Part shown: one piece after another, positions 1 through 64,000 of the stretch
Layout of the letters: each line of letters begins with the position of its first letter
How positions within the stretch are numbered: position 1 is the stretch's first letter
DNA from: an uncultured Lachnospiraceae bacterium
GTDB lineage: Bacteria > Bacillota > Clostridia > Lachnospirales > Lachnospiraceae
Assembly (NCBI GenBank): GCA_947178125.1
Contig: CAMWXB010000006.1
Span: 1-64,000 of the forward strand
Length of the DNA: 64,000 bases
Reading direction: 5' to 3'
The notes under the pieces: model-generated
The model's input: the letters and a program-made list of their open reading frames with translations, nothing else
Databases searched by the model: none
Told to the model about the DNA's origin: nothing
Translations under genes and position numbers: made by a program

Positions 1-39
1 CAGAAGCATAGGAAAGCATTTGAGGAATTGGCAAAATGA
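1..39 (+). CDS. C-terminal tail of a putative antitoxin gene (partial)
   Basis: Reading frame 1 is open from the window edge and ends QKHRKAFEELAK-stop. Its stop codon overlaps the ATG of the Doc-like remnant that follows (ATGA overlap). Such coupling is typical of toxin-antitoxin pairs in which the antitoxin comes first, so this is probably the end of the Doc partner antitoxin. Only 12 residues are visible, so the family cannot be named. Confidence 0.4.
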   Translation, partial: QKHRKAFEELAK

Positions 40-231
40 TTTTATTAAACAAAGAACAGATAAAGCATCTTCATAGTAAGTTGATACAGGAAACTGCTGG
101 TATTTTTAGAACTGAATGGAATTGAGATAGAATGTAGTGATGAAGAGATGGTTACTTTAGGACTAGGAATTGCTGCAGGCCAATATAAGGATGATGATAT
201 TGTGTTTTGGATTGTAGAACATAACAAGTGA
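36..231 (+). pseudogene. Doc/Fic-type toxin remnant with internal deletion
   Basis: The first codons read MILLNKEQIKHLHSKLIQET, typical of the N-terminus of Doc (death-on-curing) toxins of Firmicutes. The frame stops at 123. From about 100, in another frame, the sequence reads VFLELNGIEIECSDEEM and ends IVEHNK-stop at 231, typical of the Doc C-terminus. Roughly 75-80 codons, including the HxFxxGNKR Fic catalytic loop, are missing and the junction is out of frame, so no active kinase-type toxin can be made. Doc proteins are normally about 120-130 residues. The antitoxin tail sits directly upstream with a 4-base overlap. The remnant is probably a relic of a former module. Confidence 0.72.
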
Positions 232-275
232 TAAACAAGGTATGTTAAGAAATATTGTGAGTTTTGGAGAAATAT

Positions 276-623
276 ATGGGTTATATGGACGAACTGTGGC
301 CAATTGAAAGTCATAGTTTTTATGACATAAATGATACTAACTTTCAGGTGCATATTAAGTGGAGTAAAAATATAAAGAAAGATTACCAAAAACTTTCGGA
401 AGAGTTTTTTGAATGTGGTTACAGAATATGTGAAAAAATAGTGGATTGCGGACATGACAATATAAAGTCAGATATGTGGTTTTTTCCAAGCATGTATTTG
501 TTTAGACAAGGTATGGAGTTAGGAATTAAAGCACTTATATGCGGTGCAATTACTAATAAAGGTAAGATACAACAGGTATTTCTTTCATGTAAGCATGATT
601 TGATGTTCTTGAAAAGTATATAA
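276..623 (+). CDS. HEPN-like hypothetical protein, probably truncated
   Basis: ATG 276 is preceded by GGAG at 266-269, a better start than the in-frame TTG at 264. The 115-residue product is AT-rich in codon use. It contains a helix FRQGMELGIKALICG followed by KHDLMFL, reminiscent of the helical core of HEPN-type proteins (YLYRxAxELxLKxL ... xHDLxxL). Such proteins are usually two to three times longer, and the frame ends right after the KHDL helix, so the gene is probably truncated. HEPN domains often act as RNases or as abortive-infection components, which would fit the toxin remnant next door. The assignment is by resemblance only and no catalytic RxxxxH is visible. Confidence 0.45.
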   Translation: MGYMDELWPIESHSFYDINDTNFQVHIKWSKNIKKDYQKLSEEFFECGYRICEKIVDCGHDNIKSDMWFFPSMYLFRQGMELGIKALICGAITNKGKIQQVFLSCKHDLMFLKSI

Positions 624-734
624 TGAAAAGGTATTTTACAACTTGATAGGAATTTTTGAAGACTTAATATAAGAAAATTCGTTATATATTTTAAACATCA
701 TGTAACGTCAACCGCAATTTTTGAGGTATTCGGT

Positions 735-1565
735 ATGAAAAAAACAGCAATTACAATGATAAAATTTATCGGATTTTTTCTGGGGTGGGCAATATTCACT
801 TCGATATTGCCGTTATCATCTTCGGAAAATCCGGCTATATGGAGATTGTGGGCAGAAATTATGCCACTATTGGCAATAATAGCTTTTACGTTCCTTTTCT
901 GGTTGATTGAAAAGAAAAATATAAGATTATATCTGTTCGATAAGCCGGTTAAAGGAGTAATAGTGGGCGTGACCGCGGGGATTGTATGGCTGGCTGTTCC
1001 TGTTCTGGTAATGTACATAGCAGGGATTATTCATTTTGACGGAACGAATGCGGTTCATCTATTTTCGGTCTGGGTGTTAGCCGCATTTCTAAACGTGATC
1101 ATGCAGGAACTTCTTGTCCGGGGCTATCTGTATCAAATGATAAAGCAGAAACACAATATAGCTGCGGCCGCAATTGTTACGACAGCGCTTTTTACAGGAT
1201 TACATGGCGGGGCATTTGAAGCGGGGGCTGTTCCCGTATTAAATGTGCTTACCATGAGTCTGCTTATGACGTTGGTCCTGGAATATAGCGGCTCTATGAT
1301 AGCGCCAATTATCATGCACTTTTTATGGAATGGAATTGGAGCATTGGTTTTGGGCGGTGTGTCACTGGCTGATGATTATCCAAACCTGCTTATTATGACT
1401 TTTACCGGAAAGGAGATTTTATCCGGCGGGGACTGTAAAATGGAAGGAAGCATTATCGTTTTATTTGTCAATATTATTTTGATTGTCCTTTTTATGTTCT
1501 TAAAAAATAAGCAGAGAAAGGAATTTGTGGAGGTAAATAATGGATACGAAAGGATTATCAGGTAA
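735..1565 (+). CDS. CPBP family intramembrane glutamic endopeptidase
   Basis: This is a 276-residue polytopic membrane protein with a C-terminal CPBP (Abi/CaaX protease) domain. Three family motifs are visible: QELLVR at residues 124-129, FTGLH at 153-157 and HFLWN from 195. The canonical first motif is EExxxR; here the first Glu is replaced by Gln, so one of the paired catalytic glutamates is missing. A GAGG-type ribosome binding site lies about 9 bases upstream. The end overlaps the next gene by 26 bases, so the two are co-expressed. CPBP proteins process membrane substrates and are often linked to bacteriocin immunity or peptide maturation; the substrate here is unknown. Confidence 0.88.
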   Translation: MKKTAITMIKFIGFFLGWAIFTSILPLSSSENPAIWRLWAEIMPLLAIIAFTFLFWLIEKKNIRLYLFDKPVKGVIVGVTAGIVWLAVPVLVMYIAGIIHFDGTNAVHLFSVWVLAAFLNVIMQELLVRGYLYQMIKQKHNIAAAAIVTTALFTGLHGGAFEAGAVPVLNVLTMSLLMTLVLEYSGSMIAPIIMHFLWNGIGALVLGGVSLADDYPNLLIMTFTGKEILSGGDCKMEGSIIVLFVNIILIVLFMFLKNKQRKEFVEVNNGYERIIR

Positions 1566-2040
1566 GTATATTGTAAAAGAACTTGGGGATAGCGATATTC
1601 AGGATATTTTTAACTTATGCCGTGAAAACAGATTATATTATGAGTATTGTCCCCCAATGGTTACAGAGGAAAGTATCAAAAAGGACATGACTGCGCTTCC
1701 ACCAAATACTAAAATCAGCGATAAATTTTATATTGGATTTTATGATGAAGGAAAATTAATTGCAGTTATGGATTTAATAAGCGGATATCCAGAGCAGAAA
1801 ATCGCATATATAGGCTTCTTTATGACAAATGTGGCAATACAGAAAAGAGGTGTGGGAACAGAAATTATTTCTGAATTATGTGATTATCTAAAGCGGAAAG
1901 GATTTATTTCTATTAGATTAGCATGGGTAAAAGGTAATCCGCAGGCAGAACATTTTTGGTTGAAAAATATGTTTGTGGCATTAAAAGAAACTACGAGCAA
2001 TGTAGCTGACTCTGTTATTCTTGCGGAAAGATGCTTATAG
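1540..2040 (+). CDS. GNAT family N-acetyltransferase
   Basis: This 166-residue protein has the GNAT fold signature: the acetyl-CoA binding motif A reads QKRGVGTEI (Q/R-x-x-G-x-G) near residue 108, after the beta-strand IAYIGFFMTNV. The ATG at 1540 lies inside the end of the CPBP gene in another frame, with GGAGG about 8 bases upstream, so the pair is translationally coupled. The acceptor substrate cannot be read from sequence; small amines, aminoglycosides or protein N-termini are all possible for this family. It ends convergently with the HxlR gene, 56 bases away. Confidence 0.88.
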   Translation: MDTKGLSGKYIVKELGDSDIQDIFNLCRENRLYYEYCPPMVTEESIKKDMTALPPNTKISDKFYIGFYDEGKLIAVMDLISGYPEQKIAYIGFFMTNVAIQKRGVGTEIISELCDYLKRKGFISIRLAWVKGNPQAEHFWLKNMFVALKETTSNVADSVILAERCL

Positions 2041-2096
2041 AAAAACAAAGATACACAGCCGGTATGAAATATTCTGTTCATTGACGCGGCGGCCTA

Positions 2097-2429
2097 TCAG
2101 ATTCTGTTCTGGTCGCCCCATTCGCACATGCTGTCCAGAATAGGCATCAGAGATTTTCCGCGTTCAGTCAGGCTGTACTCTACTTTGGGAGGAATCTGCG
2201 GATATTCTTCCCGATGGACAAGCTTGTCGGCTTCCAGTTCTTTCAAGGTAGCGCTCAAAGTTTTGTAGGAGATTTCTCCGATATATTTTTTCATTTCGTT
2301 AAAGCGGACAACCCCAAATTCCATCAAGGTATAGAGAATCGTCATTTTATACTTTCCGTTGATCAGGGACAGGGTATAGCTGAAACCCGTGTCCTTTAAG
2401 CATTCCTGTGCTATACAGCGTTTTTCCAT
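2097..2429 (-). CDS. HxlR family winged-helix transcriptional regulator
   Basis: This small 110-residue winged-helix protein begins MEKRCIAQECL and contains the HxlR core: a Cys near the N-terminus, the helix LSLINGKYKMTILYTLM, a recognition segment SYKTLSATLKELEAD, and the wing ending VEYSLTERGKSLMPIL. An upstream TTG (2450) and ATG (2441) are in frame, but 2429 has a purine-rich GGGG stretch at better spacing. HxlR proteins often sense quinones, aldehydes or disulfide stress through the N-terminal Cys. The divergent neighbours are two FMN-dependent reductases, a classical regulon partner, so this protein probably represses them through sites in the 200-bp gap. Confidence 0.9.
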   Translation of the reverse strand: MEKRCIAQECLKDTGFSYTLSLINGKYKMTILYTLMEFGVVRFNEMKKYIGEISYKTLSATLKELEADKLVHREEYPQIPPKVEYSLTERGKSLMPILDSMCEWGDQNRI

Positions 2430-2486
2430 TGTAATCCCCATACCTTTCAATTGATATCGTCAGATTTCCAAAACACTTTCCTTCAG

Positions 2487-2538
2487 GTAAGTATAGTACC
2501 TTATAGTAAGTATCGCACCTGAATGTGCGTACTTGTAT
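2487..2538. promoter_or_regulatory. Direct GTAAGTAT repeats, candidate HxlR operator
   Basis: The octamer GTAAGTAT occurs at 2487-2494 and again at 2506-2513, exactly 19 bases apart. It sits within a TA-rich block containing TAGTACC/TATAGTA inverted pieces, and an inverted half-like GTACTTGTAT lies at 2529-2538. The position between divergent hxlR and the reductase genes is right for an operator. The assignment is inferred from layout, not from a known consensus. Confidence 0.4.
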
Positions 2539-2632
2539 TCCGGACAGTTCATGTTAATATCATAATATGGACTGTAGAACAAGTCAAGGCAGGAAAAGGG
2601 AAACAGGAAAAGAATAAAGGAGAGGATATCTT

Positions 2633-3178
2633 ATGAGTAAGAAAATTGTTGTGATCACGGGAAGTCCGAGAAAGAATGGAAACAGTTTTGCGATGACGGA
2701 TGCTTTTATCAAAGCGGCGGAAGGCAAGGGGCATAAAGTAATCCGCTTTGATGCCGCCATGAAGAAAGTAGGAGGGTGTCATGCGTGCGAAACCTGTTAT
2801 AAGAGCGGTAAAGCCTGTTCTTTTGATGATGACTTCAATGAGATTGCCCCGGAAATTCTGGAAGCGGATGGCGTTGTCTTTACCATGCCGGTCTACTGGT
2901 ATTCTATCCCGGCACAGGTGAAGGGTGTGATCGATAAACTCTTTTCTTTCTGCGTTGCGGGTAAGGATGTGGCAGGAAAGGAATGCGCGCTGATTACCTG
3001 CTGTGAGGAGGATGACATGTCTGTTATGGACGGCGTACGGATTCCGGTTGAGCGTTCGGCGGCACTGTTGAAATGGAAAATGGTGGGAGAGGTTCTGGTT
3101 CCGGGAGTCCTGAACGCAGGCGATATCGAAAAGACTGACGGATGCACGCAGGCCGCAGCATTGGCAGAAAAATTTTAG
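2633..3178 (+). CDS. NADPH-dependent FMN reductase / iron-sulfur flavoprotein-like
   Basis: This 181-residue flavodoxin-fold protein begins with a strand and the FMN phosphate loop GSPRKNGNS (residues about 10-18). PVYWYSIPAQVKGVIDKLF lines the flavin site. Between them is a Cys cluster, CHACETC followed by GKAC, similar to the cluster region of iron-sulfur flavoproteins (Isf). The length is typical of the NADPH-dependent FMN reductase family. It is likely cytosolic and transfers electrons to quinones, metals or nitro compounds. The divergent HxlR gene suggests redox- or quinone-induced expression. A paralogue follows 27 bases downstream in the same operon. Confidence 0.9.
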   Translation: MSKKIVVITGSPRKNGNSFAMTDAFIKAAEGKGHKVIRFDAAMKKVGGCHACETCYKSGKACSFDDDFNEIAPEILEADGVVFTMPVYWYSIPAQVKGVIDKLFSFCVAGKDVAGKECALITCCEEDDMSVMDGVRIPVERSAALLKWKMVGEVLVPGVLNAGDIEKTDGCTQAAALAEKF

Positions 3179-3205
3179 GATAATGCAGTAGTGGAGGAAT
3201 GGCGG

Positions 3206-3757
3206 ATGAGTAAGAAGATTATCATTTTGAATGGCAGTCCCCGTAAAAATGGCAATACAGCCGGACTGATCAGGGAATTTACCAAAGGAGCGGAAAGCGC
3301 CGGCAATATCGTGACGGAATTTTTTCTGGACGGCATGAATGTCAATGGCTGTAAGGGATGTTTTGGAGGCGGAAAGAATTCTGACAGCCCCTGTGTGCAG
3401 AAGGATGATATGGAAAAAATCTATCCGGTCTATAAGGAAGCAGACATTGTGGTGCTGGCATCGCCGCTTTACTATTGGAGCATCAGCGGGCAGTTGAAAA
3501 CGGCATTTGACCGTCTGTTTGCTGTTGCGGAATGTGATCCGGATTACAGGAATCCTAAAAAGGAAAGCATTTTGTTAATGGCGGCAGAAGGAAACGGGTT
3601 TGAGGAAAGTCTTTACTGGTATGACCGACTTGAAAAACATCTTGGGTGGAAAAGTCTCGGAAAGGTTCTGTGCGGCGGTGTGATGGCCATAGGAGATATC
3701 AAGGACCGCCCGGAACTGGCAGAGGCTTATGAGTTAGGGAAAATAATCGGCTCATGA
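3206..3757 (+). CDS. NADPH-dependent FMN reductase (second copy)
   Basis: This 183-residue flavodoxin-fold protein is paralogous to its upstream neighbour, with the same opening MSKKIIILNGSPRKNGNTAG. An in-frame GTG exists at 3191, but ATG 3206 is chosen because GGAGG lies at 3193-3197 with 8-base spacing. Residues GCKGCFGGG replace the four-Cys cluster of the first copy and retain only two cysteines. The flavin-site segment PLYYWSISGQLKTAFDRLF is conserved. A perfect hairpin terminator follows the stop. The pair probably arose by tandem duplication and is controlled by the divergent HxlR protein. Confidence 0.9.
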   Translation: MSKKIIILNGSPRKNGNTAGLIREFTKGAESAGNIVTEFFLDGMNVNGCKGCFGGGKNSDSPCVQKDDMEKIYPVYKEADIVVLASPLYYWSISGQLKTAFDRLFAVAECDPDYRNPKKESILLMAAEGNGFEESLYWYDRLEKHLGWKSLGKVLCGGVMAIGDIKDRPELAEAYELGKIIGS

Positions 3758-3779
3758 CAGAAAAATGAAATGATTCGGT

Positions 3780-3820
3780 GCAGTCTGGAAGAATGCCCTA
3801 GAATGGCGGTTCCAGACTGC
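3780..3820. terminator. Bidirectional hairpin terminator
   Basis: An 11-bp perfect stem, GCAGTCTGGAA (3780-3790) with TTCCAGACTGC (3810-3820), is followed by ATTTTG. It lies between the convergent FMN reductase operon and the M20 amidohydrolase, so it can serve both strands. Confidence 0.8.
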
Positions 3821-3854
3821 ATTTTGAATTGCGCAGGGGCAGTTGCTTTATTAT

Positions 3855-5027
3855 TTATGAATGCTCTTCCAGCCAGCGGACCGCGCAGTGTGCCAGACAG
3901 GCGGAGCCGATCGGGCAGACGTTCTCGTTGAACCGGACCTTCGGGTTGTGGGCAGGAGCGTCGCCCCTTTCATCCTCATACCCGGCCGAAAGATACATAT
4001 ATACGCTGGGGACTTTCTCCGCAATATTCGCAAAGTCCTCAGAAGCGCTGGCTGACGTGTCGGGAACAGGCGTCAGACCGGGTATCGGCAGTTCTTTCAT
4101 ATAGCTTACCATCTCGTCAGTCATGGCAGGATTGCAGACTAACGGCGGCACTTCGGAAATCATTTCGATTTCTGCAGAACCTCCATATACTTCTGCGGTT
4201 TTTTGGGCAGCTTCTTTCAGCCGCCGGACCAGTTTTTCCCGGCTGGCGTTGTCATTGGTGCGCAGGGTCCCCTGGAGGACAGCGGTATCCGGGATGATAT
4301 TGGGCGCCGAACCTGCGGAAAAACTGCCGATGGTCAGCACGCAGGCTTTGCTGGGGTCAGCTTCCCGGGCGATCAGCGATTCCAGAGCAAGATAAACATG
4401 GACGCCGATATTGATCGGGTCGATGGAATTGTGTGGATACGCGCCGTGGGCACCCTGCCCGTGGATTGTGATCCGAAAACCATCTACAGAGTACATCATG
4501 GTTCCGCCGCTGTTGTACATGAACAGGCCCACCGGTATCCTGCCGGAGCCGACATGGTAGGCCAGGGCGGCATCTACACCCTCCAGGATTCCGTTTGCCA
4601 GCATATCTTTCGCGCCCTCAAAGGTTTCTTCCGCAGGCTGGAACATGAACCGGACCCGGCCGGACAGCTTGTCTTCCCTTTCTTTGAGCATCTTTGCCGC
4701 TGTCAGCAGCATGGCCGTATGGAAATCATGGCCGCAGGTATGCGCCTCCGTACCGGTTGGGCAGGAAAAGCTCTCGCCGCTTTCTTCTGGCATGGGCAGC
4801 GCATCCATATCCGCCCGGAGCAGGAGCGTTCTGCCGCCTTCCCGGCCCAGTTCCGCGGTCACGCCATGCCCGCAGGGATGCGGGTCCAGGCCATATCCTT
4901 TCAGCTGTTCTATAACGTAGGCCTGTGCCTTTGGCATGTGCAGTCCCACTTCTGCGTTGCGGTGCAGCCAGCGCCGGTGGGCGACTGTTTCCTCATGCAG
5001 TTCCAATGCGCGTTCATAAAAATTCAT
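3855..5027 (-). CDS. M20 family amidohydrolase (N-acyl-amino acid hydrolase type)
   Basis: This metallo-amidohydrolase of about 390 residues belongs to the M20D/amidohydrolase group. Visible motifs are ADMDALPM and TCGHDFHTAML (metal ligands), the dimerisation-domain segment HGQGAHGAYPH, and SEDFA near the C-terminus. ATG 5027 (MNFYERALELHEE) is preferred over the upstream in-frame ATG at 5051 because AGGAG lies 7 bases before it. Family members hydrolyse N-acyl amino acids, hippurate or indole-acetyl-amino acids; the substrate is not readable here. It is divergent from a LysR gene whose control region contains several repeats, so it is a likely target of that regulator. Confidence 0.92.
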   Translation of the reverse strand: MNFYERALELHEETVAHRRWLHRNAEVGLHMPKAQAYVIEQLKGYGLDPHPCGHGVTAELGREGGRTLLLRADMDALPMPEESGESFSCPTGTEAHTCGHDFHTAMLLTAAKMLKEREDKLSGRVRFMFQPAEETFEGAKDMLANGILEGVDAALAYHVGSGRIPVGLFMYNSGGTMMYSVDGFRITIHGQGAHGAYPHNSIDPINIGVHVYLALESLIAREADPSKACVLTIGSFSAGSAPNIIPDTAVLQGTLRTNDNASREKLVRRLKEAAQKTAEVYGGSAEIEMISEVPPLVCNPAMTDEMVSYMKELPIPGLTPVPDTSASASEDFANIAEKVPSVYMYLSAGYEDERGDAPAHNPKVRFNENVCPIGSACLAHCAVRWLEEHS

Positions 5028-5093
5028 AATCGTCTCTCCTTGACTCGTCACGAAAAATTAGAAACATATGTTGAGTAAATTGTAACAAAAGGC

Positions 5094-5185
5094 GTTGACA
5101 CCGTCAACAACGAAGTAAATAAGCGTAAATAAGCGTTTACGGAAAATCTGTCCGAAAATCACAAACTATGGTACAATTGCACCAT
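5094..5185. promoter_or_regulatory. Cluster of operator-like repeats between divergent M20 and LysR genes
   Basis: Three structures sit within 92 bases. GTTGAC-acc-GTCAAC is an inverted repeat at 5094-5108. GTAAATAAGC is directly repeated at 5115-5124 and 5125-5134 and followed by GTTTAC, which is complementary to the GTAAA half. ATGGT-N8-ACCAT is an inverted repeat at 5168-5185. LysR regulators bind dyads of this kind (T-N11-A) in the gap to a divergent gene. Which one is the true operator is unknown. Confidence 0.45.
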
Positions 5186-5219
5186 ATCGAGATGGAACTG
5201 AGAATTGACTGGAGGGCAT

Positions 5220-6119
5220 ATGACGCTACAACAATTAAAATATATGATCATCGTTGCGGAAAGAGGTTCTATTACGGAAGCGGCAAAGGAGCTGTACATT
5301 TCACAGCCGAGTCTTTCCGGTGCTGTCAAAGAAGTGGAAAAGGAATCCGGAATAACCATTTTCAACCGCTGCCGGGCGGGCGTGGCATTGACAAAAGAGG
5401 GGATGGAGTTTTTAGGATATGCGAGGCAGGTCGTTCAGCAGATGGAACTTCTGGAATCGAAATATATTGACAAAAAGCCTGCAAAACAGAGATTTTGCGT
5501 CTCTACACAGCATTATACCTTTACGACAAATGCGTTTGTGGAACTGGTACAGCGTTTCGGGCAGGAAAGATTTGAATTTATCCTGAATGAAACGCAGACG
5601 CATCAGATCATAGAAGATGTACGGAACAGGTTCAGCGACCTGGGAATTCTTTATCTTTGCGGCAGCAATGAAAAGGTGCTGAAAAAGTTGTTTAAAGAAT
5701 ATGATCTGGTCTTTCATGAATTGCTTACGGCAGCGCCCCATATTTTTATCAGCAAAGACCATCCGCTGGCCCAAAGCACATCTGTCAGACTGGATGACCT
5801 GAAATCATATCCACGGCTCAGTTTTGTGCAGGGAACTTATGAATCATCCAATTTCTCCGAAGAACTTTTCAGCAACGAACCTGTGGAAAAAAGTATCAAA
5901 GTCAGTGACCGTGCGGCGATTGTAAATCTGATGATCGGATTGGACGGATATACGATTTCAAGCGGTATTTTTCCCAAATATTTACAGGGGGATTCCATCG
6001 TTTCGATTCCACTGGAGGAAAATGAGGTGATGCGTATCGGGTACATCCGCAACAGCGATAAGGCGTTATCGGAATTGGGAGAGATTTATATAGAAGCTTT
6101 GAAACAGTACCGGAAATAG
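5220..6119 (+). CDS. LysR family transcriptional regulator
   Basis: This 299-residue LysR-type regulator has an N-terminal HTH: MTLQQLKYMIIVAERGSITE then AAKELYISQPSLSGAVKEVE, with the usual effector-binding domain behind it. ATG 5220 has GGAGGG at 5211-5216; the in-frame TTG at 5205 lies before the ribosome binding site and is rejected. The divergent gene encodes an M20 amidohydrolase and the downstream gene a sulfhydrylase-like PLP enzyme, which suggests control of amino-acid or sulfur scavenging. The effector is unknown. Confidence 0.92.
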   Translation: MTLQQLKYMIIVAERGSITEAAKELYISQPSLSGAVKEVEKESGITIFNRCRAGVALTKEGMEFLGYARQVVQQMELLESKYIDKKPAKQRFCVSTQHYTFTTNAFVELVQRFGQERFEFILNETQTHQIIEDVRNRFSDLGILYLCGSNEKVLKKLFKEYDLVFHELLTAAPHIFISKDHPLAQSTSVRLDDLKSYPRLSFVQGTYESSNFSEELFSNEPVEKSIKVSDRAAIVNLMIGLDGYTISSGIFPKYLQGDSIVSIPLEENEVMRIGYIRNSDKALSELGEIYIEALKQYRK

Positions 6120-6124
6120 ATGAG

Positions 6125-6143
6125 ACATAGGTTCAGACTATGT
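6125..6143. promoter_or_regulatory. Dyad upstream of the sulfhydrylase-like gene
   Basis: ACATAG (6125-6130) and CTATGT (6138-6143) form a 6-bp inverted repeat with a 7-base spacer just after the LysR stop and about 90 bases before the next ATG. It could be a LysR operator or a weak terminator; no T-run follows, which favours an operator. Confidence 0.3.
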
Positions 6144-6232
6144 AATGACATAAAAAACAGATATTACCTATTTCAAGGCATCCCGTGCTAAGATATGGAG
6201 ACGAAAGAGAATCATATCTTAGGAGGGATTAC

Positions 6233-7489
6233 ATGAAAGACGAAACGAAATGCTTACATGCAGGTTATCAGCCTGGAAACGCAGAACCGAGAGTCATGCC
6301 GATTGTGCAGAGCACGACCTATGTGTATGAATCTACGGAAGAAGTTGCAGCAGTGTTCGATGATCCGATGAAATCACTGATTTATTCAAGATTTGGGAAT
6401 CCGACAGTTATGGCAGTGGAGGATAAGATTGCAGCGCTGGAGGGCGGCATTGGGGCGATGTGCACTACATCGGGTCAGGCGGCAGTGCTATTATCTCTGC
6501 TGAATATCTGCAATGCGGGAGACAGTTTTATCAGTCTTACAGAAATATATGGCGGTTCGATTAATTTGTTCTCTCACACGCTCAGGAAATTGGGAATTGA
6601 GTGCATTTATGTTGATAAAAATGCGTCAAATGAAGAAATTGGCGCAGCATTTAAACCGAATACCAAAGCAGTATTTGGAGAAACGATTGCGAACCCGGCC
6701 CTGACAGTTTTTGATATTGAAAGATTCGCTGATATTGCACACGAACATGGTGTCCCACTGATTGTTGACAATACATTTGCAACGCCTGTTTTATGCAGGC
6801 CGTTTGAATTTGGAGCAGATATTATCGTTCATTCTACCTCAAAATATATGGACGGTCATGCAGTGCAGATAGGGGGCGCAATTGTGGACAGCGGAAATTT
6901 TGACTGGACAAACGGTAAATTTCCGGATTTAACGGAACCGGACGAATCTTATCATGGCATTTCCTATACGGAGACATACGGAAAAAAAGCATATATTGTA
7001 AAGGCAAGGATGCAGCTTATGCGTGATTTTGGTGTTTATCCTGCGGCGCATTCCGCATTTTTACTGAATCTTGGTCTGGAAACATTGGCGGTCAGAATGA
7101 AGCAGTATTGTGAAAATGCGATGGCGGTCGCAAAGTATCTGGAGCAGTCTGATAAGGTGGAACGTGTGAATTATCCCGGACTTGAGAAGGATGAGAATTA
7201 TGAACTGGCGAAGAAATACCTGAAGGGCTGCAGCGGCGTGATTTCTTTTGTGATCAGGGGTGGTAAGAAAACTGCCATGCAGTTCATGAATGCGCTTCGG
7301 CTCGCATCTAACGAAGTTCATGTTGCAGATATACGAACCTGTGTATTGCATCCGGCAAGCGAAACCCATCGGCAGTTGACCGGTGAACAGCTGGCGGCCG
7401 CAGGAATTGAGGAGGGACTGGTGCGCCTTTCCGTCGGATTAGAAAGCGTAGAAGATATCATTGCTGATTTGGAACAGGCATTGCGTTAA
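6233..7489 (+). CDS. O-acetylhomoserine sulfhydrylase-like PLP enzyme (Cys/Met metabolism)
   Basis: This 418-residue trans-sulfuration family enzyme has the PLP lysine at K204 in VHSTSKYMDGHAVQIGG, the cofactor-binding TTSGQAAVLL region, and NPTVMAVEDKIAALEGG. ATG 6233 is preceded by AGGAGG at 6221-6226, so earlier in-frame codons are not used. Length and motif order fit MetY-type O-acetylhomoserine sulfhydrylases, which make homocysteine from O-acetylhomoserine and sulfide; methionine gamma-lyase or another gamma-family activity is the alternative. It lies downstream of a LysR gene that may control it. Confidence 0.85.
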   Translation: MKDETKCLHAGYQPGNAEPRVMPIVQSTTYVYESTEEVAAVFDDPMKSLIYSRFGNPTVMAVEDKIAALEGGIGAMCTTSGQAAVLLSLLNICNAGDSFISLTEIYGGSINLFSHTLRKLGIECIYVDKNASNEEIGAAFKPNTKAVFGETIANPALTVFDIERFADIAHEHGVPLIVDNTFATPVLCRPFEFGADIIVHSTSKYMDGHAVQIGGAIVDSGNFDWTNGKFPDLTEPDESYHGISYTETYGKKAYIVKARMQLMRDFGVYPAAHSAFLLNLGLETLAVRMKQYCENAMAVAKYLEQSDKVERVNYPGLEKDENYELAKKYLKGCSGVISFVIRGGKKTAMQFMNALRLASNEVHVADIRTCVLHPASETHRQLTGEQLAAAGIEEGLVRLSVGLESVEDIIADLEQALR

Positions 7490-7520
7490 AGTTCTTTTGG
7501 AAAGGAAAAGCAGAGCGACG

Positions 7521-8642
7521 ATGAAGAAAATTCTTTTGTCTACTCCCACCATACACGCGGAGGAGCAGCAGTATATTCAGAAAGCATTCGAAACAAACTG
7601 GGTCGCGCCGTTAGGACCAAATGTAGATGAATTTGAGAATATGGTGGCGGCCTATGCGGGGGTATCTTCTTCCGCGGCGCTTTCGTCCGGAACGGCAGCG
7701 CTGCATCTATCGGTTATTTTGGCGGGGGTGAAGGAAAATGATATCGTGTTCGTTCCGTCCCTGACCTTTGCCGCGAGTGTTAATCCGATCAGATATGAGA
7801 GGGCAGTCCCCGTTTTTATCGATTCAGAGCGTGATACCTGGAATATGGATGCTGCAGCATTAAGGAAAGCGTTTGAAAAATATCCGCACCCGAAGGCTGT
7901 CATGGTGGTGCATTTGTACGGCACATCATCTAATATGGACGAAATAGGCGCTGTCTGTAAAGAGCATAATGTCCCTTTAATAGAAGATGCGGCAGAATCG
8001 CTGGGCACTACCTATAAAGGGAAAATGACGGGTACTTTCGGAGATTATGGAATCTACTCATTTAATGGAAACAAAATTATTACGACGTCGGGCGGCGGCA
8101 TACTTGTGGCAGGGAAGGAAAAAGATGTGGAAAAAGCCCGTTTTCTGGCCAGCCAGGCGCGCAATCCAGCCAGACATTATCAGCATTCTACGATCGGTTA
8201 CAACTACAGAATGTCAAATATTGTTGCCGGAATAGGATGCGGGCAGATGGCGCATATCGGGGAACATATAAAAAGAAAGCGCGAGATTTATAAAGCGTAC
8301 AGGGAAGCTTTTTCTGATATAAAAGAAATAGAAATGAATCCGCTCAACAGGGAAGGCGTTGATAACAACTGGCTTTCCTGCATGACGATTTCCGCTGACA
8401 GCAAGGTGACACCGGCGCAGGTCATGGACGCCTTAGATGCCGAAGGCATCGAGACCAGACCGATATGGAAACCGATGCACCTGCAGCCTGTATTTGAAAA
8501 ATACGATTTTATTCAGGTTGAGGATGAGATGAGCGTAAGCGAAGATATTTTTAACAGAGGGCTTTGTCTGCCCAGTGATATTAAAAATACGGAAGCGGAT
8601 ATGGAGCGCATCATAAGGATTGTGAGGAAACAGTTCCGGTAA
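7521..8642 (+). CDS. DegT/DnrJ/EryC1/StrS (EpsN-like) sugar aminotransferase
   Basis: This 373-residue PLP-dependent nucleotide-sugar aminotransferase opens MKKILLSTPT and continues with the ETNWVAPLGPNVDEFE motif typical of EpsN/PglE-type enzymes. Also visible are ALSSGTAALHL, IEDAAESLG, and the PLP lysine K185 in SFNGNKIITTSGGG. ATG 7521 is used because the family N-terminus begins there; the ribosome binding site is weak. Such enzymes make UDP-4-amino sugars such as bacillosamine precursors for exopolysaccharide or protein glycosylation. It is odd here that no epimerase, acetyltransferase or glycosyltransferase partner is nearby. Confidence 0.9.
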   Translation: MKKILLSTPTIHAEEQQYIQKAFETNWVAPLGPNVDEFENMVAAYAGVSSSAALSSGTAALHLSVILAGVKENDIVFVPSLTFAASVNPIRYERAVPVFIDSERDTWNMDAAALRKAFEKYPHPKAVMVVHLYGTSSNMDEIGAVCKEHNVPLIEDAAESLGTTYKGKMTGTFGDYGIYSFNGNKIITTSGGGILVAGKEKDVEKARFLASQARNPARHYQHSTIGYNYRMSNIVAGIGCGQMAHIGEHIKRKREIYKAYREAFSDIKEIEMNPLNREGVDNNWLSCMTISADSKVTPAQVMDALDAEGIETRPIWKPMHLQPVFEKYDFIQVEDEMSVSEDIFNRGLCLPSDIKNTEADMERIIRIVRKQFR

Positions 8643-8658
8643 GGAGAAAACGGTTCCC

Positions 8659-9930
8659 TTAATCATCCACATCAAAATGCTCCAGCATACTCCCCCTCTT
8701 TTCCGGTTTGGAATCGCCATATCTGACCATCAGCATCGTAAAGAATGCCATGACGGAAAAGAACACGGAATAGGGAAACAGTGTCCGGTAAGAGACATGT
8801 TCCAGCAGATAGCCGGAGAGAATCGGCGTGACCACCTGGGCCGCCATCGAAAAGGTATAATAGTATCCGGTATATTTGCCGACATCCCCTGAAGAGGCGA
8901 TTTCCACGACCATCGGGAAAGAGTTGACATTGATCGCCGCCCATGCGAAACCGATGATACCGAAAAAGAGGTTCATCGTCACATGATAGTTGTTGTAAAA
9001 AGCGGCGCACAGATAGCAGAACGCCAGCATTGCGACGCCAATGAGGATTGTTTTTTTACGGCCGATACGGCTGGAGATTGCTCCGATCGGAATATAGCTG
9101 ATGATTGCGGCTACCGTTGCCACCATCAGACAGTTCGCATAGCCGCCGTTTTCCATCCCCCAGACATGGGTTGCATAACGGGAGAAAGCGGTGGTGACTG
9201 CATTGTAGGCAATAAACCACAGCGCGATGGAGGACAGCATGAAAATAAGGCTTCGTTTCACATCCGGCGGGAGTGCGGAACCTGTGCCTGTTTCCGCAGT
9301 ATCCGTTTCCGCTTCCGGCGCCATTTCCTGTAAAATCTTCTTTTCTTTTACCGTAAAAAAGAGAATGGCGATACATACGATCATCAGCAGGGCAATGGAG
9401 AGAAAAAGCGGGAAATAGTCCGGCGTTATTCCGTTTCCGACAAGCAGCTGTATCATGATCAGCGAGTAGACGCCGCCGACCGCACCCATCAGATTGATGA
9501 CTGCGTTGCCCTTGCTTCGCAGCGGTTTCGGTGTCAGATCGGGCATTAAAGCGACCGAGGGAGAACGGTAGAGCCCCATAGAGAGCAGGGTTAAAAACAG
9601 GACGATAATGAACAGCACCAGGTTCCTGCTGCGGTCTGCCGCAGGCAGGATCAGAAGAAAAACGGCGGAAAGAGCTGTTCCGGCTATGATAAAAGGCATT
9701 CGTTTTCCGATCTTCGTGTCCGTTCTGTCGGAAAGCAGACCGAAGATAGGGAGCAGGAACAACGCTAAAATATTGTCTGCCGCCATAATGACGCCGGTAA
9801 CTGTCTCACCCAGTTCAAAGGAATTCTTTAAAATCAGCGGAATGATATTGTCATACATCTGCCAGAAGGCGGAGATGGATAGAAATGCAAGGCCGATCAG
9901 GATTGTCTGTTTATAGTTGAGTTTCATCAT
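8659..9930 (-). CDS. MFS transporter (SLC45/GPH-like)
   Basis: This 423-residue transporter has about 12 hydrophobic segments. The first loop contains the MFS motif GLLSDRTDTKIGKRMPFI, and the second half repeats it as ISSRIGRKKTI. The arrangement resembles sugar-type MFS carriers such as GPH/SLC45. A cytoplasmic, acidic linker lies between helices 6 and 7 (EAETDTAETGTG). AGGAG lies 5 bases before ATG 9930. It is convergent with the aminotransferase gene. Its leader carries four 19-bp tandem repeats. The substrate is not identifiable from sequence. Confidence 0.88.
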   Translation of the reverse strand: MMKLNYKQTILIGLAFLSISAFWQMYDNIIPLILKNSFELGETVTGVIMAADNILALFLLPIFGLLSDRTDTKIGKRMPFIIAGTALSAVFLLILPAADRSRNLVLFIIVLFLTLLSMGLYRSPSVALMPDLTPKPLRSKGNAVINLMGAVGGVYSLIMIQLLVGNGITPDYFPLFLSIALLMIVCIAILFFTVKEKKILQEMAPEAETDTAETGTGSALPPDVKRSLIFMLSSIALWFIAYNAVTTAFSRYATHVWGMENGGYANCLMVATVAAIISYIPIGAISSRIGRKKTILIGVAMLAFCYLCAAFYNNYHVTMNLFFGIIGFAWAAINVNSFPMVVEIASSGDVGKYTGYYYTFSMAAQVVTPILSGYLLEHVSYRTLFPYSVFFSVMAFFTMLMVRYGDSKPEKRGSMLEHFDVDD

Positions 9931-9979
9931 TTTACTCCTTTTTGACAGGAATTACGCATGAATTCCCTGAACGCCGGCT

Positions 9980-10075
9980 GTCAGCCTGCGTGATGCTGGT
10001 CAGTCTATGTGACGCTGGTTTACCGGTGTGACGTTGGTTCGCCTATGTGACGTTGCTTTAGCTACGTCTATTATA
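9980..10075 (-). repeat. 19-bp tandem repeats in the leader of the MFS gene, with -10 box
   Basis: Four exact 19-base units with shared core (T/C)GTGA(C/T)G lie at 9980-9998, 9999-10017, 10018-10036 and 10037-10055, with a partial fifth to 10068. On the minus strand a TATAAT occupies 10075-10070, directly upstream of the array relative to the MFS gene, so the repeats would lie in the 5' untranslated mRNA or just after the start point. The units diverge at the 5' half but keep the GTGACG core, as in a protein-binding array. Confidence 0.7.
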
Positions 10076-10188
10076 GCATAAGTATTACGGAAAAGATATC
10101 ATTTTAAACCGGATTTTCGTATTGTGAATGTTGTAAATTTATAGTTACAAAGAAATTTCGTAAACTGTAACAAATAAAGGAAAAGCAG

Positions 10189-10216
10189 GCACACCGATTT
10201 GTAAAAACCGGTGTGC
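10189..10216. terminator. Terminator-like hairpin
   Basis: GCACACCG (10189-10196) pairs with CGGTGTGC (10209-10216) as an 8-bp perfect stem. The tail on the + strand is only moderately T-rich (TTCTGTATTTA). It may mark the end of a transcript or the edge of the structured element that follows. Confidence 0.4.
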
Positions 10217-10240
10217 TTCTGTATTTATGTGTGGTATGAT

Positions 10241-10410
10241 AGTGTGAGAAGAACTTCTAACACTCGCGACAGAGGCATGCTTAAGTTTCACCTGAAGGTG
10301 AAACGTGAAGAAGTTCTACGATTTGCCGAAGGCAAATCTTTCTTACACCGAAGAATACCCAAAATACGGGCATTCTTCATCTCAAGTTTATTTGTGTTTG
10401 GATTTTGAGA
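10241..10410. other. Multi-hairpin structured element upstream of LysR
   Basis: In 170 bases there are several stem-loops in series. AGAACTTCT (10250-10258) pairs with AGAAGTTCT (10309-10317) and encloses GTTTCACC-tgaa-GGTGAAAC (10285-10304). Next are GATTTGCC-gaa-GGCAAATC (10320-10338), GAAGAAT-a-CCC...GGG-c-ATTCTTC (10350-10378) and TCTCAA...TTGAGA (10380-10410). An alternative 5' hairpin, AGTGTGAGAAG with CTTCTAACACT, competes with the first pairing. No protein is encoded. It may be an RNA leader of the LysR gene at 10465, a non-coding RNA, or a palindromic mobile repeat. The rest of the 9931-10464 gap holds only the repeats and hairpin listed separately. Confidence 0.55.
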
Positions 10411-10464
10411 TTCCGCAGAGTGGGATTATGGCGGTTCGTGAGAAGAAAGAGGTGAACAGGCTCT

Positions 10465-11343
10465 ATGTTAAAACAGATTAAATACTTTCAGGCAGTCGTC
10501 CGATGCGGGAGTTTTACACGGGCAGCAGAGGAATGTTATATATCCCAGTCGGCCATTTCCCAGCAGATACAGGCGCTGGAACAGGAGCTTGGTATTCAGC
10601 TTCTTGCCCGCGGAAACCGAAAATTTTCGGTGACACCGGCCGGGGAACATTTTTACAAAAAAAGCCTGGCTTTGACGGCGGATTTTGAGAAACTGTGCAG
10701 AGAAACGGTTCGAATTGCCCATGAGGATGACCCACAACTTTGTATCGGTTATCTGAAGGGGTACAGCGGAAATGAATTTCAGCAGGCCGTGGCAGAGTTC
10801 ACCGGGAAATATCCGGACGTTGCCATACATATCATCAATGGAAACCATGAGGAATTGTATGATGAACTGCGGTCCGGCAGGGTCGATCTGATTTTGAACG
10901 ACCAGCGCCGGGCTTTTTCCGATGAATATGTGAACTGTATTCTGACCACCAGCGAGTGCTGCATCGAGATTTCGGCGCGCAGTCCTGTTGCGGGAGCGGA
11001 AAGCGTAGACGTTCAGGATTTAAAAGATATTCCCTGCATTCTGACCGCTTCGCAGAGCCAGCGCAGAAACGAACAGAGTTATTATCATGATATCGTAGGT
11101 ATCCGCAGCGAATTTCTGTTTGCGGAAAATCTGGAGGAGGCAAGGCTGCTTGTGATTGGCGGTAAGGGGTTTATGCCGGTGGAAGGCAGCGGACAGGCGG
11201 CAGCGCCTGGCATGCCTCTGCATCATGTGCCGCTTCTGCGCAAAGGGAAACCGATCAAAAGGAACTATTGTGCTTTCTGGAAAGAGGATAATTCCGGCTA
11301 TTATGTGGAAACATTTGCGGATATCCTGAAAAAGAAATTTTAA
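10465..11343 (+). CDS. LysR family transcriptional regulator
   Basis: This 292-residue LysR regulator has the HTH MLKQIKYFQAVVRCGSFTRA followed by AEECYISQSAISQQIQALE, and a standard periplasmic-binding-like effector domain. The ATG at 10465 follows AGAGGTGA. The gene stands just before an Fe-S aldo/keto reductase operon in the same direction, whose promoter holds an ATAAG-N5-CTTAT dyad; it is the best candidate regulator of that promoter and of the matching one at 22.13 kb. Its own leader region holds the multi-hairpin element. Confidence 0.92.
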   Translation: MLKQIKYFQAVVRCGSFTRAAEECYISQSAISQQIQALEQELGIQLLARGNRKFSVTPAGEHFYKKSLALTADFEKLCRETVRIAHEDDPQLCIGYLKGYSGNEFQQAVAEFTGKYPDVAIHIINGNHEELYDELRSGRVDLILNDQRRAFSDEYVNCILTTSECCIEISARSPVAGAESVDVQDLKDIPCILTASQSQRRNEQSYYHDIVGIRSEFLFAENLEEARLLVIGGKGFMPVEGSGQAAAPGMPLHHVPLLRKGKPIKRNYCAFWKEDNSGYYVETFADILKKKF

Positions 11344-11397
11344 ATAAGAAAAGTCGAGTGCGCGGGTGACCGGTTTTTTATATAGGGAAAGTTTCAC

Positions 11398-11463
11398 ATA
11401 AGATTTTCTTATAAAAAATCCGCTGAAAGAGAAATTGCTTTCAGAAAAAGAAGTTTTTATAAT
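11398..11463 (+). promoter_or_regulatory. Promoter with LysR-type dyad, aldo/keto reductase operon
   Basis: A dyad ATAAG-ATTTT-CTTAT spans 11398-11412. CTGAAAG (11423-11429) and CTTTCAG (11438-11444) form a second perfect dyad overlapping the -35. The promoter reads TTGCTT (11435-11440), 17-base spacer, TATAAT (11458-11463). The same arrangement, with identical 60-base distance from dyad to -10 box, occurs at 22128-22193. This is a textbook layout for a LysR-activated promoter. Confidence 0.7.
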
Positions 11464-11543
11464 GGAGAAGAAAGAAGTACAAAGCGAGAGGTGTTCCGCC
11501 AATAGTATATGAAACGGGAAAATATATGATGGGAGAATGAACG

Positions 11544-12665
11544 ATGGAAAATATAAAGAAAAAATTTGGTTTCGGCTGTATGCGGCTTCCTATGAAAAAT
11601 GATGAAGTTGATACGACAGAGTTTGGCAGGATGGTGGATGTATTTCTTGAAAATGGTTTTAATTATTTTGACACCGCACATGGCTATGTGAACGGCATGA
11701 GTGAAACGGCGCTCAGGGAATGCCTCACAAGCAGATATCCCCGTGACAGTTACATCCTGACGAATAAGCTTTCTACCCATTTTTTTGAAAAAGAAGAGCA
11801 GATACGTCCTTTATTTGAGAGCCAGCTTACTGCCTGCGGCGTGGATTATTTTGACTTCTACCTGATGCACGCCCAGAGTGCGGATATTTTTGCCAAATTT
11901 AAGCGCTGCAGGGCATATGAAACGGCTCTGGAATTTCTGGCGGAGGGAAAGATTCGTCATTTCGGGATTTCTTTTCACGACAAGGCTTCTGTTCTGGAGG
12001 AAATTCTGACAGAATATCCGCAGATTGAAGTGGTGCAGATTCAGTTCAACTATCTGGATTATGACGACCCGTCCGTAGAGAGCAGGAAATGTTATGAGGT
12101 CTGCCGTAAATTCCATAAGCCGGTCATCGTCATGGAACCCTGTAAAGGAGGCAATCTCGTCAATCTTCCGGGAGATGCGGGGGCAGTTTTTGATGAATTG
12201 CAGAAGGAGAGCGGCCGTGAAAAATCTGGCTATGCAAGTTATGCCATCCGCTTTGCGGCGGGATTTGAAGGCATCATGATGGTACTTTCCGGCATGAGCA
12301 ATATGGAACAGATGGAAGATAACATCAGTTATATGAAGGATTTTCGTCCTTTAGCGGAAGCGGAGCTGGCGGCAGTCCATAAGGTGTGTGAGATTATCCG
12401 CTCTCAAAATATGATTCCCTGTACGGCCTGCCGGTATTGTACGGATGGCTGCCCGCAAAAGATATCCATTCCGGACCTGTTCGCCTGCCTGAACGCGAAG
12501 AAGGTTTTCCACAACTGGAATACGGATTATTATTACAATAGTGTACATACGGTCAAGAACGGAAAAGCATCAGACTGTATCAGATGCGGTAAGTGTGAGC
12601 AGGTATGCCCGCAGCATTTGCATATACGCGAACTGCTTGAGGATGTGGCAGCAGAGTTTGAATGA
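11544..12665 (+). CDS. Aldo/keto reductase with C-terminal 2[4Fe-4S] ferredoxin domain
   Basis: This 373-residue fusion has an N-terminal aldo/keto reductase barrel (FGCMRLP, YFDTAHGYVNG with the catalytic Asp/Tyr, LTNKLS, YLMHAQS). Its C-terminal domain carries two full cluster motifs, CTACRYCTDGCP and CIRCGKCEQVCP. Such proteins are common in anaerobic Firmicutes and probably use ferredoxin-like electrons as well as or instead of NADPH. GGGAG lies 9 bases before ATG 11544. It is the first gene of an operon with a carboxymuconolactone decarboxylase-like protein and a DUF3842 protein, behind a LysR-type promoter. The substrate is unknown. Confidence 0.92.
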   Translation: MENIKKKFGFGCMRLPMKNDEVDTTEFGRMVDVFLENGFNYFDTAHGYVNGMSETALRECLTSRYPRDSYILTNKLSTHFFEKEEQIRPLFESQLTACGVDYFDFYLMHAQSADIFAKFKRCRAYETALEFLAEGKIRHFGISFHDKASVLEEILTEYPQIEVVQIQFNYLDYDDPSVESRKCYEVCRKFHKPVIVMEPCKGGNLVNLPGDAGAVFDELQKESGREKSGYASYAIRFAAGFEGIMMVLSGMSNMEQMEDNISYMKDFRPLAEAELAAVHKVCEIIRSQNMIPCTACRYCTDGCPQKISIPDLFACLNAKKVFHNWNTDYYYNSVHTVKNGKASDCIRCGKCEQVCPQHLHIRELLEDVAAEFE

Positions 12666-12700
12666 CCGCAAAAGGAAAATTTGAAGGAGGATATAGAACA

Positions 12701-13480
12701 ATGGCAGTTACAGAAGCAGCGAAAAGATATCATGAGAAAATGTTTCCCGATTATAAATCTAAGTTTATAGAGACAGACCCGGAATTTATCGAGCGTTTTG
12801 ATAATTTTGCATTTGACGAAGTCGTAAATCAGGATGATCTTGACGGCAGGACACGGTTCATGGCAATCCTCGCGACACTGCTTGGATGCCAGGGGACGGA
12901 TGAATTCCGCACCATGCTTCCTGCAGCGCTTCGTTTTGAGGTTACTCCTGTGGAAATTAAAGAAATCGTTTATCAGGCGACAGCATATCTGGGAATGGGG
13001 CGCGTATTCCCGTTTCTAAAGATTGTCAATGATGTGTTTGAAGAAAAGGGAATCGAACTGCCGCTTCCGTCACAGGCAGCTACGACCACGGAAAACCGCA
13101 GGGAAGCCGGGACGCAGGCACAGGTGGATATCTTTGGTGAGGGAATGCGGGACTTCTGGAAGTCCGGCCCGGAGGAGAGCCGTCACATCAATTTATGGCT
13201 GGCGGATAACTGTTTTGGCGATTACTATACCCGCACCGGCCTGGACTATCAACAGCGGGAAATGATCACGTTCTGTTTCCTGGCGGCACAGGGCGGCTGT
13301 GAGCCGCAGCTTACCAGTCATGCGGCAGCAAATATGAGGATTGGGAATGACAAGGCGTTTCTGATTAAAATCATCTCCCAGTGCCTGCCTTATATCGGCT
13401 ATCCGAGGAGTCTGAATGCGCTGCGCTGTGTAAACGATGCGGCGGCGAAGATGGAGAAAGAGGATACGGAGAAAAATTGA
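12701..13480 (+). CDS. Carboxymuconolactone decarboxylase family protein (two domains)
   Basis: This 259-residue protein consists of two consecutive CMD/AhpD-like helical domains. The first contains FMAILATLLGCQGTDEFRTMLPAAL and the second REMITFCFLAAQGGCEPQL. ATG 12701 has AAGGAGG 12 to 6 bases upstream; the in-frame ATG at 12662 overlaps the previous stop but lacks a good site. The AhpD-type CxxC redox pair is not present, so a gamma-carboxymuconolactone-decarboxylase-like or still uncharacterised role is more likely than peroxidase. Co-transcription with an Fe-S aldo/keto reductase suggests one catabolic or redox pathway. Confidence 0.88.
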   Translation: MAVTEAAKRYHEKMFPDYKSKFIETDPEFIERFDNFAFDEVVNQDDLDGRTRFMAILATLLGCQGTDEFRTMLPAALRFEVTPVEIKEIVYQATAYLGMGRVFPFLKIVNDVFEEKGIELPLPSQAATTTENRREAGTQAQVDIFGEGMRDFWKSGPEESRHINLWLADNCFGDYYTRTGLDYQQREMITFCFLAAQGGCEPQLTSHAAANMRIGNDKAFLIKIISQCLPYIGYPRSLNALRCVNDAAAKMEKEDTEKN

Positions 13481-13494
13481 GCGAGGAGGCAGTC

Positions 13495-13911
13495 ATGAAT
13501 ATACTTGTAATAGATGCACAGGGCGGCGGTATCGGGAAGCAGCTCGTCTCTGCAATAAAAGAAAATATCCAGGGCACTGTTGTTACCGCTGTCGGAACAA
13601 ATTCTGCGGCAGCTTCCGCTATGTTGAAGGCGGGTGCTGATAACGCGGCGACCGGAGAAAATGCCGTCGTCGTGAATAGCAGAAAAGCGGATGTGATCGT
13701 TGGCCCGATCGGTATTGTGATCGCGGATGCTCTATTCGGAGAAATAACGCCCATTATGGCGAAAGCTGTTGCGCAAAGCAGCGCGAAGCGCATTTTAATT
13801 CCCATCAATCATTGTGATAATATCGTGGTTGGCGTGAGTGATTTAAATATTCGAAAACTGATTCAGGATGTGATTTCCGAACTGCAGAAGAATCAGATTC
13901 GGTGTGTTTAA
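13495..13911 (+). CDS. DUF3842 family protein
   Basis: This 138-residue protein opens MNILVIDAQGGGIGKQLVSA, a Rossmann-like strand and glycine loop, and contains VVVNSRKADVIVGPIGIVIADALFGEIT and an end of NHCDNIVVGVSDLNIRKLI. This matches what I know as DUF3842, a small family of Clostridia with no assigned function. GAGGAGG at 13483-13489 fixes the start. It lies 14 bases after the CMD gene and about 300 bases before larE. The link to either the reductase operon or the lar operon is from position only. A nucleotide or cofactor-binding role is inferred from the glycine loop. Confidence 0.75.
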   Translation: MNILVIDAQGGGIGKQLVSAIKENIQGTVVTAVGTNSAAASAMLKAGADNAATGENAVVVNSRKADVIVGPIGIVIADALFGEITPIMAKAVAQSSAKRILIPINHCDNIVVGVSDLNIRKLIQDVISELQKNQIRCV

Positions 13912-13964
13912 GAAAAATCAGCGTAATGAAAGCATAATGAAAAATCAGTGTAAGCTCCAGCCTA

Positions 13965-13992
13965 TTGACTTTTGGCCTGAGTAGTGTATAAT
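13965..13992 (+). promoter_or_regulatory. Sigma-A promoter of the lar leader
   Basis: TTGACT (13965-13970) and TATAAT (13987-13992) are separated by 16 bases, a near-consensus promoter. It would start transcription near 13999, about 220 bases before larE, so the larE mRNA carries a long leader. Confidence 0.75.
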
Positions 13993-14064
13993 ATCCACGA
14001 TAGCAGGAAGCTGTCGGTCGTAACGCAGAAGCGTTAAATGGAATAGTGCGTTTTATATTGATGC

Positions 14065-14143
14065 AATAATGATACAACGTAAAATTAAAATAATGATACA
14101 ATGTAAAATAATGGTATAATGCAAAATAATGGATATGGCGTAA
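14065..14143 (+). repeat. 18-bp AT-rich tandem repeats in the lar leader
   Basis: Units of the form AATAATGATACAATGTAA lie at 14065-14082, 14089-14106, 14107-14124 and 14125-14143. A 6-base insertion separates the first two and the fourth is diverged and one base longer. They lie between the two 5' hairpins and the terminator and could form a spacer or a binding array. Confidence 0.65.
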
Positions 14144-14159
14144 ATAGTATGCTTAGAAA

Positions 14160-14203
14160 GCACACAAATCCTCTGAAGGGGAAATGTGTGCTTTTTGTTT
14201 TTT
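14160..14203 (+). terminator. Intrinsic terminator directly upstream of larE
   Basis: GCACACA (14160-14166) pairs with TGTGTGC (14185-14191), extended by AAA/TTT, with inner CC/GG pairs around a TCTGAA loop. It is followed by TTTTTGTTTTTT. This is a strong intrinsic terminator located before, not after, the operon. Confidence 0.85.
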
Positions 14204-14220
14204 GAAAGCGAGGTGGTCAT

Positions 14221-14967
14221 TTGGTCATACAGGAGTTTTTTGAACGATATCCAAAGGCAGCGATTGCTTTTTCCGGCGGTGTAGATTCGGCTTATCTTCT
14301 TTATGCGGCAGTAAAATATGCAGATAAGGTGAAAGCCTATTATGTAAAATCCGAATTCCAGCCGCAATTTGAACTGGATGATGCGCTGCATCTGGCGAAA
14401 GAACTGGGGGCGGACATGCAGGTGCTTACGCTGAAAGTGCTTTCGGTGCCTCATGTAAATACTAATCCTTCCGAACGTTGCTATTACTGTAAAAAGGCAA
14501 TCTTCGGTGTAATCACAGCAGCTGCGGCGGCGGATGGTTTTACAGTGCTTCTGGATGGAACGAATGCCTCTGATGATGCCGGCGACCGTCCGGGGATGCG
14601 TGCGCTGTCAGAATTGTCCGTGCTTTCACCGCTTCGGGAATGCGGATTGACCAAAGAACACATTCGTCAGCTTTCAAAAGAAGCGGGACTATTTACATGG
14701 GATAAGCCCGCATATGCCTGCCTTGCAACGAGAATCCCGACCGGTGAAGAGATAACCGCGGATAAATTGTCCGCAACGGAAATGGCGGAGGACTATCTTT
14801 TTTCGCTCGGCTTTACAGATTTTCGCGTGCGCTCTCAGGAAGGTCATGCGCGGCTGCAGGTGCCGGAGGCGCAGTTGGGACTCTTGTTGGAACGGCGCGA
14901 GGCCATTCTGGCAAAGCTGAAAGGATATTATAAGACGGTATCGCTGGATTTGGAGGTAAGAGGATGA
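14221..14967 (+). CDS. larE: LarE, pincer cofactor sulfur-transfer enzyme (three-cysteine type)
   Basis: This 248-residue PP-loop ATPase has SGGVDS at residues 18-23 and GDRPGMRA in the middle. LarE adenylates the carboxylates of the pyridinium biscarboxylate intermediate and inserts sulfur. Lactobacillus plantarum LarE uses one sacrificial Cys; this protein has Cys87 and Cys90 (RCYYCK) plus Cys167 (ACLATR). That is the three-cysteine set of the variants reported to hold a [4Fe-4S] cluster, so it may be catalytic rather than sacrificial. The start is TTG 14221 with GAGGTGG 4-10 bases before it. It overlaps larB by 4 bases (ATGA). Confidence 0.92.
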   Translation: MVIQEFFERYPKAAIAFSGGVDSAYLLYAAVKYADKVKAYYVKSEFQPQFELDDALHLAKELGADMQVLTLKVLSVPHVNTNPSERCYYCKKAIFGVITAAAAADGFTVLLDGTNASDDAGDRPGMRALSELSVLSPLRECGLTKEHIRQLSKEAGLFTWDKPAYACLATRIPTGEEITADKLSATEMAEDYLFSLGFTDFRVRSQEGHARLQVPEAQLGLLLERREAILAKLKGYYKTVSLDLEVRG

Positions 14968-15710
14968 ATACGGATATCAGAAGATTATTGGAGGGCGTCA
15001 GCGATGGAAGTGTTTCTATCGACGATGCGCTTTTGAAACTGAAAGTAAAACCATTTGAAGATATTGGCTACGCCAAAGTCGATATGCACCGGAAACTGCG
15101 TCAGGGAACGGCAGAGGTGATTTACGGTGCGGGAAAAACACCCGAACAGATTATTGGAATTATTGAAACCATGCTGAAAAATGGGCAGAACACCATTCTC
15201 ATTACCCGGCTTACCGAAGAAGCCGCCGCAATCGTCGGAGAAGCCTATTCAATCAATTACCATAAGGATGCCCGCTGCGGTATTCTTGGGCAGGTACCTG
15301 TTCCTGACGGAATCGGTAAGATTGTCGTAGCGACAGGCGGTACAAGCGATATTCCGGTTGCGGAAGAGGCGGCGTTGACAGCCGCCGTTCTTGGGAATGA
15401 AGTTGTCCGATTGTATGATGTCGGTGTTGCCGGGCTTCACCGGACGCTCGCCCATCTTGATGAGATCATGAGCGCCAGCGTGATTATTGCCATTGCGGGG
15501 ATGGAGGGAGCGCTTGCCAGTGTGCTTGGCGGGCTTGCCGATTGCCCGGTCATCGCGGTCCCGACAAGCGTTGGATACGGGGCATCGTTTGGCGGTCTCT
15601 CGGCGCTTTTGGCCATGTTGAACTCCTGTGCCAGCGGGGTATCGGTTGTCAATATCGATAACGGTTTCGGTGCGGGATATCTTGCCAATATGATCAATCA
15701 TATGAATTAA
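14964..15710 (+). CDS. larB: LarB, nicotinic acid adenine dinucleotide carboxylase/hydrolase
   Basis: This 248-residue protein has a PurE/AIR-carboxylase-like C-terminal domain: ATGGTSDIPVAEEA, GVAGLHR, GMEGALASVLGGL and PTSVGYGASFGG. LarB carboxylates the pyridinium ring of NaAD at C5 and hydrolyses the phosphoanhydride, giving the biscarboxylated mononucleotide used by LarE. Cys222 in AMLNSCAS matches Cys221 of the Lactobacillus enzyme, which forms the substrate adduct. The ATG overlaps the larE stop, so translation is coupled. Full length for the family. Confidence 0.95.
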   Translation: MNTDIRRLLEGVSDGSVSIDDALLKLKVKPFEDIGYAKVDMHRKLRQGTAEVIYGAGKTPEQIIGIIETMLKNGQNTILITRLTEEAAAIVGEAYSINYHKDARCGILGQVPVPDGIGKIVVATGGTSDIPVAEEAALTAAVLGNEVVRLYDVGVAGLHRTLAHLDEIMSASVIIAIAGMEGALASVLGGLADCPVIAVPTSVGYGASFGGLSALLAMLNSCASGVSVVNIDNGFGAGYLANMINHMN

Positions 15711-15803
15711 GGGATTAAGAAACACATTTTGTACAATGGAAACCTTCGAAAGCATTGTCTCGTGATTACCTGACCGGAGGAACAGAAAAAAGGAGGCACA
15801 AAA

Positions 15804-17156
15804 TTGCGAACACTATATTTGGACTGCGGAATGGGTGCGGCCGGCGATATGCTGACAGCCGCATTGCTGGAACTGCTGCCTGATTCCGATGAATTTGTAA
15901 AAGAACTCAACGCGCTCGGTATACCCGGCGTACAGTTCCAAAAGGAGCCGTCTGTAAAGTGCGGCATTACAGGAACGCACATGAGCGTAACGGTAAACGG
16001 TGAGGAAGAAGGAAGTCATGACCACAATCATCAGGGCCATGACCATGAGCACAGTCATGATAAGCACGACCACGGTCACGACTGTCATGGGCATGACCAC
16101 AGCCACGGCTGCCATGATGACGACCATGACCATAGCGACGAGTATGACCATAGCCACGAGTATCATAGCGACGAGCATGACCACAGCCACGCCCATCACC
16201 ACCACAGCAGTCTGCATGATATCGAGCATATCATACGGGGGCATCTTTCTCTGTCCGAAAAGGTACAGAATGACGTCATGGCAGTTTACAGGCTGATCGC
16301 AGAGGCGGAAAGCCATGTTCACGGTGTTCCGGTGACGGAAATCCATTTTCATGAAGTGGGAACGATGGATGCGATTGCGGATATCACAGCAGTCTGCATG
16401 CTGATTGACCGTCTGTCTCCAGACGAAATCGTTGTCTCACCTGTCCATGTCGGTAGCGGTCAGGTCAAATGTGCGCATGGCATTCTTCCTGTTCCGGCGC
16501 CTGCTACGGCTCATATCCTGAAAGATGTTCCCATCTATGGCGGAAGCATCCGGGGCGAATTGTGTACGCCTACCGGCGCGGCTTTGCTGAAACATTTTGC
16601 GGCCAGATTTGACAGTATGCCGGCCATGAAAACACAGGCGATTGGCTACGGTATGGGAAAGAAAGATTTTGAAGAAGTGAACTGTGTCAGAGCGATGCTT
16701 GGAGAAACGGACAGCACAGGAGATGAAATCTATGAACTGAGCTGCAATGTGGATGATATGACCGGTGAGGAGGTCGGCTTTGCCGTAGAACGGCTTTTTG
16801 CTGCCGGCGCGCTGGATGTGTATACGATGCCGATCGGCATGAAAAAATCCCGTCCCGGCGTGCTCATTCATATCATGTGCCATAAGGCAGACAGGGAAAC
16901 GATGATTCGAACGGCTTTCAAATATACGACCACCATTGGCATTCGGGAAAGCAGGCTAAACCGTTATGTGCTCGAACGTCATATCGAAACGTGCGAAACA
17001 CCTTACGGCGCGGTCCGCTGTAAAGTTTCATCCGGCTACGGCGTTGAACGCAGAAAGTACGAATATGATGATCTTTCCCGCATTGCATGGGAAAAGGATA
17101 TCAGTATTTCTGAAGCGGCTCATCTTGTAGACGAAGAGGTATCAACAGATGAATAG
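15804..17156 (+). CDS. larC: LarC, nickel insertion cyclometallase, with long His-rich insert
   Basis: This 450-residue protein begins LYLDCGMGAAGDMLTAALL, as LarC does, and has the later motifs EIHFHEVG, VHVGSGQVKCAHG, CTPTGAALLKH and LSCNVDDMTGEE. LarC uses CTP to insert nickel into the dithiolated pincer. Residues 72-134 (16017-16205) are an insertion with 27 histidines, mostly His-Asp pairs, a probable nickel store. In Lactobacillus larC1 and larC2 are joined by a ribosomal frameshift; here the two parts are one continuous frame. The start is TTG 15804 with AGGAGG at 15791-15796. Its end overlaps the ABC binding-protein start by 8 bases. Confidence 0.95.
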   Translation: MRTLYLDCGMGAAGDMLTAALLELLPDSDEFVKELNALGIPGVQFQKEPSVKCGITGTHMSVTVNGEEEGSHDHNHQGHDHEHSHDKHDHGHDCHGHDHSHGCHDDDHDHSDEYDHSHEYHSDEHDHSHAHHHHSSLHDIEHIIRGHLSLSEKVQNDVMAVYRLIAEAESHVHGVPVTEIHFHEVGTMDAIADITAVCMLIDRLSPDEIVVSPVHVGSGQVKCAHGILPVPAPATAHILKDVPIYGGSIRGELCTPTGAALLKHFAARFDSMPAMKTQAIGYGMGKKDFEEVNCVRAMLGETDSTGDEIYELSCNVDDMTGEEVGFAVERLFAAGALDVYTMPIGMKKSRPGVLIHIMCHKADRETMIRTAFKYTTTIGIRESRLNRYVLERHIETCETPYGAVRCKVSSGYGVERRKYEYDDLSRIAWEKDISISEAAHLVDEEVSTDE

Positions 17157-18735
17157 CAAGAGAATATTGTCATCCCTTTTGGCAGCCGTCCTTCTTTTGA
17201 CGATGACGGCCTGCGGTAAGGAGGATACCGCGGGTTCCAGAGACAGTGTGGTGATCGCCATTGGCTCGGAGCCGGAAACGCTCGATCCTACTAAGGGCTG
17301 GGGACACGGCAATTCGCCGATCGTCCAGAGCACACTGGTAAAGTACACTGCCGATTTGACTTTTGAAAACGATCTGGCGACCAGATATGAGCTGTCCGAC
17401 GACGGCCTGACGTGGACATTCACCATCCGCGATGATGCGGTATTTACCGACGGTGAGAAAGTTACAGCCGCCGATGTGGCTTTCACATTGGAAACAGCCA
17501 GGGACGCACAGGGCTCTGTTGACCTGACCTACATGGAAAGCGCCGTTGCGCGGGATGATACAACGGTTGTTATTACGTTGTCCCGGCCTACCTCTATTTT
17601 TCTCAACACGCTTGCGTCCATCGGTATCGTACCCGAACACGCTTACGGTGAGGATTACGGCACAAATCCAATCGGCTCCGGCCCTTACAGGTTTGTTGAG
17701 TGGAAAGCACAGGAACAGATTGTTTTTACCGCCAATGAAGATTACTATGGCGGTGTTCCTGCAATCAAGCAAGTAACGGTTGTCTTTATGTCCGAAGATG
17801 CCGCGCTCGCGGCCGTTCAGGCAGGAGCGGTCGATGTCGCGTATTCTTCGGCCGCCCTTGGCACGACGGCGGTGGAAGGATATCATATGGAAGCGATTCC
17901 TTCTGCTGACAACCGGGGATTCACCCTTCCCGTTTTGCCGAATGAGGGGAAAACTGCGGAAAACGGAGCGCCTATAGGAAATGACGTCACCTGTCATCTT
18001 GAAATACGTCAGGCGATCGCCTATGCGCTCGACCGCCAGCAGATTGCCGATACGGTGCTGAACGGTTTCGGCCGGCCCGCTTACTCTGAAAACGACGGTA
18101 TGCCGTGGAACAATCCCGAAGTAGTGATTGAGACGGATGTTGAATATGCAAAGAAGCTGCTCGCGGATGCCGGATGGGTCGATGCCGATGGGGATGGAAT
18201 CGTTGAAAAGGACGGCCTGAAGGCGGAATTTTCCTGCGTATATCCGTCCGGAGATTTTGTACGTCAGGCTGTTGCCATGGCGGCGGCAGAGCAGGTAAAG
18301 GAAATCGGCATTCAGATCAATGTGGAAGGTACAAGCTGGGATGAAATCATGCAGCGGATGTTTTCCGAAGCTGTGATGATGGGCTGGGGTTCTGCAATCC
18401 CTAATGAAACCTACTACCTGTATCGTTCCGAAGGCGCTCTTTTTGATGACTTTTATAATCCGGAAGGTTATGGGAGCGATGTGACGGATGGTTATCTCAA
18501 TGCGGCTATGGAAGCCCTGACTGTGGAAGAGGCCAATGCAAACTGGCAGAAAGTACAGTGGGACGGCACGACCGGCACCGCCATGCGGGGGGAGTGCCCG
18601 TGGGTATGGATCGTTAATCTGGATCATGTGACCTATGTCCGCGATGGGCTTTCTATCGGTGAGCAGCCGATTCACGGTCATGGACATGGTTTGCCGTTGA
18701 TTCAGAACCTGCAGGAGTGGACTTGGGCGGAATGA
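17149..18735 (+). CDS. NikA-like ABC transporter substrate-binding lipoprotein
   Basis: This 528-residue extracytoplasmic binding protein of the Opp/NikA (SBP_bac_5) family has a lipobox LLLTMTACGK at the N-terminus, then SEPETLDPTKGWG and NPIGSGPYRFVEWK. A HGHGHG stretch lies close to the C-terminus (PIHGHGHGLPL), a plausible metal ligand. ATG 17149 lies within the end of larC in another frame, with GAGG upstream. Translational coupling to larC and the absence of peptidases strongly suggest nickel or a nickel chelate as cargo rather than peptides. The metallophore, if any, is unknown. Confidence 0.88.
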   Translation: MNSKRILSSLLAAVLLLTMTACGKEDTAGSRDSVVIAIGSEPETLDPTKGWGHGNSPIVQSTLVKYTADLTFENDLATRYELSDDGLTWTFTIRDDAVFTDGEKVTAADVAFTLETARDAQGSVDLTYMESAVARDDTTVVITLSRPTSIFLNTLASIGIVPEHAYGEDYGTNPIGSGPYRFVEWKAQEQIVFTANEDYYGGVPAIKQVTVVFMSEDAALAAVQAGAVDVAYSSAALGTTAVEGYHMEAIPSADNRGFTLPVLPNEGKTAENGAPIGNDVTCHLEIRQAIAYALDRQQIADTVLNGFGRPAYSENDGMPWNNPEVVIETDVEYAKKLLADAGWVDADGDGIVEKDGLKAEFSCVYPSGDFVRQAVAMAAAEQVKEIGIQINVEGTSWDEIMQRMFSEAVMMGWGSAIPNETYYLYRSEGALFDDFYNPEGYGSDVTDGYLNAAMEALTVEEANANWQKVQWDGTTGTAMRGECPWVWIVNLDHVTYVRDGLSIGEQPIHGHGHGLPLIQNLQEWTWAE

Positions 18736-18772
18736 TCTTATATCCGCGAAAGACAGTAGAGTGGAGATTGTT

Positions 18773-19768
18773 ATGAAAGGAACGGTTGGGCGTCTGACCC
18801 GCATTTTTGTTATCAATAGTGTCAGGATCCTTACGCTGTTACTGGCGGTAAGCGTGATTACGTTCGTACTGGTCAGTGCGTCGCCAATCGATCCGGTGCG
18901 GCAGTATATCATGGGACTTGGAACAGCTGTTTCTCCTGAGCAGCGGGCGGAAATCGAGGATTACTGGGGTGTGAATGAACCGCCGGTGGAACGTTATTTC
19001 GGCTGGATGTCGGAACTTTTGAAGGGTAATCTGGGAGAATCCGCCCTGTACCGCCGACCTGTTGCGGATATCATCAGAGAACGGTTCTTAAATTCACTGG
19101 CGCTGATGCTGTGCGCATGGGTGCTGTCCGGCGGGATTGGTTTCACGGTTGGATGTGTCATGGGGATGTATCGGGACAGACTGCCGGATAAAATCCTGAA
19201 AAAAGTATGCTATGTGATCAGTTCGATTCCGACGTTTTGGCTCGGACTGGTTTTTCTTCTGGTATTTGCCGTATGGCTGAAATGGTTTCCCATCGGATTT
19301 TCCGGTCCCATTGGCGTTCTCAGGGATGAGGTCACAATTTGGGAGAAACTTTATCATTTGATCCTGCCGGCTTTTACATTGAGCCTCATGTCGTTTGCCA
19401 ATATTGCACTGCATACCCGCCAAAAGCTGGCGGATGTTTTGAACAGCGAATATGTCCTGTTTGCAAGGGCGAGAGGAGAAGGAGGATGGATGATTCTGCG
19501 CCGCCACGGATTGCGGAACATTCTTCTTCCTGCATTGACTTTACAGTTTGCATCCTTTGCGGAATTGTTCGGCGGTTCGGTCATGGCGGAGAATGTGTTC
19601 AGCTATCCAGGGCTTGGCAGTGCGGTATCCGCCGCAGGCTTGAACGCGGATGTGCCGTTACTTCTCGGCGTAACTTTGTTTTCCGCTTTATTTGTCGCTG
19701 TCGGCAATATGACCGCAAATCTGCTTTACGGAATCATTGACCCGCAGATACGGGAGGTGGACGGATGA
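18773..19768 (+). CDS. NikB-like ABC transporter permease
   Basis: This 331-residue membrane permease is of the DppB/NikB type: an N-terminal helix RILTLLLAVSVITFVLVSAS, a periplasmic loop with YWGVNEPPVERYFGWM and GNLGESALY, five further membrane segments, and the EAA-loop region ARARGEGGWMILRRHGLRN. ATG 18773 is favoured over an in-frame GTG at 18761 because GTGGAG lies about 7 bases upstream of it. It overlaps the next permease by 4 bases. It forms the import channel with the next gene. Confidence 0.9.
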   Translation: MKGTVGRLTRIFVINSVRILTLLLAVSVITFVLVSASPIDPVRQYIMGLGTAVSPEQRAEIEDYWGVNEPPVERYFGWMSELLKGNLGESALYRRPVADIIRERFLNSLALMLCAWVLSGGIGFTVGCVMGMYRDRLPDKILKKVCYVISSIPTFWLGLVFLLVFAVWLKWFPIGFSGPIGVLRDEVTIWEKLYHLILPAFTLSLMSFANIALHTRQKLADVLNSEYVLFARARGEGGWMILRRHGLRNILLPALTLQFASFAELFGGSVMAENVFSYPGLGSAVSAAGLNADVPLLLGVTLFSALFVAVGNMTANLLYGIIDPQIREVDG

Positions 19769-20586
19769 GGAAGGTAAACCGCCGTACAAAAGTTGTTATC
19801 CTGACTGTTTTTATGATGGTCATTTTAATTGCAATCTATGCCTTTGGAATGCTGATACCCGATGATGCGGCGGGCAGTTTCCTGCATGCAAAACAGCCGC
19901 CTTCCCTGGCACATCCTTTCGGGACCGATGCGCTTGGACGTGATCTGCTGCTGCGTACTTTCAAGGGAATGAGCGTCAGCATGACGGTAGGGACTGCCGC
20001 TTCTGCAATCAGCGCGGTCTTTGCCGTCTTTGTCGGCGTTGCCGCGGCTGCAGGTTCAAAGCGGGTCGATGCTTTTATCAACTGGGTGATTGATATCGTG
20101 ATGGGTGTTCCGCATACGATTCTCGTGATTCTGATTTCTTTTGCGATGGGACGGGGGTTAAAGGGGCTGCTCGTCGGTATTGCCGCTACGCATTGGTGCA
20201 GTCTTGCACGTCTGATCAGAGGCGAAGTTCTGCAGCTTCGTTCTATGCAGTATGTAGCGGTATCCCGCAAACTCGGAAAATCCGGCAGGTGGATATTGGC
20301 GCATCATCTGCTTCCGCATTTGGGACCTCAATTTTTCGTAGGGCTGGTTCTGATGTTTCCCCATGCAATCCTGCATGAAGCATCCGTCTCATTCCTGGGA
20401 TTTGGCCTGCCGCCTGAACAGCCCGCTATCGGCATGATTCTTTCAGAAAGCATGCGGTATATCGGGGCAGGGATGTGGTGGCCTGCGGTGCTGCCCGGAC
20501 TTACACTCGTGCTGATCGTTCTGCTGATAGATAAACTGGGAGATAACCTGCGGATGGTCATGGACCCTTACAGTGCACAGGAATAA
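19765..20586 (+). CDS. NikC-like ABC transporter permease
   Basis: This 273-residue permease is of the DppC/NikC type with an N-terminal transmembrane helix, AHPFGTDALGRDLLLRT (the family GTDxxGRDxxSR motif), and the EAA-like loop VSRKLGKSGRWILAHHLLPH. It starts at an ATGA overlap with the preceding permease and ends 8 bases before the first ATPase. With the upstream permease it should form the heterodimeric channel. Confidence 0.9.
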   Translation: MRKVNRRTKVVILTVFMMVILIAIYAFGMLIPDDAAGSFLHAKQPPSLAHPFGTDALGRDLLLRTFKGMSVSMTVGTAASAISAVFAVFVGVAAAAGSKRVDAFINWVIDIVMGVPHTILVILISFAMGRGLKGLLVGIAATHWCSLARLIRGEVLQLRSMQYVAVSRKLGKSGRWILAHHLLPHLGPQFFVGLVLMFPHAILHEASVSFLGFGLPPEQPAIGMILSESMRYIGAGMWWPAVLPGLTLVLIVLLIDKLGDNLRMVMDPYSAQE

Positions 20587-20594
20587 GGAGCATT

Positions 20595-21530
20595 ATGGAG
20601 CAAAAAAAGGAAACTTTACTGGAAATTCATGATTTGTCCGTTTCTTTCCGCATGTATGATCACGGTCTGGAACAGACGGAGCTGGAAGTCATTTCCGACC
20701 TGTATCTGACTGTATATCCGGGGGAAATCGTTGCGGTCGCCGGTTCTTCCGGCTCGGGAAAAAGCCTGCTGGCTTCAGCCATCTTAGGGATTCTGCCGGG
20801 AAATGCCGCGGTGCATGGGCATCTGCACTATAAGGGGCAGGAATTGACGAAGGAACGGCAGGAACGGCTTCGGGGAACGGAAATTGCCCTTGTACCGCAG
20901 TCGGTGGCATTTCTCGACCCCTTGATGAAGGTAGGTGCACAGGCGGATGGGCACCGAAAGCCTTTTCCGACAGACAGACGAAAAAAGCTTTTTGAACGTT
21001 TAGGACTGCCGGACAATACGGAACGGCTCTATCCGTTCCAGCTTTCCGGTGGTATGGCGAGGCGTGTCCTGGTATCTACCGCCTTGCTCACAGATGCGGA
21101 GCTTGTGATCGCGGACGAGCCGACGCCCGGCATGAGTCTCGAACAGGCGCTCGAGGCACTGCGGATGTTCCGTGAGATGGCGGACAATGGAAAAGCGGTC
21201 ATTCTGATCACGCATGACATAGATTTGGCAGTCGAATTTGCCGACAGAGTTGCTGTTTTTTATGCGGGAACCACTGTGGAAACGGCTCTGGCACCCGATT
21301 TCCAAAAGGGTCCCGATGCGCTGCGGCATCCTTATTCCCAGGCTTTGTGGAGAGCATTGCCGCAGAATGGATTTACTCCCATTGCCGGATTTCAGCCTTA
21401 CGCCGGTGCGCTGCCGGCGGGCTGTCTGTTTGCGCCGCGCTGTCCACACAAAACAGAGCAATGTACGAATGCCGTACCGCCCGTGCGCGAAATCAGAGGC
21501 GGTGAAGTGAGGTGTTATTATGGCGCTTGA
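20595..21530 (+). CDS. NikD-like ABC transporter ATPase
   Basis: This 311-residue ATPase has Walker A GSSGSGKS, signature LSGGMARR and Walker B LVIADEP, followed by the His switch ITHDID. The C-terminal extension has CLFAPRCPHKTEQC, the Opp/Dpp-type cysteine motif known to bind an Fe-S cluster in some family members. It overlaps the next ATPase by 11 bases. Confidence 0.9.
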   Translation: MEQKKETLLEIHDLSVSFRMYDHGLEQTELEVISDLYLTVYPGEIVAVAGSSGSGKSLLASAILGILPGNAAVHGHLHYKGQELTKERQERLRGTEIALVPQSVAFLDPLMKVGAQADGHRKPFPTDRRKKLFERLGLPDNTERLYPFQLSGGMARRVLVSTALLTDAELVIADEPTPGMSLEQALEALRMFREMADNGKAVILITHDIDLAVEFADRVAVFYAGTTVETALAPDFQKGPDALRHPYSQALWRALPQNGFTPIAGFQPYAGALPAGCLFAPRCPHKTEQCTNAVPPVREIRGGEVRCYYGA

Positions 21531-22131
21531 AGCGAAGAATGTTTTTTTCCGGTATGGCAGAAAGCAGCCCTGGATTCTGGAGGACTGTACGCTGAAGATT
21601 GATAAAGGCGAGCGTTTGGCAGTATCTGCGCCAAGCGGTTATGGAAAAACGACGCTTGCCCTGCTTCTGGCAGGCTATCTGAAACCGGCAAAAGGGGAAA
21701 TCCTGCTGGATGATAAGCCGCTGCCCACAAAGGGTATCTGTCCCGTCCAGCTGATCTTCCAGCACCCGGAGAAAGCGATCAATCCCCGCTGGAGGCTGAG
21801 ACGCGTATTGGAGGAAAGCGGTAAGCTTCGGGAGGATATGTTGGATGCCTTTGGGATTGAGCGGGCATGGCTTGACAGATTTCCGCGGGAACTGTCCGGC
21901 GGTGAACTGCAAAGATTCTGCGTGGCGAGAGCATTGATGAGCGGTGCTGATTATCTCATATGTGATGAGATCAGCACGATGTTAGATGTGATCACACAGG
22001 CGCAGATATGGAATGTCGTGCTGGCGGAAGCGGAAAAACACAATATGGGAATCATTGCAGTTACGCACAATCAACATCTTGCGGCAAGGATTGCGGCAAG
22101 AACAATCGATCTGTCTGAAAATTTCAAATAA
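21520..22131 (+). CDS. NikE-like ABC transporter ATPase (short)
   Basis: This 203-residue ATPase has Walker A APSGYGKTT, signature LSGGELQRF, Walker B YLICDEIS and switch VTHNQH. It is shorter than most OppF/NikE proteins because the C-terminal oligopeptide-transporter extension is absent, as in several NikE proteins. It is the last gene of the larE-larB-larC-nik run; the promoter of the SDR remnant starts inside its last codons. Confidence 0.9.
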   Translation: MALEAKNVFFRYGRKQPWILEDCTLKIDKGERLAVSAPSGYGKTTLALLLAGYLKPAKGEILLDDKPLPTKGICPVQLIFQHPEKAINPRWRLRRVLEESGKLREDMLDAFGIERAWLDRFPRELSGGELQRFCVARALMSGADYLICDEISTMLDVITQAQIWNVVLAEAEKHNMGIIAVTHNQHLAARIAARTIDLSENFK

Positions 22132-22193
22132 GTTTTTCTTATAACAAATCCCCTGAAAGTGAAATTGCTTTGAAGCAGAGTGATTTATATAAT
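22128..22193 (+). promoter_or_regulatory. Promoter with LysR-type dyad, SDR remnant
   Basis: ATAAG-TTTTT-CTTAT (22128-22142), CTGAAAG upstream of the -35, TTGCTT (22165-22170), 17-base spacer and TATAAT (22188-22193). Every element has the same spacing as in the promoter at 11398-11463, and much of the intervening sequence is shared (TGAAATTGCTTT versus AGAAATTGCTTT). The promoter is intact although the gene behind it is broken. Confidence 0.7.
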
Positions 22194-22245
22194 CATTTTA
22201 AGAAATGTGGATACGACAGAAAAAAATGAAGGAGGAAGGTTTGGA

Positions 22246-22487
22246 ATGCAAAAAGATGTAATGATTTTGACAGGGGCAGGACAGATTGGCATGGCAATCG
22301 CGCGCCGGATGGGTTACGGAATGAAAATCGTGATTGGCGATAAAAAGCCGGAGAACGCACAGGCCATTGCGGAGATTATGAACAATGCAGGTTTTGATGC
22401 GGCGCGTTCATTACCGGTGCGGATTTTCTGATCGACGGCGGTGCGACTGCATCCTATTTTTACGGTCCGCTAAAGCCGGAGGCATAA
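22246..22487 (+). pseudogene. Short-chain dehydrogenase/reductase remnant, internal deletion
   Basis: The first about 50 codons read MQKDVMILTGAGQIGMAIAR then KIVIGDKKPENAQAIAE, the NAD(P)-binding TGxxxxIG start of an SDR, ending NNAGFDA. A different frame then reads AFITGADFLIDGGATASYFY and ends at 22487, the usual SDR C-terminus. About 200 codons, including the YxxxK catalytic motif, are missing and the junction near 22400 is out of frame. A good GGAGG site lies before the ATG and a LysR-type promoter lies upstream, so the loss is recent. The tail overlaps the end of the convergent LysR gene. Confidence 0.8.
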
Positions 22488-23309
22488 TTTACTGCGATTC
22501 TTCCTGTGGCAGACCAGATAATAGCTGACATGAAACTCGGGGTCTGTGATCGGTACCGTTACACGGTCTGCGGCAGGTGAGCCGCAGGAGAAAGAATTAC
22601 AGAAATAGTCGCTCGTAAAAACAGGCATCGTAGAATTTTCAATCAATTCCACAAAAGTATACCGCTCTGTCTGGACGAGAAAACGGGAATCGGGCATTTT
22701 CTCAACGACCAGATCATGCCAGAAGCCGATATCCTGGAATAAGAGCATATTTTCCCCATTCATTTCGGAAACGCTTAAAGATTTTCTGCGGGCAAAGCGG
22801 TGTCGTTTCGGGAGAAGGAAAGACAGATGTTCTTCTCTCCATTTCTGGCTGAACAGATCGTCATCTTGCGGACAGAAAGGAAGCAGCACAAAGTGATAGG
22901 TATCGTTTTTTACCCCGTCAAGGAGCCGGGATATGGCTCTGGTCTCTGACGAGACGGCCGCCGCCGGGAAGGTGTCGGTAATACGCCGTATCAGTTCCGG
23001 CAGATGGACAGGCGTGCACGTTCCGATCATAATGGTCTTGTTCTTCCGATCGAAGTCACGGGCCCGCCAGAGCATATTTTCGGTCTGTTTCAGCAACATT
23101 TCCGCATCTTCCGCGGCCAGAAGCCCGGTTTCATTAAGTGAAATACGGTTTTTGGTGCGGTTGAACAGGGGGACTTCAAAGCATTCTTCTAATTTCTGCA
23201 TATTTCTTGTCAGCGTAGGCTGGGAAATATTCATTTTTTCTGCTGTTTCACGCAGGGTTCCGGTTCGGTAGAAAGCAACGAACTGCTCCAGAATATGATA
23301 ATCGACCAT
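22470..23309 (-). CDS. LysR family transcriptional regulator
   Basis: This 279-residue LysR regulator has an HTH region from MVDYHILEQFVAFYRTGTLR through ETAEKMNISQPTLTRNMQKLE. The C-terminus (HVSYYLVCHRKNRSKLCLRL) is slightly short and lies over the SDR remnant, so the same deletion may have trimmed it. GGAGCGG precedes the ATG. It is divergent from an EFR1-type ferredoxin remnant, with a perfect 9-bp dyad between them that is likely its autoregulatory site. Confidence 0.88.
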   Translation of the reverse strand: MVDYHILEQFVAFYRTGTLRETAEKMNISQPTLTRNMQKLEECFEVPLFNRTKNRISLNETGLLAAEDAEMLLKQTENMLWRARDFDRKNKTIMIGTCTPVHLPELIRRITDTFPAAAVSSETRAISRLLDGVKNDTYHFVLLPFCPQDDDLFSQKWREEHLSFLLPKRHRFARRKSLSVSEMNGENMLLFQDIGFWHDLVVEKMPDSRFLVQTERYTFVELIENSTMPVFTSDYFCNSFSCGSPAADRVTVPITDPEFHVSYYLVCHRKNRSKLCLRL

Positions 23310-23368
23310 ACAGATTTCCGCTCCTTTTTGAAGAAATTATAACAGGGAAAAAAGAGAAAGTAAAGATT

Positions 23369-23391
23369 CAGATTTCATATTGTGAAATCTG
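23369..23391. promoter_or_regulatory. Perfect 9-bp inverted repeat, LysR operator candidate
   Basis: CAGATTTCA (23369-23377), spacer TATTG, TGAAATCTG (23383-23391). It contains the T-N11-A arrangement of LysR boxes and lies 60 bases upstream of the divergent LysR gene at 23309. Confidence 0.6.
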
Positions 23392-23459
23392 GATTGCAAA
23401 ACTGGCATTGTACAAAACGGAAAATCCGCAATACAATGATCACAGAACGAAAGAAGGGC

Positions 23460-24097
23460 ATGGTAAAGGAATTTATCCGCCGGGCTTCTTTTGAAACGGA
23501 TTATCTGTTTGTCGTGCTGACTTACGGCGCGCATCATGGGGGAGCCGCAGAGATTGCCGACAGGTTTATCCGGGATGCGGGAAAAAGGCCGCATATATCA
23601 CGACCATTGAGATGGTGGATAATTTCCTTCCGGTATTTGATATGAAGGAACAGATGGCGATGGATAAACAGGTGGGAAAACATCTGGAGGAAATCCGGGC
23701 TGCTATACAGGCGAAGAAGAAAGGAATACAGAAGACGAGTCTTGCAGAAAAAACGGTGCATAAAATGTACACAAAGATGGTTCATAATGCGCCGGAAACA
23801 ATCTGGGCAGCTTTTCGGGTGACCGATGCGTGTGTCGGCTTCGGAATCTGTACTAGGGTATGTCCGGCAGGGTGCATCCATTTGGAAGACCAGCACGCCG
23901 TGCATGGAAAGGAAGGATGTCAGGCCTGCTATGCCTGTGTCCATGTCTGTCCCAAAATGGCAGTACAGTTCACCCTTCCCCAGCCGGAAAAAAAACCTGC
24001 CGCCCGATACCGCAATGAGCATGTGACACTATGTGAACTGGTAAAAGCGAATGACCAGACGACAGACGAAAATGATTTACCAAAATTCGCAGGTTAA
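23460..24097 (+). pseudogene. EFR1-family flavodoxin/ferredoxin remnant
   Basis: From 23460 the frame reads FIRRASFETDYLFVVLTYG and HHGGAAEIADRF, typical of the second half of the flavodoxin domain of EFR1 proteins. At the A-run 23582-23586 the frame shifts; the other frame continues KAAYITTIEMVDNFLPVFDM and a C-terminal ferredoxin domain. The first cluster motif reads CVGFGICTRVCP: the second Cys of CxxCxxCxxxCP is Phe (codon TTC at 23840-23842). The second cluster, CQACYACVHVCP, is intact. The N-terminal FMN-binding part is missing. With truncation, frameshift and ligand loss it is a pseudogene. Confidence 0.78.
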
Positions 24098-24146
24098 GAG
24101 AAAGGCATCGTTATTAAGACGTAACATAAAAAAGGAGGACAAATTG

Positions 24147-24992
24147 ATGATGACATTTACACTGAGCAATGGAGTACAGATGCCCGCAGTGGGTATCGGA
24201 ACCTTTCTGATGACGCCGGCACAGGCTGAAAAAGCCGTTCTGGATGCGCTAAGCTGCGGTTACCGCATGATAGATACCGCACAGGCATACATGAATGAGC
24301 GGGCTGTTGGCCGCGGCATGCAAAAATCCGGCGTAGCAAGAGAAGATATTTTCCTTTCCACCAAAATCTGGGCAAGCCAGTATCTGACAGAGGGAACCGT
24401 AGAAAAGAGTCTGGAACTGCTTGGTACAGACTATATCGACCTTATGTTCATCCATCAGCCTGCCGGTGATTTCATGGCGGGCTACCGTAAACTGGAGGCG
24501 GCCTATAAAGAGGGTAAGATCAAGTCCATCGGTATTTCGAACTTCCACGGGAAGAAACTTGAGAAACTTCTTGCGGAATGCGAAATCAAGCCCCATGTGA
24601 TTCAGATGGAAGCACATCCTTATTACATGGATACAGAAACCATCGATATGCTGAAAGACTGCGGCTGCCGCGTGATGGCATGGTATCCGCTCGGTCACGG
24701 CGATAAGGCGCTGTTGGCAGAGCCGGTATTTGCTTCGCTGGCAGAAAAATACGGAAAGAGCAGCGCACAGATTATTCTGCGCTGGCATGTACAGATGGGA
24801 AATCAGATCATTCCCGGTTCGACCAATCCGGCGCATATCAAGGCCAATGCGGATATTTTCGATTTCGAGCTGACGGATGCGGAGATGGCCGAAATCGCCA
24901 AAGTCAATAAAAATGTACGGTATTATGAAGCGACACCGGAAAAGGAAGAGAGTTATGCGGCCTTTGCGATCGATCTGGACAGTCAGGAGTAA
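24147..24992 (+). CDS. Aldo/keto reductase (2,5-diketo-D-gluconate reductase type)
   Basis: This 281-residue single-domain aldo/keto reductase has MPAVGIGTF, then the active-site segment MIDTAQAYMNERAVG (Asp, Tyr), STKIW (Lys) and FIHQP (His), completing the catalytic tetrad. The NADPH-site segment IIPGSTNPAHIKAN follows. ATG 24147 has AAGGAGG at 24132-24138; upstream in-frame codons belong to the ferredoxin remnant. It reduces carbonyls with NAD(P)H in the cytosol; the natural substrate is unknown. A strong terminator follows. Confidence 0.92.
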   Translation: MMTFTLSNGVQMPAVGIGTFLMTPAQAEKAVLDALSCGYRMIDTAQAYMNERAVGRGMQKSGVAREDIFLSTKIWASQYLTEGTVEKSLELLGTDYIDLMFIHQPAGDFMAGYRKLEAAYKEGKIKSIGISNFHGKKLEKLLAECEIKPHVIQMEAHPYYMDTETIDMLKDCGCRVMAWYPLGHGDKALLAEPVFASLAEKYGKSSAQIILRWHVQMGNQIIPGSTNPAHIKANADIFDFELTDAEMAEIAKVNKNVRYYEATPEKEESYAAFAIDLDSQE

Positions 24993-25010
24993 AGGATAGA
25001 CAGGAACAAA

Positions 25011-25048
25011 AGCCTCTAAATCCCAAAAAGATTTGGAGGCTTTTTTTG
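25011..25048 (+). terminator. Intrinsic terminator of the aldo/keto reductase gene
   Basis: AGCCTCTAAATC (25011-25022) pairs with GATTTGGAGGCT (25030-25041), followed by a run of seven T. It marks the left edge of the AT-rich mobile debris region. Confidence 0.9.
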
Positions 25049-25049
25049 C

Positions 25050-25229
25050 TTATTTGTAGCTTTTCCCATGCTCTAAGTCGTGGAGAATGACACGTTTTAA
25101 CTTGTCCTCTATTCTTTGGGTACTGGTATCAAAAAAATGTACCTCGACTAAATACCTTGTCTTATCAATAGTATGTTGTAAACAGGGCGTTATCTGCCCT
25201 GTGGTAGTATTCTGAATGTTGTCGCTCAT
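25050..25229 (-). CDS. TnpW-like transposon-associated small protein
   Basis: This 59-residue protein starts MSDNIQNTTTGQITPCLQHT and continues IDKTRYLVEVHFFDTSTQ; it resembles the small transposon-encoded protein TnpW found in conjugative or mobilisable transposons of Clostridia. AAGGAGG lies just before ATG 25229, so the upstream in-frame extension is rejected. Its function is not known. The context is a decayed integrative element. Confidence 0.65.
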   Translation of the reverse strand: MSDNIQNTTTGQITPCLQHTIDKTRYLVEVHFFDTSTQRIEDKLKRVILHDLEHGKSYK

Positions 25230-25341
25230 GTTCCTCCTTGTTGGGCAATGCGTGCAAGCACGCATAAAAAAGACGCATGGTTTACAATTTACTGCTCCAT
25301 ACGCCTTTACGCTGTTTTTTAATATTAAATTGTTTTGCTGA

Positions 25342-26124
25342 TTACGCCAACTGCATAATCTCGGCTTCAAGTTCTTTTATATCGCTTTCAATTAGTTCTG
25401 GGAAAAATTTGCTAATTTCATCAACTGTAATTTTCCCACTTTGCAACATAAGTAGAGCCTTTTCTTTTGCAACATCATATCGTTCACTTTTGATATACGA
25501 CTTCATAATCTGTTCTTCATCAAACAAACTCATCATAATCGTCAAAACCTCCTTTTCTCTCTCAAGCAAATATTCTCTTAAAACATTCCTGTCCTTGCAT
25601 ATGCGGATTGTTTCAGTAACTGCTTTTTGTGTCATTCCATACTGTTTTGTCTGTTCATTAAAAACTTTACAGAAAATGATGTACTGATTGATGATGTCAT
25701 CTGTATCGCTTTCATAAATAACCTTTGCTTTTACTTCAATGTCAATATCCGCACCCTCAAAAAATTCTTTTGATAAAGATATTTTATCGGGGTTCCGCCC
25801 TTTGTTTCCTGTAAAAATTACATAGAGTTCGGGCTTCGGCATTTTCACTTTCTTGCTTTTGTAATAGTTTTAGCTAGTGCGTTGAAAATATTCGTGATAA
25901 CTTTGCGCCAAATACAGAAAAACTCTTACTAAAATATTCATTGTCCATGTAGACTGTGCTTCTATGAGGATCATCAGTTTATTATTAACAATAAAGCCTA
26001 AGTCATTATACAGATTATCAGTCAACACATTTTCTATTGTTACATCTGTTAGTGAATCCTCTGTTGCTGTGGTGTCCTCTGGGTGAAGCGTCTTATACAG
26101 CTTTAGCAGATAACTCTTGCACTT
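25342..26124 (-). pseudogene. Rpn family (PD-(D/E)XK) recombination-promoting nuclease/putative transposase, broken
   Basis: From 26124 leftward the minus frame reads LYKTLHPEDTTATEDSLTDV, NDLGFIVNNKLMILIEAQST and LAQSYHEYFQRTS. It hits an in-frame TAA at 25872-25870, then continues NYYKSKKVKMPKPELYVIFT to the normal end at 25342. This is the full Rpn/YhgA-like protein order, with the nuclease segment D...EAQS, broken by one nonsense codon. About 25 N-terminal codons are also lost, as a TGA sits just upstream at 26125-26127. The downstream half (168 residues) could still be translated from GTG 25848 but lacks the catalytic core. Confidence 0.82.
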
Positions 26125-26243
26125 TCACACCTCAATTTCTTAAAAACTGTGGCACAAGATATAATATAACCTACTCTCGCCACACTTCAATTATACAAAA
26201 AAGTCCCGTATTTACAATGAAATTCATATGAATTTTTCATATA

Positions 26244-26723
26244 CTAAATTTCCTTGTCAACCGTCTGTAAATTTATCATAGCAACTATTTGGTTCTGCAT
26301 ATCCTCAACAGTTTCTATTCTAATTCGGCCTATATTTTTTCTTGTCATTTCAAAATCTATATCGGGAAACAATCTTTCACAAAAACTATTTGTTTCGGGA
26401 GATGCCCCCATTAAAGCTGTTACAAGAGAACCAGTGTCAAACTGTCCTAACACTTCTTTCAGTTCCTTTTCAGAGATTGTTGAAATCTGCTCAAAATCCG
26501 TTATCTTCTGTGGCTGTATCTTTGGTTCTAATATGTCATTTATCGTGATGTCATATAATTTAGAAATTTTCAATAAAACTTCTAAGTCAGGAATAGTCGT
26601 TCCTGTTTCCCATTTTGATATTGCCTGCCTTGATATGCCTAATTCTTTTGCCAAATCATCTTGTGTATATTTGTTGCTTTTACGCAGAAATTGTAAGTAT
26701 TTCGATATAATATTCATATTCAT
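26244..26723 (-). CDS. Xre-family helix-turn-helix regulator
   Basis: This 159-residue protein has a Cro/CI HTH: MNIISKYLQFLRKSNKYTQD then DLAKELGISRQAISKWETGT. A C-terminal segment without a recognised domain follows. GGAG lies upstream of ATG 26723. It probably controlled genes of the surrounding mobile element. It appears intact, unlike its neighbours. Confidence 0.85.
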   Translation of the reverse strand: MNMNIISKYLQFLRKSNKYTQDDLAKELGISRQAISKWETGTTIPDLEVLLKISKLYDITINDILEPKIQPQKITDFEQISTISEKELKEVLGQFDTGSLVTALMGASPETNSFCERLFPDIDFEMTRKNIGRIRIETVEDMQNQIVAMINLQTVDKEI

Positions 26724-26933
26724 AAAAATCGCTCTCCTTATTGCCATTATAAGGTATATGGCAATAAGAATAAAGAATTTAGTAAGTGCTAAAAAGCAAA
26801 TACCAGTTGCGCGCTATTTTACAATTCCTCCTCCCTCCGTTTAGTCTTGTTTTGTTGCCTGTTATGCTGTCGGCTCTCGTTCTGAAGCTCCCTTTCAAGG
26901 TTCTTCCTGTTATAGCTGATTACCTCGGCATAG
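26724..26933. other. Gap with a possible gene-tail fragment
   Basis: On the minus strand a frame from about 26944 to the stop at 26819 reads LAYAEVISYNRKNLERELQN, then ends KRREEEL. It looks like the charged tail of a larger element-encoded protein (helicase or mobilisation type) and has no start codon. Otherwise nothing is seen. Confidence 0.3.
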
Positions 26934-27220
26934 GCTAATTCTGTGGCAATTTACCGGGTGCAGATGCCGAATATCACATCTCACATCTGCCGCCATACCT
27001 ATTGCAGCAATATGGCAAAATCCAGCATGAATCCCAAGACGCTCCAATACCTGATGGGGCATAGCGATATCAGTGTTACGCTGAATACCTACCGCATCTT
27101 GGCTTGGAGGATGCAATAGATGAGCTGAAACGGATGGAAGAAATGGAGAATGCCAGAAAGGAACTGGAAAAGAATAAAGAGGAGAAACCTGTGTCACAGA
27201 AAATGTTCCGGGCAATCTGA
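26934..27220 (+). pseudogene. Tyrosine integrase C-terminal remnant
   Basis: The frame reads HICRHTYCSNMAKSSMNPKT (catalytic HxxR), then LQYLMGHSDISVTLNTY with the GH dipeptide and the nucleophilic Tyr codon at 27090-27092. A one-base loss near 27093 shifts the frame; the other frame continues HLGLEDAIDELKRMEEMENA and ends with SQKMFRAI-stop at 27220. This is the C-terminal third of a Tn916/Tn1549-type integrase. The N-terminal two thirds are absent. It marks an old integrative element. Confidence 0.82.
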
Positions 27221-27238
27221 TATACGGAGAGTTAGCAC

Positions 27239-27256
27239 GCCCTGCTTCGGCAGGGC
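27239..27256 (+). terminator. Short GC-rich hairpin with TTCG loop
   Basis: GCCCTGC-TTCG-GCAGGGC is a perfect 7-bp stem followed by ATTTCTTTAT. It lies 18 bases after the integrase stop and is a likely terminator of the former integrase gene. Confidence 0.7.
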
Positions 27257-27464
27257 ATTTCTTTATATCATTTTTCTATTGTTTATGGTATGATATTCCA
27301 ATACTGGTACAGATAGATATTTGATAAGAAATGCAATGAAGTGTTTAGGATAGATATGTGAGCTATTTATAATGAATGTATTATGGGCTAAGGGATTTGA
27401 TGCTCATATCAATTTTGAAATAAAAATATTACTGTTGATTATTTAAAGTAGAGAGGTTTACGTT

Positions 27465-29996
27465 GTGAAGAAAGAAATAATGGATTTACTTAAAGAAGGT
27501 CCTGAACAGCAATTGGTAGTTGGACCTATTGTTGAACAACTTGTATATACTGGATGGGATTGGAAACAAATTATTTTCGGAAAAAATGAATGGAAAATTC
27601 CGAAAACACCCTCGGAAGCTTCGAAAAGAGAAAGAGGGACTGTGTATGATTATTATCCAGTTGATATTGCTGTATTTGACAGTGTAGAAAATGTTGGAGA
27701 TTATCGACATTTATTATTTATTATTGAATGTAAACAGCCTGATATTGATGTTGGTTTGCAACAACTTGAAACATATTTAGGGCTTGAGCCGCATGCTAAA
27801 TTAGGGATATGGGTTAATAATGCAGATATATCTGCTATGGCCTTATTCGTGTATAAGGATGTTAAGGGATTAAGTTATCCCAAAAGGCGTAGTGTTAAGG
27901 ATATACCTTCTTTTGGAGCGGCAATTTCTCCAGAAACTGTAAAACTTACATTTAATGATTTGATTATTCCTTCAAAAGATACATTGCATAAAACTTTTTC
28001 TGAATTGCTAGATGCCGTTGTTGCACAAGATGGAAATGTGACTCGGCGTGAAGAGCAGCTGGATCAGCTATGCAATCTTATTCTGTTGAAACTGGATAGT
28101 GACAAACAGGGAAAAATTGATCAAGATTTTGAGGTTTACTTTCGACAATTTGCAACAGCAACAGGAACAGCAAAGTATATTAAAGAAAAGTTTGAAATTT
28201 TTATTGAAGTATATCCGGATATTTTTGTCACACAATCGGATCAAGAAATCCGATTTGATGATGCTACAATTCATGATATTGTTGGCAGAATTTCACGCTT
28301 TAATTTTATTGATATTGGTGCAGACACCGTTTCTATTGCCTTTCAAGTGCTTAGAAGTGCGGCTCTGAAGCAAGAGGAAGGACAATATTTTACACCAAAG
28401 CAGGTAATTCAGGCAGCAATTAAACTTATGAATTTAACTTTGGATGATATCATTATTGATCCTGCATGTGGCACAGGAGGATTTCTTATTCAGTGTTTAG
28501 TTGAACTCAAGGATCGATATCCTGAGAAAGAAAAAGAAATTTCTCGGTGGGCGCAATTACATATTTATGGTATTGATAAAGATGCTATTGGCATTAAGCT
28601 TACAAAAGCTATTATGCAGATTTTAGGAGATGGTTCAGCACACTGTGTTAGAGGCGATAGTGTTTTGACATATAGTTGGAAGAATAAATATCCTCACTTG
28701 CTGACTAATTCGTTCAAGGATGGGCGTTTTACTAAGGTGTTTACTAATCCTCCTTTTGGCGCTCCTTTAAAAGTGAAATATTCCGATGTCAAGAAAGCAG
28801 GTCTAAGTATCGCAGATTATATTGAAAAAGGTAAAGATATAGAACTTGGCCTTGCAATGTTCAATCGGTGTTGCGATTTACTAAAGCCAGAAGGCAAAAT
28901 GTGTATTGTACTACCTGAAACATATTTTTTTTCACCTTCATACAAATATGTTCGAGAATGGGTTAAAGAACGCTTAAAACCTATTTGTGTTGCAAATGTT
29001 CCTATGGATGCTTTTCAAGGCTTTTGTAGAGCTAAGACAAATCTCTATATTTTTGAAAAACTTGACGCAGGTAAAAGTAATCTTGATTTAGAGCATGATG
29101 CAGTCACTATTATGAATCCTCAGACTTGCGGGATATATAAGAACGGAAGTGATAGGTTTGTTGTAGACGAAAGTGGTCAGAGAACAGATGCAATTGACAA
29201 TGAATTATTGAAACAAGCAATAATGTATGAAAATTCTAACGAAAATGGGTTTACAGAAGTTCCCTTGAGTTTGGTTTATCAAAGAGACATTTTAGTACCG
29301 CGTTATTATGATCAAACTCTTGAAGTTCCCTTTGCTACTTTGATGAAAACGCGTGGATTTGAGGCGATTTCGATAGGTGAATTGTGTGATAGTGGGGTAA
29401 TTACAGTTTCAGGTGGACATGGAAGTCCTAGCAATGATTTGCGAATTGGCACTATTCCATATGTGAAGGTATCGGATATCAGAAATATGCGAATAAATAT
29501 TAATCCAACAAATATGATTCCGTTGGAACTTGCTCAAAAATTTTGGAAGACGAAAGATGGAAGAAGTAATTTACAGGCATGGGATTTGATTTCTCCGAGC
29601 AGAGCAAGCAGTAACATTGGAGAGTTTGCAATTCTTGTGCCTGGTGAAGAGCAGGTTGTACTTACGAAAGAAGTATTTATAATTCGTGTACAGGAGAATG
29701 GGGATGGATATTCGCCATTTTATTTACTCTGGGCTTTCTCTCTTAAAGCGGTCCGTAAACAGTGGCAACGAGTTACTCTTATGCAAACAAATCGTGAAGA
29801 TGTCGGGGCAAGATATCGGGAAGTGAAGGTACCAAAACCTATTTCTTTGGAATGGGCAGAAGAAGTATCGAAAGCATTCAAAGCCTATTTTGTTGGATTA
29901 GCTGATGCAAAGAAAAAATTTGTTGTTGCAACATATTCTGATAACTATGAGTATATTGCTAGTGTAAGTGCTTTTGATTCTGAAGAAAAAGATTAA
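27465..29996 (+). CDS. Single-chain restriction-modification-specificity enzyme (Type IIG/I-like)
   Basis: This 843-residue protein has three parts. Residues 1-200 resemble the HsdR N-terminal nuclease: Asp67 in YPVDIAVFD and Glu88-x-Lys90 in IIECKQP form a PD-(D/E)XK site. Residues about 290-570 are an N6-adenine methylase with YFTPKQVI, DPACGTGG (332-339) and NPPFG (428-432). Residues about 620-843 resemble one target-recognition domain of HsdS (GELCDSGVITVSGG, IPYVKVSDIRN). Cleavage, methylation and recognition are thus in one chain, and no partner gene is nearby. GTG 27465 has AGAGAGG 8 bases upstream. Codon use is much more AT-rich than the flanks, so it was acquired horizontally. It should methylate and cut unmodified DNA. 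Confidence 0.88.
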   Translation: MKKEIMDLLKEGPEQQLVVGPIVEQLVYTGWDWKQIIFGKNEWKIPKTPSEASKRERGTVYDYYPVDIAVFDSVENVGDYRHLLFIIECKQPDIDVGLQQLETYLGLEPHAKLGIWVNNADISAMALFVYKDVKGLSYPKRRSVKDIPSFGAAISPETVKLTFNDLIIPSKDTLHKTFSELLDAVVAQDGNVTRREEQLDQLCNLILLKLDSDKQGKIDQDFEVYFRQFATATGTAKYIKEKFEIFIEVYPDIFVTQSDQEIRFDDATIHDIVGRISRFNFIDIGADTVSIAFQVLRSAALKQEEGQYFTPKQVIQAAIKLMNLTLDDIIIDPACGTGGFLIQCLVELKDRYPEKEKEISRWAQLHIYGIDKDAIGIKLTKAIMQILGDGSAHCVRGDSVLTYSWKNKYPHLLTNSFKDGRFTKVFTNPPFGAPLKVKYSDVKKAGLSIADYIEKGKDIELGLAMFNRCCDLLKPEGKMCIVLPETYFFSPSYKYVREWVKERLKPICVANVPMDAFQGFCRAKTNLYIFEKLDAGKSNLDLEHDAVTIMNPQTCGIYKNGSDRFVVDESGQRTDAIDNELLKQAIMYENSNENGFTEVPLSLVYQRDILVPRYYDQTLEVPFATLMKTRGFEAISIGELCDSGVITVSGGHGSPSNDLRIGTIPYVKVSDIRNMRININPTNMIPLELAQKFWKTKDGRSNLQAWDLISPSRASSNIGEFAILVPGEEQVVLTKEVFIIRVQENGDGYSPFYLLWAFSLKAVRKQWQRVTLMQTNREDVGARYREVKVPKPISLEWAEEVSKAFKAYFVGLADAKKKFVVATYSDNYEYIASVSAFDSEEKD

Positions 29997-30245
29997 ACAA
30001 TTATAACGGTAACAGGTGACATTATATTTGCTGAGAGAAATGATTTTAGATTCCATGCACTCTGATACAAATATAGCAGTAGTAAACATGCCCAATTCTT
30101 ACTACGTTTTTACTACTTTTGAAGGCATTAACTTGCCCTGTTTTGCCAATTTCGTTATATTTTTAACAGCTTCCACAGAAAAAGCAAACCTCGCAAATCG
30201 TGCCAAAACACGGCAAATCAAAGCATTATAGGAGGAAAAATAAAC
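29997..30245. other. Gap after the restriction enzyme, no clear gene
   Basis: A 71-codon frame from GTG 30016 to 30231 is open but has unconvincing composition and no ribosome binding site. The minus strand of 30110-30231 reads FARFAFSVEAVKNITKLAKQ then SKVVKT, which looks like a remnant carried with mobile elements but cannot be assigned. The base composition changes back to that of the chromosome near 30232, probably the right edge of the island. Confidence 0.35.
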
Positions 30246-31215
30246 ATGATTTCGATACTTTTCATCTGCAACAGTAGCAGTCGTATTATGTTTTGTGATG
30301 GCGGTACCAATTTGTGCGCCGGTCTGTGCGGCGAATAGTCCGGCATTTCATAAAATCGTGGAATACCTTTCACCGGCGCTGGCAGACCAGCTTGTCCCGA
30401 TTGAGGAGAGCAGTACCAGTCAGGGAATTGCGATGCAGGTGGAGGCCATTCATTTAGAGGGAAACGAAGCTGAGATCATTGTTTCTTTCCGGGATGCGGA
30501 GGGAAGTACGCAGAATCTGGTACATGGCGAGATGGATTTGTTTGACAGCTATGGGCTGTCGGATCTTACAAATGACAGCTGGCTCGGCGGTTGCAGTTTT
30601 TTGACATATGATGCGGATGAAGATAAGGCGTATTTTGAGGTGGCCGTTCAGGCAGATAATGCGTATCAGTCCAATAAGCTTCAATTCTCGGTGCGTTCGC
30701 TTCTGTGCGATAAATATCATGACACCAGAGATGTTGATCTGTCTGGGATTGTTTATTCGGCCGAGACAAAGCGGGTGATGTTGAGCGGCAGCGGAGGGCC
30801 CATGACGGAGGATATGCTTCCGGATTTTCTGCGGGATGTCTCCGATACACCGGAAGACCCCCGGTCTTATGCCAATGTTTTGGATATGATGAGCATTACG
30901 GAATGTGCAGCGGATGATTTTACGCTAACCGGTATCGCATACATGGATGGCGTGCTGCGCGTGCAGGTGTGTATGGGCAATAACCGGAATACCGACAGAC
31001 ACGTCCAACTTTTTTTGAAGGATGCGGAAGGGAATGAGCGACATGAGGACCATAGTGTGAGCTGGCATGAGGATGTGGGGGATACCAGCTTTCAGATTTA
31101 TGAGTTCTGGTATCTGGAGGATACCGACAGCATTGCGGATTATTCCATGTATGGTATTTTCCACAGCGCCGGAAATCTCATAGAAGGGGATTGGAACGTT
31201 ACGTTCCGGCTGTAG
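30246..31215 (+). pseudogene. Anti-sigma-factor-like extracytoplasmic protein (DUF4179-like), start lost
   Basis: An AGGAGG site precedes ATG 30246, but that frame (MISILFICNS) ends after 30 codons. One base out of frame, from about 30263, the sequence reads SSATVAVVLCFVMAVPICAP, a membrane segment, then an about 300-residue extracellular domain with EAIHLEGNEAEIIVSFRDAE and DLFDSYGLSDLTNDSWLGG. This resembles the outer domain of DUF4179-type anti-sigma proteins. The usual N-terminal cytoplasmic zinc-finger part is absent. The island end lies directly upstream, so the 5' part was probably lost on insertion or excision. An in-frame ATG at 30295 could still give an exported fragment. Confidence 0.6.
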
Positions 31216-31251
31216 GAGACTTCGATTGTTTTTATGGCAGGAAAAAAGGAA

Positions 31252-31280
31252 TTGCCTTTTGCTTTACCTTCGTGTATAAT
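31252..31280 (+). promoter_or_regulatory. Sigma-A promoter upstream of the flavoprotein gene
   Basis: TTGCCT (31252-31257), 17-base spacer, TATAAT (31275-31280). It lies about 250 bases before the pyridoxamine-oxidase-like gene. Confidence 0.6.
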
Positions 31281-31401
31281 GCGGATTGGAAACAACGTTG
31301 CTCATTTGCCACCGGGTAAAGAGATGATACGTCAGGCTTTCTATCGTCAGGTCTTAGAAGATAGGGAGTTCTGGCGTTTTTTGTGTAAAAGGAGGGAGTG
31401 G

Positions 31402-31515
31402 ATGAAAGAAAAGACACTTTTGTCATTTTTATTTAAAATGACAGGTGTATGGACGTCCTATCCACTTACGGAAGGTATTGTGGCATTGGCAGGGACGATA
31501 TTTTATAAAAAACAG
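31402..31515 (+). pseudogene. Possible MATE-transporter tail remnant
   Basis: A frame opened by AAGGAGG and ATG 31402 reads KMTGVWTSYPLTEGIVALAG then TIFYKK, similar to the last membrane helix of MATE efflux proteins (G-x-W-x-x-x-P-x-x-E). No other part of such a gene is seen. The frame then overlaps the next gene in a different phase. Weak support. Confidence 0.25.
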
Positions 31516-31528
31516 GGAGGGAAAAGAA

Positions 31529-32023
31529 ATGTTCAGAGAAATGCGAAGGAAAAAACAGATTTTATCGGAAGAAGAGACTGCGGAAGTTTTGAACCGGGGG
31601 ACATCCGGCGTCCTGGCTTTATTGGGCGATGACGATTACCCTTATGCCGTCCCGCTCAGCTATGTGTACTGTGATTCCAAATTATATTTTCATGGGGCAA
31701 AGAGCGGACATAAGATTGATGCGGTCAAAAAGTGCGATAAGGCATCTTTTTGTGTCATCGACAAAGATGATGTAGTTCCGGAGGAATATACAACCTATTT
31801 TAAGAGCGTGATCGCATTTGGAAAAGTCCGTATCCTGGAAGACGAAGCAGAAAAGCGAAAAGCAATAGAAATATTGTCAGAAAAATATTATCCTGACAAT
31901 AGCGAAGAGGGGCGGAGCATGGCAATCGAAAGGGAGTGGAGCCCGTTGTGCATGATGGAGTTTTCCATCGAGCATTTATCCGGGAAAAAGGCGATTGAAT
32001 TGGTGAATACGCAGCACATGTAA
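31529..32023 (+). CDS. Pyridoxamine 5'-phosphate oxidase-like flavoprotein (NimA-type)
   Basis: This 164-residue protein has the split-barrel FMN fold. It opens MFREMRRKKQILSEEETAEV, continues GTSGVLALLGDDDYPYAVPL, then SYVYCDSKLYFHGAKSGHKI and KASFCVIDKD, the pattern of NimA/PNPOx-like proteins. ATG 31529 has GGGAGGG at 31515-31521. Members reduce nitroimidazoles or bind flavin for unknown roles. It stands alone with its own promoter. Confidence 0.9.
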   Translation: MFREMRRKKQILSEEETAEVLNRGTSGVLALLGDDDYPYAVPLSYVYCDSKLYFHGAKSGHKIDAVKKCDKASFCVIDKDDVVPEEYTTYFKSVIAFGKVRILEDEAEKRKAIEILSEKYYPDNSEEGRSMAIEREWSPLCMMEFSIEHLSGKKAIELVNTQHM

Positions 32024-32146
32024 ACATATAAAGAAGTTAGAAGGAAGGATGTCCGGAAGGATAGTCAATACGGATAAAATATGATAAGATATTTTTAACG
32101 TAATTTTTTCAATAAATACCTGATCAACAACCGAGGAGATATGCAA

Positions 32147-34591
32147 ATGACGGACATTTATTTTGACAAGTTATATCGATACGACCGGATTGCGGAGCCG
32201 TGTTATATCGGGATTCCTGTGCATGAGGGGGAACTTTGGGATACGGACGGTGTTCGTGTATATCAGGGCGGAAAGCGCCAGCCTCTTCAGGCGAAAGTCA
32301 CTTCCCGGCACAAAGACGGTTCCGTGCGTTTTCTGTTCTTGCGCTTTCTGGCGGATTTACCTGGATGCAAAGGCACGGTGCTGCAGTATGACCTGCATGG
32401 CGGGGAACGGACAGAGCAAAGCGGCGTGGAGATTTGGCCCGACGGCGTCTCACCCGTGTGTGTTAGTGAGGATGAGAAAGGCATCACGGTGTCTACCGCC
32501 TGCGGCGTGGAGAATCAGGCCCTTTCCTTCCGGGTGGAACATAACAGCCGGCATATTTTTGAGCGGCTTTTTGCGGCGGGCCGCGTTTATGACCGGAAGC
32601 AGTTCGCCGGACCGTTCTTAAAGGACGGAGAGGGAAGAACATACAGGATGCAGATCGACAATTGGCGGGTCGTGGAGGAAGGGCCTGTCTGTGCGGTGCT
32701 GAAGGCTTCCGGCAGTAATGTGCTCAAGGAGGGAAAAAGAACTTCCGGAGAGACTGAAAGAGCTTCCGGAATTGATTTCGAAATAAAGCTGACCACATGG
32801 GCCGGCAAGCCGTGGGTGGAGGTTTCTTATCGGATCATCAATACGACGGATAAGCCGCTCCATGTGGCATCACTGGTATTCCATCTGCTGCGGACTGCGG
32901 ATGCGGTTCCTTCAGAGGAACTGGTTTCTATGACGACGGAGGAGAAAACGGACTCTACCGGGTGCGGAGACCATGTGGACGCGGCTGGCTTTGGGGATGG
33001 GCCCATATTCCATGCCAGAGGCACGAGCGAGGCGGAGGAAGCGGCAGAAAAGGCGCCTGTGGAAAGTGTGCGGACCTGCGTCGGCAGTTCCAATTACAAG
33101 ACGGACTTTTATCTGGGAAAAGACGGCGCTGCGGTGAGCCGTGTCGTGGATGCCAAATGGCTGATGTTTGAGGCTAACGAGCATGTACCGGAAGTGCTCT
33201 ACGGAACTTTTTTTGCGGATTGTACGGACGCTGCGGGCGGCGTGTGCGCTACGGTCTTTCAGGCACAGCAGAATTATCCCAAGGCGGTGCAGGCAGACCG
33301 GAACGGTCTTTCGGTGATGCTGGTGCCGGAGAATGTGGAAAAGGTGGTCATGCAGACAGGGATGTCGCGGGAACAGAAATTCCTGCTGCATTTTCATGAT
33401 GCGGCGGAGAGTCTTACGGAAATCGATAACCGCAGTCTGATCTATCAGATGCCTGACAGACCCTGGCTGTCGCCGGATGTGCACAGGGATTCCGGTGTCT
33501 GGCTGGATGTGTTCGCTGATAAGTGGGATATGGAAGTGGAGAAGTGTCTGACAGGCAGGGCGGATGGACACTGTCACGCCTACGGCATGTTGAATTTCGG
33601 TGATTCCTATGATTCGGGCTATACGGCGCAGGGACGCGGCGGCGGCAATCTGGTCTGGTGCAACAATGAGTATGACTTTCCTCATGCCTGTGCCCTGTTG
33701 TATGTTCGCACGGGTATCAGAAGGTTTTTGGATTATAATATTGCGGCCTGCAGTCATTGGATGGATGTGGACGTATGTCATTATCACCCGGATGCGCGTT
33801 ATATCGGCGGACAGTGGGAGCATACGGGCGGACATTGTATCGGCGGCGTCATGGTCTGTTCCCATGAGTGGGTAGAAGGCCTTCTGGACTACTATCATTT
33901 TACCGGAGACGAGAGAGGACTGGAAACCGCGCTGGGTATCGGAGCGCATGTGCTGTCGCTTCTGGACAGTCCGATGTATGCCAGAGTTGGGGAAGCCAAC
34001 GCACGGGAAACCGGATGGGCGCTCCGTACGCTGACGGCGCTCTATGTAGAGACGCGGGATGAAAAATGGCTGCCTAAATGCGCCCGTATTTTACAGGATT
34101 TCAAGATATGGGAGGAACAGTACGGTAACTGGCTTGCGCCCTATACGGACAATACGCTCATCCGCGTGGGATTTATGATATCCGTAGCCATCGGCAGCGT
34201 CATGCGTTATTATCGGGAGTTCCCCGACCCGGCGTTAAAGGAGATGATGCTGCGTGCGGTAGATGACCTGATCGAGAACTGCTATGTGGAAAAATGGGGC
34301 GTTTTCTATTATAAGGAGCTTCCGAGCCTCAACTGGCCCGGTTATAATACGCTGTTATTAGAAGCGCTGGCCATCGCTTATGAGCTGACGGGGGATGTAA
34401 ACTATTTAAGGCCCGGAATCGTTACTTTTAAAAAGACCATAGCGGACCCGGTGCCGGGACGCGTCGGGACCAAAAAGCATGTGCAGGATGCGGTGGTCGT
34501 CGGGAATGCCAGCAGTAAGATTTTTGCCCAGAGCATGATTCCATTGGCCGCCTATTACCGCGTCGCATCGGAATGCGGCCTTATTTCCTGA
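32147..34591 (+). CDS. Exo-rhamnogalacturonan lyase family protein (PcRGLX/YetA-like)
   Basis: This 814-residue protein has an N-terminal YIGIPVHEGELWDTDGVRVY and AKVTSRHKDGSVRFLFLRF, characteristic of the PcRGLX/YetA-like family. The C-terminal half has the (alpha/alpha) toroid features HAYGMLNFGDSYDSGY and HTGGHCIGGVMVCSHEWVEG. It has no signal peptide, so it is cytosolic and likely acts on imported rhamnogalacturonan oligosaccharides by beta-elimination. AGGAG at 32134-32138 favours ATG 32147 over the ATG at 32141. No transporter or other rhamnogalacturonan gene is adjacent, which is unusual. Confidence 0.85.
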   Translation: MTDIYFDKLYRYDRIAEPCYIGIPVHEGELWDTDGVRVYQGGKRQPLQAKVTSRHKDGSVRFLFLRFLADLPGCKGTVLQYDLHGGERTEQSGVEIWPDGVSPVCVSEDEKGITVSTACGVENQALSFRVEHNSRHIFERLFAAGRVYDRKQFAGPFLKDGEGRTYRMQIDNWRVVEEGPVCAVLKASGSNVLKEGKRTSGETERASGIDFEIKLTTWAGKPWVEVSYRIINTTDKPLHVASLVFHLLRTADAVPSEELVSMTTEEKTDSTGCGDHVDAAGFGDGPIFHARGTSEAEEAAEKAPVESVRTCVGSSNYKTDFYLGKDGAAVSRVVDAKWLMFEANEHVPEVLYGTFFADCTDAAGGVCATVFQAQQNYPKAVQADRNGLSVMLVPENVEKVVMQTGMSREQKFLLHFHDAAESLTEIDNRSLIYQMPDRPWLSPDVHRDSGVWLDVFADKWDMEVEKCLTGRADGHCHAYGMLNFGDSYDSGYTAQGRGGGNLVWCNNEYDFPHACALLYVRTGIRRFLDYNIAACSHWMDVDVCHYHPDARYIGGQWEHTGGHCIGGVMVCSHEWVEGLLDYYHFTGDERGLETALGIGAHVLSLLDSPMYARVGEANARETGWALRTLTALYVETRDEKWLPKCARILQDFKIWEEQYGNWLAPYTDNTLIRVGFMISVAIGSVMRYYREFPDPALKEMMLRAVDDLIENCYVEKWGVFYYKELPSLNWPGYNTLLLEALAIAYELTGDVNYLRPGIVTFKKTIADPVPGRVGTKKHVQDAVVVGNASSKIFAQSMIPLAAYYRVASECGLIS

Positions 34592-34722
34592 TACGTTCCA
34601 GGACGAGCAGGCGGTTGCGGCAATACTGTTCGATATGCAGGAAAATTGTAATGGACACAAATCAAAAATATTCTCCGCACTTTGAAGTTGCGCGATTTAA
34701 AAAAATAGCACATACAGAGTGG

Positions 34723-34751
34723 TTGCAGCTTATCGAGGAAAATTTTATACT
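34723..34751 (+). promoter_or_regulatory. Sigma-A promoter of the Xre/GyrI-like regulator
   Basis: TTGCAG (34723-34728), 17-base spacer, TATACT (34746-34751), about 43 bases before ATG 34794. Confidence 0.6.
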
Positions 34752-34793
34752 GATAATGCGGCGCGGCGTAAGAAAATAAAAGGAGAATATTTT

Positions 34794-35462
34794 ATGAGTT
34801 TCGGTAAAAATCTACAGTTTTTAAGACATTTGAAAGGAAATATGACGCAGGAGGATTTGGCTGAAAAAATGAGTATCAGCCGTCAAACTGTATCAAAATG
34901 GGAGCTGGATGCGGCTCAGCCCGAAATGGACAAGGCGATAGAACTTTGCAAACTTTTCAATTGCTCGCTGGATAACCTGTTCCGCGACGATATGGTCGCT
35001 TGTGGTGAAATATATACAAATCTGCGTGTCGAGACCGTTCCCGCTTTCCGCTATATAAAACATGCCGTTATCAGTTCCGAGCCAGAGGGGGACGCTATCG
35101 ACAGAGTATTTTCCATTGCCCGCAGCTGTGGTGTGGATAGCCCCCGTGTCATTGGCTGGGATTTTCCAAATGTCTCACAGGAGCAGATAAATGTTTTTAA
35201 CATGCACGGCTACGAAGCTGCATGGATACTGCCTGATGGGGTTGTCCCTCCTGACATGAAAATACACGAGCAGGCAGCCCACAGGTATGCCGCAATACAC
35301 ATTGAGAGCCCTTTTGGGAATCCTTTTGTGACCATTCCAAACGCCTATAAAACGCTTATGGAGTATATGCGCGTGAACGGTCTGGAACAAACGAAAAAGG
35401 ATGTGATTCCCTGCTTTGAAACCGACGGGGAGAGTATGGATATTTATATTGCCTGTAAGTAG
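34794..35462 (+). CDS. Xre-type HTH regulator with GyrI-like effector domain
   Basis: This 222-residue protein joins an N-terminal Cro/CI helix-turn-helix (MTQEDLAEKMSISRQTVSKW) to a C-terminal domain with RVETVPAFRYIKHAVIS and YEAAWILPDGVVPPD, similar to the GyrI/AraC effector-binding (small-molecule-binding) domain. AAAGGAG precedes ATG 34794. Such fusions are usual in Clostridia and probably sense hydrophobic compounds. The preceding gap (34592-34793) holds the promoter and no convincing gene. Confidence 0.88.
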   Translation: MSFGKNLQFLRHLKGNMTQEDLAEKMSISRQTVSKWELDAAQPEMDKAIELCKLFNCSLDNLFRDDMVACGEIYTNLRVETVPAFRYIKHAVISSEPEGDAIDRVFSIARSCGVDSPRVIGWDFPNVSQEQINVFNMHGYEAAWILPDGVVPPDMKIHEQAAHRYAAIHIESPFGNPFVTIPNAYKTLMEYMRVNGLEQTKKDVIPCFETDGESMDIYIACK

Positions 35463-35481
35463 CGTCTGCAGGAATGTGTTT

Positions 35482-36150
35482 TTAGTCAGATGCCTGCGAA
35501 TATGTCCTTGAAGCAGGATTGACTGTGTTCTGCGGAAATTCACACCATTTTTGCAGAACACAGTTTTCGCATTTGGCCTTTCTGGCCGTACAGACGCTTC
35601 TGCCATGATAGATGAGCTGGAAATTGATCCGGTTCCAATGCTCTTTTGGCAGCGCTTTCATCAATTCTTTTTCCACCTGAACAGGGTTATTCCCGGCGGC
35701 CCAGCCGATTCTCCTGGAAATGCGGAATACATGGGTATCCACAGTTACACCGGGTATCCCGTAGGCATCTGCGAGAAAAAGGGTCGCCGTTTTACGTCCC
35801 ACGCCGGGAAGTTCTACCAGCTTTTCGATTGTCGTTGGGACTTTTTTCTCATATTCGGTCAGGAGTTTTTCACAGCATTTCTTGATGTTTCTGGCTTTCA
35901 CTTTGTATAGGCCGATACTTTTGATCGCGTCCTCTATTTCTTCTACCGGGGCCTGAACGATGGATTCCATATCCGGGAATTTTTTCCACAGGCCGGGCAG
36001 CGCTTCGTCCACCTGCTTGTCGGTGCTCTGTGCGCTCAGCATGATCGCAGTCAGGAGCTGCCAGTCCGCCGTATGGACAAAACCTTCTTTCGTTACGCCG
36101 TATTCTTTATCCAGTGTGTCTAAAATTTTTCTGGTTTTTTCTTTGGTCAT
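35482..36150 (-). CDS. nth: Endonuclease III
   Basis: This 222-residue DNA glycosylase/AP lyase of base excision repair has the helix-hairpin-helix LPGVGRKTA with the catalytic Lys, the catalytic Asp in VDTHVFRISRR, and the C-terminal [4Fe-4S] motif C-x6-C-x2-C-x5-C (CTARKAKCENCVLQKWC). The length is usual for the family. It removes oxidised pyrimidines and cuts at abasic sites. Confidence 0.97.
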   Translation of the reverse strand: MTKEKTRKILDTLDKEYGVTKEGFVHTADWQLLTAIMLSAQSTDKQVDEALPGLWKKFPDMESIVQAPVEEIEDAIKSIGLYKVKARNIKKCCEKLLTEYEKKVPTTIEKLVELPGVGRKTATLFLADAYGIPGVTVDTHVFRISRRIGWAAGNNPVQVEKELMKALPKEHWNRINFQLIYHGRSVCTARKAKCENCVLQKWCEFPQNTVNPASRTYSQASD

Positions 36151-36213
36151 TTCGTTTCCGTTCCTTTTTCAGATTGTGCAGCGCCGGCCGCCGGATTTAT
36201 GTGATACTGGCTG

Positions 36214-37125
36214 TTAAGCCTGTATGTCGAACATAGCCATCAGTTTTTGGAATGTGTCCTGTCCGTCAAGGCAGGTATCCGTCAGGTAGCCTTTTTCGTG
36301 TTCCCATTCGGAAAGACCGCGATAATAGAACATTTTTTTAGTGTCTTCAATGATGAATGGGACAATAGCATAGCGCAGGCATTCTTTGAGGGCAATCAGT
36401 CTGCCGACTCTGCCGTTACCGTCCTGGAACGGATGAATGTGCTCAAACTCATAGTGGAAACGAATAATATCGTTTATTGTGACAATGTCATGAGACTCAT
36501 ATTCGGAAAGTAACGCTTTCATACGAACCGGGACTTCTTTTGGCTTTGCGGTTTCCAGGCCGCCGACCATGTTGGCTCTCTTCTTGTAATCTCCGACGGC
36601 AAACCATGCAAGAGTCGCATCTTTGGTACTCTGTTTCAAAATGCGGTGCAGTTCCTTGATGATGTCTTCAGTGAGCGGCTCTTCCGCCATATCGATGACA
36701 TAGTCGATTGCACGGAAATGGTTGACCGTCTCGATGATATCATCGACCGGAATTCCTTCACAGATATCCACGGTGTTTGTTTCAAAGATCAGCCTCGTCT
36801 GGTCTTCGCTGAGTCTGCTTCCTTCGATGTGGTTGGAATTATAAGTCATACGCACCTGAAGCTCGTGGTAAAGACCGCCCGGCATACGGATGCTTTTCTC
36901 GTCGCGGAGCATCTGGAGCAGTGCATTGTCGGAAATCGTCTGACAGAGTTCATTGGCAGCGCAGTCAAGAAACGTGGCAATTTTAGCAAGCACATGGTCT
37001 GCAATCTTTTCGCCGCGTCCGATTTTGGCAACGGTTCGGGAAGAGATACCAAGCTCTGTGGTGAGGGCTGTTTTTGTCAGATTTTTGTCGTTCAGTTTTT
37101 GTAAGAGTCCTGAATATGAAATCAT
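36214..37125 (-). CDS. Fic family protein with N-terminal HTH, self-inhibiting class
   Basis: This 303-residue protein has an N-terminal HTH-like segment (LTKTALTTELGISSRTVAKI) followed by a Fic domain with the complete motif HPFQDGNGRVGR (231-242). The inhibitory helix motif S-x-x-x-E-G is present N-terminal to it (Ser97, Glu101, Gly102 in SNHIEG), placing it among Fic proteins that block their own ATP site. It probably transfers AMP to target proteins once relieved. ATG 37125 has AAAGGAGG directly upstream, so a 73-codon in-frame extension is rejected. No separate antitoxin is needed or seen. Confidence 0.92.
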   Translation of the reverse strand: MISYSGLLQKLNDKNLTKTALTTELGISSRTVAKIGRGEKIADHVLAKIATFLDCAANELCQTISDNALLQMLRDEKSIRMPGGLYHELQVRMTYNSNHIEGSRLSEDQTRLIFETNTVDICEGIPVDDIIETVNHFRAIDYVIDMAEEPLTEDIIKELHRILKQSTKDATLAWFAVGDYKKRANMVGGLETAKPKEVPVRMKALLSEYESHDIVTINDIIRFHYEFEHIHPFQDGNGRVGRLIALKECLRYAIVPFIIEDTKKMFYYRGLSEWEHEKGYLTDTCLDGQDTFQKLMAMFDIQA

Positions 37126-37294
37126 GGAGATACCTCCTTTACTTATTATATCAGGGATGAACGAAAAGTAAAGGTATAGTCTCATGACTTTGTTCGAGTG
37201 TTTTATCTTTATGAGGCAGAAAATTACGTTAATCTGTGGTACAATATTTTTGTAGTGATTTTCCATTTCCGCGCCCTGAAAACGGAGACCCCCC

Positions 37295-38635
37295 ATGTAC
37301 ATAAAATTAATACAGCCCAAAATGATAAAGCGTCCTATGGACACCGACCTGAAACTTCATATGGCGCCCCCGCTGGGCCTGTTAACAATCGTGAATCTGC
37401 TCAGGGAAGAGCATACGGTTTCCCTGGAAAACGAAAACATACAAAGCATCGATTACACGGATATGCCTGATCTCGTTGGGATATCCGTTACCGTCGATAC
37501 TCTGCCGGGGGCTATGAGAATTGCGGAGAAATTTCGTGACAAAGGCATTCCGGTTGTGGCGGGAGGAATCCATATAACGACCGCGCACGACACCATTCCG
37601 AAGGATGCTTTTGACGTTCTGTGTATCGGGGCGGCGGAAGGGACCTGGCCCGATATTGTAAAAGATTTTGAACGGGGAACTTTAAAAACAGTCTATAAAT
37701 GCCATAAAGATTTTCATGGGAAAGATATTGTAGCTCCGGTATATGATTTTCTGACGAAAGATCAATATTTATACTGTAATGTGATCCATACGAGCAGGGG
37801 ATGTCCGTTTCGATGCGATTTCTGTTATAACAGCGCCGCCGGGAGAATGTATGTGAACCGCGATATGGAAGACGTTTTACAGGATATCAAAGCAGTCCGG
37901 TCAAAGCATATTATGTTCATCGACGACAATTTTGCCGGAAATCCGGCATGGCTCAGGGCGTTTTTAAACAGACTCATACCGTTAAATATCAAGTGGAACG
38001 CGGCGGTTTCTTTAAATGCTTTATGCGATGCCGATTTGCTCGACCTCATGAAACGCAGTGGATGTCAGGGGCTGTTTGTCGGTTTTGAAAGTATACAGGC
38101 GGATTCGATTCATAATGTCCACAAAATACAAAATAATATAGAAGTATATGGGAAAGCGGTCAAAATGGCGCATGACAGGGGGATTATGATTAATGCCAGC
38201 TTTGTTTTTGGGCTGGATGGCGATACGCCGGAAACATTCAGGGCAACGCTCGATTGGATCGTAAAAAACAGGATTGAAACGGTCACATCCCATATCTTAA
38301 CGCCATATCCCGGTACGGAATTGTATAACAGGTTAAAAAAAGAAGACCGGATTATATCGGATGATTTATCCAGATATAATACGGCGCATGTGGTATTTCG
38401 CCCGGCGCAGATGTCAGAACAGGAACTGTATGACGGATATCTGTGGATTTATAAGCAGATATACAGCCTGAAAAATATTTTAAAGAGAATGCCCGAGGAT
38501 AAAAGCCAGCGGACTGCGTATCTTCTGTTCAATCTTTTATACCGCAAATATGGAAGATTTACTGATATGGTATGTAAAATGATTACCTATAAAAATGTCG
38601 GTATCATTGCGGAGAGGCTGTCGCGGTATTTGTGA
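37295..38635 (+). CDS. B12-binding-domain radical SAM protein
   Basis: This 446-residue protein has an N-terminal cobalamin-binding-like Rossmann domain (APPLGLLTIVNLLREEH, GGIHITTAHDTIP), then a radical SAM domain with CPFRCDFC (CxxxCxxC) after HTSRG, then MFIDDNFAG and VGFESIQADS. It is related to BchE-type methylases and cyclases. The substrate is not identifiable; nearby genes give no pathway. The N-terminal domain lacks the DxHxxG signature of base-off B12 binding, so cobalamin binding is uncertain. Confidence 0.88.
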   Translation: MYIKLIQPKMIKRPMDTDLKLHMAPPLGLLTIVNLLREEHTVSLENENIQSIDYTDMPDLVGISVTVDTLPGAMRIAEKFRDKGIPVVAGGIHITTAHDTIPKDAFDVLCIGAAEGTWPDIVKDFERGTLKTVYKCHKDFHGKDIVAPVYDFLTKDQYLYCNVIHTSRGCPFRCDFCYNSAAGRMYVNRDMEDVLQDIKAVRSKHIMFIDDNFAGNPAWLRAFLNRLIPLNIKWNAAVSLNALCDADLLDLMKRSGCQGLFVGFESIQADSIHNVHKIQNNIEVYGKAVKMAHDRGIMINASFVFGLDGDTPETFRATLDWIVKNRIETVTSHILTPYPGTELYNRLKKEDRIISDDLSRYNTAHVVFRPAQMSEQELYDGYLWIYKQIYSLKNILKRMPEDKSQRTAYLLFNLLYRKYGRFTDMVCKMITYKNVGIIAERLSRYL

Positions 38636-38760
38636 TGCAAACTTTAATCCAGTGTGAAAGAAACCGGAGCACAGTCCGTTGCAATAAGTCTTTTCGAAAG
38701 CATAAAACTATGTTAGAATAATAAACAGATTATCATAAAGAAGAGCAGAGGACAAGAACA

Positions 38761-39666
38761 ATGGAAGAAACAATGAAGGATTATGAAAAGGAACTTGAGG
38801 CATCTTTCCGCACGATCAACGAGGGCGACGTGCTGAAGGGCACTGTGATCGGTGTGAATGAGGAAGAGGTGACGTTGGACCTCAAATACTATACACAGGG
38901 CATTATCAAAGCGGCGGATATGAGCGATGACCCAGATTTTTCCCTGATGGCGGATGTGCATGAAGGAGATGTGATCGAAGCATCCGTTGTAAAGATGGAT
39001 GACGGTCAGGGCAATATCCTTTTGTCCAGAAAAGAAGCGAACTCCGTGCTCGCGTGGGATGTGCTTACAGGTTATATGGAAGAAAAGAAAACGGTCAGCG
39101 TAAAAGTGAGCGAGATCGTGAACGCAGGCGTTGTTGCGTATCTGGAAGGCATCAGGGGATTCATACCAGCGTCCCATCTCGATGTTTCCTACGTGGAGAA
39201 TCTCGAAGCGTATAAAGGAAAAACACTGGATGTAAGAGTGATAACGGTTGACCGGGAAAAGGACAGGCTGGTGCTTTCGGCACGGGAAATTTTACGGGAA
39301 AAGGCAAAAGAGGAACACGACCATAAGGTGGCAATGATCGTACCGGGAACGATTCTGGAAGGTACGGTGGAATCGTTACAGCCTTACGGCGCCTTTGTCG
39401 ATTTAAAAGACGGGCTGAGCGGTCTTGTGCATATTTCGCAGATCAGCCAGCGGCGGATCAAGAAACCTTCGGAGGTCCTGAAAGTTGGCGATAAGGTCAA
39501 AGTCAAAGTATTGAATACCAATGACGGCAAGATTTCGCTGAGTATGAAAGCGGTGGAAGACCAGCAGACAGAAGAGATGGAGCATATCGATACGGCGCAG
39601 TACGGTTCCGGCGAGAGTGTGGGGACCAGCCTGGGCGATCTGTTCGCGAAGCTGAATATCAAATAA
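38761..39666 (+). CDS. S1 RNA-binding domain protein (RpsA-like)
   Basis: This 301-residue protein has three S1 domains: the first starts GDVLKGTVIGVNEEEVTLDL, the second (about 100-175) includes IRGFIPASHLD, and the third is the canonical VPGTILEGTVESLQPYGAFV followed by GLSGLVHISQIS. Short S1 proteins like this replace the six-domain ribosomal protein S1 in many Firmicutes and may act in translation or RNA turnover. An intrinsic terminator follows. Confidence 0.92.
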   Translation: MEETMKDYEKELEASFRTINEGDVLKGTVIGVNEEEVTLDLKYYTQGIIKAADMSDDPDFSLMADVHEGDVIEASVVKMDDGQGNILLSRKEANSVLAWDVLTGYMEEKKTVSVKVSEIVNAGVVAYLEGIRGFIPASHLDVSYVENLEAYKGKTLDVRVITVDREKDRLVLSAREILREKAKEEHDHKVAMIVPGTILEGTVESLQPYGAFVDLKDGLSGLVHISQISQRRIKKPSEVLKVGDKVKVKVLNTNDGKISLSMKAVEDQQTEEMEHIDTAQYGSGESVGTSLGDLFAKLNIK

Positions 39667-39680
39667 TTCGAAATGAGCGG

Positions 39681-39720
39681 AAAGGCTTATCTGTCGTAGA
39701 GAACGGCAGATAGGCCTTTT
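39681..39720 (+). terminator. Intrinsic terminator of the S1 gene
   Basis: AAAGGCTTATCTGTCG pairs with CGGCAGATAGGCCTTTT around a short loop, ending in a T-run. Confidence 0.8.
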
Positions 39721-39732
39721 GTGATGTTATGC

Positions 39733-39761
39733 TTGTGAGGTTGTTCACTTCATGATAGAAT
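39733..39761 (+). promoter_or_regulatory. Promoter of the GH95 gene (twin of 48152-48180)
   Basis: TTGTGA (39733-39738), 17-base spacer ending CTTCATGA, TAGAAT (39756-39761), followed by GGAC. The same -35, spacer end, -10 and downstream bases occur upstream of the LD-carboxypeptidase gene. Confidence 0.55.
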
Positions 39762-39827
39762 GGACGTCATAACAGGGAGCTGGGGTTTTTGAGGACAGCT
39801 TACGAAAAGAAAGCGGAGGAACAGGAT

Positions 39828-42047
39828 ATGGGGATGTTATGGTTTGATGGACCATCGGAAGGCTGGGACAGGGCGCTGCCGATTGGAAATGGGCGGCTTG
39901 GCGCGATGATATATGGGGGAGTTAAAAAAGAAACATTGTGTCTGAATCAGGACAGTGTATGGTATGGAGGCTTTATTGACCGTATTAATCCGGATGCCTG
40001 TTCGAATCTTGAAAGGGTACGCGGGATGATTCGGGGCGGGAGGATTCCGGAAGCAGAAAAGCTGTTGAAATATGCTTTTTCAGGAACACCACAAAGCGAG
40101 CGCCCTTATCAGCCGCTTGCTTTTGCGGAACTTACCTATTATGGAATGGATGGAGAGGCTGCGGACTACAGGCGGGAATTGCGTTTATGTGATGGAATAG
40201 TAACGGAAGAATTTGAATTACCCCATCAGAAAATACAGAAAGAATATTTGGCCTCTTTTCCGCATGGAATCATAGCAGTTCATCTGTGGGCAGAAGAAGG
40301 CACAATTTCGCTGGATGTTCTGCTGCAAAGAAAAAGATTCTATGATCATGCAGGAAAATTAGATGACCGTACCATCTATATAGACGGAATGCTGGGCGAG
40401 GGGGGAGTGTCTTTTCTTGCTGCACTGCGTGCTCAGACGGATTCAGGAACGGTACGGATAATTGGTGAGCATCTGCTTGTCGAAGATGCGAAGGAACTTA
40501 CGCTTTATATCAGTGGGGAGACTTCTTTTTATGAAAAAGACTGGGTAGCGGCAGCAAAAGAGAAGCTTGACCGAGCCTGTGAAGATGGATTTGAAGTTGT
40601 TAAGAAGCAGCATATCGGGGACTACAGGGAAATTTATGAGAGAGTTGCATTTGATATGGGAGAAGCGGGAGAGGATATTCCGATTGACAAGCGGATAGAA
40701 ATTGGGAAGGAAAAAGGTTTTGACGGAGCTTTCGGGGCGCTGTATTTCCAATACGGAAGGTATCTTCTGATTTCTTCCAGCCGCCCTGGAAGTCTGCCGG
40801 CCAATCTGCAGGGTATCTGGAATGAAGAGATGCTTCCTTCATGGGATTCCAAGTTCACGATTAATATTAATACGGAAATGAATTATTGGCCTGCGGAGAG
40901 TTGTAGTTTGACGGAATGCCATCTGCCGCTGTTCGATCATTTGCTTCGGATGTGGGAGAATGGGAAAAGAACAGCGGAGCGGATGTATGGATGCAGAGGT
41001 TTTGTAGCACATCATAACACGGATTTGTGGGGAGACTGTGCGCCTCAGGATATTTATATTCCGGCTACTTACTGGGTAATGGGCGGTGCATGGCTTTGTA
41101 CGCATATTTGGACGCACTATTTATATACACGGGATATAAGTTTTTTGCAGAAGATGTATCCTGTCTTGAAGGATGCCGTTCTCTTTTTTCATGATTATCT
41201 GATAGAGGTGGATGGAAAGCTTTTCACATGCCCGTCCGTATCTCCTGAAAATACCTATATTATGCCGGATGGCGTTCAGGGACATATCTGCATGGGAGCG
41301 GCTATGGATGTGCAGATATTAACGGATTTAGTGGATGGGTATCTTAAGGCTTCCAAAGTGCTTGGGATTCGGGACGAGACTGTAGACCGGTCTGAGGATA
41401 TTTTGAAAAAACTGCCGGAAATGAAAATCGGAAAGCATGGTCAGATTATGGAATGGCAGGAAGATTATGAGGAAGCGGAACCCGGGCATCGCCATATTTC
41501 CCAGTTATATGCGCTTTATCCGTCTCACCAGATTTCTGTCGATAAGACTCCTGTACTTGCAAAAGCTGCCAAAGCGACGCTAAAGCGCAGACTACATTAC
41601 GGCGGTGGACATACAGGCTGGAGCTGCGCCTGGATAGTTGGACTTTATGCGAGATTATGGGAAAGTGAAGAGGCGGTTTCAATGTTAGATAAATTGTGGA
41701 GCCAGTCTACTTTTCCGAATTTGATGGATACCCATCCCCGCCGCGGCGGATATGTGTTTCAGATAGACGGCAATCTGGGAGCGGTTGCTGCAATTACCGA
41801 AATGCTGGTACAGAGCGATGAGAATAGAACGCAATTGCTTCCGGCATTACCGAGTCGATGGAATAGAGGGAAAATATCGGGTCTTACGTTGTGCGGCGGT
41901 GCAAGGCTCCATATGGAGTGGGAGAACGGAAAGCTGACGGACTGCCGCATCTGGTCGGAAAGGCCGATGGAACTGACTGTTATATATGGCGAAGAGGAAA
42001 GGGTGGTCAGTCTGCAGACCGGTAAGACCACAAATCTGAAATTTTAA
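39828..42047 (+). CDS. GH95 alpha-L-fucosidase / alpha-L-galactosidase
   Basis: This 739-residue glycoside hydrolase has the GH95 N-terminal signature LPIGNGRLGAMIYGGV and LNQDSVWYGG. Its (alpha/alpha)6 barrel includes SWDSKFTININTEMNYWPAE and GHTGWSCAWIVGLYARLW; DTHPRRGGYVFQIDGNLGAV follows. ATG 39828 has GGAGGA 7 bases upstream; the TTG at 39789 is an unlikely start. There is no signal peptide, so it works in the cytosol on imported fucosylated oligosaccharides (1,2-linked fucose of mucin glycans or xyloglucan). It is followed by a sugar ABC importer and a two-component system that likely deliver and sense its substrate. Confidence 0.93.
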   Translation: MGMLWFDGPSEGWDRALPIGNGRLGAMIYGGVKKETLCLNQDSVWYGGFIDRINPDACSNLERVRGMIRGGRIPEAEKLLKYAFSGTPQSERPYQPLAFAELTYYGMDGEAADYRRELRLCDGIVTEEFELPHQKIQKEYLASFPHGIIAVHLWAEEGTISLDVLLQRKRFYDHAGKLDDRTIYIDGMLGEGGVSFLAALRAQTDSGTVRIIGEHLLVEDAKELTLYISGETSFYEKDWVAAAKEKLDRACEDGFEVVKKQHIGDYREIYERVAFDMGEAGEDIPIDKRIEIGKEKGFDGAFGALYFQYGRYLLISSSRPGSLPANLQGIWNEEMLPSWDSKFTININTEMNYWPAESCSLTECHLPLFDHLLRMWENGKRTAERMYGCRGFVAHHNTDLWGDCAPQDIYIPATYWVMGGAWLCTHIWTHYLYTRDISFLQKMYPVLKDAVLFFHDYLIEVDGKLFTCPSVSPENTYIMPDGVQGHICMGAAMDVQILTDLVDGYLKASKVLGIRDETVDRSEDILKKLPEMKIGKHGQIMEWQEDYEEAEPGHRHISQLYALYPSHQISVDKTPVLAKAAKATLKRRLHYGGGHTGWSCAWIVGLYARLWESEEAVSMLDKLWSQSTFPNLMDTHPRRGGYVFQIDGNLGAVAAITEMLVQSDENRTQLLPALPSRWNRGKISGLTLCGGARLHMEWENGKLTDCRIWSERPMELTVIYGEEERVVSLQTGKTTNLKF

Positions 42048-42058
42048 TGTAAATGAGG

Positions 42059-42104
42059 AAGGATACTATTTTTTAGATTATCTAAAATATAGTGTCCTTT
42101 TTTA
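42059..42104 (+). terminator. Intrinsic terminator after GH95
   Basis: AAGGATACTAT pairs with ATAGTGTCCTT with an inner TTTAGA/TCTAAA stem, followed by a T-run. It separates GH95 from the transporter genes. Confidence 0.8.
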
Positions 42105-42236
42105 TAAAACTGAAAAAAGCCAGTGCCCTTTTCAAAATCTGCGGACCTCCCGATTTTACAGAAATTTTAATATAATAATATCATAAAAAATTCCCGAAAG
42201 AACGAAAATAGGAATGGGAAAGAATGGAGGAAAAAT

Positions 42237-43643
42237 ATGAAAAAGAAACGGATTTCAGCTTTATTTCTTGCTGCTGTCATGGCGTTTTCAATAGCAGGAT
42301 GTGGAAATTCAGATTCTGCGGAAAGTCAGACTGCGGACCAACCGGATAATACGGAGGCAGAAGAACCTGTAGCAAAACCAGAAGAGAATGCGCCAACAGA
42401 AACGGCGGATGGAGAGACAACGGATACGGAACATGAGCCAGTGACCCTGCGTTTTATGTGGTGGGGAGGCGATGAGCGGGCAACAGCTACGCTGAATGCA
42501 ATTGATGAATTTGAGAGTCGCTATCCATGGATAACCGTTGAAGCCGAATATGGGAGCAGTGACGGATATCAGGAAAAACTGACCACGCAGCTTGTTTCGG
42601 GAACGGCGGCAGATATTATCCAGATGGGGCCCGGTTGGATGCCGGGATATGTGGAGTCCAATTCCGATTATTTTGCGGATTTTAGGGAGTATGGCGATAT
42701 CATTGATTTAAGTGGTTTTGAAGCATCTTTCCTTGAAAATAATGGCGGCTTTAATGGTCATCAGTACGGGCTTCCCACAGGAATCTCCGGACAGGCGTTT
42801 CTTTATAATTCCGCGCTTGCGGAAAGCATCGGACTTGATTTTACGGAACAGTACACATGGGAGGATTTGTTCGAGATGGGTAAGAAGGTAAAAGAGTATG
42901 ATGATTCCATGTATCTTCTGACCATGGGGGCAGCTGAACTGAATACGATGATTGTAAGACCTTATCTGACACAGCTGACCGGGAAAACGGTTCTGGTAAA
43001 TGATACAAGGTCACTTGGTTTTGAAGAGGAAGATTTTGTAGAGGTATTGACCTATATTAAGGATATGTATGATAACGGAGTAATTGCACCTATTTCCAGT
43101 GTTATTTCTTATGGCGCGGATCTGATTACGGATCCCGGCTGGATCAATCAGAAATACGTTTCCATTTTCAGCTATTCTTCCACGGTGGAAACGGCGGAAG
43201 CGGCGTGTCCGGACGGAAGTTTCGGCATTGGGAAACTGCCTGTGCTCAGCGGGGCAAAGGATGATGGCTGGTATGGCAACTGTCCTCAGTATATGTGTGT
43301 ATACGGACAGTCTGAACATATTGAGGAAGCAATGTTGTTCCTTGATTTCTTTTATAATGACAAAACGGCAGCAGAACTGCTGACCAATGTCCGCTCCGTG
43401 CCGCCTACCAGTGTTGGACAGAGCACTTGTGAAGAACTGGGGCTTTTACAGGGCGTTGCGAAGGATAGTGTAGATATGATTCAGACATATAGCGGAACCA
43501 ATGACCTCGGGTTGACAACGGAGGAAGAAGTAACGGCTATTCTGGAAGATGCAGCAGTGCAAGTCGCATACGGTCAGGACACACCGCAAAATGTAGCCCA
43601 AAATACGATGGCGCTTCTGGAAGCTTATCTTTCCGGAAAATAA
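42237..43643 (+). CDS. Sugar ABC transporter substrate-binding lipoprotein
   Basis: This 468-residue lipoprotein has a signal peptide and lipobox (FSIAGCGNS), then an acidic Thr/Glu-rich linker, and a family-1 solute-binding domain (VTLRFMWWGGDERATATLNA, FESRYPWITVEAEYGSSDGY, GTAADIIQMGPGWMPGY). It catches oligosaccharides outside the membrane for the two permeases that follow. No ATPase is in this locus, so it probably uses a shared MsmK-type ATPase, as usual for this class. A stable hairpin separates it from the permeases. Confidence 0.92.
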   Translation: MKKKRISALFLAAVMAFSIAGCGNSDSAESQTADQPDNTEAEEPVAKPEENAPTETADGETTDTEHEPVTLRFMWWGGDERATATLNAIDEFESRYPWITVEAEYGSSDGYQEKLTTQLVSGTAADIIQMGPGWMPGYVESNSDYFADFREYGDIIDLSGFEASFLENNGGFNGHQYGLPTGISGQAFLYNSALAESIGLDFTEQYTWEDLFEMGKKVKEYDDSMYLLTMGAAELNTMIVRPYLTQLTGKTVLVNDTRSLGFEEEDFVEVLTYIKDMYDNGVIAPISSVISYGADLITDPGWINQKYVSIFSYSSTVETAEAACPDGSFGIGKLPVLSGAKDDGWYGNCPQYMCVYGQSEHIEEAMLFLDFFYNDKTAAELLTNVRSVPPTSVGQSTCEELGLLQGVAKDSVDMIQTYSGTNDLGLTTEEEVTAILEDAAVQVAYGQDTPQNVAQNTMALLEAYLSGK

Positions 43644-43658
43644 TGAAGTTTATCCGGC

Positions 43659-43688
43659 AAAGGTATCCTGAAGATACAGGATACCTTT
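43659..43688 (+). terminator. Intercistronic hairpin between binding protein and permeases
   Basis: AAAGGTATCCTG-AAGATA-CAGGATACCTTT is a perfect 12-bp stem, followed by GTTCTTTAAG. It may act as a partial terminator or as an mRNA 3' end stabiliser so that binding protein is made in excess over permease. Confidence 0.75.
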
Positions 43689-43713
43689 GTTCTTTAAGAA
43701 AGCAGGTGTTGGT

Positions 43714-44607
43714 TTGAAAAAAAGATTAAAACGAAAACAATATATCGGACTGGTATTTATTATGCCCTGGCTGATCGGTTTTATTGTTTTACAGCTATAT
43801 CCATTTGTTACATCCTTTTACTATTCTCTGACGGATTATAATATTATGGCGAGTCCCCGATTTATCGGAATTCAGAATTATATTAAATTATTCACTGCGG
43901 ACAGGGAATTCTGGAATTCTTTAAAGGTAACAGTCATTTATACGATTTTTACTGTTCCGGGAAAACTGATCGTTGCATTGTTGGTCGCTCTTGTCATGAA
44001 TAAAAATTTGAAAGGCATCAATCTGATCAGAACGATTTATTATCTGCCGTCACTCTTTGGCGGAAGTATAGCAGTGGCTATTCTGTGGAAACTGATGTTT
44101 CAGGATCAGGGGATCATCAATTCGCTGCTTGCCGTGTTACATATCCCAACTGTTCAGTGGCTTGGCAGCACAAGGATGGCGCTTCCTACAATTATTCTGC
44201 TTAATTTCTGGCAGTTTGGTTCTGCTTTCGTTATGTTTTTGGCCGCGCTCAAAAATGTTCCTATGGATTTGTATGAGGCAGCAGATATTGATGGAGCAGG
44301 CGGAATTGTAAAATTTTTCAAGATTACTTTGCCGCAGATTTCCTCTATTATTTTCTTTAATGTAATCATGCAGACGATCACGGCACTGCAGAGTTTTGCC
44401 GGTCCTATGGTCATTACAAACGGCGGGCCGCTCAAATCGACTTATGTGTTGGGACTGAAATTGTACACGGAAGCCTTTTCCTATTATAAGATGGGCTATG
44501 CGTGTGCGGTTTCATGGGTAATATTCATTATGATCACAATTGTCACCTCCATATTGTTCCGGTTTTCCTCTATGGTAGTATATTATGAGGATGGGGGAGA
44601 GTTTTAA
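43714..44607 (+). CDS. Sugar ABC transporter permease (MalF-type)
   Basis: This 297-residue permease has six membrane helices and the EAA loop YEAADIDGAGGIVKFFKITLP. It starts at TTG 43714 with AGGTG 5 bases upstream; the earlier in-frame TTG at 43687 lies within the hairpin and is unlikely. It pairs with the following permease to import the sugar held by the upstream lipoprotein. Confidence 0.9.
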   Translation: MKKRLKRKQYIGLVFIMPWLIGFIVLQLYPFVTSFYYSLTDYNIMASPRFIGIQNYIKLFTADREFWNSLKVTVIYTIFTVPGKLIVALLVALVMNKNLKGINLIRTIYYLPSLFGGSIAVAILWKLMFQDQGIINSLLAVLHIPTVQWLGSTRMALPTIILLNFWQFGSAFVMFLAALKNVPMDLYEAADIDGAGGIVKFFKITLPQISSIIFFNVIMQTITALQSFAGPMVITNGGPLKSTYVLGLKLYTEAFSYYKMGYACAVSWVIFIMITIVTSILFRFSSMVVYYEDGGEF

Positions 44608-44636
44608 TATTTTTTGAGAAAGAAATGAGGCCAAAT

Positions 44637-45488
44637 ATGAAAAAGAAACGTTACCGTAGGGGACATGTATCCATATGGACATATATTTTTGTAATCGCAA
44701 TTGGCATTATCATGATGTATCCGATTATTTGGATGTTCTTTGCGACATTTAAGACAAATGCGGAAATTTTTGGGAGCATTAAGCTTTTGCCGGAGAAATT
44801 CAGTTTGCAGAGCTATATTGATGGGTGGAACGTAAATGGCCGGATTACCTATACCACTTTTTTCATAAACAGTTTTACGCTTACACTGGTCACGACATTA
44901 TTGACGGTCGTAGCTTGTTCCATTGTGGCATATGGCTTTGCCAGATTCAAATTTCCTGGTAAAAAGATTTTATTTGCGATATTGATTACGACAATGATGC
45001 TCCCGGATTCCATACTTTTGATTCCCAAGTATGCACTGTATAATTCCCTGAATCTTTTGGATTCTTACGCACCTTTTTATTTACAGGCTGGATTGGCATG
45101 CTATCCGTTTTTTGTTTTCATGCTGATTCAGTTTATACGGGGACTTCCAAGAGAGCTGGACGAATCGGCATACATTGACGGCTGTAGTGAAATGGGGGTA
45201 TTTGTGCGGATTCTGGCCCCGCTCATGAAGCCGGCATTATTTTCAGCTGGATTGTTTCAATTTATGTGGATCTATAACGATTACACCAATGTTCTTATTT
45301 ACGTTAATTCTGTTAAGAAGTATACGCTTTCTCTGGCATTGAGATTGTCGCTGGATGCAGAATCCGTGATTCAGTGGAATAAAGTAATGGCGATGTCATT
45401 TTTGTCGCTGGTACCGCTGATCATTCTGTTCTTTGCGGCACAGAAGTATTTTGTGGAAGGCATTGCAACCAGCGGTTTAAAGGGATAA
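44637..45488 (+). CDS. Sugar ABC transporter permease (MalG-type)
   Basis: This 283-residue permease has six membrane helices and the EAA loop DESAYIDGCSEMGVFVRILA. ATG 44637 has GAGG 7 bases upstream; ATG 44625 in frame is the alternative. Its end overlaps the end of the convergent histidine kinase gene by 12 bases. Confidence 0.9.
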   Translation: MKKKRYRRGHVSIWTYIFVIAIGIIMMYPIIWMFFATFKTNAEIFGSIKLLPEKFSLQSYIDGWNVNGRITYTTFFINSFTLTLVTTLLTVVACSIVAYGFARFKFPGKKILFAILITTMMLPDSILLIPKYALYNSLNLLDSYAPFYLQAGLACYPFFVFMLIQFIRGLPRELDESAYIDGCSEMGVFVRILAPLMKPALFSAGLFQFMWIYNDYTNVLIYVNSVKKYTLSLALRLSLDAESVIQWNKVMAMSFLSLVPLIILFFAAQKYFVEGIATSGLKG

Positions 45489-47252
45489 AGAATCGGAAAC
45501 CCCCTGAATGGGAATGGAGAAGGAAATAGCGGTTCCCAATCCTTCATGGCTCAAAATGCGAAGACGACTTTCAACACCGTAGTTCAGAATCAGTCGCTTA
45601 TTGACATTATCCAGACCAATACGGCCTGCGGAAGTATCCTGTGAAAGATTCTCGCGCAGGCTTTTTAATTTCAGGCGGCTCATGCCGACTCCATTGTCAA
45701 TAACAGAGACATGGATTCTGTTATTTCTGACAAAAATTCTGATTTTGATGTAACCATAGTCGGAGGCAGGACGCAGTCCGTGCGTAATGCTGTTTTCTAT
45801 CAGTGGTTGTAAAATCAGGCGCTTAAAGGGAAGTGACATGATCTCATCTTCTGCGTCTTCGTATACGACAAAGCGGTCTGGGAACCGGTATTTTTGAATT
45901 TGTACATATTTACGAATGTTCTTGAGTTCATCATCGATTGTTACAGGCATATCAGCAGGGGCCAGAGAGTACTTGAGAATATCCGACAGGTTTTCGATGA
46001 TCGTATTTACCGGTGTGGGTTTTTTGACTTCCTTATATACTTCAAAATCCAGTGTTTGGAGGGTGTTTACCATAAAATGTGGATTTATTTGGAGCTGGAG
46101 GGAACTGAGTTCCGCAACCTGTTTCTTATATTTTTGTTCTGCCAGCTGGCTGTTCAGGAAAGTCGTGTTTAAAAACAGGCGGATAACATTGTTCAGGATT
46201 AGGTCATATTCGCTTTCTACATTCTGCTTAGGAGAATCATCCGTTGGAAAAATTCCCTTTTCCGCATCATCAAATAAGTCAATCACATATTGTATTTGTG
46301 AAAAATTGCTTTTCGTAGTCGTCAGAGAAAGGATAAAAACGAGAATACTGTTAGCAATGATGATAATGAGCGGCCAGGTCAGGTCATTCATAATGTTTTG
46401 GATGACTGTGCTAAGAGGAGTCATAAGAACAAAGGTCAGCCCATAATGATCATTGTGAATGGTATTTCGCATAAAAAGATTTCCACCCACGACTTCCCAG
46501 ATGCCTTTTTTGGAAAACTGCGGTGTAGTTTGAAAGTAACCGGCGAAGTCAACAGGAGCGCCTTCCGTATCTGTATTGGTGATCAGAACGTCATTGTCGG
46601 CATTGAGAATAAAAAAATAGTTTTCCCAGGCAGGGGATATGCTTTTCATATTGCTCAGGAAGGTATCGGTGGGAATATTGGCTACAATGATACCGTCTAT
46701 ATAAGACATTTTCTGGTAAATCGTAATAACATCAATGGCGCCTGAATTTTTCGAGGCAGGAATCCTGCGCGGAACAATATAATAAGTGATATCGTCAGGG
46801 AGTTGTGTGTAAATATCATACCATGAAGTATCATAATAGTTCTGCAGGCTGCAAATGCCTTCGTTAGAGGAAAAGAAGCTGTCATACTGGTTCAGGAACA
46901 GGTAGATACTCTGAATAAAAGGGTGGGATTTTGCAGCACTGTCCAGAATCGTCTGCATGCTGTTCAAAAAAACATAATCAGAGTAGCTGCTTGTTTTGAA
47001 TAGAAAAATTTTACGGAGAGATAGCGATAACTGTGGATTCAGAGTCATTAAATCCTGCTGGTAAAAACAATTGGCAGTGATCAGATCAAAGGTTTCATCC
47101 ATGTTTTCCAGTGCATTCTGTGAAGCTGTATGAATATTGTGAATACGGGAGCTTGCCGCCATAAAAAGAATGAAAACGAAGAGAACAAAGGCAGGTATCA
47201 TGAGAATGGTAAAATAGTTTTTCAGGCGTTTCAGGAAGAATCTTCTAATCAT
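45477..47252 (-). CDS. YesM-type sensor histidine kinase
   Basis: This 591-residue kinase has a membrane helix at about 14-33, a large extracellular sensor (about 35-290), a second helix at about 292-312, and a cytosolic HisKA_7TM-like/LytS kinase core with His392 in INPHFMVN, Asn487 in LIENSITHG and the G-box DNGVGMSR. It overlaps the response regulator gene by 8 bases. Such pairs sense oligosaccharides, often with help from the binding lipoprotein, and turn on the adjacent transporter. The target here is probably the GH95/ABC locus. Confidence 0.93.
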   Translation of the reverse strand: MIRRFFLKRLKNYFTILMIPAFVLFVFILFMAASSRIHNIHTASQNALENMDETFDLITANCFYQQDLMTLNPQLSLSLRKIFLFKTSSYSDYVFLNSMQTILDSAAKSHPFIQSIYLFLNQYDSFFSSNEGICSLQNYYDTSWYDIYTQLPDDITYYIVPRRIPASKNSGAIDVITIYQKMSYIDGIIVANIPTDTFLSNMKSISPAWENYFFILNADNDVLITNTDTEGAPVDFAGYFQTTPQFSKKGIWEVVGGNLFMRNTIHNDHYGLTFVLMTPLSTVIQNIMNDLTWPLIIIIANSILVFILSLTTTKSNFSQIQYVIDLFDDAEKGIFPTDDSPKQNVESEYDLILNNVIRLFLNTTFLNSQLAEQKYKKQVAELSSLQLQINPHFMVNTLQTLDFEVYKEVKKPTPVNTIIENLSDILKYSLAPADMPVTIDDELKNIRKYVQIQKYRFPDRFVVYEDAEDEIMSLPFKRLILQPLIENSITHGLRPASDYGYIKIRIFVRNNRIHVSVIDNGVGMSRLKLKSLRENLSQDTSAGRIGLDNVNKRLILNYGVESRLRILSHEGLGTAISFSIPIQGVSDSLSL

Positions 47253-48024
47253 TGTTTTCGCTTTCTGTTTTATTGTAGTCAGGAATAACGGGTTTTTTAC
47301 CCATGCGGTATTCCTGCGGTGTAATTTTATAATAGTCTTTGAAGTTGCGGGAAAGATTTTTAGGATTTACATATCCTATGGCATCGGCAATATCATACAG
47401 TTTATAGTTATCATCAGAGAGCAGCGAAAGAGCTTTTTCCATTCGAATCTTCATGAGATAATCAGAAAAACTGATTCCGGCCGCAGCTTTAAAGGTGCTG
47501 GAGAGATAGGAAGTGGAAAAATGAACCAGAAGGGCGGCATCTTCAAGGGAAGCAGTACGATAATTTTTTTGCAGATACTCTTTGACAGTTTTGACCAGAT
47601 TGTCATGGGATGAAGGAAAAACGGCCGAATTTGCGGCTTTTGAAGGATTTTTATTATCCAGTAGATTTTTGACCCGTGTAAAACAGGCTTCCATGGCATT
47701 GTATTTCATAGGCTTGATCAGGTAATCCACGACATGATTGATGATCGCGGAACGGGCATATTCAAAGTCCTGATAAGCGGAAAAGAAAATAACGATTATA
47801 TTGCTGTCCAGAAGATTTTGAGACAACTCAATACCTGTCATGCCGGGCATTTGTATATCTGTCATGACAACATCAATATCCTGATGTGCATTAATATGGT
47901 CTAAGGCAGTTTTGCCGTCGGTAAAAAAGCCCGCGACTTCAAAGCCGAGATTTTCCCATGGAAACAAATGAACAAGACCTTCTCCTATTTTCGGCTCATC
48001 ATCCACAATTATGATACGGTACAT
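47245..48024 (-). CDS. YesN-type response regulator with AraC DNA-binding domain
   Basis: This 259-residue response regulator has an N-terminal receiver (IIIVDDEPKIGEGL, phosphoacceptor Asp56 in MTDIQMPG, Lys in DYLIKPM) and a C-terminal AraC double HTH (SFSDYLMKIRMEKALSLLSD, IADAIGYVNPKNLSRNFKDY). It is the partner of the histidine kinase overlapping it. GGAG precedes ATG 48024. Confidence 0.94.
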   Translation of the reverse strand: MYRIIIVDDEPKIGEGLVHLFPWENLGFEVAGFFTDGKTALDHINAHQDIDVVMTDIQMPGMTGIELSQNLLDSNIIVIFFSAYQDFEYARSAIINHVVDYLIKPMKYNAMEACFTRVKNLLDNKNPSKAANSAVFPSSHDNLVKTVKEYLQKNYRTASLEDAALLVHFSTSYLSSTFKAAAGISFSDYLMKIRMEKALSLLSDDNYKLYDIADAIGYVNPKNLSRNFKDYYKITPQEYRMGKKPVIPDYNKTESENND

Positions 48025-48104
48025 AGTTTTATCTCCAATGACTGCCGCTGTACAAGCACGGTCAGTTTGCCAAATACTGTTTCATGCTTTTCTTACTAAC
48101 GCTC

Positions 48105-48132
48105 ATTATATCATATGGTGAAGGAAATGCAA
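48105..48132 (-). promoter_or_regulatory. Promoter of the two-component system
   Basis: On the minus strand TTGCAT (48132-48127), 16-base spacer, TATAAT (48110-48105), about 80 bases before the response regulator start. Confidence 0.55.
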
Positions 48133-48151
48133 GGAGGGCTTGTATTTTCGC

Positions 48152-48180
48152 TTGTGGGTCCGTCCGCTTCATGATAGAAT
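48152..48180 (+). promoter_or_regulatory. Promoter of the LD-carboxypeptidase gene (twin of 39733-39761)
   Basis: TTGTGG (48152-48157), 17-base spacer ending CTTCATGA, TAGAAT (48175-48180), followed by GGAC. It is divergent from the two-component system promoter. Confidence 0.55.
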
Positions 48181-48258
48181 GGACACCATAATAGTTCAGG
48201 CGGAGAAACGAGAACTTGGCATTGGTTATCGCCGTCTTACAGAAGGGTGTGAGGGTTG

Positions 48259-49353
48259 ATGAACAGACCATATAAATTAAGAAAAGGCGACAGAGTGGCA
48301 ATCGTCAGCTTATCGAGCGGGATGCTGGGAGAGGAATTTTGCAGCCACAATCTGGAAATCGGCACGAGAAGGCTGAAAGAATATGGGCTGGAGCCGGTCT
48401 TTATGGAAAATGCGTTGAAAGGAATCGAATATTTAAAAGAACACCCGGAGGCGAGGGCAGCCGATTTAAAACAGGCTTTTACAGATGATTCGATTGCCGG
48501 AATCATCTGTGCCATCGGTGGGGACGATACTTATCGGCTGTTACCATATCTCATGGAAGATAGGGCATTCATCAATGCGGTAAAAAATCACCCGAAGCTG
48601 TTCACGGGATTTTCTGACACGACTGTCAACCATTTGATGTTTTACCGGCTCGGACTGCGTACTTTTTACGGGCCGAATTTTATCTGTGACCTGGGAGAGA
48701 TTGCGGAGCATATGCTGTCATACAGCAGGACGGCTTTTGAAAGTTATCTGGAGGGAAACTCGTATGGTCAGATTTTTTCCAGCGGGGTGTGGTATGAGGA
48801 AAGGACCGATTTTTCGAAGGCGGCAGTCGGAACGGACCGTATAGAGCACAGGGAAGAACGGGGATATGAGCTTTTGCAGGGGCCGGAAGTTTTTTCCGGG
48901 GCACTGCTCGGCGGCTGTCTGGAAAGTCTCTATGATATTATGACGAGCACACGTTATGCAGACGAAAAGGAAGTCTGTGAAAAGTACGGTATTTTTCCGG
49001 CCAAAGAGGAATGGGAAGGGAAAGTCCTGTTCGTCGAGACCAGTGAGGAAAAGCCGGCGCCCGCGTTGGTGGAAAAGGCGCTGGCGGCCCTGAAGGAACG
49101 GGGTGTGTTTGAGGCGGTAAGCGGCGTTCTTGTCGGAAAACCGCAGGATGAGGCTTACTACGAGGAATATAAAGAAGTATACCGGCGGGTCATAGACGAT
49201 GAAAGAATGCCCATTGTATACAATGTGAACTTCGGTCATGCGACACCCCGGTGCGCGCTGATGTATGGAGCCCCGGTCAGGGTCGATATGGCGGAAAGAA
49301 AGATAGCATATGTGGAGCCGGAAACGGAGAGATTCCGGAAGCGGTTTCGGTGA
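48259..49353 (+). CDS. S66 peptidase (LD-carboxypeptidase/MccF-like)
   Basis: This 364-residue protein has the S66 nucleophile Ser119 in FTGFSDTTVNH, the central GALLGGCLESLYDI with the catalytic Glu, and the His in NFGHATPRCAL. Family members cut the LD-peptide bond of murein tetrapeptides (LdcA) or detoxify microcin C-like nucleotide-peptides (MccF). The length (over 350) and the segment FVETSEEKPAP are closer to the MccF-like branch. It starts at ATG 48259, preceded by GAGGG. Confidence 0.9.
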   Translation: MNRPYKLRKGDRVAIVSLSSGMLGEEFCSHNLEIGTRRLKEYGLEPVFMENALKGIEYLKEHPEARAADLKQAFTDDSIAGIICAIGGDDTYRLLPYLMEDRAFINAVKNHPKLFTGFSDTTVNHLMFYRLGLRTFYGPNFICDLGEIAEHMLSYSRTAFESYLEGNSYGQIFSSGVWYEERTDFSKAAVGTDRIEHREERGYELLQGPEVFSGALLGGCLESLYDIMTSTRYADEKEVCEKYGIFPAKEEWEGKVLFVETSEEKPAPALVEKALAALKERGVFEAVSGVLVGKPQDEAYYEEYKEVYRRVIDDERMPIVYNVNFGHATPRCALMYGAPVRVDMAERKIAYVEPETERFRKRFR

Positions 49354-49363
49354 AACATTTCTA

Positions 49364-49391
49364 TTGCGGAAACGGATGGATAGAGTATAAT
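49364..49391 (+). promoter_or_regulatory. Promoter of the aldo/keto reductase remnant
   Basis: TTGCGG (49364-49369), 16-base spacer, TATAAT (49386-49391). It is still intact although the sequence behind it is only a gene fragment. Confidence 0.5.
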
Positions 49392-49739
49392 AAGAACGTA
49401 TACAGACATTCCGCCGCCGACGGAGGATTGTGAGCAGTTATGGAATCCCGAGAACTACAAGAACGGCAGCAAGGGCATCGACCCGGAGCGGAAAGCGCTG
49501 TATGAACTGTGCGGGCGGGAAGGCGTTGCAATCGATGTCATGAAAGCATTTGGCGGCGGTGATATGCTTCATGAGGAGTATTCTCCGTTCGGGGCTGCTT
49601 ATAATGAATATCAATGTATTGACTATTGTCTGACGAGGCCGGGTGTCGTGGCGGTCATGGCGGGATGTCATGGAACTGTCCGTTTGCGGTAGGCATCATC
49701 GAGAAGATGAAAAAGGCGGCAGAAGTATTTGGATATTAA
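49384..49739 (+). pseudogene. Aldo/keto reductase middle fragment fused to another gene tail
   Basis: One frame reads QLWNPENYKNGSKGIDPERK, ALYELCGREGVAIDVMKAFG and CIDYCLTRPGVVAVMAGC, a middle portion of an Fe-S-type aldo/keto reductase, then stops at 49692. Overlapping it, another frame reads NCPFAVGIIEKMKKAAEVFG and ends at 49739, which looks like the C-terminus of an unrelated enzyme. Neither has a normal start. The region is deletion debris. Confidence 0.6.
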
Positions 49740-49763
49740 TAAAAAGATAAAATAACAGAATGG

Positions 49764-50678
49764 ATGAAAGGCAAGACCATTAAAATGACAGGGAGAGATA
49801 CCACGGGACAATGCACTGAATCACAATGTGCTGCAGAGCGGCGTATCGCAGTGCGGTGTATCGCACTGGATATGGACCGGACGACTTTGAACAGCGAAGG
49901 CCGTCTGTCGGCCGGGAACAGGAAGGCGCTTGAGGAAATCATTGCGGCAGGCGTTCATGTGATTATCGCCAGCGGCCGTGCTTTTGATACGCTGCCGAAG
50001 GACATGGTGGAACTGCACGGTGTGGAATATGCAATTACGCTGAACGGCGCCGCTATGTACCATGTGCCCACCGGAAAATGCCTGAAACGCTATCGGCTTT
50101 CGGAGAAGGCCGCAGAGGCGGTCATGAAGGCGACGGAAGGGGAAAGCGTGACTTATGAGGCTTTTATCGATGGCAGCGCTTATGCGGGAAATGATTTCTT
50201 AGAAGATCCGGAAGCATTTGGCGTTACGCCGCAGGCAGTAGAATATGTGCGGACGACCAGGCGCGGTGTGGACGATATTGCCCGATTTATTTACGAAAAC
50301 ATGTATCGCCTGGACAGTATGGATATGATCGTCCGGGATGATGTACAGCAGAGAAAAATCTGGCAGAAAGTCGCGGAAGCAACGGATGAAGTTTACATAA
50401 CATCATCTATCAGAAATCTCGTCGAAATTGCCGATAAAAATGCCGGAAAGAAAGCGGGTCTTGCTTTTTTTGCGGAACTGCTCGGTCTGAAAAGAGAAGA
50501 GACAGCGGCTTTTGGGGATGCGGACAACGATATCGATATGATACGCTATGCCGGCTGCGGCATTGCAATGGCCAACGCCTCTGAAAGTTGTAAAAGGGCA
50601 GCGGATTTTATTACCGGACACCATGATGAGGACGGTGTTGCAGAGGGACTCAGGAAAATATTGAAATTAATATCGTGA
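49764..50678 (+). CDS. Cof-type HAD-IIB hydrolase
   Basis: This HAD phosphatase is of about 300 residues. Motif I reads ALDMDRTTLNSEG (DxDxT), followed by the substrate-cap region and motif IV FGDADNDIDMIRYAG. Homologues dephosphorylate sugar phosphates or cofactors such as FMN and PLP. The N-terminus is about 25 residues longer than typical and has no good ribosome binding site at ATG 49764; ATG 49785 is an alternative. Confidence 0.88.
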   Translation: MKGKTIKMTGRDTTGQCTESQCAAERRIAVRCIALDMDRTTLNSEGRLSAGNRKALEEIIAAGVHVIIASGRAFDTLPKDMVELHGVEYAITLNGAAMYHVPTGKCLKRYRLSEKAAEAVMKATEGESVTYEAFIDGSAYAGNDFLEDPEAFGVTPQAVEYVRTTRRGVDDIARFIYENMYRLDSMDMIVRDDVQQRKIWQKVAEATDEVYITSSIRNLVEIADKNAGKKAGLAFFAELLGLKREETAAFGDADNDIDMIRYAGCGIAMANASESCKRAADFITGHHDEDGVAEGLRKILKLIS

Positions 50679-50720
50679 CAATATATGTCCTTCGACTGGA
50701 AAAAGAGACATTGTTATAAT

Positions 50721-50815
50721 CCGGCTTTCGGCTGCGGAGCATGTATAGCTCCTTTGTCGGCACGCTCTTCAAGGGCCTCCGCAGGAACAATACATGTTCC
50801 GCAGCCGAAAGCCGG
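50721..50815. repeat. Large hairpin: 26-bp inverted repeat with 43-base loop
   Basis: The left arm 50721-50746 (CCGGCTTTCGGCTGCGGA plus GCATGTAT) matches the reverse complement of 50790-50815 at 25 of 26 positions, the one mismatch allowing a G-U pair. There is no T-run on either side. It lies 43 bases after the HAD gene. It may be a palindromic repeat or stabilise an mRNA end. The stretch 50816-50996 shows no further gene. Confidence 0.75.
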
Positions 50816-50996
50816 ACTGCAACGGGATATCTCACTCCTGGCACAGAATATGGAAATTTTCTTGCCAAGCGCACATCATATAGTATATAATAGGTACGAG
50901 GTTGACATAAGGCATATAGTTTATCGCAGATATGCGTATTTGTCTATTGCGGATTGCAGATTCGCAATTTTGGCAGCGGATTTATATGGGGGTGGC

Positions 50997-51275
50997 ATGA
51001 TGGCGGCAATGGCATTTAACAGCGTATTCTTTAACCACGAGATACCTTTTTGCAAAGTATATGGTGTGGACGAGAAAGAAAAACTCGAGAAGATTTTCCT
51101 GAAAAACGGGATTTCTTTCTGTATGAAATGGCAGAAGAACAGGCCATGGGAGCGTTTTTGGAATAAAGATTTTATCGGAGAAAGTGTTTTTACGGTGCAT
51201 ATTAATGAGGCGGACCGGAACAGAGCGAAGGATTTGATTGCAGACTTGGACTGTGCGGCATTCCAGCTTTCCTAG
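50997..51275 (+). CDS. Small uncharacterised protein (DUF2007-like architecture)
   Basis: This 92-residue protein begins MMAAMAFNSVFFNHEIPFCK and ends HINEADRNRAKDLIADLDCA, with a middle WQKNRPWERFWNKDFIGE. The pattern of a short strand-helix, an FIGE turn and a final NEADRNRAKDLI helix is like small DUF2007-type signal-transducing proteins, but I do not recognise it with certainty. The start ATG 50997 has GGGGGTGG upstream. The open frame extends upstream to 50685, but that part covers the large hairpin and is not coding-like. It lies just before metN. Confidence 0.5.
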   Translation: MMAAMAFNSVFFNHEIPFCKVYGVDEKEKLEKIFLKNGISFCMKWQKNRPWERFWNKDFIGESVFTVHINEADRNRAKDLIADLDCAAFQLS

Positions 51276-51318
51276 AAGGCGTCCGGGTGCGGCGGACTGA
51301 GCGAGAATGGGGACTTAC

Positions 51319-52104
51319 ATGGAAGACAAATTTATTGAAGTAAAGCAGCTGTATAAAACATTTCATACGAAGAAGCAGGACATCGAGGTCTTAAAGGGAA
51401 TCGATCTTTCGGTGGAGAAGGGAGAGATTTATGGCATTGTGGGCTTCAGCGGCGCCGGAAAATCTACGTTGGTCAGATGTATCAACCGGTTGGAAGAACC
51501 CGACAGCGGAAGTGTCAAGATCGGTGATAAAGAGATAACCGCGCTCGGGAAAGCGCAGCTGAACGAGCAGAGAAGAAAAATCGGCATGATCTTCCAGCAG
51601 TTCAATCTTTTCGATTCCATGACGGTAGCGCAGAATATTGCTTATCCGTTAAAACTGACCGGAACTTCTTCCAAAGAAGCCGATGCGAGGGTGGAAGAGA
51701 TGCTGGCATTAGTCGGACTGACCGAGAAGAAAAATGCCTATCCGGGCGAACTTTCTGGCGGTCAGAAGCAGAGGGTCGGCATTGCAAGGGCTCTGGCGAA
51801 CCGGCCGGACGTGCTCCTGTCGGATGAAGCGACGAGCGCGCTCGACCCGCAGACAACGCTTTCTGTGCTGGATTTGCTGAAAGAAATCAATAAAAAGCTT
51901 GGACTGACGATCATCCTGATCACGCATGAACTGGAAGTGATCAAATACACCTGTCATCGGATGGCGGTCATGGAGGATGGAAAAATCCTGGAAAAAGGAC
52001 CTGTCAGGGATATTTTCCAGAATCCCGAATGTGCGACTGCGAGAAACTTTATCGGCGTTTATAATAAATTCAGAAGTGATTACTGGCAGGAGGATGCGGA
52101 ATGA
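51319..52104 (+). CDS. metN: Methionine ABC transporter ATP-binding protein
   Basis: This protein of about 260 residues has Walker A GFSGAGKST, signature LSGGQKQRV, Walker B VLLSDEATSALD, and the Met-type sequence LMTNRLEEPDSG-like NRLEEPDSGSV. It energises MetI-MetQ import of methionine. It overlaps metI by 4 bases. It starts at ATG 51319 (GGGGAC upstream) or ATG 51307. The C-terminal NIL/ACT-type regulatory domain of the longer MetN proteins is absent. I see no SAM riboswitch or T-box in front. Confidence 0.92.
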   Translation: MEDKFIEVKQLYKTFHTKKQDIEVLKGIDLSVEKGEIYGIVGFSGAGKSTLVRCINRLEEPDSGSVKIGDKEITALGKAQLNEQRRKIGMIFQQFNLFDSMTVAQNIAYPLKLTGTSSKEADARVEEMLALVGLTEKKNAYPGELSGGQKQRVGIARALANRPDVLLSDEATSALDPQTTLSVLDLLKEINKKLGLTIILITHELEVIKYTCHRMAVMEDGKILEKGPVRDIFQNPECATARNFIGVYNKFRSDYWQEDAE

Positions 52105-52811
52105 GTTTATATAAATATTCTTTTTGGGAAGTATTGCGGCATTCCTTCAGTGCAGAAGTCTGGGAGCAGGTGGTTCCGGCAATCAGTGAGACGATGTACA
52201 TGGTCGGTGTTTCTTCTGTTTTTGTTCTTGTCTTTGGGATTCTGCTCGGTCTGATTTTGGTCATGACGAGTAAGGAAGGGCTGATGCCCTGTAAGATCAT
52301 ACATACGATTCTGGGCGCTGTCATTAACTGTTTCCGTTCCCTGCCGCAGGTCATCATCATCATCGTGATGCTGCCGGTCGCAAGAGCGTTAGTCGGTAAA
52401 TCGTATGGTTCCAATGCCTGTATCATTTCGCTCGTGGCAAGCTGTGTGCCGCTTTTTGCGCGGCTTGTGGAAAGCAGTCTGTTAGAGCTTGATAAGGGAA
52501 AAATCGAAGCGGCGAAAGCGATGGGAAGCGGGAATTTCCGCATTTTATTTACGATCATGGTTCCGGAGACACTGCCTTCTCTGATCAGAGCATTTACGAA
52601 TGCGGTCGTTATCGTTATTTCCATGACGGCGCTTGCCGGAAGCTTTGGCGCGGGCGGTATCGGTTATATCGCGGTAACATACGGTTATACACGGTTTCAG
52701 CACGATCTGTTATTTGCGACGATTATCGTACTCATCGTCATTGTACAGGCTGTGCAGCTCGTGGGAGATACAATCTCCAAACTGATTTTGAAAAAACGTC
52801 ATTTAATATAA
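52101..52811 (+). CDS. metI: Methionine ABC transporter permease
   Basis: This 236-residue permease has five membrane helices and the EAA motif LELDKGKIEAAKAMGSGNFR, followed by VPETLPSLIRAFTNAVVIVI, typical of MetI. It starts at an ATGA overlap with metN and is followed 100 bases later by the binding lipoprotein. Confidence 0.94.
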   Translation: MSLYKYSFWEVLRHSFSAEVWEQVVPAISETMYMVGVSSVFVLVFGILLGLILVMTSKEGLMPCKIIHTILGAVINCFRSLPQVIIIIVMLPVARALVGKSYGSNACIISLVASCVPLFARLVESSLLELDKGKIEAAKAMGSGNFRILFTIMVPETLPSLIRAFTNAVVIVISMTALAGSFGAGGIGYIAVTYGYTRFQHDLLFATIIVLIVIVQAVQLVGDTISKLILKKRHLI

Positions 52812-52911
52812 AACTGACAGATAGGCCGTTGACAGACAACGGCAGAAAATCTGACATTTAAGACGGCGGGAGCCGATTAAATGAATATATTTAGAAAAGA
52901 GGAGAAAAATT

Positions 52912-53865
52912 ATGAAAAGGAAACTTGCAGTCATGCTGATGACCGCTTTGACGGCGTCTGCCCTGCTTACAGGATGCGGCGGTCAAGGGGACACAGCAGC
53001 AAACGGAACGGACAATGCCGCAGATGCGGCGGATACCGCAACAGAGGGGACGGATACAGCGGGAGATGCGACAGCTGCGGATAATACGGAAGCAGCAGAT
53101 GCCGGCAGCGACGCGGATGCCGATAAGGATTCGGCGGGAGAAACCGTTGTTTTAAAAGCGGTCTGCGACCTGACACCCCACAGCGAAATCCTGAATGCAG
53201 CAGCAGATTTACTTGCAGCAGAGGGCATTGAACTGGATATCGTGTCTACAACATGGGATGCGACATGGAACGATATGCTGATTGACGGTGAAATTGATTT
53301 TGCATATTTCATGCACGTTCCGGCGATGGAGAGCATTGAGGAAGAGATGGGCGCAACTTTATACAGCATGGGCGGTATTCATGTAGAACCTTATGCGTGC
53401 TTCTCAGATAAGTATGCGACGAAGGAAGAATTGCCGGAGAACGCAGTAATTGCGATTCCGAACGATTCCTCCAATGAGTACAGAGCTTTGAAGGTATTGG
53501 AAACAGAAGGGTTCATCAAGCTGAATCCGGATATGACGGCAATCGATGCTTCGATTCAGAAAATCGATGAATATCTGATTCCGATTGAGATCATCGAGAT
53601 GGACCAGGCCAATATCATTCCTTCCGCAGCTGATTTTGACGCTTATTTCGTCAATGTCAACAGAGCATTGGAAGCGAACATCGATACAACCTCCTATCTG
53701 ATGAGAGAAGGCGAAGATTCCGAATATGCGAACATCATTACCGTAACGGAAGCGAACAAAGACAACGAAGCGATCAAGAAGCTGGTAGAAATCCTGCAGT
53801 CCGATGAGATCAAACAGTTCATTACGGATAATTTCAACGGAGCGGTCATTCCGGCTAAGAATTAG
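52912..53865 (+). CDS. metQ: Methionine-binding lipoprotein (NlpA/MetQ family)
   Basis: This 317-residue lipoprotein has a lipobox SALLTGCGG, then a roughly 50-residue linker made almost only of Ala, Asp, Thr, Gly and Glu, then the NlpA domain (LDIVSTTWDATWNDMLIDGE, DFAYFMHVPAMESIEEEM, IAIPNDSSNEYRALKVL). The linker is unusually long and probably acts as a tether in the cell wall. It ends before a hairpin terminator and a LysR gene. Confidence 0.93.
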   Translation: MKRKLAVMLMTALTASALLTGCGGQGDTAANGTDNAADAADTATEGTDTAGDATAADNTEAADAGSDADADKDSAGETVVLKAVCDLTPHSEILNAAADLLAAEGIELDIVSTTWDATWNDMLIDGEIDFAYFMHVPAMESIEEEMGATLYSMGGIHVEPYACFSDKYATKEELPENAVIAIPNDSSNEYRALKVLETEGFIKLNPDMTAIDASIQKIDEYLIPIEIIEMDQANIIPSAADFDAYFVNVNRALEANIDTTSYLMREGEDSEYANIITVTEANKDNEAIKKLVEILQSDEIKQFITDNFNGAVIPAKN

Positions 53866-53915
53866 GAAGAACCGGGATTTCTTCAAACGGAAAAATATAA
53901 TGGCATGATCTGAAT

Positions 53916-53945
53916 ACATCCCCGGGAAGGCATTTCCGGGGATGT
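53916..53945 (+). terminator. Hairpin terminator of the metNIQ operon
   Basis: ACATCCCCGG (53916-53925) pairs with CCGGGGATGT (53936-53945) as a 10-bp stem. The tail is TCGTTC, so termination may be partial. Confidence 0.65.
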
Positions 53946-53994
53946 TCGTTCAGATACGGGAAAAGCAGTAAAGCAGGAGAGGCCGGGACCTACG

Positions 53995-54891
53995 ATGAAT
54001 AATCTGGAATATTATAAAGTTTTCTATCATATAGCAGAAAGCGGCAGTTTGACAGCGGCGGCTGATGAACTTGCGATTTCCCAGCCGGCGGTCAGCCAGT
54101 CCGTGAAGCAGCTTGAAACCGCCCTTGGAACGAAGCTTTTTATCAGAGCTCCGCGGGGCGTGAGATTGACGAAAGAAGGGGAACTGCTCTATAATTATGT
54201 TGCCAAAGGATACGAGCAGTTCGCACTGGGAGAGAAGAAGCTGAAACAGATGTTGAATCTGGAATTGGGAGAAATCCATATCGGCGCCAGCGATATGACG
54301 CTGCAGTTCTATCTGCTTCCGTATCTGGAGCAGTTTCATGAGAAATATCCCGGCATCCGGGTCGCGGTAACGAATGCGCCCACGCCGGAAACATTGCGTA
54401 ACCTGCAGGAAGGCAGACTCGATTTCGGGGTCGTCAGTACACCTTTTGAGAAAACGGACTCTTTGCATTCGGAAGCTGTGCGGGAAATAGAGGATATTTT
54501 CGTGGCGGGCAGGAAGTTCATCCAGTACAAAAATAAAATGCTGGATTTACAGGAACTGGAGGAAATGCCGCTTATTTTTCTGGAAGGCATTACGAGCACG
54601 CGGCGCAATATGGAATTGTTCCTGCGGGAGAACCATGTGGAGGTCCACCCGGAATTTGAACTGGCTACGAGCGAGATGATCGTACAGTTCGCGCTGCGCA
54701 ATCTCGGTATCGGCTGTGTCGTCAGAGACTTTGCGCAGGAATATCTGGAAACCGGGCAGTTATTTGAACTTCGTTTTAATAACATGATTCCGAAAAGACA
54801 TTTCTGTGTCGTAACAGACGGGCATAATCCGATGTCCGCAGCGACCGGAAATCTATTGCGGCTGTTCCGTGAACAGCAGGCGGAAATATAA
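53995..54891 (+). CDS. LysR family transcriptional regulator
   Basis: This 298-residue LysR regulator has the HTH from MNNLEYYKVFYHIAESGSLT through AAADELAISQPAVSQSVKQL and a full effector domain. It is downstream of metNIQ in the same direction and may control that importer or the palindromic-element-flanked HAD gene after it. It has no divergent partner. The start ATG has GGGA 6-9 bases upstream. Confidence 0.93.
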   Translation: MNNLEYYKVFYHIAESGSLTAAADELAISQPAVSQSVKQLETALGTKLFIRAPRGVRLTKEGELLYNYVAKGYEQFALGEKKLKQMLNLELGEIHIGASDMTLQFYLLPYLEQFHEKYPGIRVAVTNAPTPETLRNLQEGRLDFGVVSTPFEKTDSLHSEAVREIEDIFVAGRKFIQYKNKMLDLQELEEMPLIFLEGITSTRRNMELFLRENHVEVHPEFELATSEMIVQFALRNLGIGCVVRDFAQEYLETGQLFELRFNNMIPKRHFCVVTDGHNPMSAATGNLLRLFREQQAEI

Positions 54892-54902
54892 ATAAGCAGT
54901 TT

Positions 54903-55112
54903 CGAAACAATGTTTTCGAAGGCCCCTGTTGTACAAAATAGACAAATCGCAAGCAGGGTGCTATGTCACCGCTAGGCCACTGAAAGTGGACTTGTGTTTC
55001 AGACGCCGTATTTTGGCGTCTTATGCACCGTTGCGAGTGACAGTGCAGCGAAAGCGTGCCCTGCGGTGATTGTCTGTTTTGTACAACAGGGGCCTTCGGA
55101 AACATAGTTTCG
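54903..55112. repeat. 210-bp palindromic structured element
   Basis: The left arm 54903-54958 and the right arm 55059-55112 are near-perfect inverted complements over about 54 bp, with the shared core GGCCCCTGTTGTACAAAA. Inside, GTCAC (54965-54969) pairs with GTGAC (55037-55041) and encloses two hairpins, CCACT-gaa-AGTGG (54977-54989) and AGACGCC-gtatttt-GGCGTCT (55001-55021). It makes a long stem ending in a branched head. There is no open reading frame. It fills almost the whole gap between the LysR and HAD genes. It may be a non-autonomous mobile repeat or a structured RNA. Confidence 0.75.
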
Positions 55113-55153
55113 CAATTGCCGAAATATAAAGAAGGAAAGGCGGAGATTGTACA

Positions 55154-55756
55154 ATGATCAGAACCATTATTTTTGATATCGGAAACGTGCTTGCGGATTT
55201 TACATGGGAAGCGCATTACAGGCGGTTCGGTTATACGGGTATTCAGTTAGAACGTCTGACACGGGCTACTGTGAAAAACGATGCCTGGAACGAATACGAC
55301 AGAGGGACGCTGAGCGATGAAGAAGTTCTGCAGAGATTCATCGACAGTGACCCGGAGATGGAAGCGGATATCCGTAAATGCCTTGCCAATGTGGAAGGAA
55401 TGGTCGTGCGGAACGACTATGCGATTCCCTGGATTCAGGAGTTAAAGCAGAAAGGATATCAGACGCTGTATCTGTCCAATTTTTCGGAAAAGGCGGCGAA
55501 AGAATGCGCTAAGGCGCTGGATTTTCTGCCCTATATGGATGGCGGTATCTTATCCTGGCAGGAAAAAGTCATTAAACCGATGCCGGAGATTTATCAGTTG
55601 TTGATCGACCGGTATCAGCTTGTCCCGGAAGAATGTGTTTTTCTGGATGATACACAGAAGAATCTGACGGGAGCGGAAGCATTCGGGATACATACGATTC
55701 TGTTCAAAAACCAGGAGCAGGCAAAGGAAGAACTTCAAAGGCTCGGCGTAAGCTGA
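55154..55756 (+). CDS. HAD superfamily hydrolase (YihX/epoxide-hydrolase-N-like phosphatase)
   Basis: This 200-residue HAD phosphatase has motif I IIFDIGNVLADF, motif II LYLSNFSEKA, motif III Lys in WQEKVIKPMPEIYQ and motif IV VFLDDTQKNLTGAEAFG. The family acts on small phosphorylated sugars. GGAG precedes ATG 55154. A strong terminator overlaps its stop codon. Confidence 0.9.
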   Translation: MIRTIIFDIGNVLADFTWEAHYRRFGYTGIQLERLTRATVKNDAWNEYDRGTLSDEEVLQRFIDSDPEMEADIRKCLANVEGMVVRNDYAIPWIQELKQKGYQTLYLSNFSEKAAKECAKALDFLPYMDGGILSWQEKVIKPMPEIYQLLIDRYQLVPEECVFLDDTQKNLTGAEAFGIHTILFKNQEQAKEELQRLGVS

Positions 55757-55765
55757 GCCTTTTTT
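55737..55765 (+). terminator. Intrinsic terminator overlapping the HAD stop codon
   Basis: AAAGGCTCGGC-gtaa-GCTGAGCCTTT is an 11-bp stem followed by TTT; the TGA stop lies inside the right arm. Confidence 0.9.
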
Positions 55766-55917
55766 GAGCGGAAGGGATTGCAGTTGTAAAACAGGGGTAC
55801 AGGCAGCGGATAGCAAAATCTGAGGAATCTTTCCCGTAAATTGCAGAGACAGGGAACCGGGATAATTATATAATAAGCCAAACAGATTTTTGCCGCCGGG
55901 AAGGATGGGGAAAGAGC

Positions 55918-58065
55918 ATGAAAGCGTTGACATTGCCGAGGCTTATCGGTGACGGTATGGTATTACAGCAGAAAAAGAAAGTGCGCATATGGGGGGAAGA
56001 CGAACCGGGGCGGAAGGTCACGCTTCTTTTTCTCGATAATGAATACAGCGGTGTGGCTGGCAGTGACGGTGTGTGGGAGGTCTTTCTGCAGGAGATGGAG
56101 CCGGGCGGGCCCTATGCAATGCGGATTCAGGACGATGCCGGAGAAGAAAAAAATGTGAAGGATATTTTGATCGGCGATGTGTGGATGTGCTCCGGTCAGT
56201 CCAATATGGAACTTCCCATGCGCAGAGTTATTGACCGCTATCCGCAGGAATTGGAACAGTGCAGAACGACAAGGAGTACGCTTCCTTTCCGTACTTTTAA
56301 GATAACCGAAAAAAGTGATTTTCACGGGCCTTTGAAGGACCATGAGAGCGGGGAGTGGACGGCGCTTACGGAGGATACGCTGCTTGATTTCTCGGCGACG
56401 GCCTATTTTTTTGCCAGGCATCTGTATCATATATCGGGCGTACCGGTGGGGCTGGTCAATGCAAGTCTCGGCGGTTCCAGGATCGAATCCTGGATGGGCA
56501 GAGATATGCTGGCGGGATATGATGATTTTCTGACGCTGGCAGACCGGTATTGCGATGATGCTTTCGTGGCAGAAAGGCTGGAACGGAATGCCCGGCAGGC
56601 GGCCGCATGGCACAGCCGGCTGGACGAGATGGACCTGGGGCTCCGGGAGGATTGGGCGCAGGAGAAGATGCCGGAAGACGCGCCGGACAGCGCGGTGGAG
56701 GACGCATCGGAATGTGCGGCGGATGCAGAGACGGCGGAAGCTTCCGCGTGGCAGGACGTGGAGATTCCTTTCTTTTTTCGGGATACGGCATTAAAAGGCT
56801 TTATCGGGAGCGTGTGGTTTAGCAGGAAGTTTACCGTCGGGAAAGAACTCGCCGGAAAAGAGATGAAACTGTGGCTCGGAACCATTGTGGACAGCGATAC
56901 CGTCTATGTCAACGGCGTATATGTGGGCCATACGGATTATCAGTATCCGCCCAGAAAATATGTTGTGCCGGCCGGCCTTTTGAGAGAAGGACAGAACACC
57001 ATCGTCATCCGTGTAAAAAGTGAGATTGGTCAGGGAAGATTTACAGACGGCAAGACCTATGCGCTTTTTCGGGGAGAGGAAAAAATTGATTTGTCCGGTA
57101 TCTGGAAATACCGGGTGGGAGCTTCCTGTGAGATGGCCGGAGAGACCGACTTTGTAAACTGGAAGCCTACGGGACTGTATCATGCGATGATGGCGCCCTG
57201 TCACCGCTATACGATTGCCGGACTCCTCTGGTATCAGGGGGAGTCCAATACGCATGCTGCCGCATCCCGCTATCTGGACCTTATGGAAAGAATGATTGCG
57301 GGATACAGAGAGAAATGGAAGGAAGAGCTGCCGTTCTTCTATGTGCAGCTTCCTAATTTTTCTGCGGAAGTTTATGAAAAGGACCGGCATGAGCTGTACA
57401 GCGACTGGCCCGGTATTCGGGAAGCACAGAGGAAGGCTTTGAAGATTCCCGGAACGGGAATGGCGGTCGCAATCGATCTTGGGGAAGATAACGATCTGCA
57501 TCCTCTGAATAAAGAAGGAATCGGCTATCGGCTGGCCATGCAGGCGGCGGCAGTCTTATACGGAGCCGGAAAGGAATGCAGCGGTCCGCAGATATGCGGT
57601 ATTGAGATGGAATGTGAAGGTTCGCAGATATGCGGTATTGAGATGGAATGCGAAGGTCTGCGGATATGTGGTACCGGACCGGCGTGCGGCGGCCGGCAGG
57701 TGCGGCTTCGCTTTCGGAACGCGGCCGGGATGTATGCCCATTCCGAAAATAAGGGAATGGAGATAAAAGACTTTGAGATCATGGACGGAGAAGGCCGGCT
57801 TTTTCCCGTAAAGGCTGTTATTGCGGAAGATGACGTTATACTCACATGGGAAGGGAAGAACGCATCTGTATTGGAAGCGGAAAACCTGTTCACAGGAGGA
57901 GAGGAAACGGCCAGGATACAGGAAATCAGGTATTGCTATCGTAACACGAACCGGGGCGCATTGCTCTATAACAAAGACGGGTTCCCGATGAGCCCGTTTC
58001 GGCTCGAACGACAGGAGATATTAGCGTTAGCAGGAATGGAGGATTTGGATGAACGGAAAATATAG
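55918..58065 (+). CDS. SASA-type sialate O-acetylesterase-like protein
   Basis: This 715-residue protein is like the SASA (sialic-acid-specific acetylesterase) family. The catalytic block GDVWMCSGQSNMELPM has the nucleophile at Ser95, and GLLWYQGESNTHAAASRYLD holds the second block. A beta-sandwich of about 100 residues inserted between (about 275-385) resembles a GH2 jelly roll (SVWFSRKFTVGKELAGKEMK). It has no signal peptide, so it is cytosolic and removes acetyl groups from sugars entering with the GH2 substrate. There are two low-complexity inserts: an Ala/Asp/Glu stretch near 56690-56740 and the 36-bp repeats at 57583-57690. It overlaps the GH2 gene by 17 bases. Confidence 0.9.
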   Translation: MKALTLPRLIGDGMVLQQKKKVRIWGEDEPGRKVTLLFLDNEYSGVAGSDGVWEVFLQEMEPGGPYAMRIQDDAGEEKNVKDILIGDVWMCSGQSNMELPMRRVIDRYPQELEQCRTTRSTLPFRTFKITEKSDFHGPLKDHESGEWTALTEDTLLDFSATAYFFARHLYHISGVPVGLVNASLGGSRIESWMGRDMLAGYDDFLTLADRYCDDAFVAERLERNARQAAAWHSRLDEMDLGLREDWAQEKMPEDAPDSAVEDASECAADAETAEASAWQDVEIPFFFRDTALKGFIGSVWFSRKFTVGKELAGKEMKLWLGTIVDSDTVYVNGVYVGHTDYQYPPRKYVVPAGLLREGQNTIVIRVKSEIGQGRFTDGKTYALFRGEEKIDLSGIWKYRVGASCEMAGETDFVNWKPTGLYHAMMAPCHRYTIAGLLWYQGESNTHAAASRYLDLMERMIAGYREKWKEELPFFYVQLPNFSAEVYEKDRHELYSDWPGIREAQRKALKIPGTGMAVAIDLGEDNDLHPLNKEGIGYRLAMQAAAVLYGAGKECSGPQICGIEMECEGSQICGIEMECEGLRICGTGPACGGRQVRLRFRNAAGMYAHSENKGMEIKDFEIMDGEGRLFPVKAVIAEDDVILTWEGKNASVLEAENLFTGGEETARIQEIRYCYRNTNRGALLYNKDGFPMSPFRLERQEILALAGMEDLDERKI
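57583..57690 (+). repeat. 36-bp tandem repeats inside the esterase gene
   Basis: There are two nearly identical 36-base units (57583-57618 and 57619-57654) and a diverged third (57655-57690), each 12 codons reading G-x-Q-I-C-G-I-E-M-E-C-E. They lie in a loop of the protein and add cysteines in a regular pattern. Confidence 0.8.
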
Positions 58066-61000
58066 CTGGAATGATGGATGGTCATTTTTGAAAACATCTG
58101 TCGGAACTTTTTATGCGGAGGCGGCGGCGCGGCAGGACGAATTTATGCCGGTGGATATTCCGCATGACTGGCTGATTTACGATGTCTTGAATTTATATCA
58201 GGACAGTACCGGATGGTATCGGAAGCGCTTTTTCTGGCAGGAAAAAGAAGAAAAAAAGGCCTTTGTTATTTTTGAGGGCATTTATATGGACAGCGCTGTT
58301 TATGTCAACGGAAAAAAAGCCGGAGAGTGGAAATATGGTTATTCCGCATTTACGGTGGATATTACGGAATATCTCAGACAGGGAGAAAATGAAATTCTGG
58401 TCAGCGCCTGTTTTCAAAACCCTAACAGCCGCTGGTATTCGGGAGCCGGCATATATCGCAATGTCTGGTTCAAGGTGACGGAAAGCACATGGCTGCCTGA
58501 AAATGCCGTGTATATCAGTACGGAGAGAATGGAAGAAAATACGTTTCTACTTTCTCTGGAGGGTGAGATTGCGGGAGAACGGAGAAAAGAAGCGATTCTG
58601 CGGTACAGTCTCTACGATGGGGAAGGAAACGGGGTAAGGCTGCAGGCGGCGGAGGAGGTACAAAGCGCCGGAGAGGAAAAAGTCTGCGGAAACGAAGCCG
58701 GGAAGGGCGAAGACTGCGGAAAAAAAGCGGAAAAGGATGTGGAGAGCCCCGTGGAATGCTCTGTCAGGAAATACCGGGTTGATGATGTAAAATTATGGGA
58801 TACCGAGAATCCGGCGCTTTATACGCTGCATACGGAGCTTGTATTAGATGGAAAAGTCATTCAGCATATGGAAGAAAGATTCGGTTTCCGCTTTTTCCGT
58901 TTCGATAGGGACAAAGGATTTTTCCTGAACGGGCGGCATTTGAAACTGCACGGGGTCTGTGAACACCATGACCTGGGCGCTCTTGGAGCAGCTTTTCATA
59001 AGCCGGCCATGAGAAGGAAATTCCGGATATTAAAAGAAATGGGCGTTAATGCGGTGCGGGGGGCTCATAACATGATGGCTCCCGGTTTCCTGGAACTGGC
59101 GGATGAGATGGGAATCCTGGTGATTTCGGAAGCTTTTGATATGTGGGAACGCTCTAAGACAACCTATGATTACGGCAGGTTTTTCCGGGAATGGTCGGCA
59201 AGGGATGTGGAAAGCTGGGTCAGACAGGACAGGAACCATCCCTGTGTATTGATGTGGAGTATCGGGAATGAAATTTATGATACCCATGCGGGAGAGCGCG
59301 GCCAGGAAATCACCCATTATCTGAAGGAGCTGGTAGAATGCCATGATGCCCGTCAGAACGCGCCGGTGACGCTTGCCTCCAACTATATGCCCTGGGAAAA
59401 TGCGCAGAAATGCGCGGATATCGTAAAGCTTGCGGGATACAATTATTCGGAGAAGTATTATGAAAAGCACCATGCCGAACACCCTGACTGGGTGATATAC
59501 GGAAGCGAAACCTCTTCTATCGTGCAGAGCCGGGGAATTTATCATTTTCCCCTGCAGGCGGGCATTCTGGCGGAGGATGACGAACAGTGCTCGGCGCTCG
59601 GCAACAGTCCGACGAGCTGGGGAGCGAAATCGCTGGAGCAGTGTGTGACACTTGACCGGGATATGGCATTTTCCCTTGGACAGTTCCTTTGGTCGGGATT
59701 TGATTATATCGGCGAGCCGACGCCATATCATACGAAAAATTCGTATTTCGGGCAGGTCGATACAGCCGGTTTCCCGAAGGATTCCTATTATGTGTGGAAG
59801 TCTGCGTGGACGGATTGCCGGAAAGCGCCGATGATACATCTTTTTCCCTATTGGGATTTTAATGAAGGACAGCTGATCGATGTGCGGATCTGTTCCAACG
59901 CGCCCTTTGTGGAGCTGTTTCTGAACGGCACAAGCCTTGGCAGGCAGGCGCTTGCGCATGAGCCGGGAAGCGGCGGTCATGTTCTGGCGGACTATCAGGT
60001 TCCATACGAAAAAGGCGTGCTGACGGCGGCCGCCTATGATGAGGACGGTAGAAAGATTGCAGAGACGGAAAGACGCTCCTTTGGCAATTCCGCCAGGATT
60101 GTCATAACGCCGGATATGTCATATAAGTTGGATATATCATGTAAGCCGGATGCATCCAATAAGTCGGAAGAGGCGCAGAAGAAGTCGGAAACGCCGCCGA
60201 TTACGGCGGATGGCAGAGACCTGCTCTTTTTGACGGTCAGCACCGTGGACGAGGAAGGAAATCCGGTGGAAAATGCCTGTGACAGAATCGATTTGCGCGT
60301 GACGGGCGTGGGCAGACTGGTCGGGCTGGATAACGGCGACAGCACGGATTATGACAGTTATAAGGGAACGAGCCGGCGGCTGTTTGGCGGAAAGCTTCTC
60401 GCAATCGTGCAGGCGGATGAAACGCCGGGGGAAATCCGGGTCGAGGCATCGGGCAGAGGGCTTCGGACTGCCTGTTTTACCTGTGTGACGGCGGCGGATA
60501 AGAATGTCATATTACAAAATAATGACATTTCATGCAGTTCATGCAGAAAGGGAACAGAAATAACAGAAGGCAGGGAAGAAAATAAATCCGCACCCGTCCG
60601 TCTCGGAAAAGAGGAAGAGATTCCTGTCCGCAAGGTTGTTCTGTGCGCACCGGACGGCCAGGTATTTACGGAAGAAAAGAAGGTGTTGACGGCACAGGCA
60701 TTCATCGAGCCGGCGCAGGCTGACGATCGGGAACTGTTCTTCAAAGCGGTGAATGACACCGGCGTACCGGTATCGTTTGTTGCACTGGAGCAGGACGGCG
60801 CTCAAGTCAAAATGACAGCGAAGGGGGACGGAACATTCCGGCTTTTTGCCATGTCGAAGAGCGGAAGCGAAGGAATCAGGGTGATGTCACAGCTGGAATT
60901 TCGGATAGAGGGCCTTGGACAGGCGCATAAGAATCCCTATGAATTTATTTCGGCAAGCCTCTATGATGCTGTAAAAGGCGAAGTCGGGAACGGGAATGAA

Positions 61001-61687
61001 AGAGGCGTTGCGACGGGACGGGACGGCGAAACGATTCTTTCATACAGCGATATCGACTTCGGGCAGTTCGGGAGCGACGAAATCACGATGCCGATTTTTG
61101 CCCTGAATGATGAACCCTATGCCATGCAGATTTGGGAAGGCGTTCCGGAAGAAGAGGGAAGCGAAATGCTCGCGGATGTCATTTATCAAAAACCTTCCAT
61201 CTGGAACGTATATCAGTCCGAGACCTGGCGGTTAAAAAGACGTCTGAAAGGAATTACGACGTTAAGCTTCCACCTTTATGCTAAAGTGCATATCAAAGGT
61301 TTTATCTTTACGCAATATGCAAAAGCATGGCAGCGTCTGGCGGCTGGAGAGGCGGATGCGGTCTATGGGGACAGTTTCCACAGAGCGGGAAATGCGGTTG
61401 AGCAGATTGGAAATAATGTTTCTCTCGTTTTCCGGGAGATGGATTTTGGCGAAACTGCCGTAAAGGGAATCACGATAAAAGGCAGGACCGGAAACGGTGC
61501 GAATACGATTCATGTACGTTTTGCAAATGAGACGGAAGAAATCAAGCAGATCGTGGAATTTCCGGAATGCGCAGAATATGCCGAGGTGGAATTTGCGCTG
61601 GAGCCCGTCTGCGGAAAATGGGATGTGACTTTCGTTTTCCTTCCGGGGAGTTGTTTTGACTTTGATTCCTTCCGGTTCTATTCATGA
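58049..61687 (+). CDS. GH2 beta-galactosidase-type glycoside hydrolase
   Basis: This 1212-residue protein has the GH2 order: sugar-binding jelly roll (SVGTFYAEAAARQDEFMPVD, IPHDWLIYDV), Ig-like domain, then the barrel with catalytic acid Glu408 in WSIGNEIYDTH and nucleophile Glu487 in VIYGSETSSI. DUF4982 and further beta domains follow to the C-terminus. There is no signal peptide, so it is cytosolic. Its start overlaps the esterase end, so the two are co-translated and likely act on the same O-acetylated oligosaccharide. The exact specificity (galactosidase, galacturonosidase or other) cannot be told. Confidence 0.92.
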   Translation: MNGKYSWNDGWSFLKTSVGTFYAEAAARQDEFMPVDIPHDWLIYDVLNLYQDSTGWYRKRFFWQEKEEKKAFVIFEGIYMDSAVYVNGKKAGEWKYGYSAFTVDITEYLRQGENEILVSACFQNPNSRWYSGAGIYRNVWFKVTESTWLPENAVYISTERMEENTFLLSLEGEIAGERRKEAILRYSLYDGEGNGVRLQAAEEVQSAGEEKVCGNEAGKGEDCGKKAEKDVESPVECSVRKYRVDDVKLWDTENPALYTLHTELVLDGKVIQHMEERFGFRFFRFDRDKGFFLNGRHLKLHGVCEHHDLGALGAAFHKPAMRRKFRILKEMGVNAVRGAHNMMAPGFLELADEMGILVISEAFDMWERSKTTYDYGRFFREWSARDVESWVRQDRNHPCVLMWSIGNEIYDTHAGERGQEITHYLKELVECHDARQNAPVTLASNYMPWENAQKCADIVKLAGYNYSEKYYEKHHAEHPDWVIYGSETSSIVQSRGIYHFPLQAGILAEDDEQCSALGNSPTSWGAKSLEQCVTLDRDMAFSLGQFLWSGFDYIGEPTPYHTKNSYFGQVDTAGFPKDSYYVWKSAWTDCRKAPMIHLFPYWDFNEGQLIDVRICSNAPFVELFLNGTSLGRQALAHEPGSGGHVLADYQVPYEKGVLTAAAYDEDGRKIAETERRSFGNSARIVITPDMSYKLDISCKPDASNKSEEAQKKSETPPITADGRDLLFLTVSTVDEEGNPVENACDRIDLRVTGVGRLVGLDNGDSTDYDSYKGTSRRLFGGKLLAIVQADETPGEIRVEASGRGLRTACFTCVTAADKNVILQNNDISCSSCRKGTEITEGREENKSAPVRLGKEEEIPVRKVVLCAPDGQVFTEEKKVLTAQAFIEPAQADDRELFFKAVNDTGVPVSFVALEQDGAQVKMTAKGDGTFRLFAMSKSGSEGIRVMSQLEFRIEGLGQAHKNPYEFISASLYDAVKGEVGNGNERGVATGRDGETILSYSDIDFGQFGSDEITMPIFALNDEPYAMQIWEGVPEEEGSEMLADVIYQKPSIWNVYQSETWRLKRRLKGITTLSFHLYAKVHIKGFIFTQYAKAWQRLAAGEADAVYGDSFHRAGNAVEQIGNNVSLVFREMDFGETAVKGITIKGRTGNGANTIHVRFANETEEIKQIVEFPECAEYAEVEFALEPVCGKWDVTFVFLPGSCFDFDSFRFYS

Positions 61688-61695
61688 GCGCCCGC

Positions 61696-62619
61696 TCATT
61701 TCTCACCGGAGCCGGCGCTGCCGCTTGGAATTGTATTTTTTTTCGTTCGGTTCAGGCTTTTGTATTCGGAAGGGGTGCAGTGCTTTGCGGCTTTAAAAAT
61801 GCGGTTGAACGTTGACAGACTGCCAAAGCCCGAACGCATTGCGACCTCGGTAATGGAAATATTCGGCTCGATCAGCAGCGTTTCCGCGTGGTTGATTCTT
61901 TTCTGTGTCAGATATTCGTAACAGGAGACGCCGGAGAACTGCTTGAACAGTCTGGAAAAATGGAACTTGGAAAAGCCCGCCAGATCGGCAAGATCATCTA
62001 CGTTGATGTTTTCGGTGCAGTGATCTGTGATATAGTTGCAGACATCCATGAATTTTTCGATATATTCGTGCTGTTTGCTCGATGTGATGCCGGGGAACTT
62101 TTCACTTGCATTGAAGTTCGTGCGGCCGATGGCTACGAAAAAATGAATGATCAGCGAATAGATATAGGCTTCCGTGAACGGACTCCTGTTATCATATTCG
62201 CGGCTGATCTCATCAAGATAAGAACAGAGCTGCGCATTCAGTTCCGGGTATTCTTTCCGGCTGATGAGCGCATATGGATGCAGGGAATGGATCAGAGAAT
62301 CCATTCCTTTTACGTTGCAGATCAGGCCGTAATCTAACAGGATGATAAGCCGCTCACCTTCATCGCCATCCGGGCCCGGCGGCGGAGCAATCAGGCGATG
62401 CAGTGTGCCGGGCGGCGTGATGAAAATATCCCCTTCATGGAAAGTATGCGGGCTTTCGTCGATGACGACCGTATATTTTTTCCGCACGGGCATGATGATC
62501 TCCATTGCAGTGTGCCAGTGGAGCGGATAATCTTCTGCTTCCATATTGTGGTACAGTTTGATGCTCGGAAAATAATCGTATGCTACCGTTTCGTGAATAC
62601 CGTTCAAAATTTTTATCAT
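61696..62619 (-). CDS. AraC family regulator with cupin domain
   Basis: This 307-residue protein has an N-terminal cupin (HNMEAEDYPLHWHTAMEIIM, GDIFITPPGTLHRL) and a C-terminal AraC double HTH (INVDDLADLAGFSKFHFSRL, ITEVAMRSGFGSLSTFNRIF). ATG 62619 has GGGAG 11 to 15 bases upstream; the earlier in-frame start at 62655 is less likely. It is divergent from the GH3 gene and next to GH2, so it probably activates this locus on binding an oligosaccharide. Confidence 0.92.
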   Translation of the reverse strand: MIKILNGIHETVAYDYFPSIKLYHNMEAEDYPLHWHTAMEIIMPVRKKYTVVIDESPHTFHEGDIFITPPGTLHRLIAPPPGPDGDEGERLIILLDYGLICNVKGMDSLIHSLHPYALISRKEYPELNAQLCSYLDEISREYDNRSPFTEAYIYSLIIHFFVAIGRTNFNASEKFPGITSSKQHEYIEKFMDVCNYITDHCTENINVDDLADLAGFSKFHFSRLFKQFSGVSCYEYLTQKRINHAETLLIEPNISITEVAMRSGFGSLSTFNRIFKAAKHCTPSEYKSLNRTKKNTIPSGSAGSGEK

Positions 62620-62968
62620 AGCGAAAGCTCCCATCAATGGTATGTTCAGCCTCAATCTAGCACAAATTAATCAATGTGTCAAATCAATTTTTGCTATACA
62701 ATAATTGCCCGATTTGGAAAAAGGTAAGCAAAATGCTTTAAAAACAAAAGAAAAACGTAGGAAAAATATAAAAAATGATTAGAAAAAAAGCATATTTCAA
62801 AATTTTTCAAGGGGAAAATTAGCAATATTTGGTCATAATAGAGCAGGATATGATGAGTTCATACTGTCAGACTGTTGTATACTCTGATTAATAATCGTGC
62901 GAAAATTCGCCTGTTATATTATTTATTATTTTATAAAAAATAGAAAAGAACCTATGGGAGGAGCAGGA
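62620..62968. other. AT-rich divergent control region between AraC and GH3 genes
   Basis: About 350 bases without a gene, strongly AT-rich, with A-tracts at 62740-62790. It must hold both promoters and the AraC sites. TTGTAT/TATACT-like boxes lie near 62874-62882, but spacing does not allow a firm promoter call. No repeat longer than 8 bases was noticed. Confidence 0.5.
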
Positions 62969-64000
62969 ATGGAGCTTGTAAGAAATGAGGTCAAGAATGC
63001 AGAATTTGAAGAACGTGCCCGCAGTCTGGTCGCACAGATGACATTGGAGGAGAAAGCGTTTCAAATGGTACATGGCGCGCCTGCCATAGAAAGACTGGGA
63101 ATTAAAGCCTATAACTGGTGGAATGAGGCGCTTCACGGCGTGGCGAGAGCGGGAACGGCTACCGTTTTTCCACAGGCAATTTCGCTGGCGGCTACGTTCG
63201 ACGAGGATTTTCTTGAAGAAGTGGCGGATGCCATTTCCACAGAGGGCAGGGCGAAATTCAATGCGCAGCAGAAATTTGAGGATTTTGATATTTATAAAGG
63301 GCTGACGTTCTGGTCGCCTAACGTGAATATTTTCAGAGATCCGAGATGGGGCAGGGGGCATGAGACGTTTGGGGAAGACCCCTATCTGACGTCCAGGCTC
63401 GGCGTGCGGTTCGTGGAAGGGCTGCAGGGACACGATGAGAACTATATGAAAGCGGCGGCCTGCGCCAAGCATTTTGCGGTACATAGCGGACCGGAGGACC
63501 TGCGTCATGAGTTCAATGCGGAAGTGAGCAGACAGGATTTATATGAGACTTATCTGCCGGCTTTTAAGGCCTGTGTGCAGGAAGCGAAAGTGGAGGCGGT
63601 CATGGGCGCTTATAACCGCACGAATGGAGAACCGTGCTGCGGCAGTAAGACGCTTTTGCAGGATATTCTGCGAAATGAATGGGGCTTTAAGGGGCATGTC
63701 GTTTCCGACTGCTGGGCCATCCGGGACTTTCATAACGGTCATGGCGTGACGGCGGGAGCCGAAGAATCGGTGGCGCTTGCAGTTACCAATGGCTGTGACT
63801 TGAACTGCGGCAATCTTTTCGTTTATGTCAGGGATGCTGTGGAGAAAGGGATGATACCGGAGGAAAGAGTGGACGAAGCGCTGGTTCATCTTTTTACGGC
63901 AAGGATGAAACTGGGGATGTTCGACGAAAAGGCAAAGACTCCCTATGATGACATTCCTTATACGGTCGTCGATTCCGCGGATATGCAGGCGTTGAATTTG
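62969..64000 (+). CDS. GH3 family glycoside hydrolase (partial, runs off the window)
   Basis: 344 codons are visible from ATG 62969, preceded by GGGAGGAG. GH3 signatures: YNWWNEALHGVARAG, FWSPNVNIFRDPRWGRGHET, FGEDPYLTS, KHFAVHSGPEDLRH (the KH dyad) and the nucleophile Asp247 in VVSDCWAI. The subfamily looks like bacterial beta-xylosidase/beta-glucosidase (XynB/Xyl3-like). There is no signal peptide. The remaining C-terminal half is beyond the window. It is controlled from the shared region with the AraC gene. Confidence 0.93.
   Translation, partial: MELVRNEVKNAEFEERARSLVAQMTLEEKAFQMVHGAPAIERLGIKAYNWWNEALHGVARAGTATVFPQAISLAATFDEDFLEEVADAISTEGRAKFNAQQKFEDFDIYKGLTFWSPNVNIFRDPRWGRGHETFGEDPYLTSRLGVRFVEGLQGHDENYMKAAACAKHFAVHSGPEDLRHEFNAEVSRQDLYETYLPAFKACVQEAKVEAVMGAYNRTNGEPCCGSKTLLQDILRNEWGFKGHVVSDCWAIRDFHNGHGVTAGAEESVALAVTNGCDLNCGNLFVYVRDAVEKGMIPEERVDEALVHLFTARMKLGMFDEKAKTPYDDIPYTVVDSADMQALNL

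Follow-up and report, generated by a model that had tools for sequence, protein, structure and literature searches.

The question raised by this locus is whether, and by what means, the long structured leader in front of larE controls the genes that follow it. The window, by which we mean the whole analysed stretch of 64,000 nucleotides from an uncultured Lachnospiraceae bacterium, contains a larE-larB-larC cluster together with a putative importer. A preliminary description had proposed that the leader attenuates the transcription of these genes. We computed the anatomy of the leader, its conservation and covariation, the exclusivity between one of its hairpins and the terminator, the kinds of genes found behind related leaders, and the linkage of these leaders to a gene of the family DUF3842.

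All the genes in question lie on the plus strand. The larE gene (14221..14967) has a TTG start and matches NCBIfam TIGR00268 with 256.1 bits, above the cut-off, as does larB (14964..15710) with NF033503 at 286.3 bits. The larC gene (15804..17156), which comprises both LarC1 and LarC2, matches TIGR00299, NF052512 and PF01969, above the NCBIfam cut-offs, and includes a long His/Asp-rich insert (16014-16208) that is likely to be a metal-binding stretch. It is followed by a nikA-like SBP gene (17149..18735), which matches PF00496 (SBP_bac_5) above the cut-off and NikA TIGR02294 below it, and then by ABC-transporter-like ORFs, named by eye, that extend to 22131.

Anatomy of the larE leader

The near-consensus promoter previously described was found as a sigma-70-type sequence, TTGACT-16-TATAAT, at 13965..13992, with 11 of 12 consensus matches. 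It ranks best among the 14 sites returned by a promoter scan of 13000-19000, and its predicted transcript start is at P1, the first hairpin. The same scan also returned promoter-like sites within the leader, for example ATGATA-16-TATAAT ending at 14120. Both of the 5' hairpins that had been reported are present: P1 (13998..14016) has arms CGATAGC and GCTGTCG around the loop AGGAA, and P2 (14021..14036) has arms TAACGC and GCGTTA around AGAA. Three AT-rich repeats of 21 nt, also noted before, occupy the linker at 14065..14127, with start-to-start spacings of 24 and 18. We found no support for giving them a role, since the distance between P2 and P3 varies and no such repeats were seen by eye in the related larE leaders inspected; they look incidental.

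The preliminary description overlooked P3, and also that P4 makes up a fourth hairpin of this type. P3 (14147..14165, loop TAGAA) is the putative antiterminator, and P4 (14169..14182, loop TGAA) doubles as the tip of the terminator. The strong terminator that had been claimed is there, at 14157..14203, with a predicted fold of -19.4 kcal/mol, arms at 14157-14174 and 14177-14194, and T runs at 14192-14196 and 14198-14203, leaving a gap of 17 nt to the larE start. It was missing from the list produced by a simple terminator scan, probably because an internal loop breaks its stem.

The fold of the leader (13990-14215) is better than that of 200 out of 200 shuffled sequences, with a z of -4.4. Because P3 and the 5' arm of the terminator have nucleotides 14159-14165 in common, the two structures are mutually exclusive. 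P4 is compatible with both states, as the tip of the terminator and as the partner of P3. Forcing the leader to keep P3 gives a fold of -41.4 kcal/mol vs -51.8 kcal/mol for the terminator fold, which is about 10 worse. The locus therefore has the parts of an attenuator, namely a promoter, a leader and an intrinsic terminator before the gene, and a conserved alternative hairpin that excludes the terminator.

Conservation of the four-hairpin array

The pattern of four hairpins with like loops emerged when the 450 nt preceding related larE genes were read. Two models were built, R1 from 10 sequences and R2 from 25. The genome search with R1 matched 37 of 299 genomes of the family at E <= 0.01, of which 13 were kept after inspection; those left out appeared by eye to be chance terminators or coding matches, and matches without a locus and L097 were left out uninspected. 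R2 matched 22 of 391 genomes of the class, of which 21 were kept (G358 was dropped), 22 of 392 genomes of the order, all kept, in a sample that overlaps the class set, and 5 of 239 genomes of the phylum, with the source genome counted in. One locus, L140, was retained on its score, hairpins and neighbour genes. The family, class and order searches combined gave 50 array genomes, and 66 distinct arrays were collected in all, that is, a set of 65 plus L265. A promoter of the type described above is found at 44 of 65 arrays, with the -10 element ending 4-35 nt before the match, a count made without a shuffled control. An array (E 7.9e-5) was also seen in another family of the phylum, on the minus strand of L269 at 1501-1636, before a PIG-L-family ORF and a NikA-similar ORF.

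The preliminary description had made its reading depend on whether the 5' hairpins are kept upstream of other larE genes. They are kept at some of them: at E <= 0.001 R2 found the array upstream of 15 of the 80 other larE loci fetched, 12 of the 15 having gone into building the model, and found none upstream of the remaining 65. Two of the array-bearing larE loci (L022 and L023) are Treponema contigs.

Covariation, which had been suggested as a check, was examined in alignment A5, consisting of 67 rows (66 distinct) that were found and fitted by a model carrying this structure, after removal of an antisense row (L139 +) and a duplicate (L138). In this alignment 95.8% of cells are paired vs 72.2% in shuffled controls, 21 of 23 pairs present changes on both sides, and the covariation score is 0.747 vs 0.267 for shuffled and at most 0.153 for slid alignments, so that within these model-fitted rows the stems do covary. 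A smaller alignment, A4, agrees (0.653 vs 0.257). We also exchanged the 3' arms around GAA between arrays, a control that uses a matched choice of stem, with the hairpins located by the model alignment. The mean stems were 5.48 for P1, 5.50 for P2, 5.63 for P3 and 5.82 for P4, vs 2.08, 2.56, 3.90 and 3.97 respectively for the swapped arms. P3 passes this control (5.63 vs 3.90, maximum 4.47) though it is absent from the model structure.

GAA lies within the loop of P1 in 59, of P2 in 55, of P3 in 58 and of P4 in 46 of 65 distinct arrays, and canonical loops number four in 21 arrays, three in 31, two in 12 and one in a single array; in these loop counts the stem is the best hairpin, which biases the shuffles of that analysis, and the swap control matches this choice. 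P1 and P3 have mostly five-base loops (A-N-GAA) and P2 and P4 mostly four-base loops, closed mostly by C-G, with T-G and T-A also closing P3. Within pairs the loops are spaced closely alike, 17-22 nt from P1 to P2 (50 arrays) and 18-21 nt from P3 to P4 (40 arrays), and the spacing between the pairs, from the P2 to the P3 loop, is 35-132 nt among 63 arrays. The array thus looks like a docking site of two hairpins that is present twice. At L098 and L220 the model chose a poorer P1-P2, and better ones are found further upstream. In all 64 of 64 arrays compared, the terminator stretch is predicted to be more stable than P3, with medians of -21.3 vs -5.5 kcal/mol.

Genes following the arrays

At 64 of the 66 loci a target gene of recognised kind begins a short way downstream of the array. 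The nearest one, named by similarity to one representative per class, is LarE in 27 cases, an unannotated membrane pair in 13, an ECF-S protein in 9, a NikA-type SBP in 6, LarB, LarC and a methyltransferase in 2 each, and FecB-like, FecCD-like and CbiM proteins in 1 each; two arrays have none. The CbiM, FecCD, Peripla_BP_2 (FecB-like), ECF-S and SBP_bac_5 assignments were confirmed on chosen members, and the second SBP type (L090, L120, L143) was named by similarity only. Methyltransferase genes follow the arrays L119 and L155, the one at L119 resembling CpaM below cut-off.

The membrane pair consists of small proteins starting MACFxVPxAEAV and MTLLxTVFAA (L118, L141, L142, L266), and the pair of L190 had no Pfam or NCBIfam match. 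It precedes larE in L197 and L266, and at L197 (genome G366) larE-larB-larC follow it, making the pair a candidate nickel importer. The ECF-S proteins, seen for instance behind arrays L126, L127, L128, L131, L144 and L148, belong to PF12822 according to the L203 copy and have a CPxHIPVLLCGFxCG-like stretch; they are candidates for a metal-related ECF transporter.

Nickel is the thread that links the lar genes with the NikA-like and CbiM importers. The NCBIfam name of the CbiM proteins is cobalt transporter, and the FecCD and Peripla_BP_2 proteins could have B12 or siderophore as their cargo. Such family labels leave nickel and cobalt undivided. A profile search gave no LarC match in 9 of the 50 array genomes, which makes it unlikely that NPN is the only signal; seven of these nine have an ECF-S gene next to the array.

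Linkage of DUF3842 to the arrays

Upstream of the larE promoter, at 13495..13911 on the plus strand, the window carries a gene for a 138-aa protein of the family DUF3842 (PF12953; 168.8 vs a Pfam cut-off of 28.5 bits), with a predicted Rossmann-type fold. DUF3842 is found directly upstream of 38 of the 66 arrays, ahead of seven gene classes, two of these copies being fragments (L116 and L148). The 38 DUF3842-array units are followed by LarE (18), the membrane pair (7), ECF-S (7), NikA (2), LarB (1), LarC (1) and FecCD (1), and once by the contig end; the other 28 arrays have no DUF3842 upstream, some of them lying at contig ends. Gene clustering over 28 stretches, of which 27 have an array, placed DUF3842 immediately before the array in 12, and no other cluster recurred in that position.

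The linkage is also apparent between genomes. A DUF3842 match was obtained in 49 of the 50 array genomes (a partial one in G685) vs 3 of 30 array-negative ones, which were taken from no-match listings and are not a random draw. In the class sample it is present in 20 of 21 array genomes vs 115 of 370 array-negative ones. Among genomes with LarC over the cut-off, it is found in 40 of 41 with an array vs 2 of 20 without, and therefore DUF3842 does not simply follow the lar genes. A more sensitive search of 40 genomes scored as array-negative, half of them with DUF3842 and half without it, gave a single match (33.6 bits, E 0.0037). It lies in G019, which is among the three of the 30 array-negative genomes that have DUF3842. 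Inspected by eye, this weak match shows GAA-looped hairpins P1-P3 and a promoter, and a NikA-like SBP gene follows.

On a tree of DUF3842 the array labels cluster, the no-array label requiring 4 changes vs 24.5 when shuffled. The G019 copy is on the array side, with a weak dividing branch (52/57), and the copies of the array genomes G629 and G871 are solely on the non-array side. DUF3842 is a wider family than the arrays: at 35 DUF3842 loci, mostly of array-negative genomes, no tandem GAA hairpins were found in 1.5 kb flanks on one strand. Array-negative copies in other clostridial families (L206, L236-L264) lie beside varied ORFs that by eye appear housekeeping-like. Array genome G474 had no DUF3842 match; the P2 and P3 loops of its array (L133) are altered, to an extent not unusual enough to count. 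The DUF3842 proteins of the array clade are near-neutral (mean charge -0.8), which is unusual for an RNA binder. A weak array-like leader (L268:1501-1609, E 1.4e-5) precedes DUF3842 itself, and autoregulation is possible in this case; P1, P2 and P4 of this leader lack a clearly canonical form.

A model for attenuation and its alternatives

The attenuation of larE-larB-larC and the importer suggested in the preliminary description is backed by the conservation of the array at 15 of 80 larE loci, by its presence before other metal-related genes and by the antiterminator hairpin, and we have little doubt that the leader attenuates transcription in a nickel-related regulon. According to the model that we propose, the transcript would open with P1 and P2, whose loops are A(N)GAA or NGAA, and after a linker of variable length the second pair, P3-P4, would follow, with P3 overlapping the terminator. 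Because the terminator is more stable than P3 in every array compared, the RNA alone should terminate before the target gene, and P3 needs to be favoured. We infer this default-off state, and with it the sign of the switch, from predicted energies. A trans-acting factor might then grip the GAA loops pairwise and hold P3-P4, in which case the terminator could not close and RNA polymerase would read on. The most likely factor would be DUF3842, whose Rossmann fold suggests that it responds to a nucleotide or dinucleotide reflecting the status of nickel or NPN. Beyond the default-off state, what we infer here is that a protein acts and not a ligand, that DUF3842 binds the RNA, and which metal and signal are involved.

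These parts of the model deserve different degrees of confidence. Separate hairpins of like form, a fixed spacing within pairs, a variable linker and the DUF3842 linkage are more what one would expect of an RNA recognised by a protein than of one that binds a ligand, and it is fairly likely that the attenuation is mediated by a protein. That this protein is DUF3842 seems to us about evenly balanced, and we would advance with some hesitation, as slightly the less probable view, that DUF3842 is the first of a new kind of RNA-binding regulator of antitermination, which would sense a nickel-linked nucleotide signal, grip GAA-loop hairpins in pairs and serve a clostridial (and Treponema) RNA-level nickel regulon. 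Taken as a whole, the proposal that a GAA-loop array attenuates a nickel-acquisition and nickel-pincer regulon, with DUF3842 as its most likely factor, is on balance probable.

Perhaps the array is instead a true riboswitch, in which paired GAA-loop hairpins pack together and bind Ni2+ or NaAD/NPN, with DUF3842 merely a co-located nickel protein. The small conserved loops, tandem hairpins and fixed in-pair spacing, reminiscent of guanidine-II, are what such an RNA might have; its targets are metal-related, it does not depend on ANTAR proteins, and the near-neutral DUF3842 is missing from array genome G474. However, there is neither a junction nor a large conserved core, conservation being mainly that of the loops and closing C-G pairs, two pairs separated by a linker of 35-132 nt are hard to reconcile with one pocket, and it would be odd for a mere member of the regulon to keep its place directly before the array irrespective of the target gene. 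We consider a riboswitch unlikely. It is more improbable still that the attenuator is bound by another RNA-binding protein, DUF3842 being a companion, an enzyme or sensor partner related to nickel. DUF3842 is not basic and is missing in G474, which would agree with this explanation, as would the resemblance of the dual-hairpin anatomy to ANTAR targets (PMC3369931). Nevertheless, in the 28 stretches clustered no gene cluster other than DUF3842, seen in 12, recurs just upstream of the array, and the obvious alternative, ANTAR proteins, can be rejected as a general factor: they were found in 35 of 50 array genomes vs 28 of the 30 array-negative ones, the 15 array genomes that have none include five that are 98-100% complete, and the array loops are too short.

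The preliminary description had also offered a stand-alone small RNA. It would measure about 205 nt and end at 14203, larE being transcribed from another promoter. A promoter and a terminator do bracket the array, and larE could also be served by promoter-like sequences within the leader, for instance the one that ends at 14120. This explanation does not account for an antiterminator that is exclusive with the terminator, for the recognised target genes that 64 of the 66 loci have close behind the array, or for a gap of merely 17 nt between the T run and larE, and we regard it as very improbable. The attenuator, with DUF3842 as its candidate factor, is the explanation that we retain. If it is true, many of the gut Clostridia with nickel-pincer cofactor synthesis would have RNA-level metal control in common, candidate new importers would be named in the membrane pair and the ECF-S protein, and the family DUF3842 would gain its first testable function.

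Comparison with known systems

Attenuators worked through tandem hairpins are known as a class. The earlier statement that the leader matches no known metal riboswitch holds as far as Rfam is concerned: no Rfam family reached its cut-off anywhere in the window, none came near it in the leader, and no gathering match was found at the array in 20 array loci. The guanidine-II (mini-ykkC) riboswitch is built of a pair of small hairpins, each with the conserved loop ACGR, and a spacer between them. The array is similar in its small hairpins with a shared conserved loop and in its spacer, but differs in having NGAA or ANGAA instead of ACGR, four hairpins, different genes and no Rfam match. The NiCo (czcD) riboswitch, a four-way junction, is associated with efflux genes; the array shares with it the RNA control of nickel-related genes, but precedes uptake and cofactor genes, is formed of separate hairpins and has no Rfam match.

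A close parallel may be drawn with ANTAR proteins, which antiterminate by holding dual hairpins, one of which overlaps the terminator (eut, nas and ami leaders; PMC3369931). The 13-mer given there for ANTAR targets is AGCAANGRRGCUY, with hexanucleotide loops that have A1 and G4. The array is like these targets in its tandem small hairpins with purine-rich loops, one overlapping the terminator, and its AGC-A(N)GAA-GCU resembles the 13-mer. It is unlike them in that its loops are mostly of 4-5 nt and not six, it has two pairs and not one, P3 overlaps the base of the terminator with P4 forming its tip, and the genes are nickel-related. In Rfam and the open-licence PMC literature searched, the array family, its targets and its likely partner had no counterpart, and in that literature neither the name DUF3842 nor its link to the RNA array was found. 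If DUF3842 is the binder, it would set beside the ANTAR proteins a new protein class.
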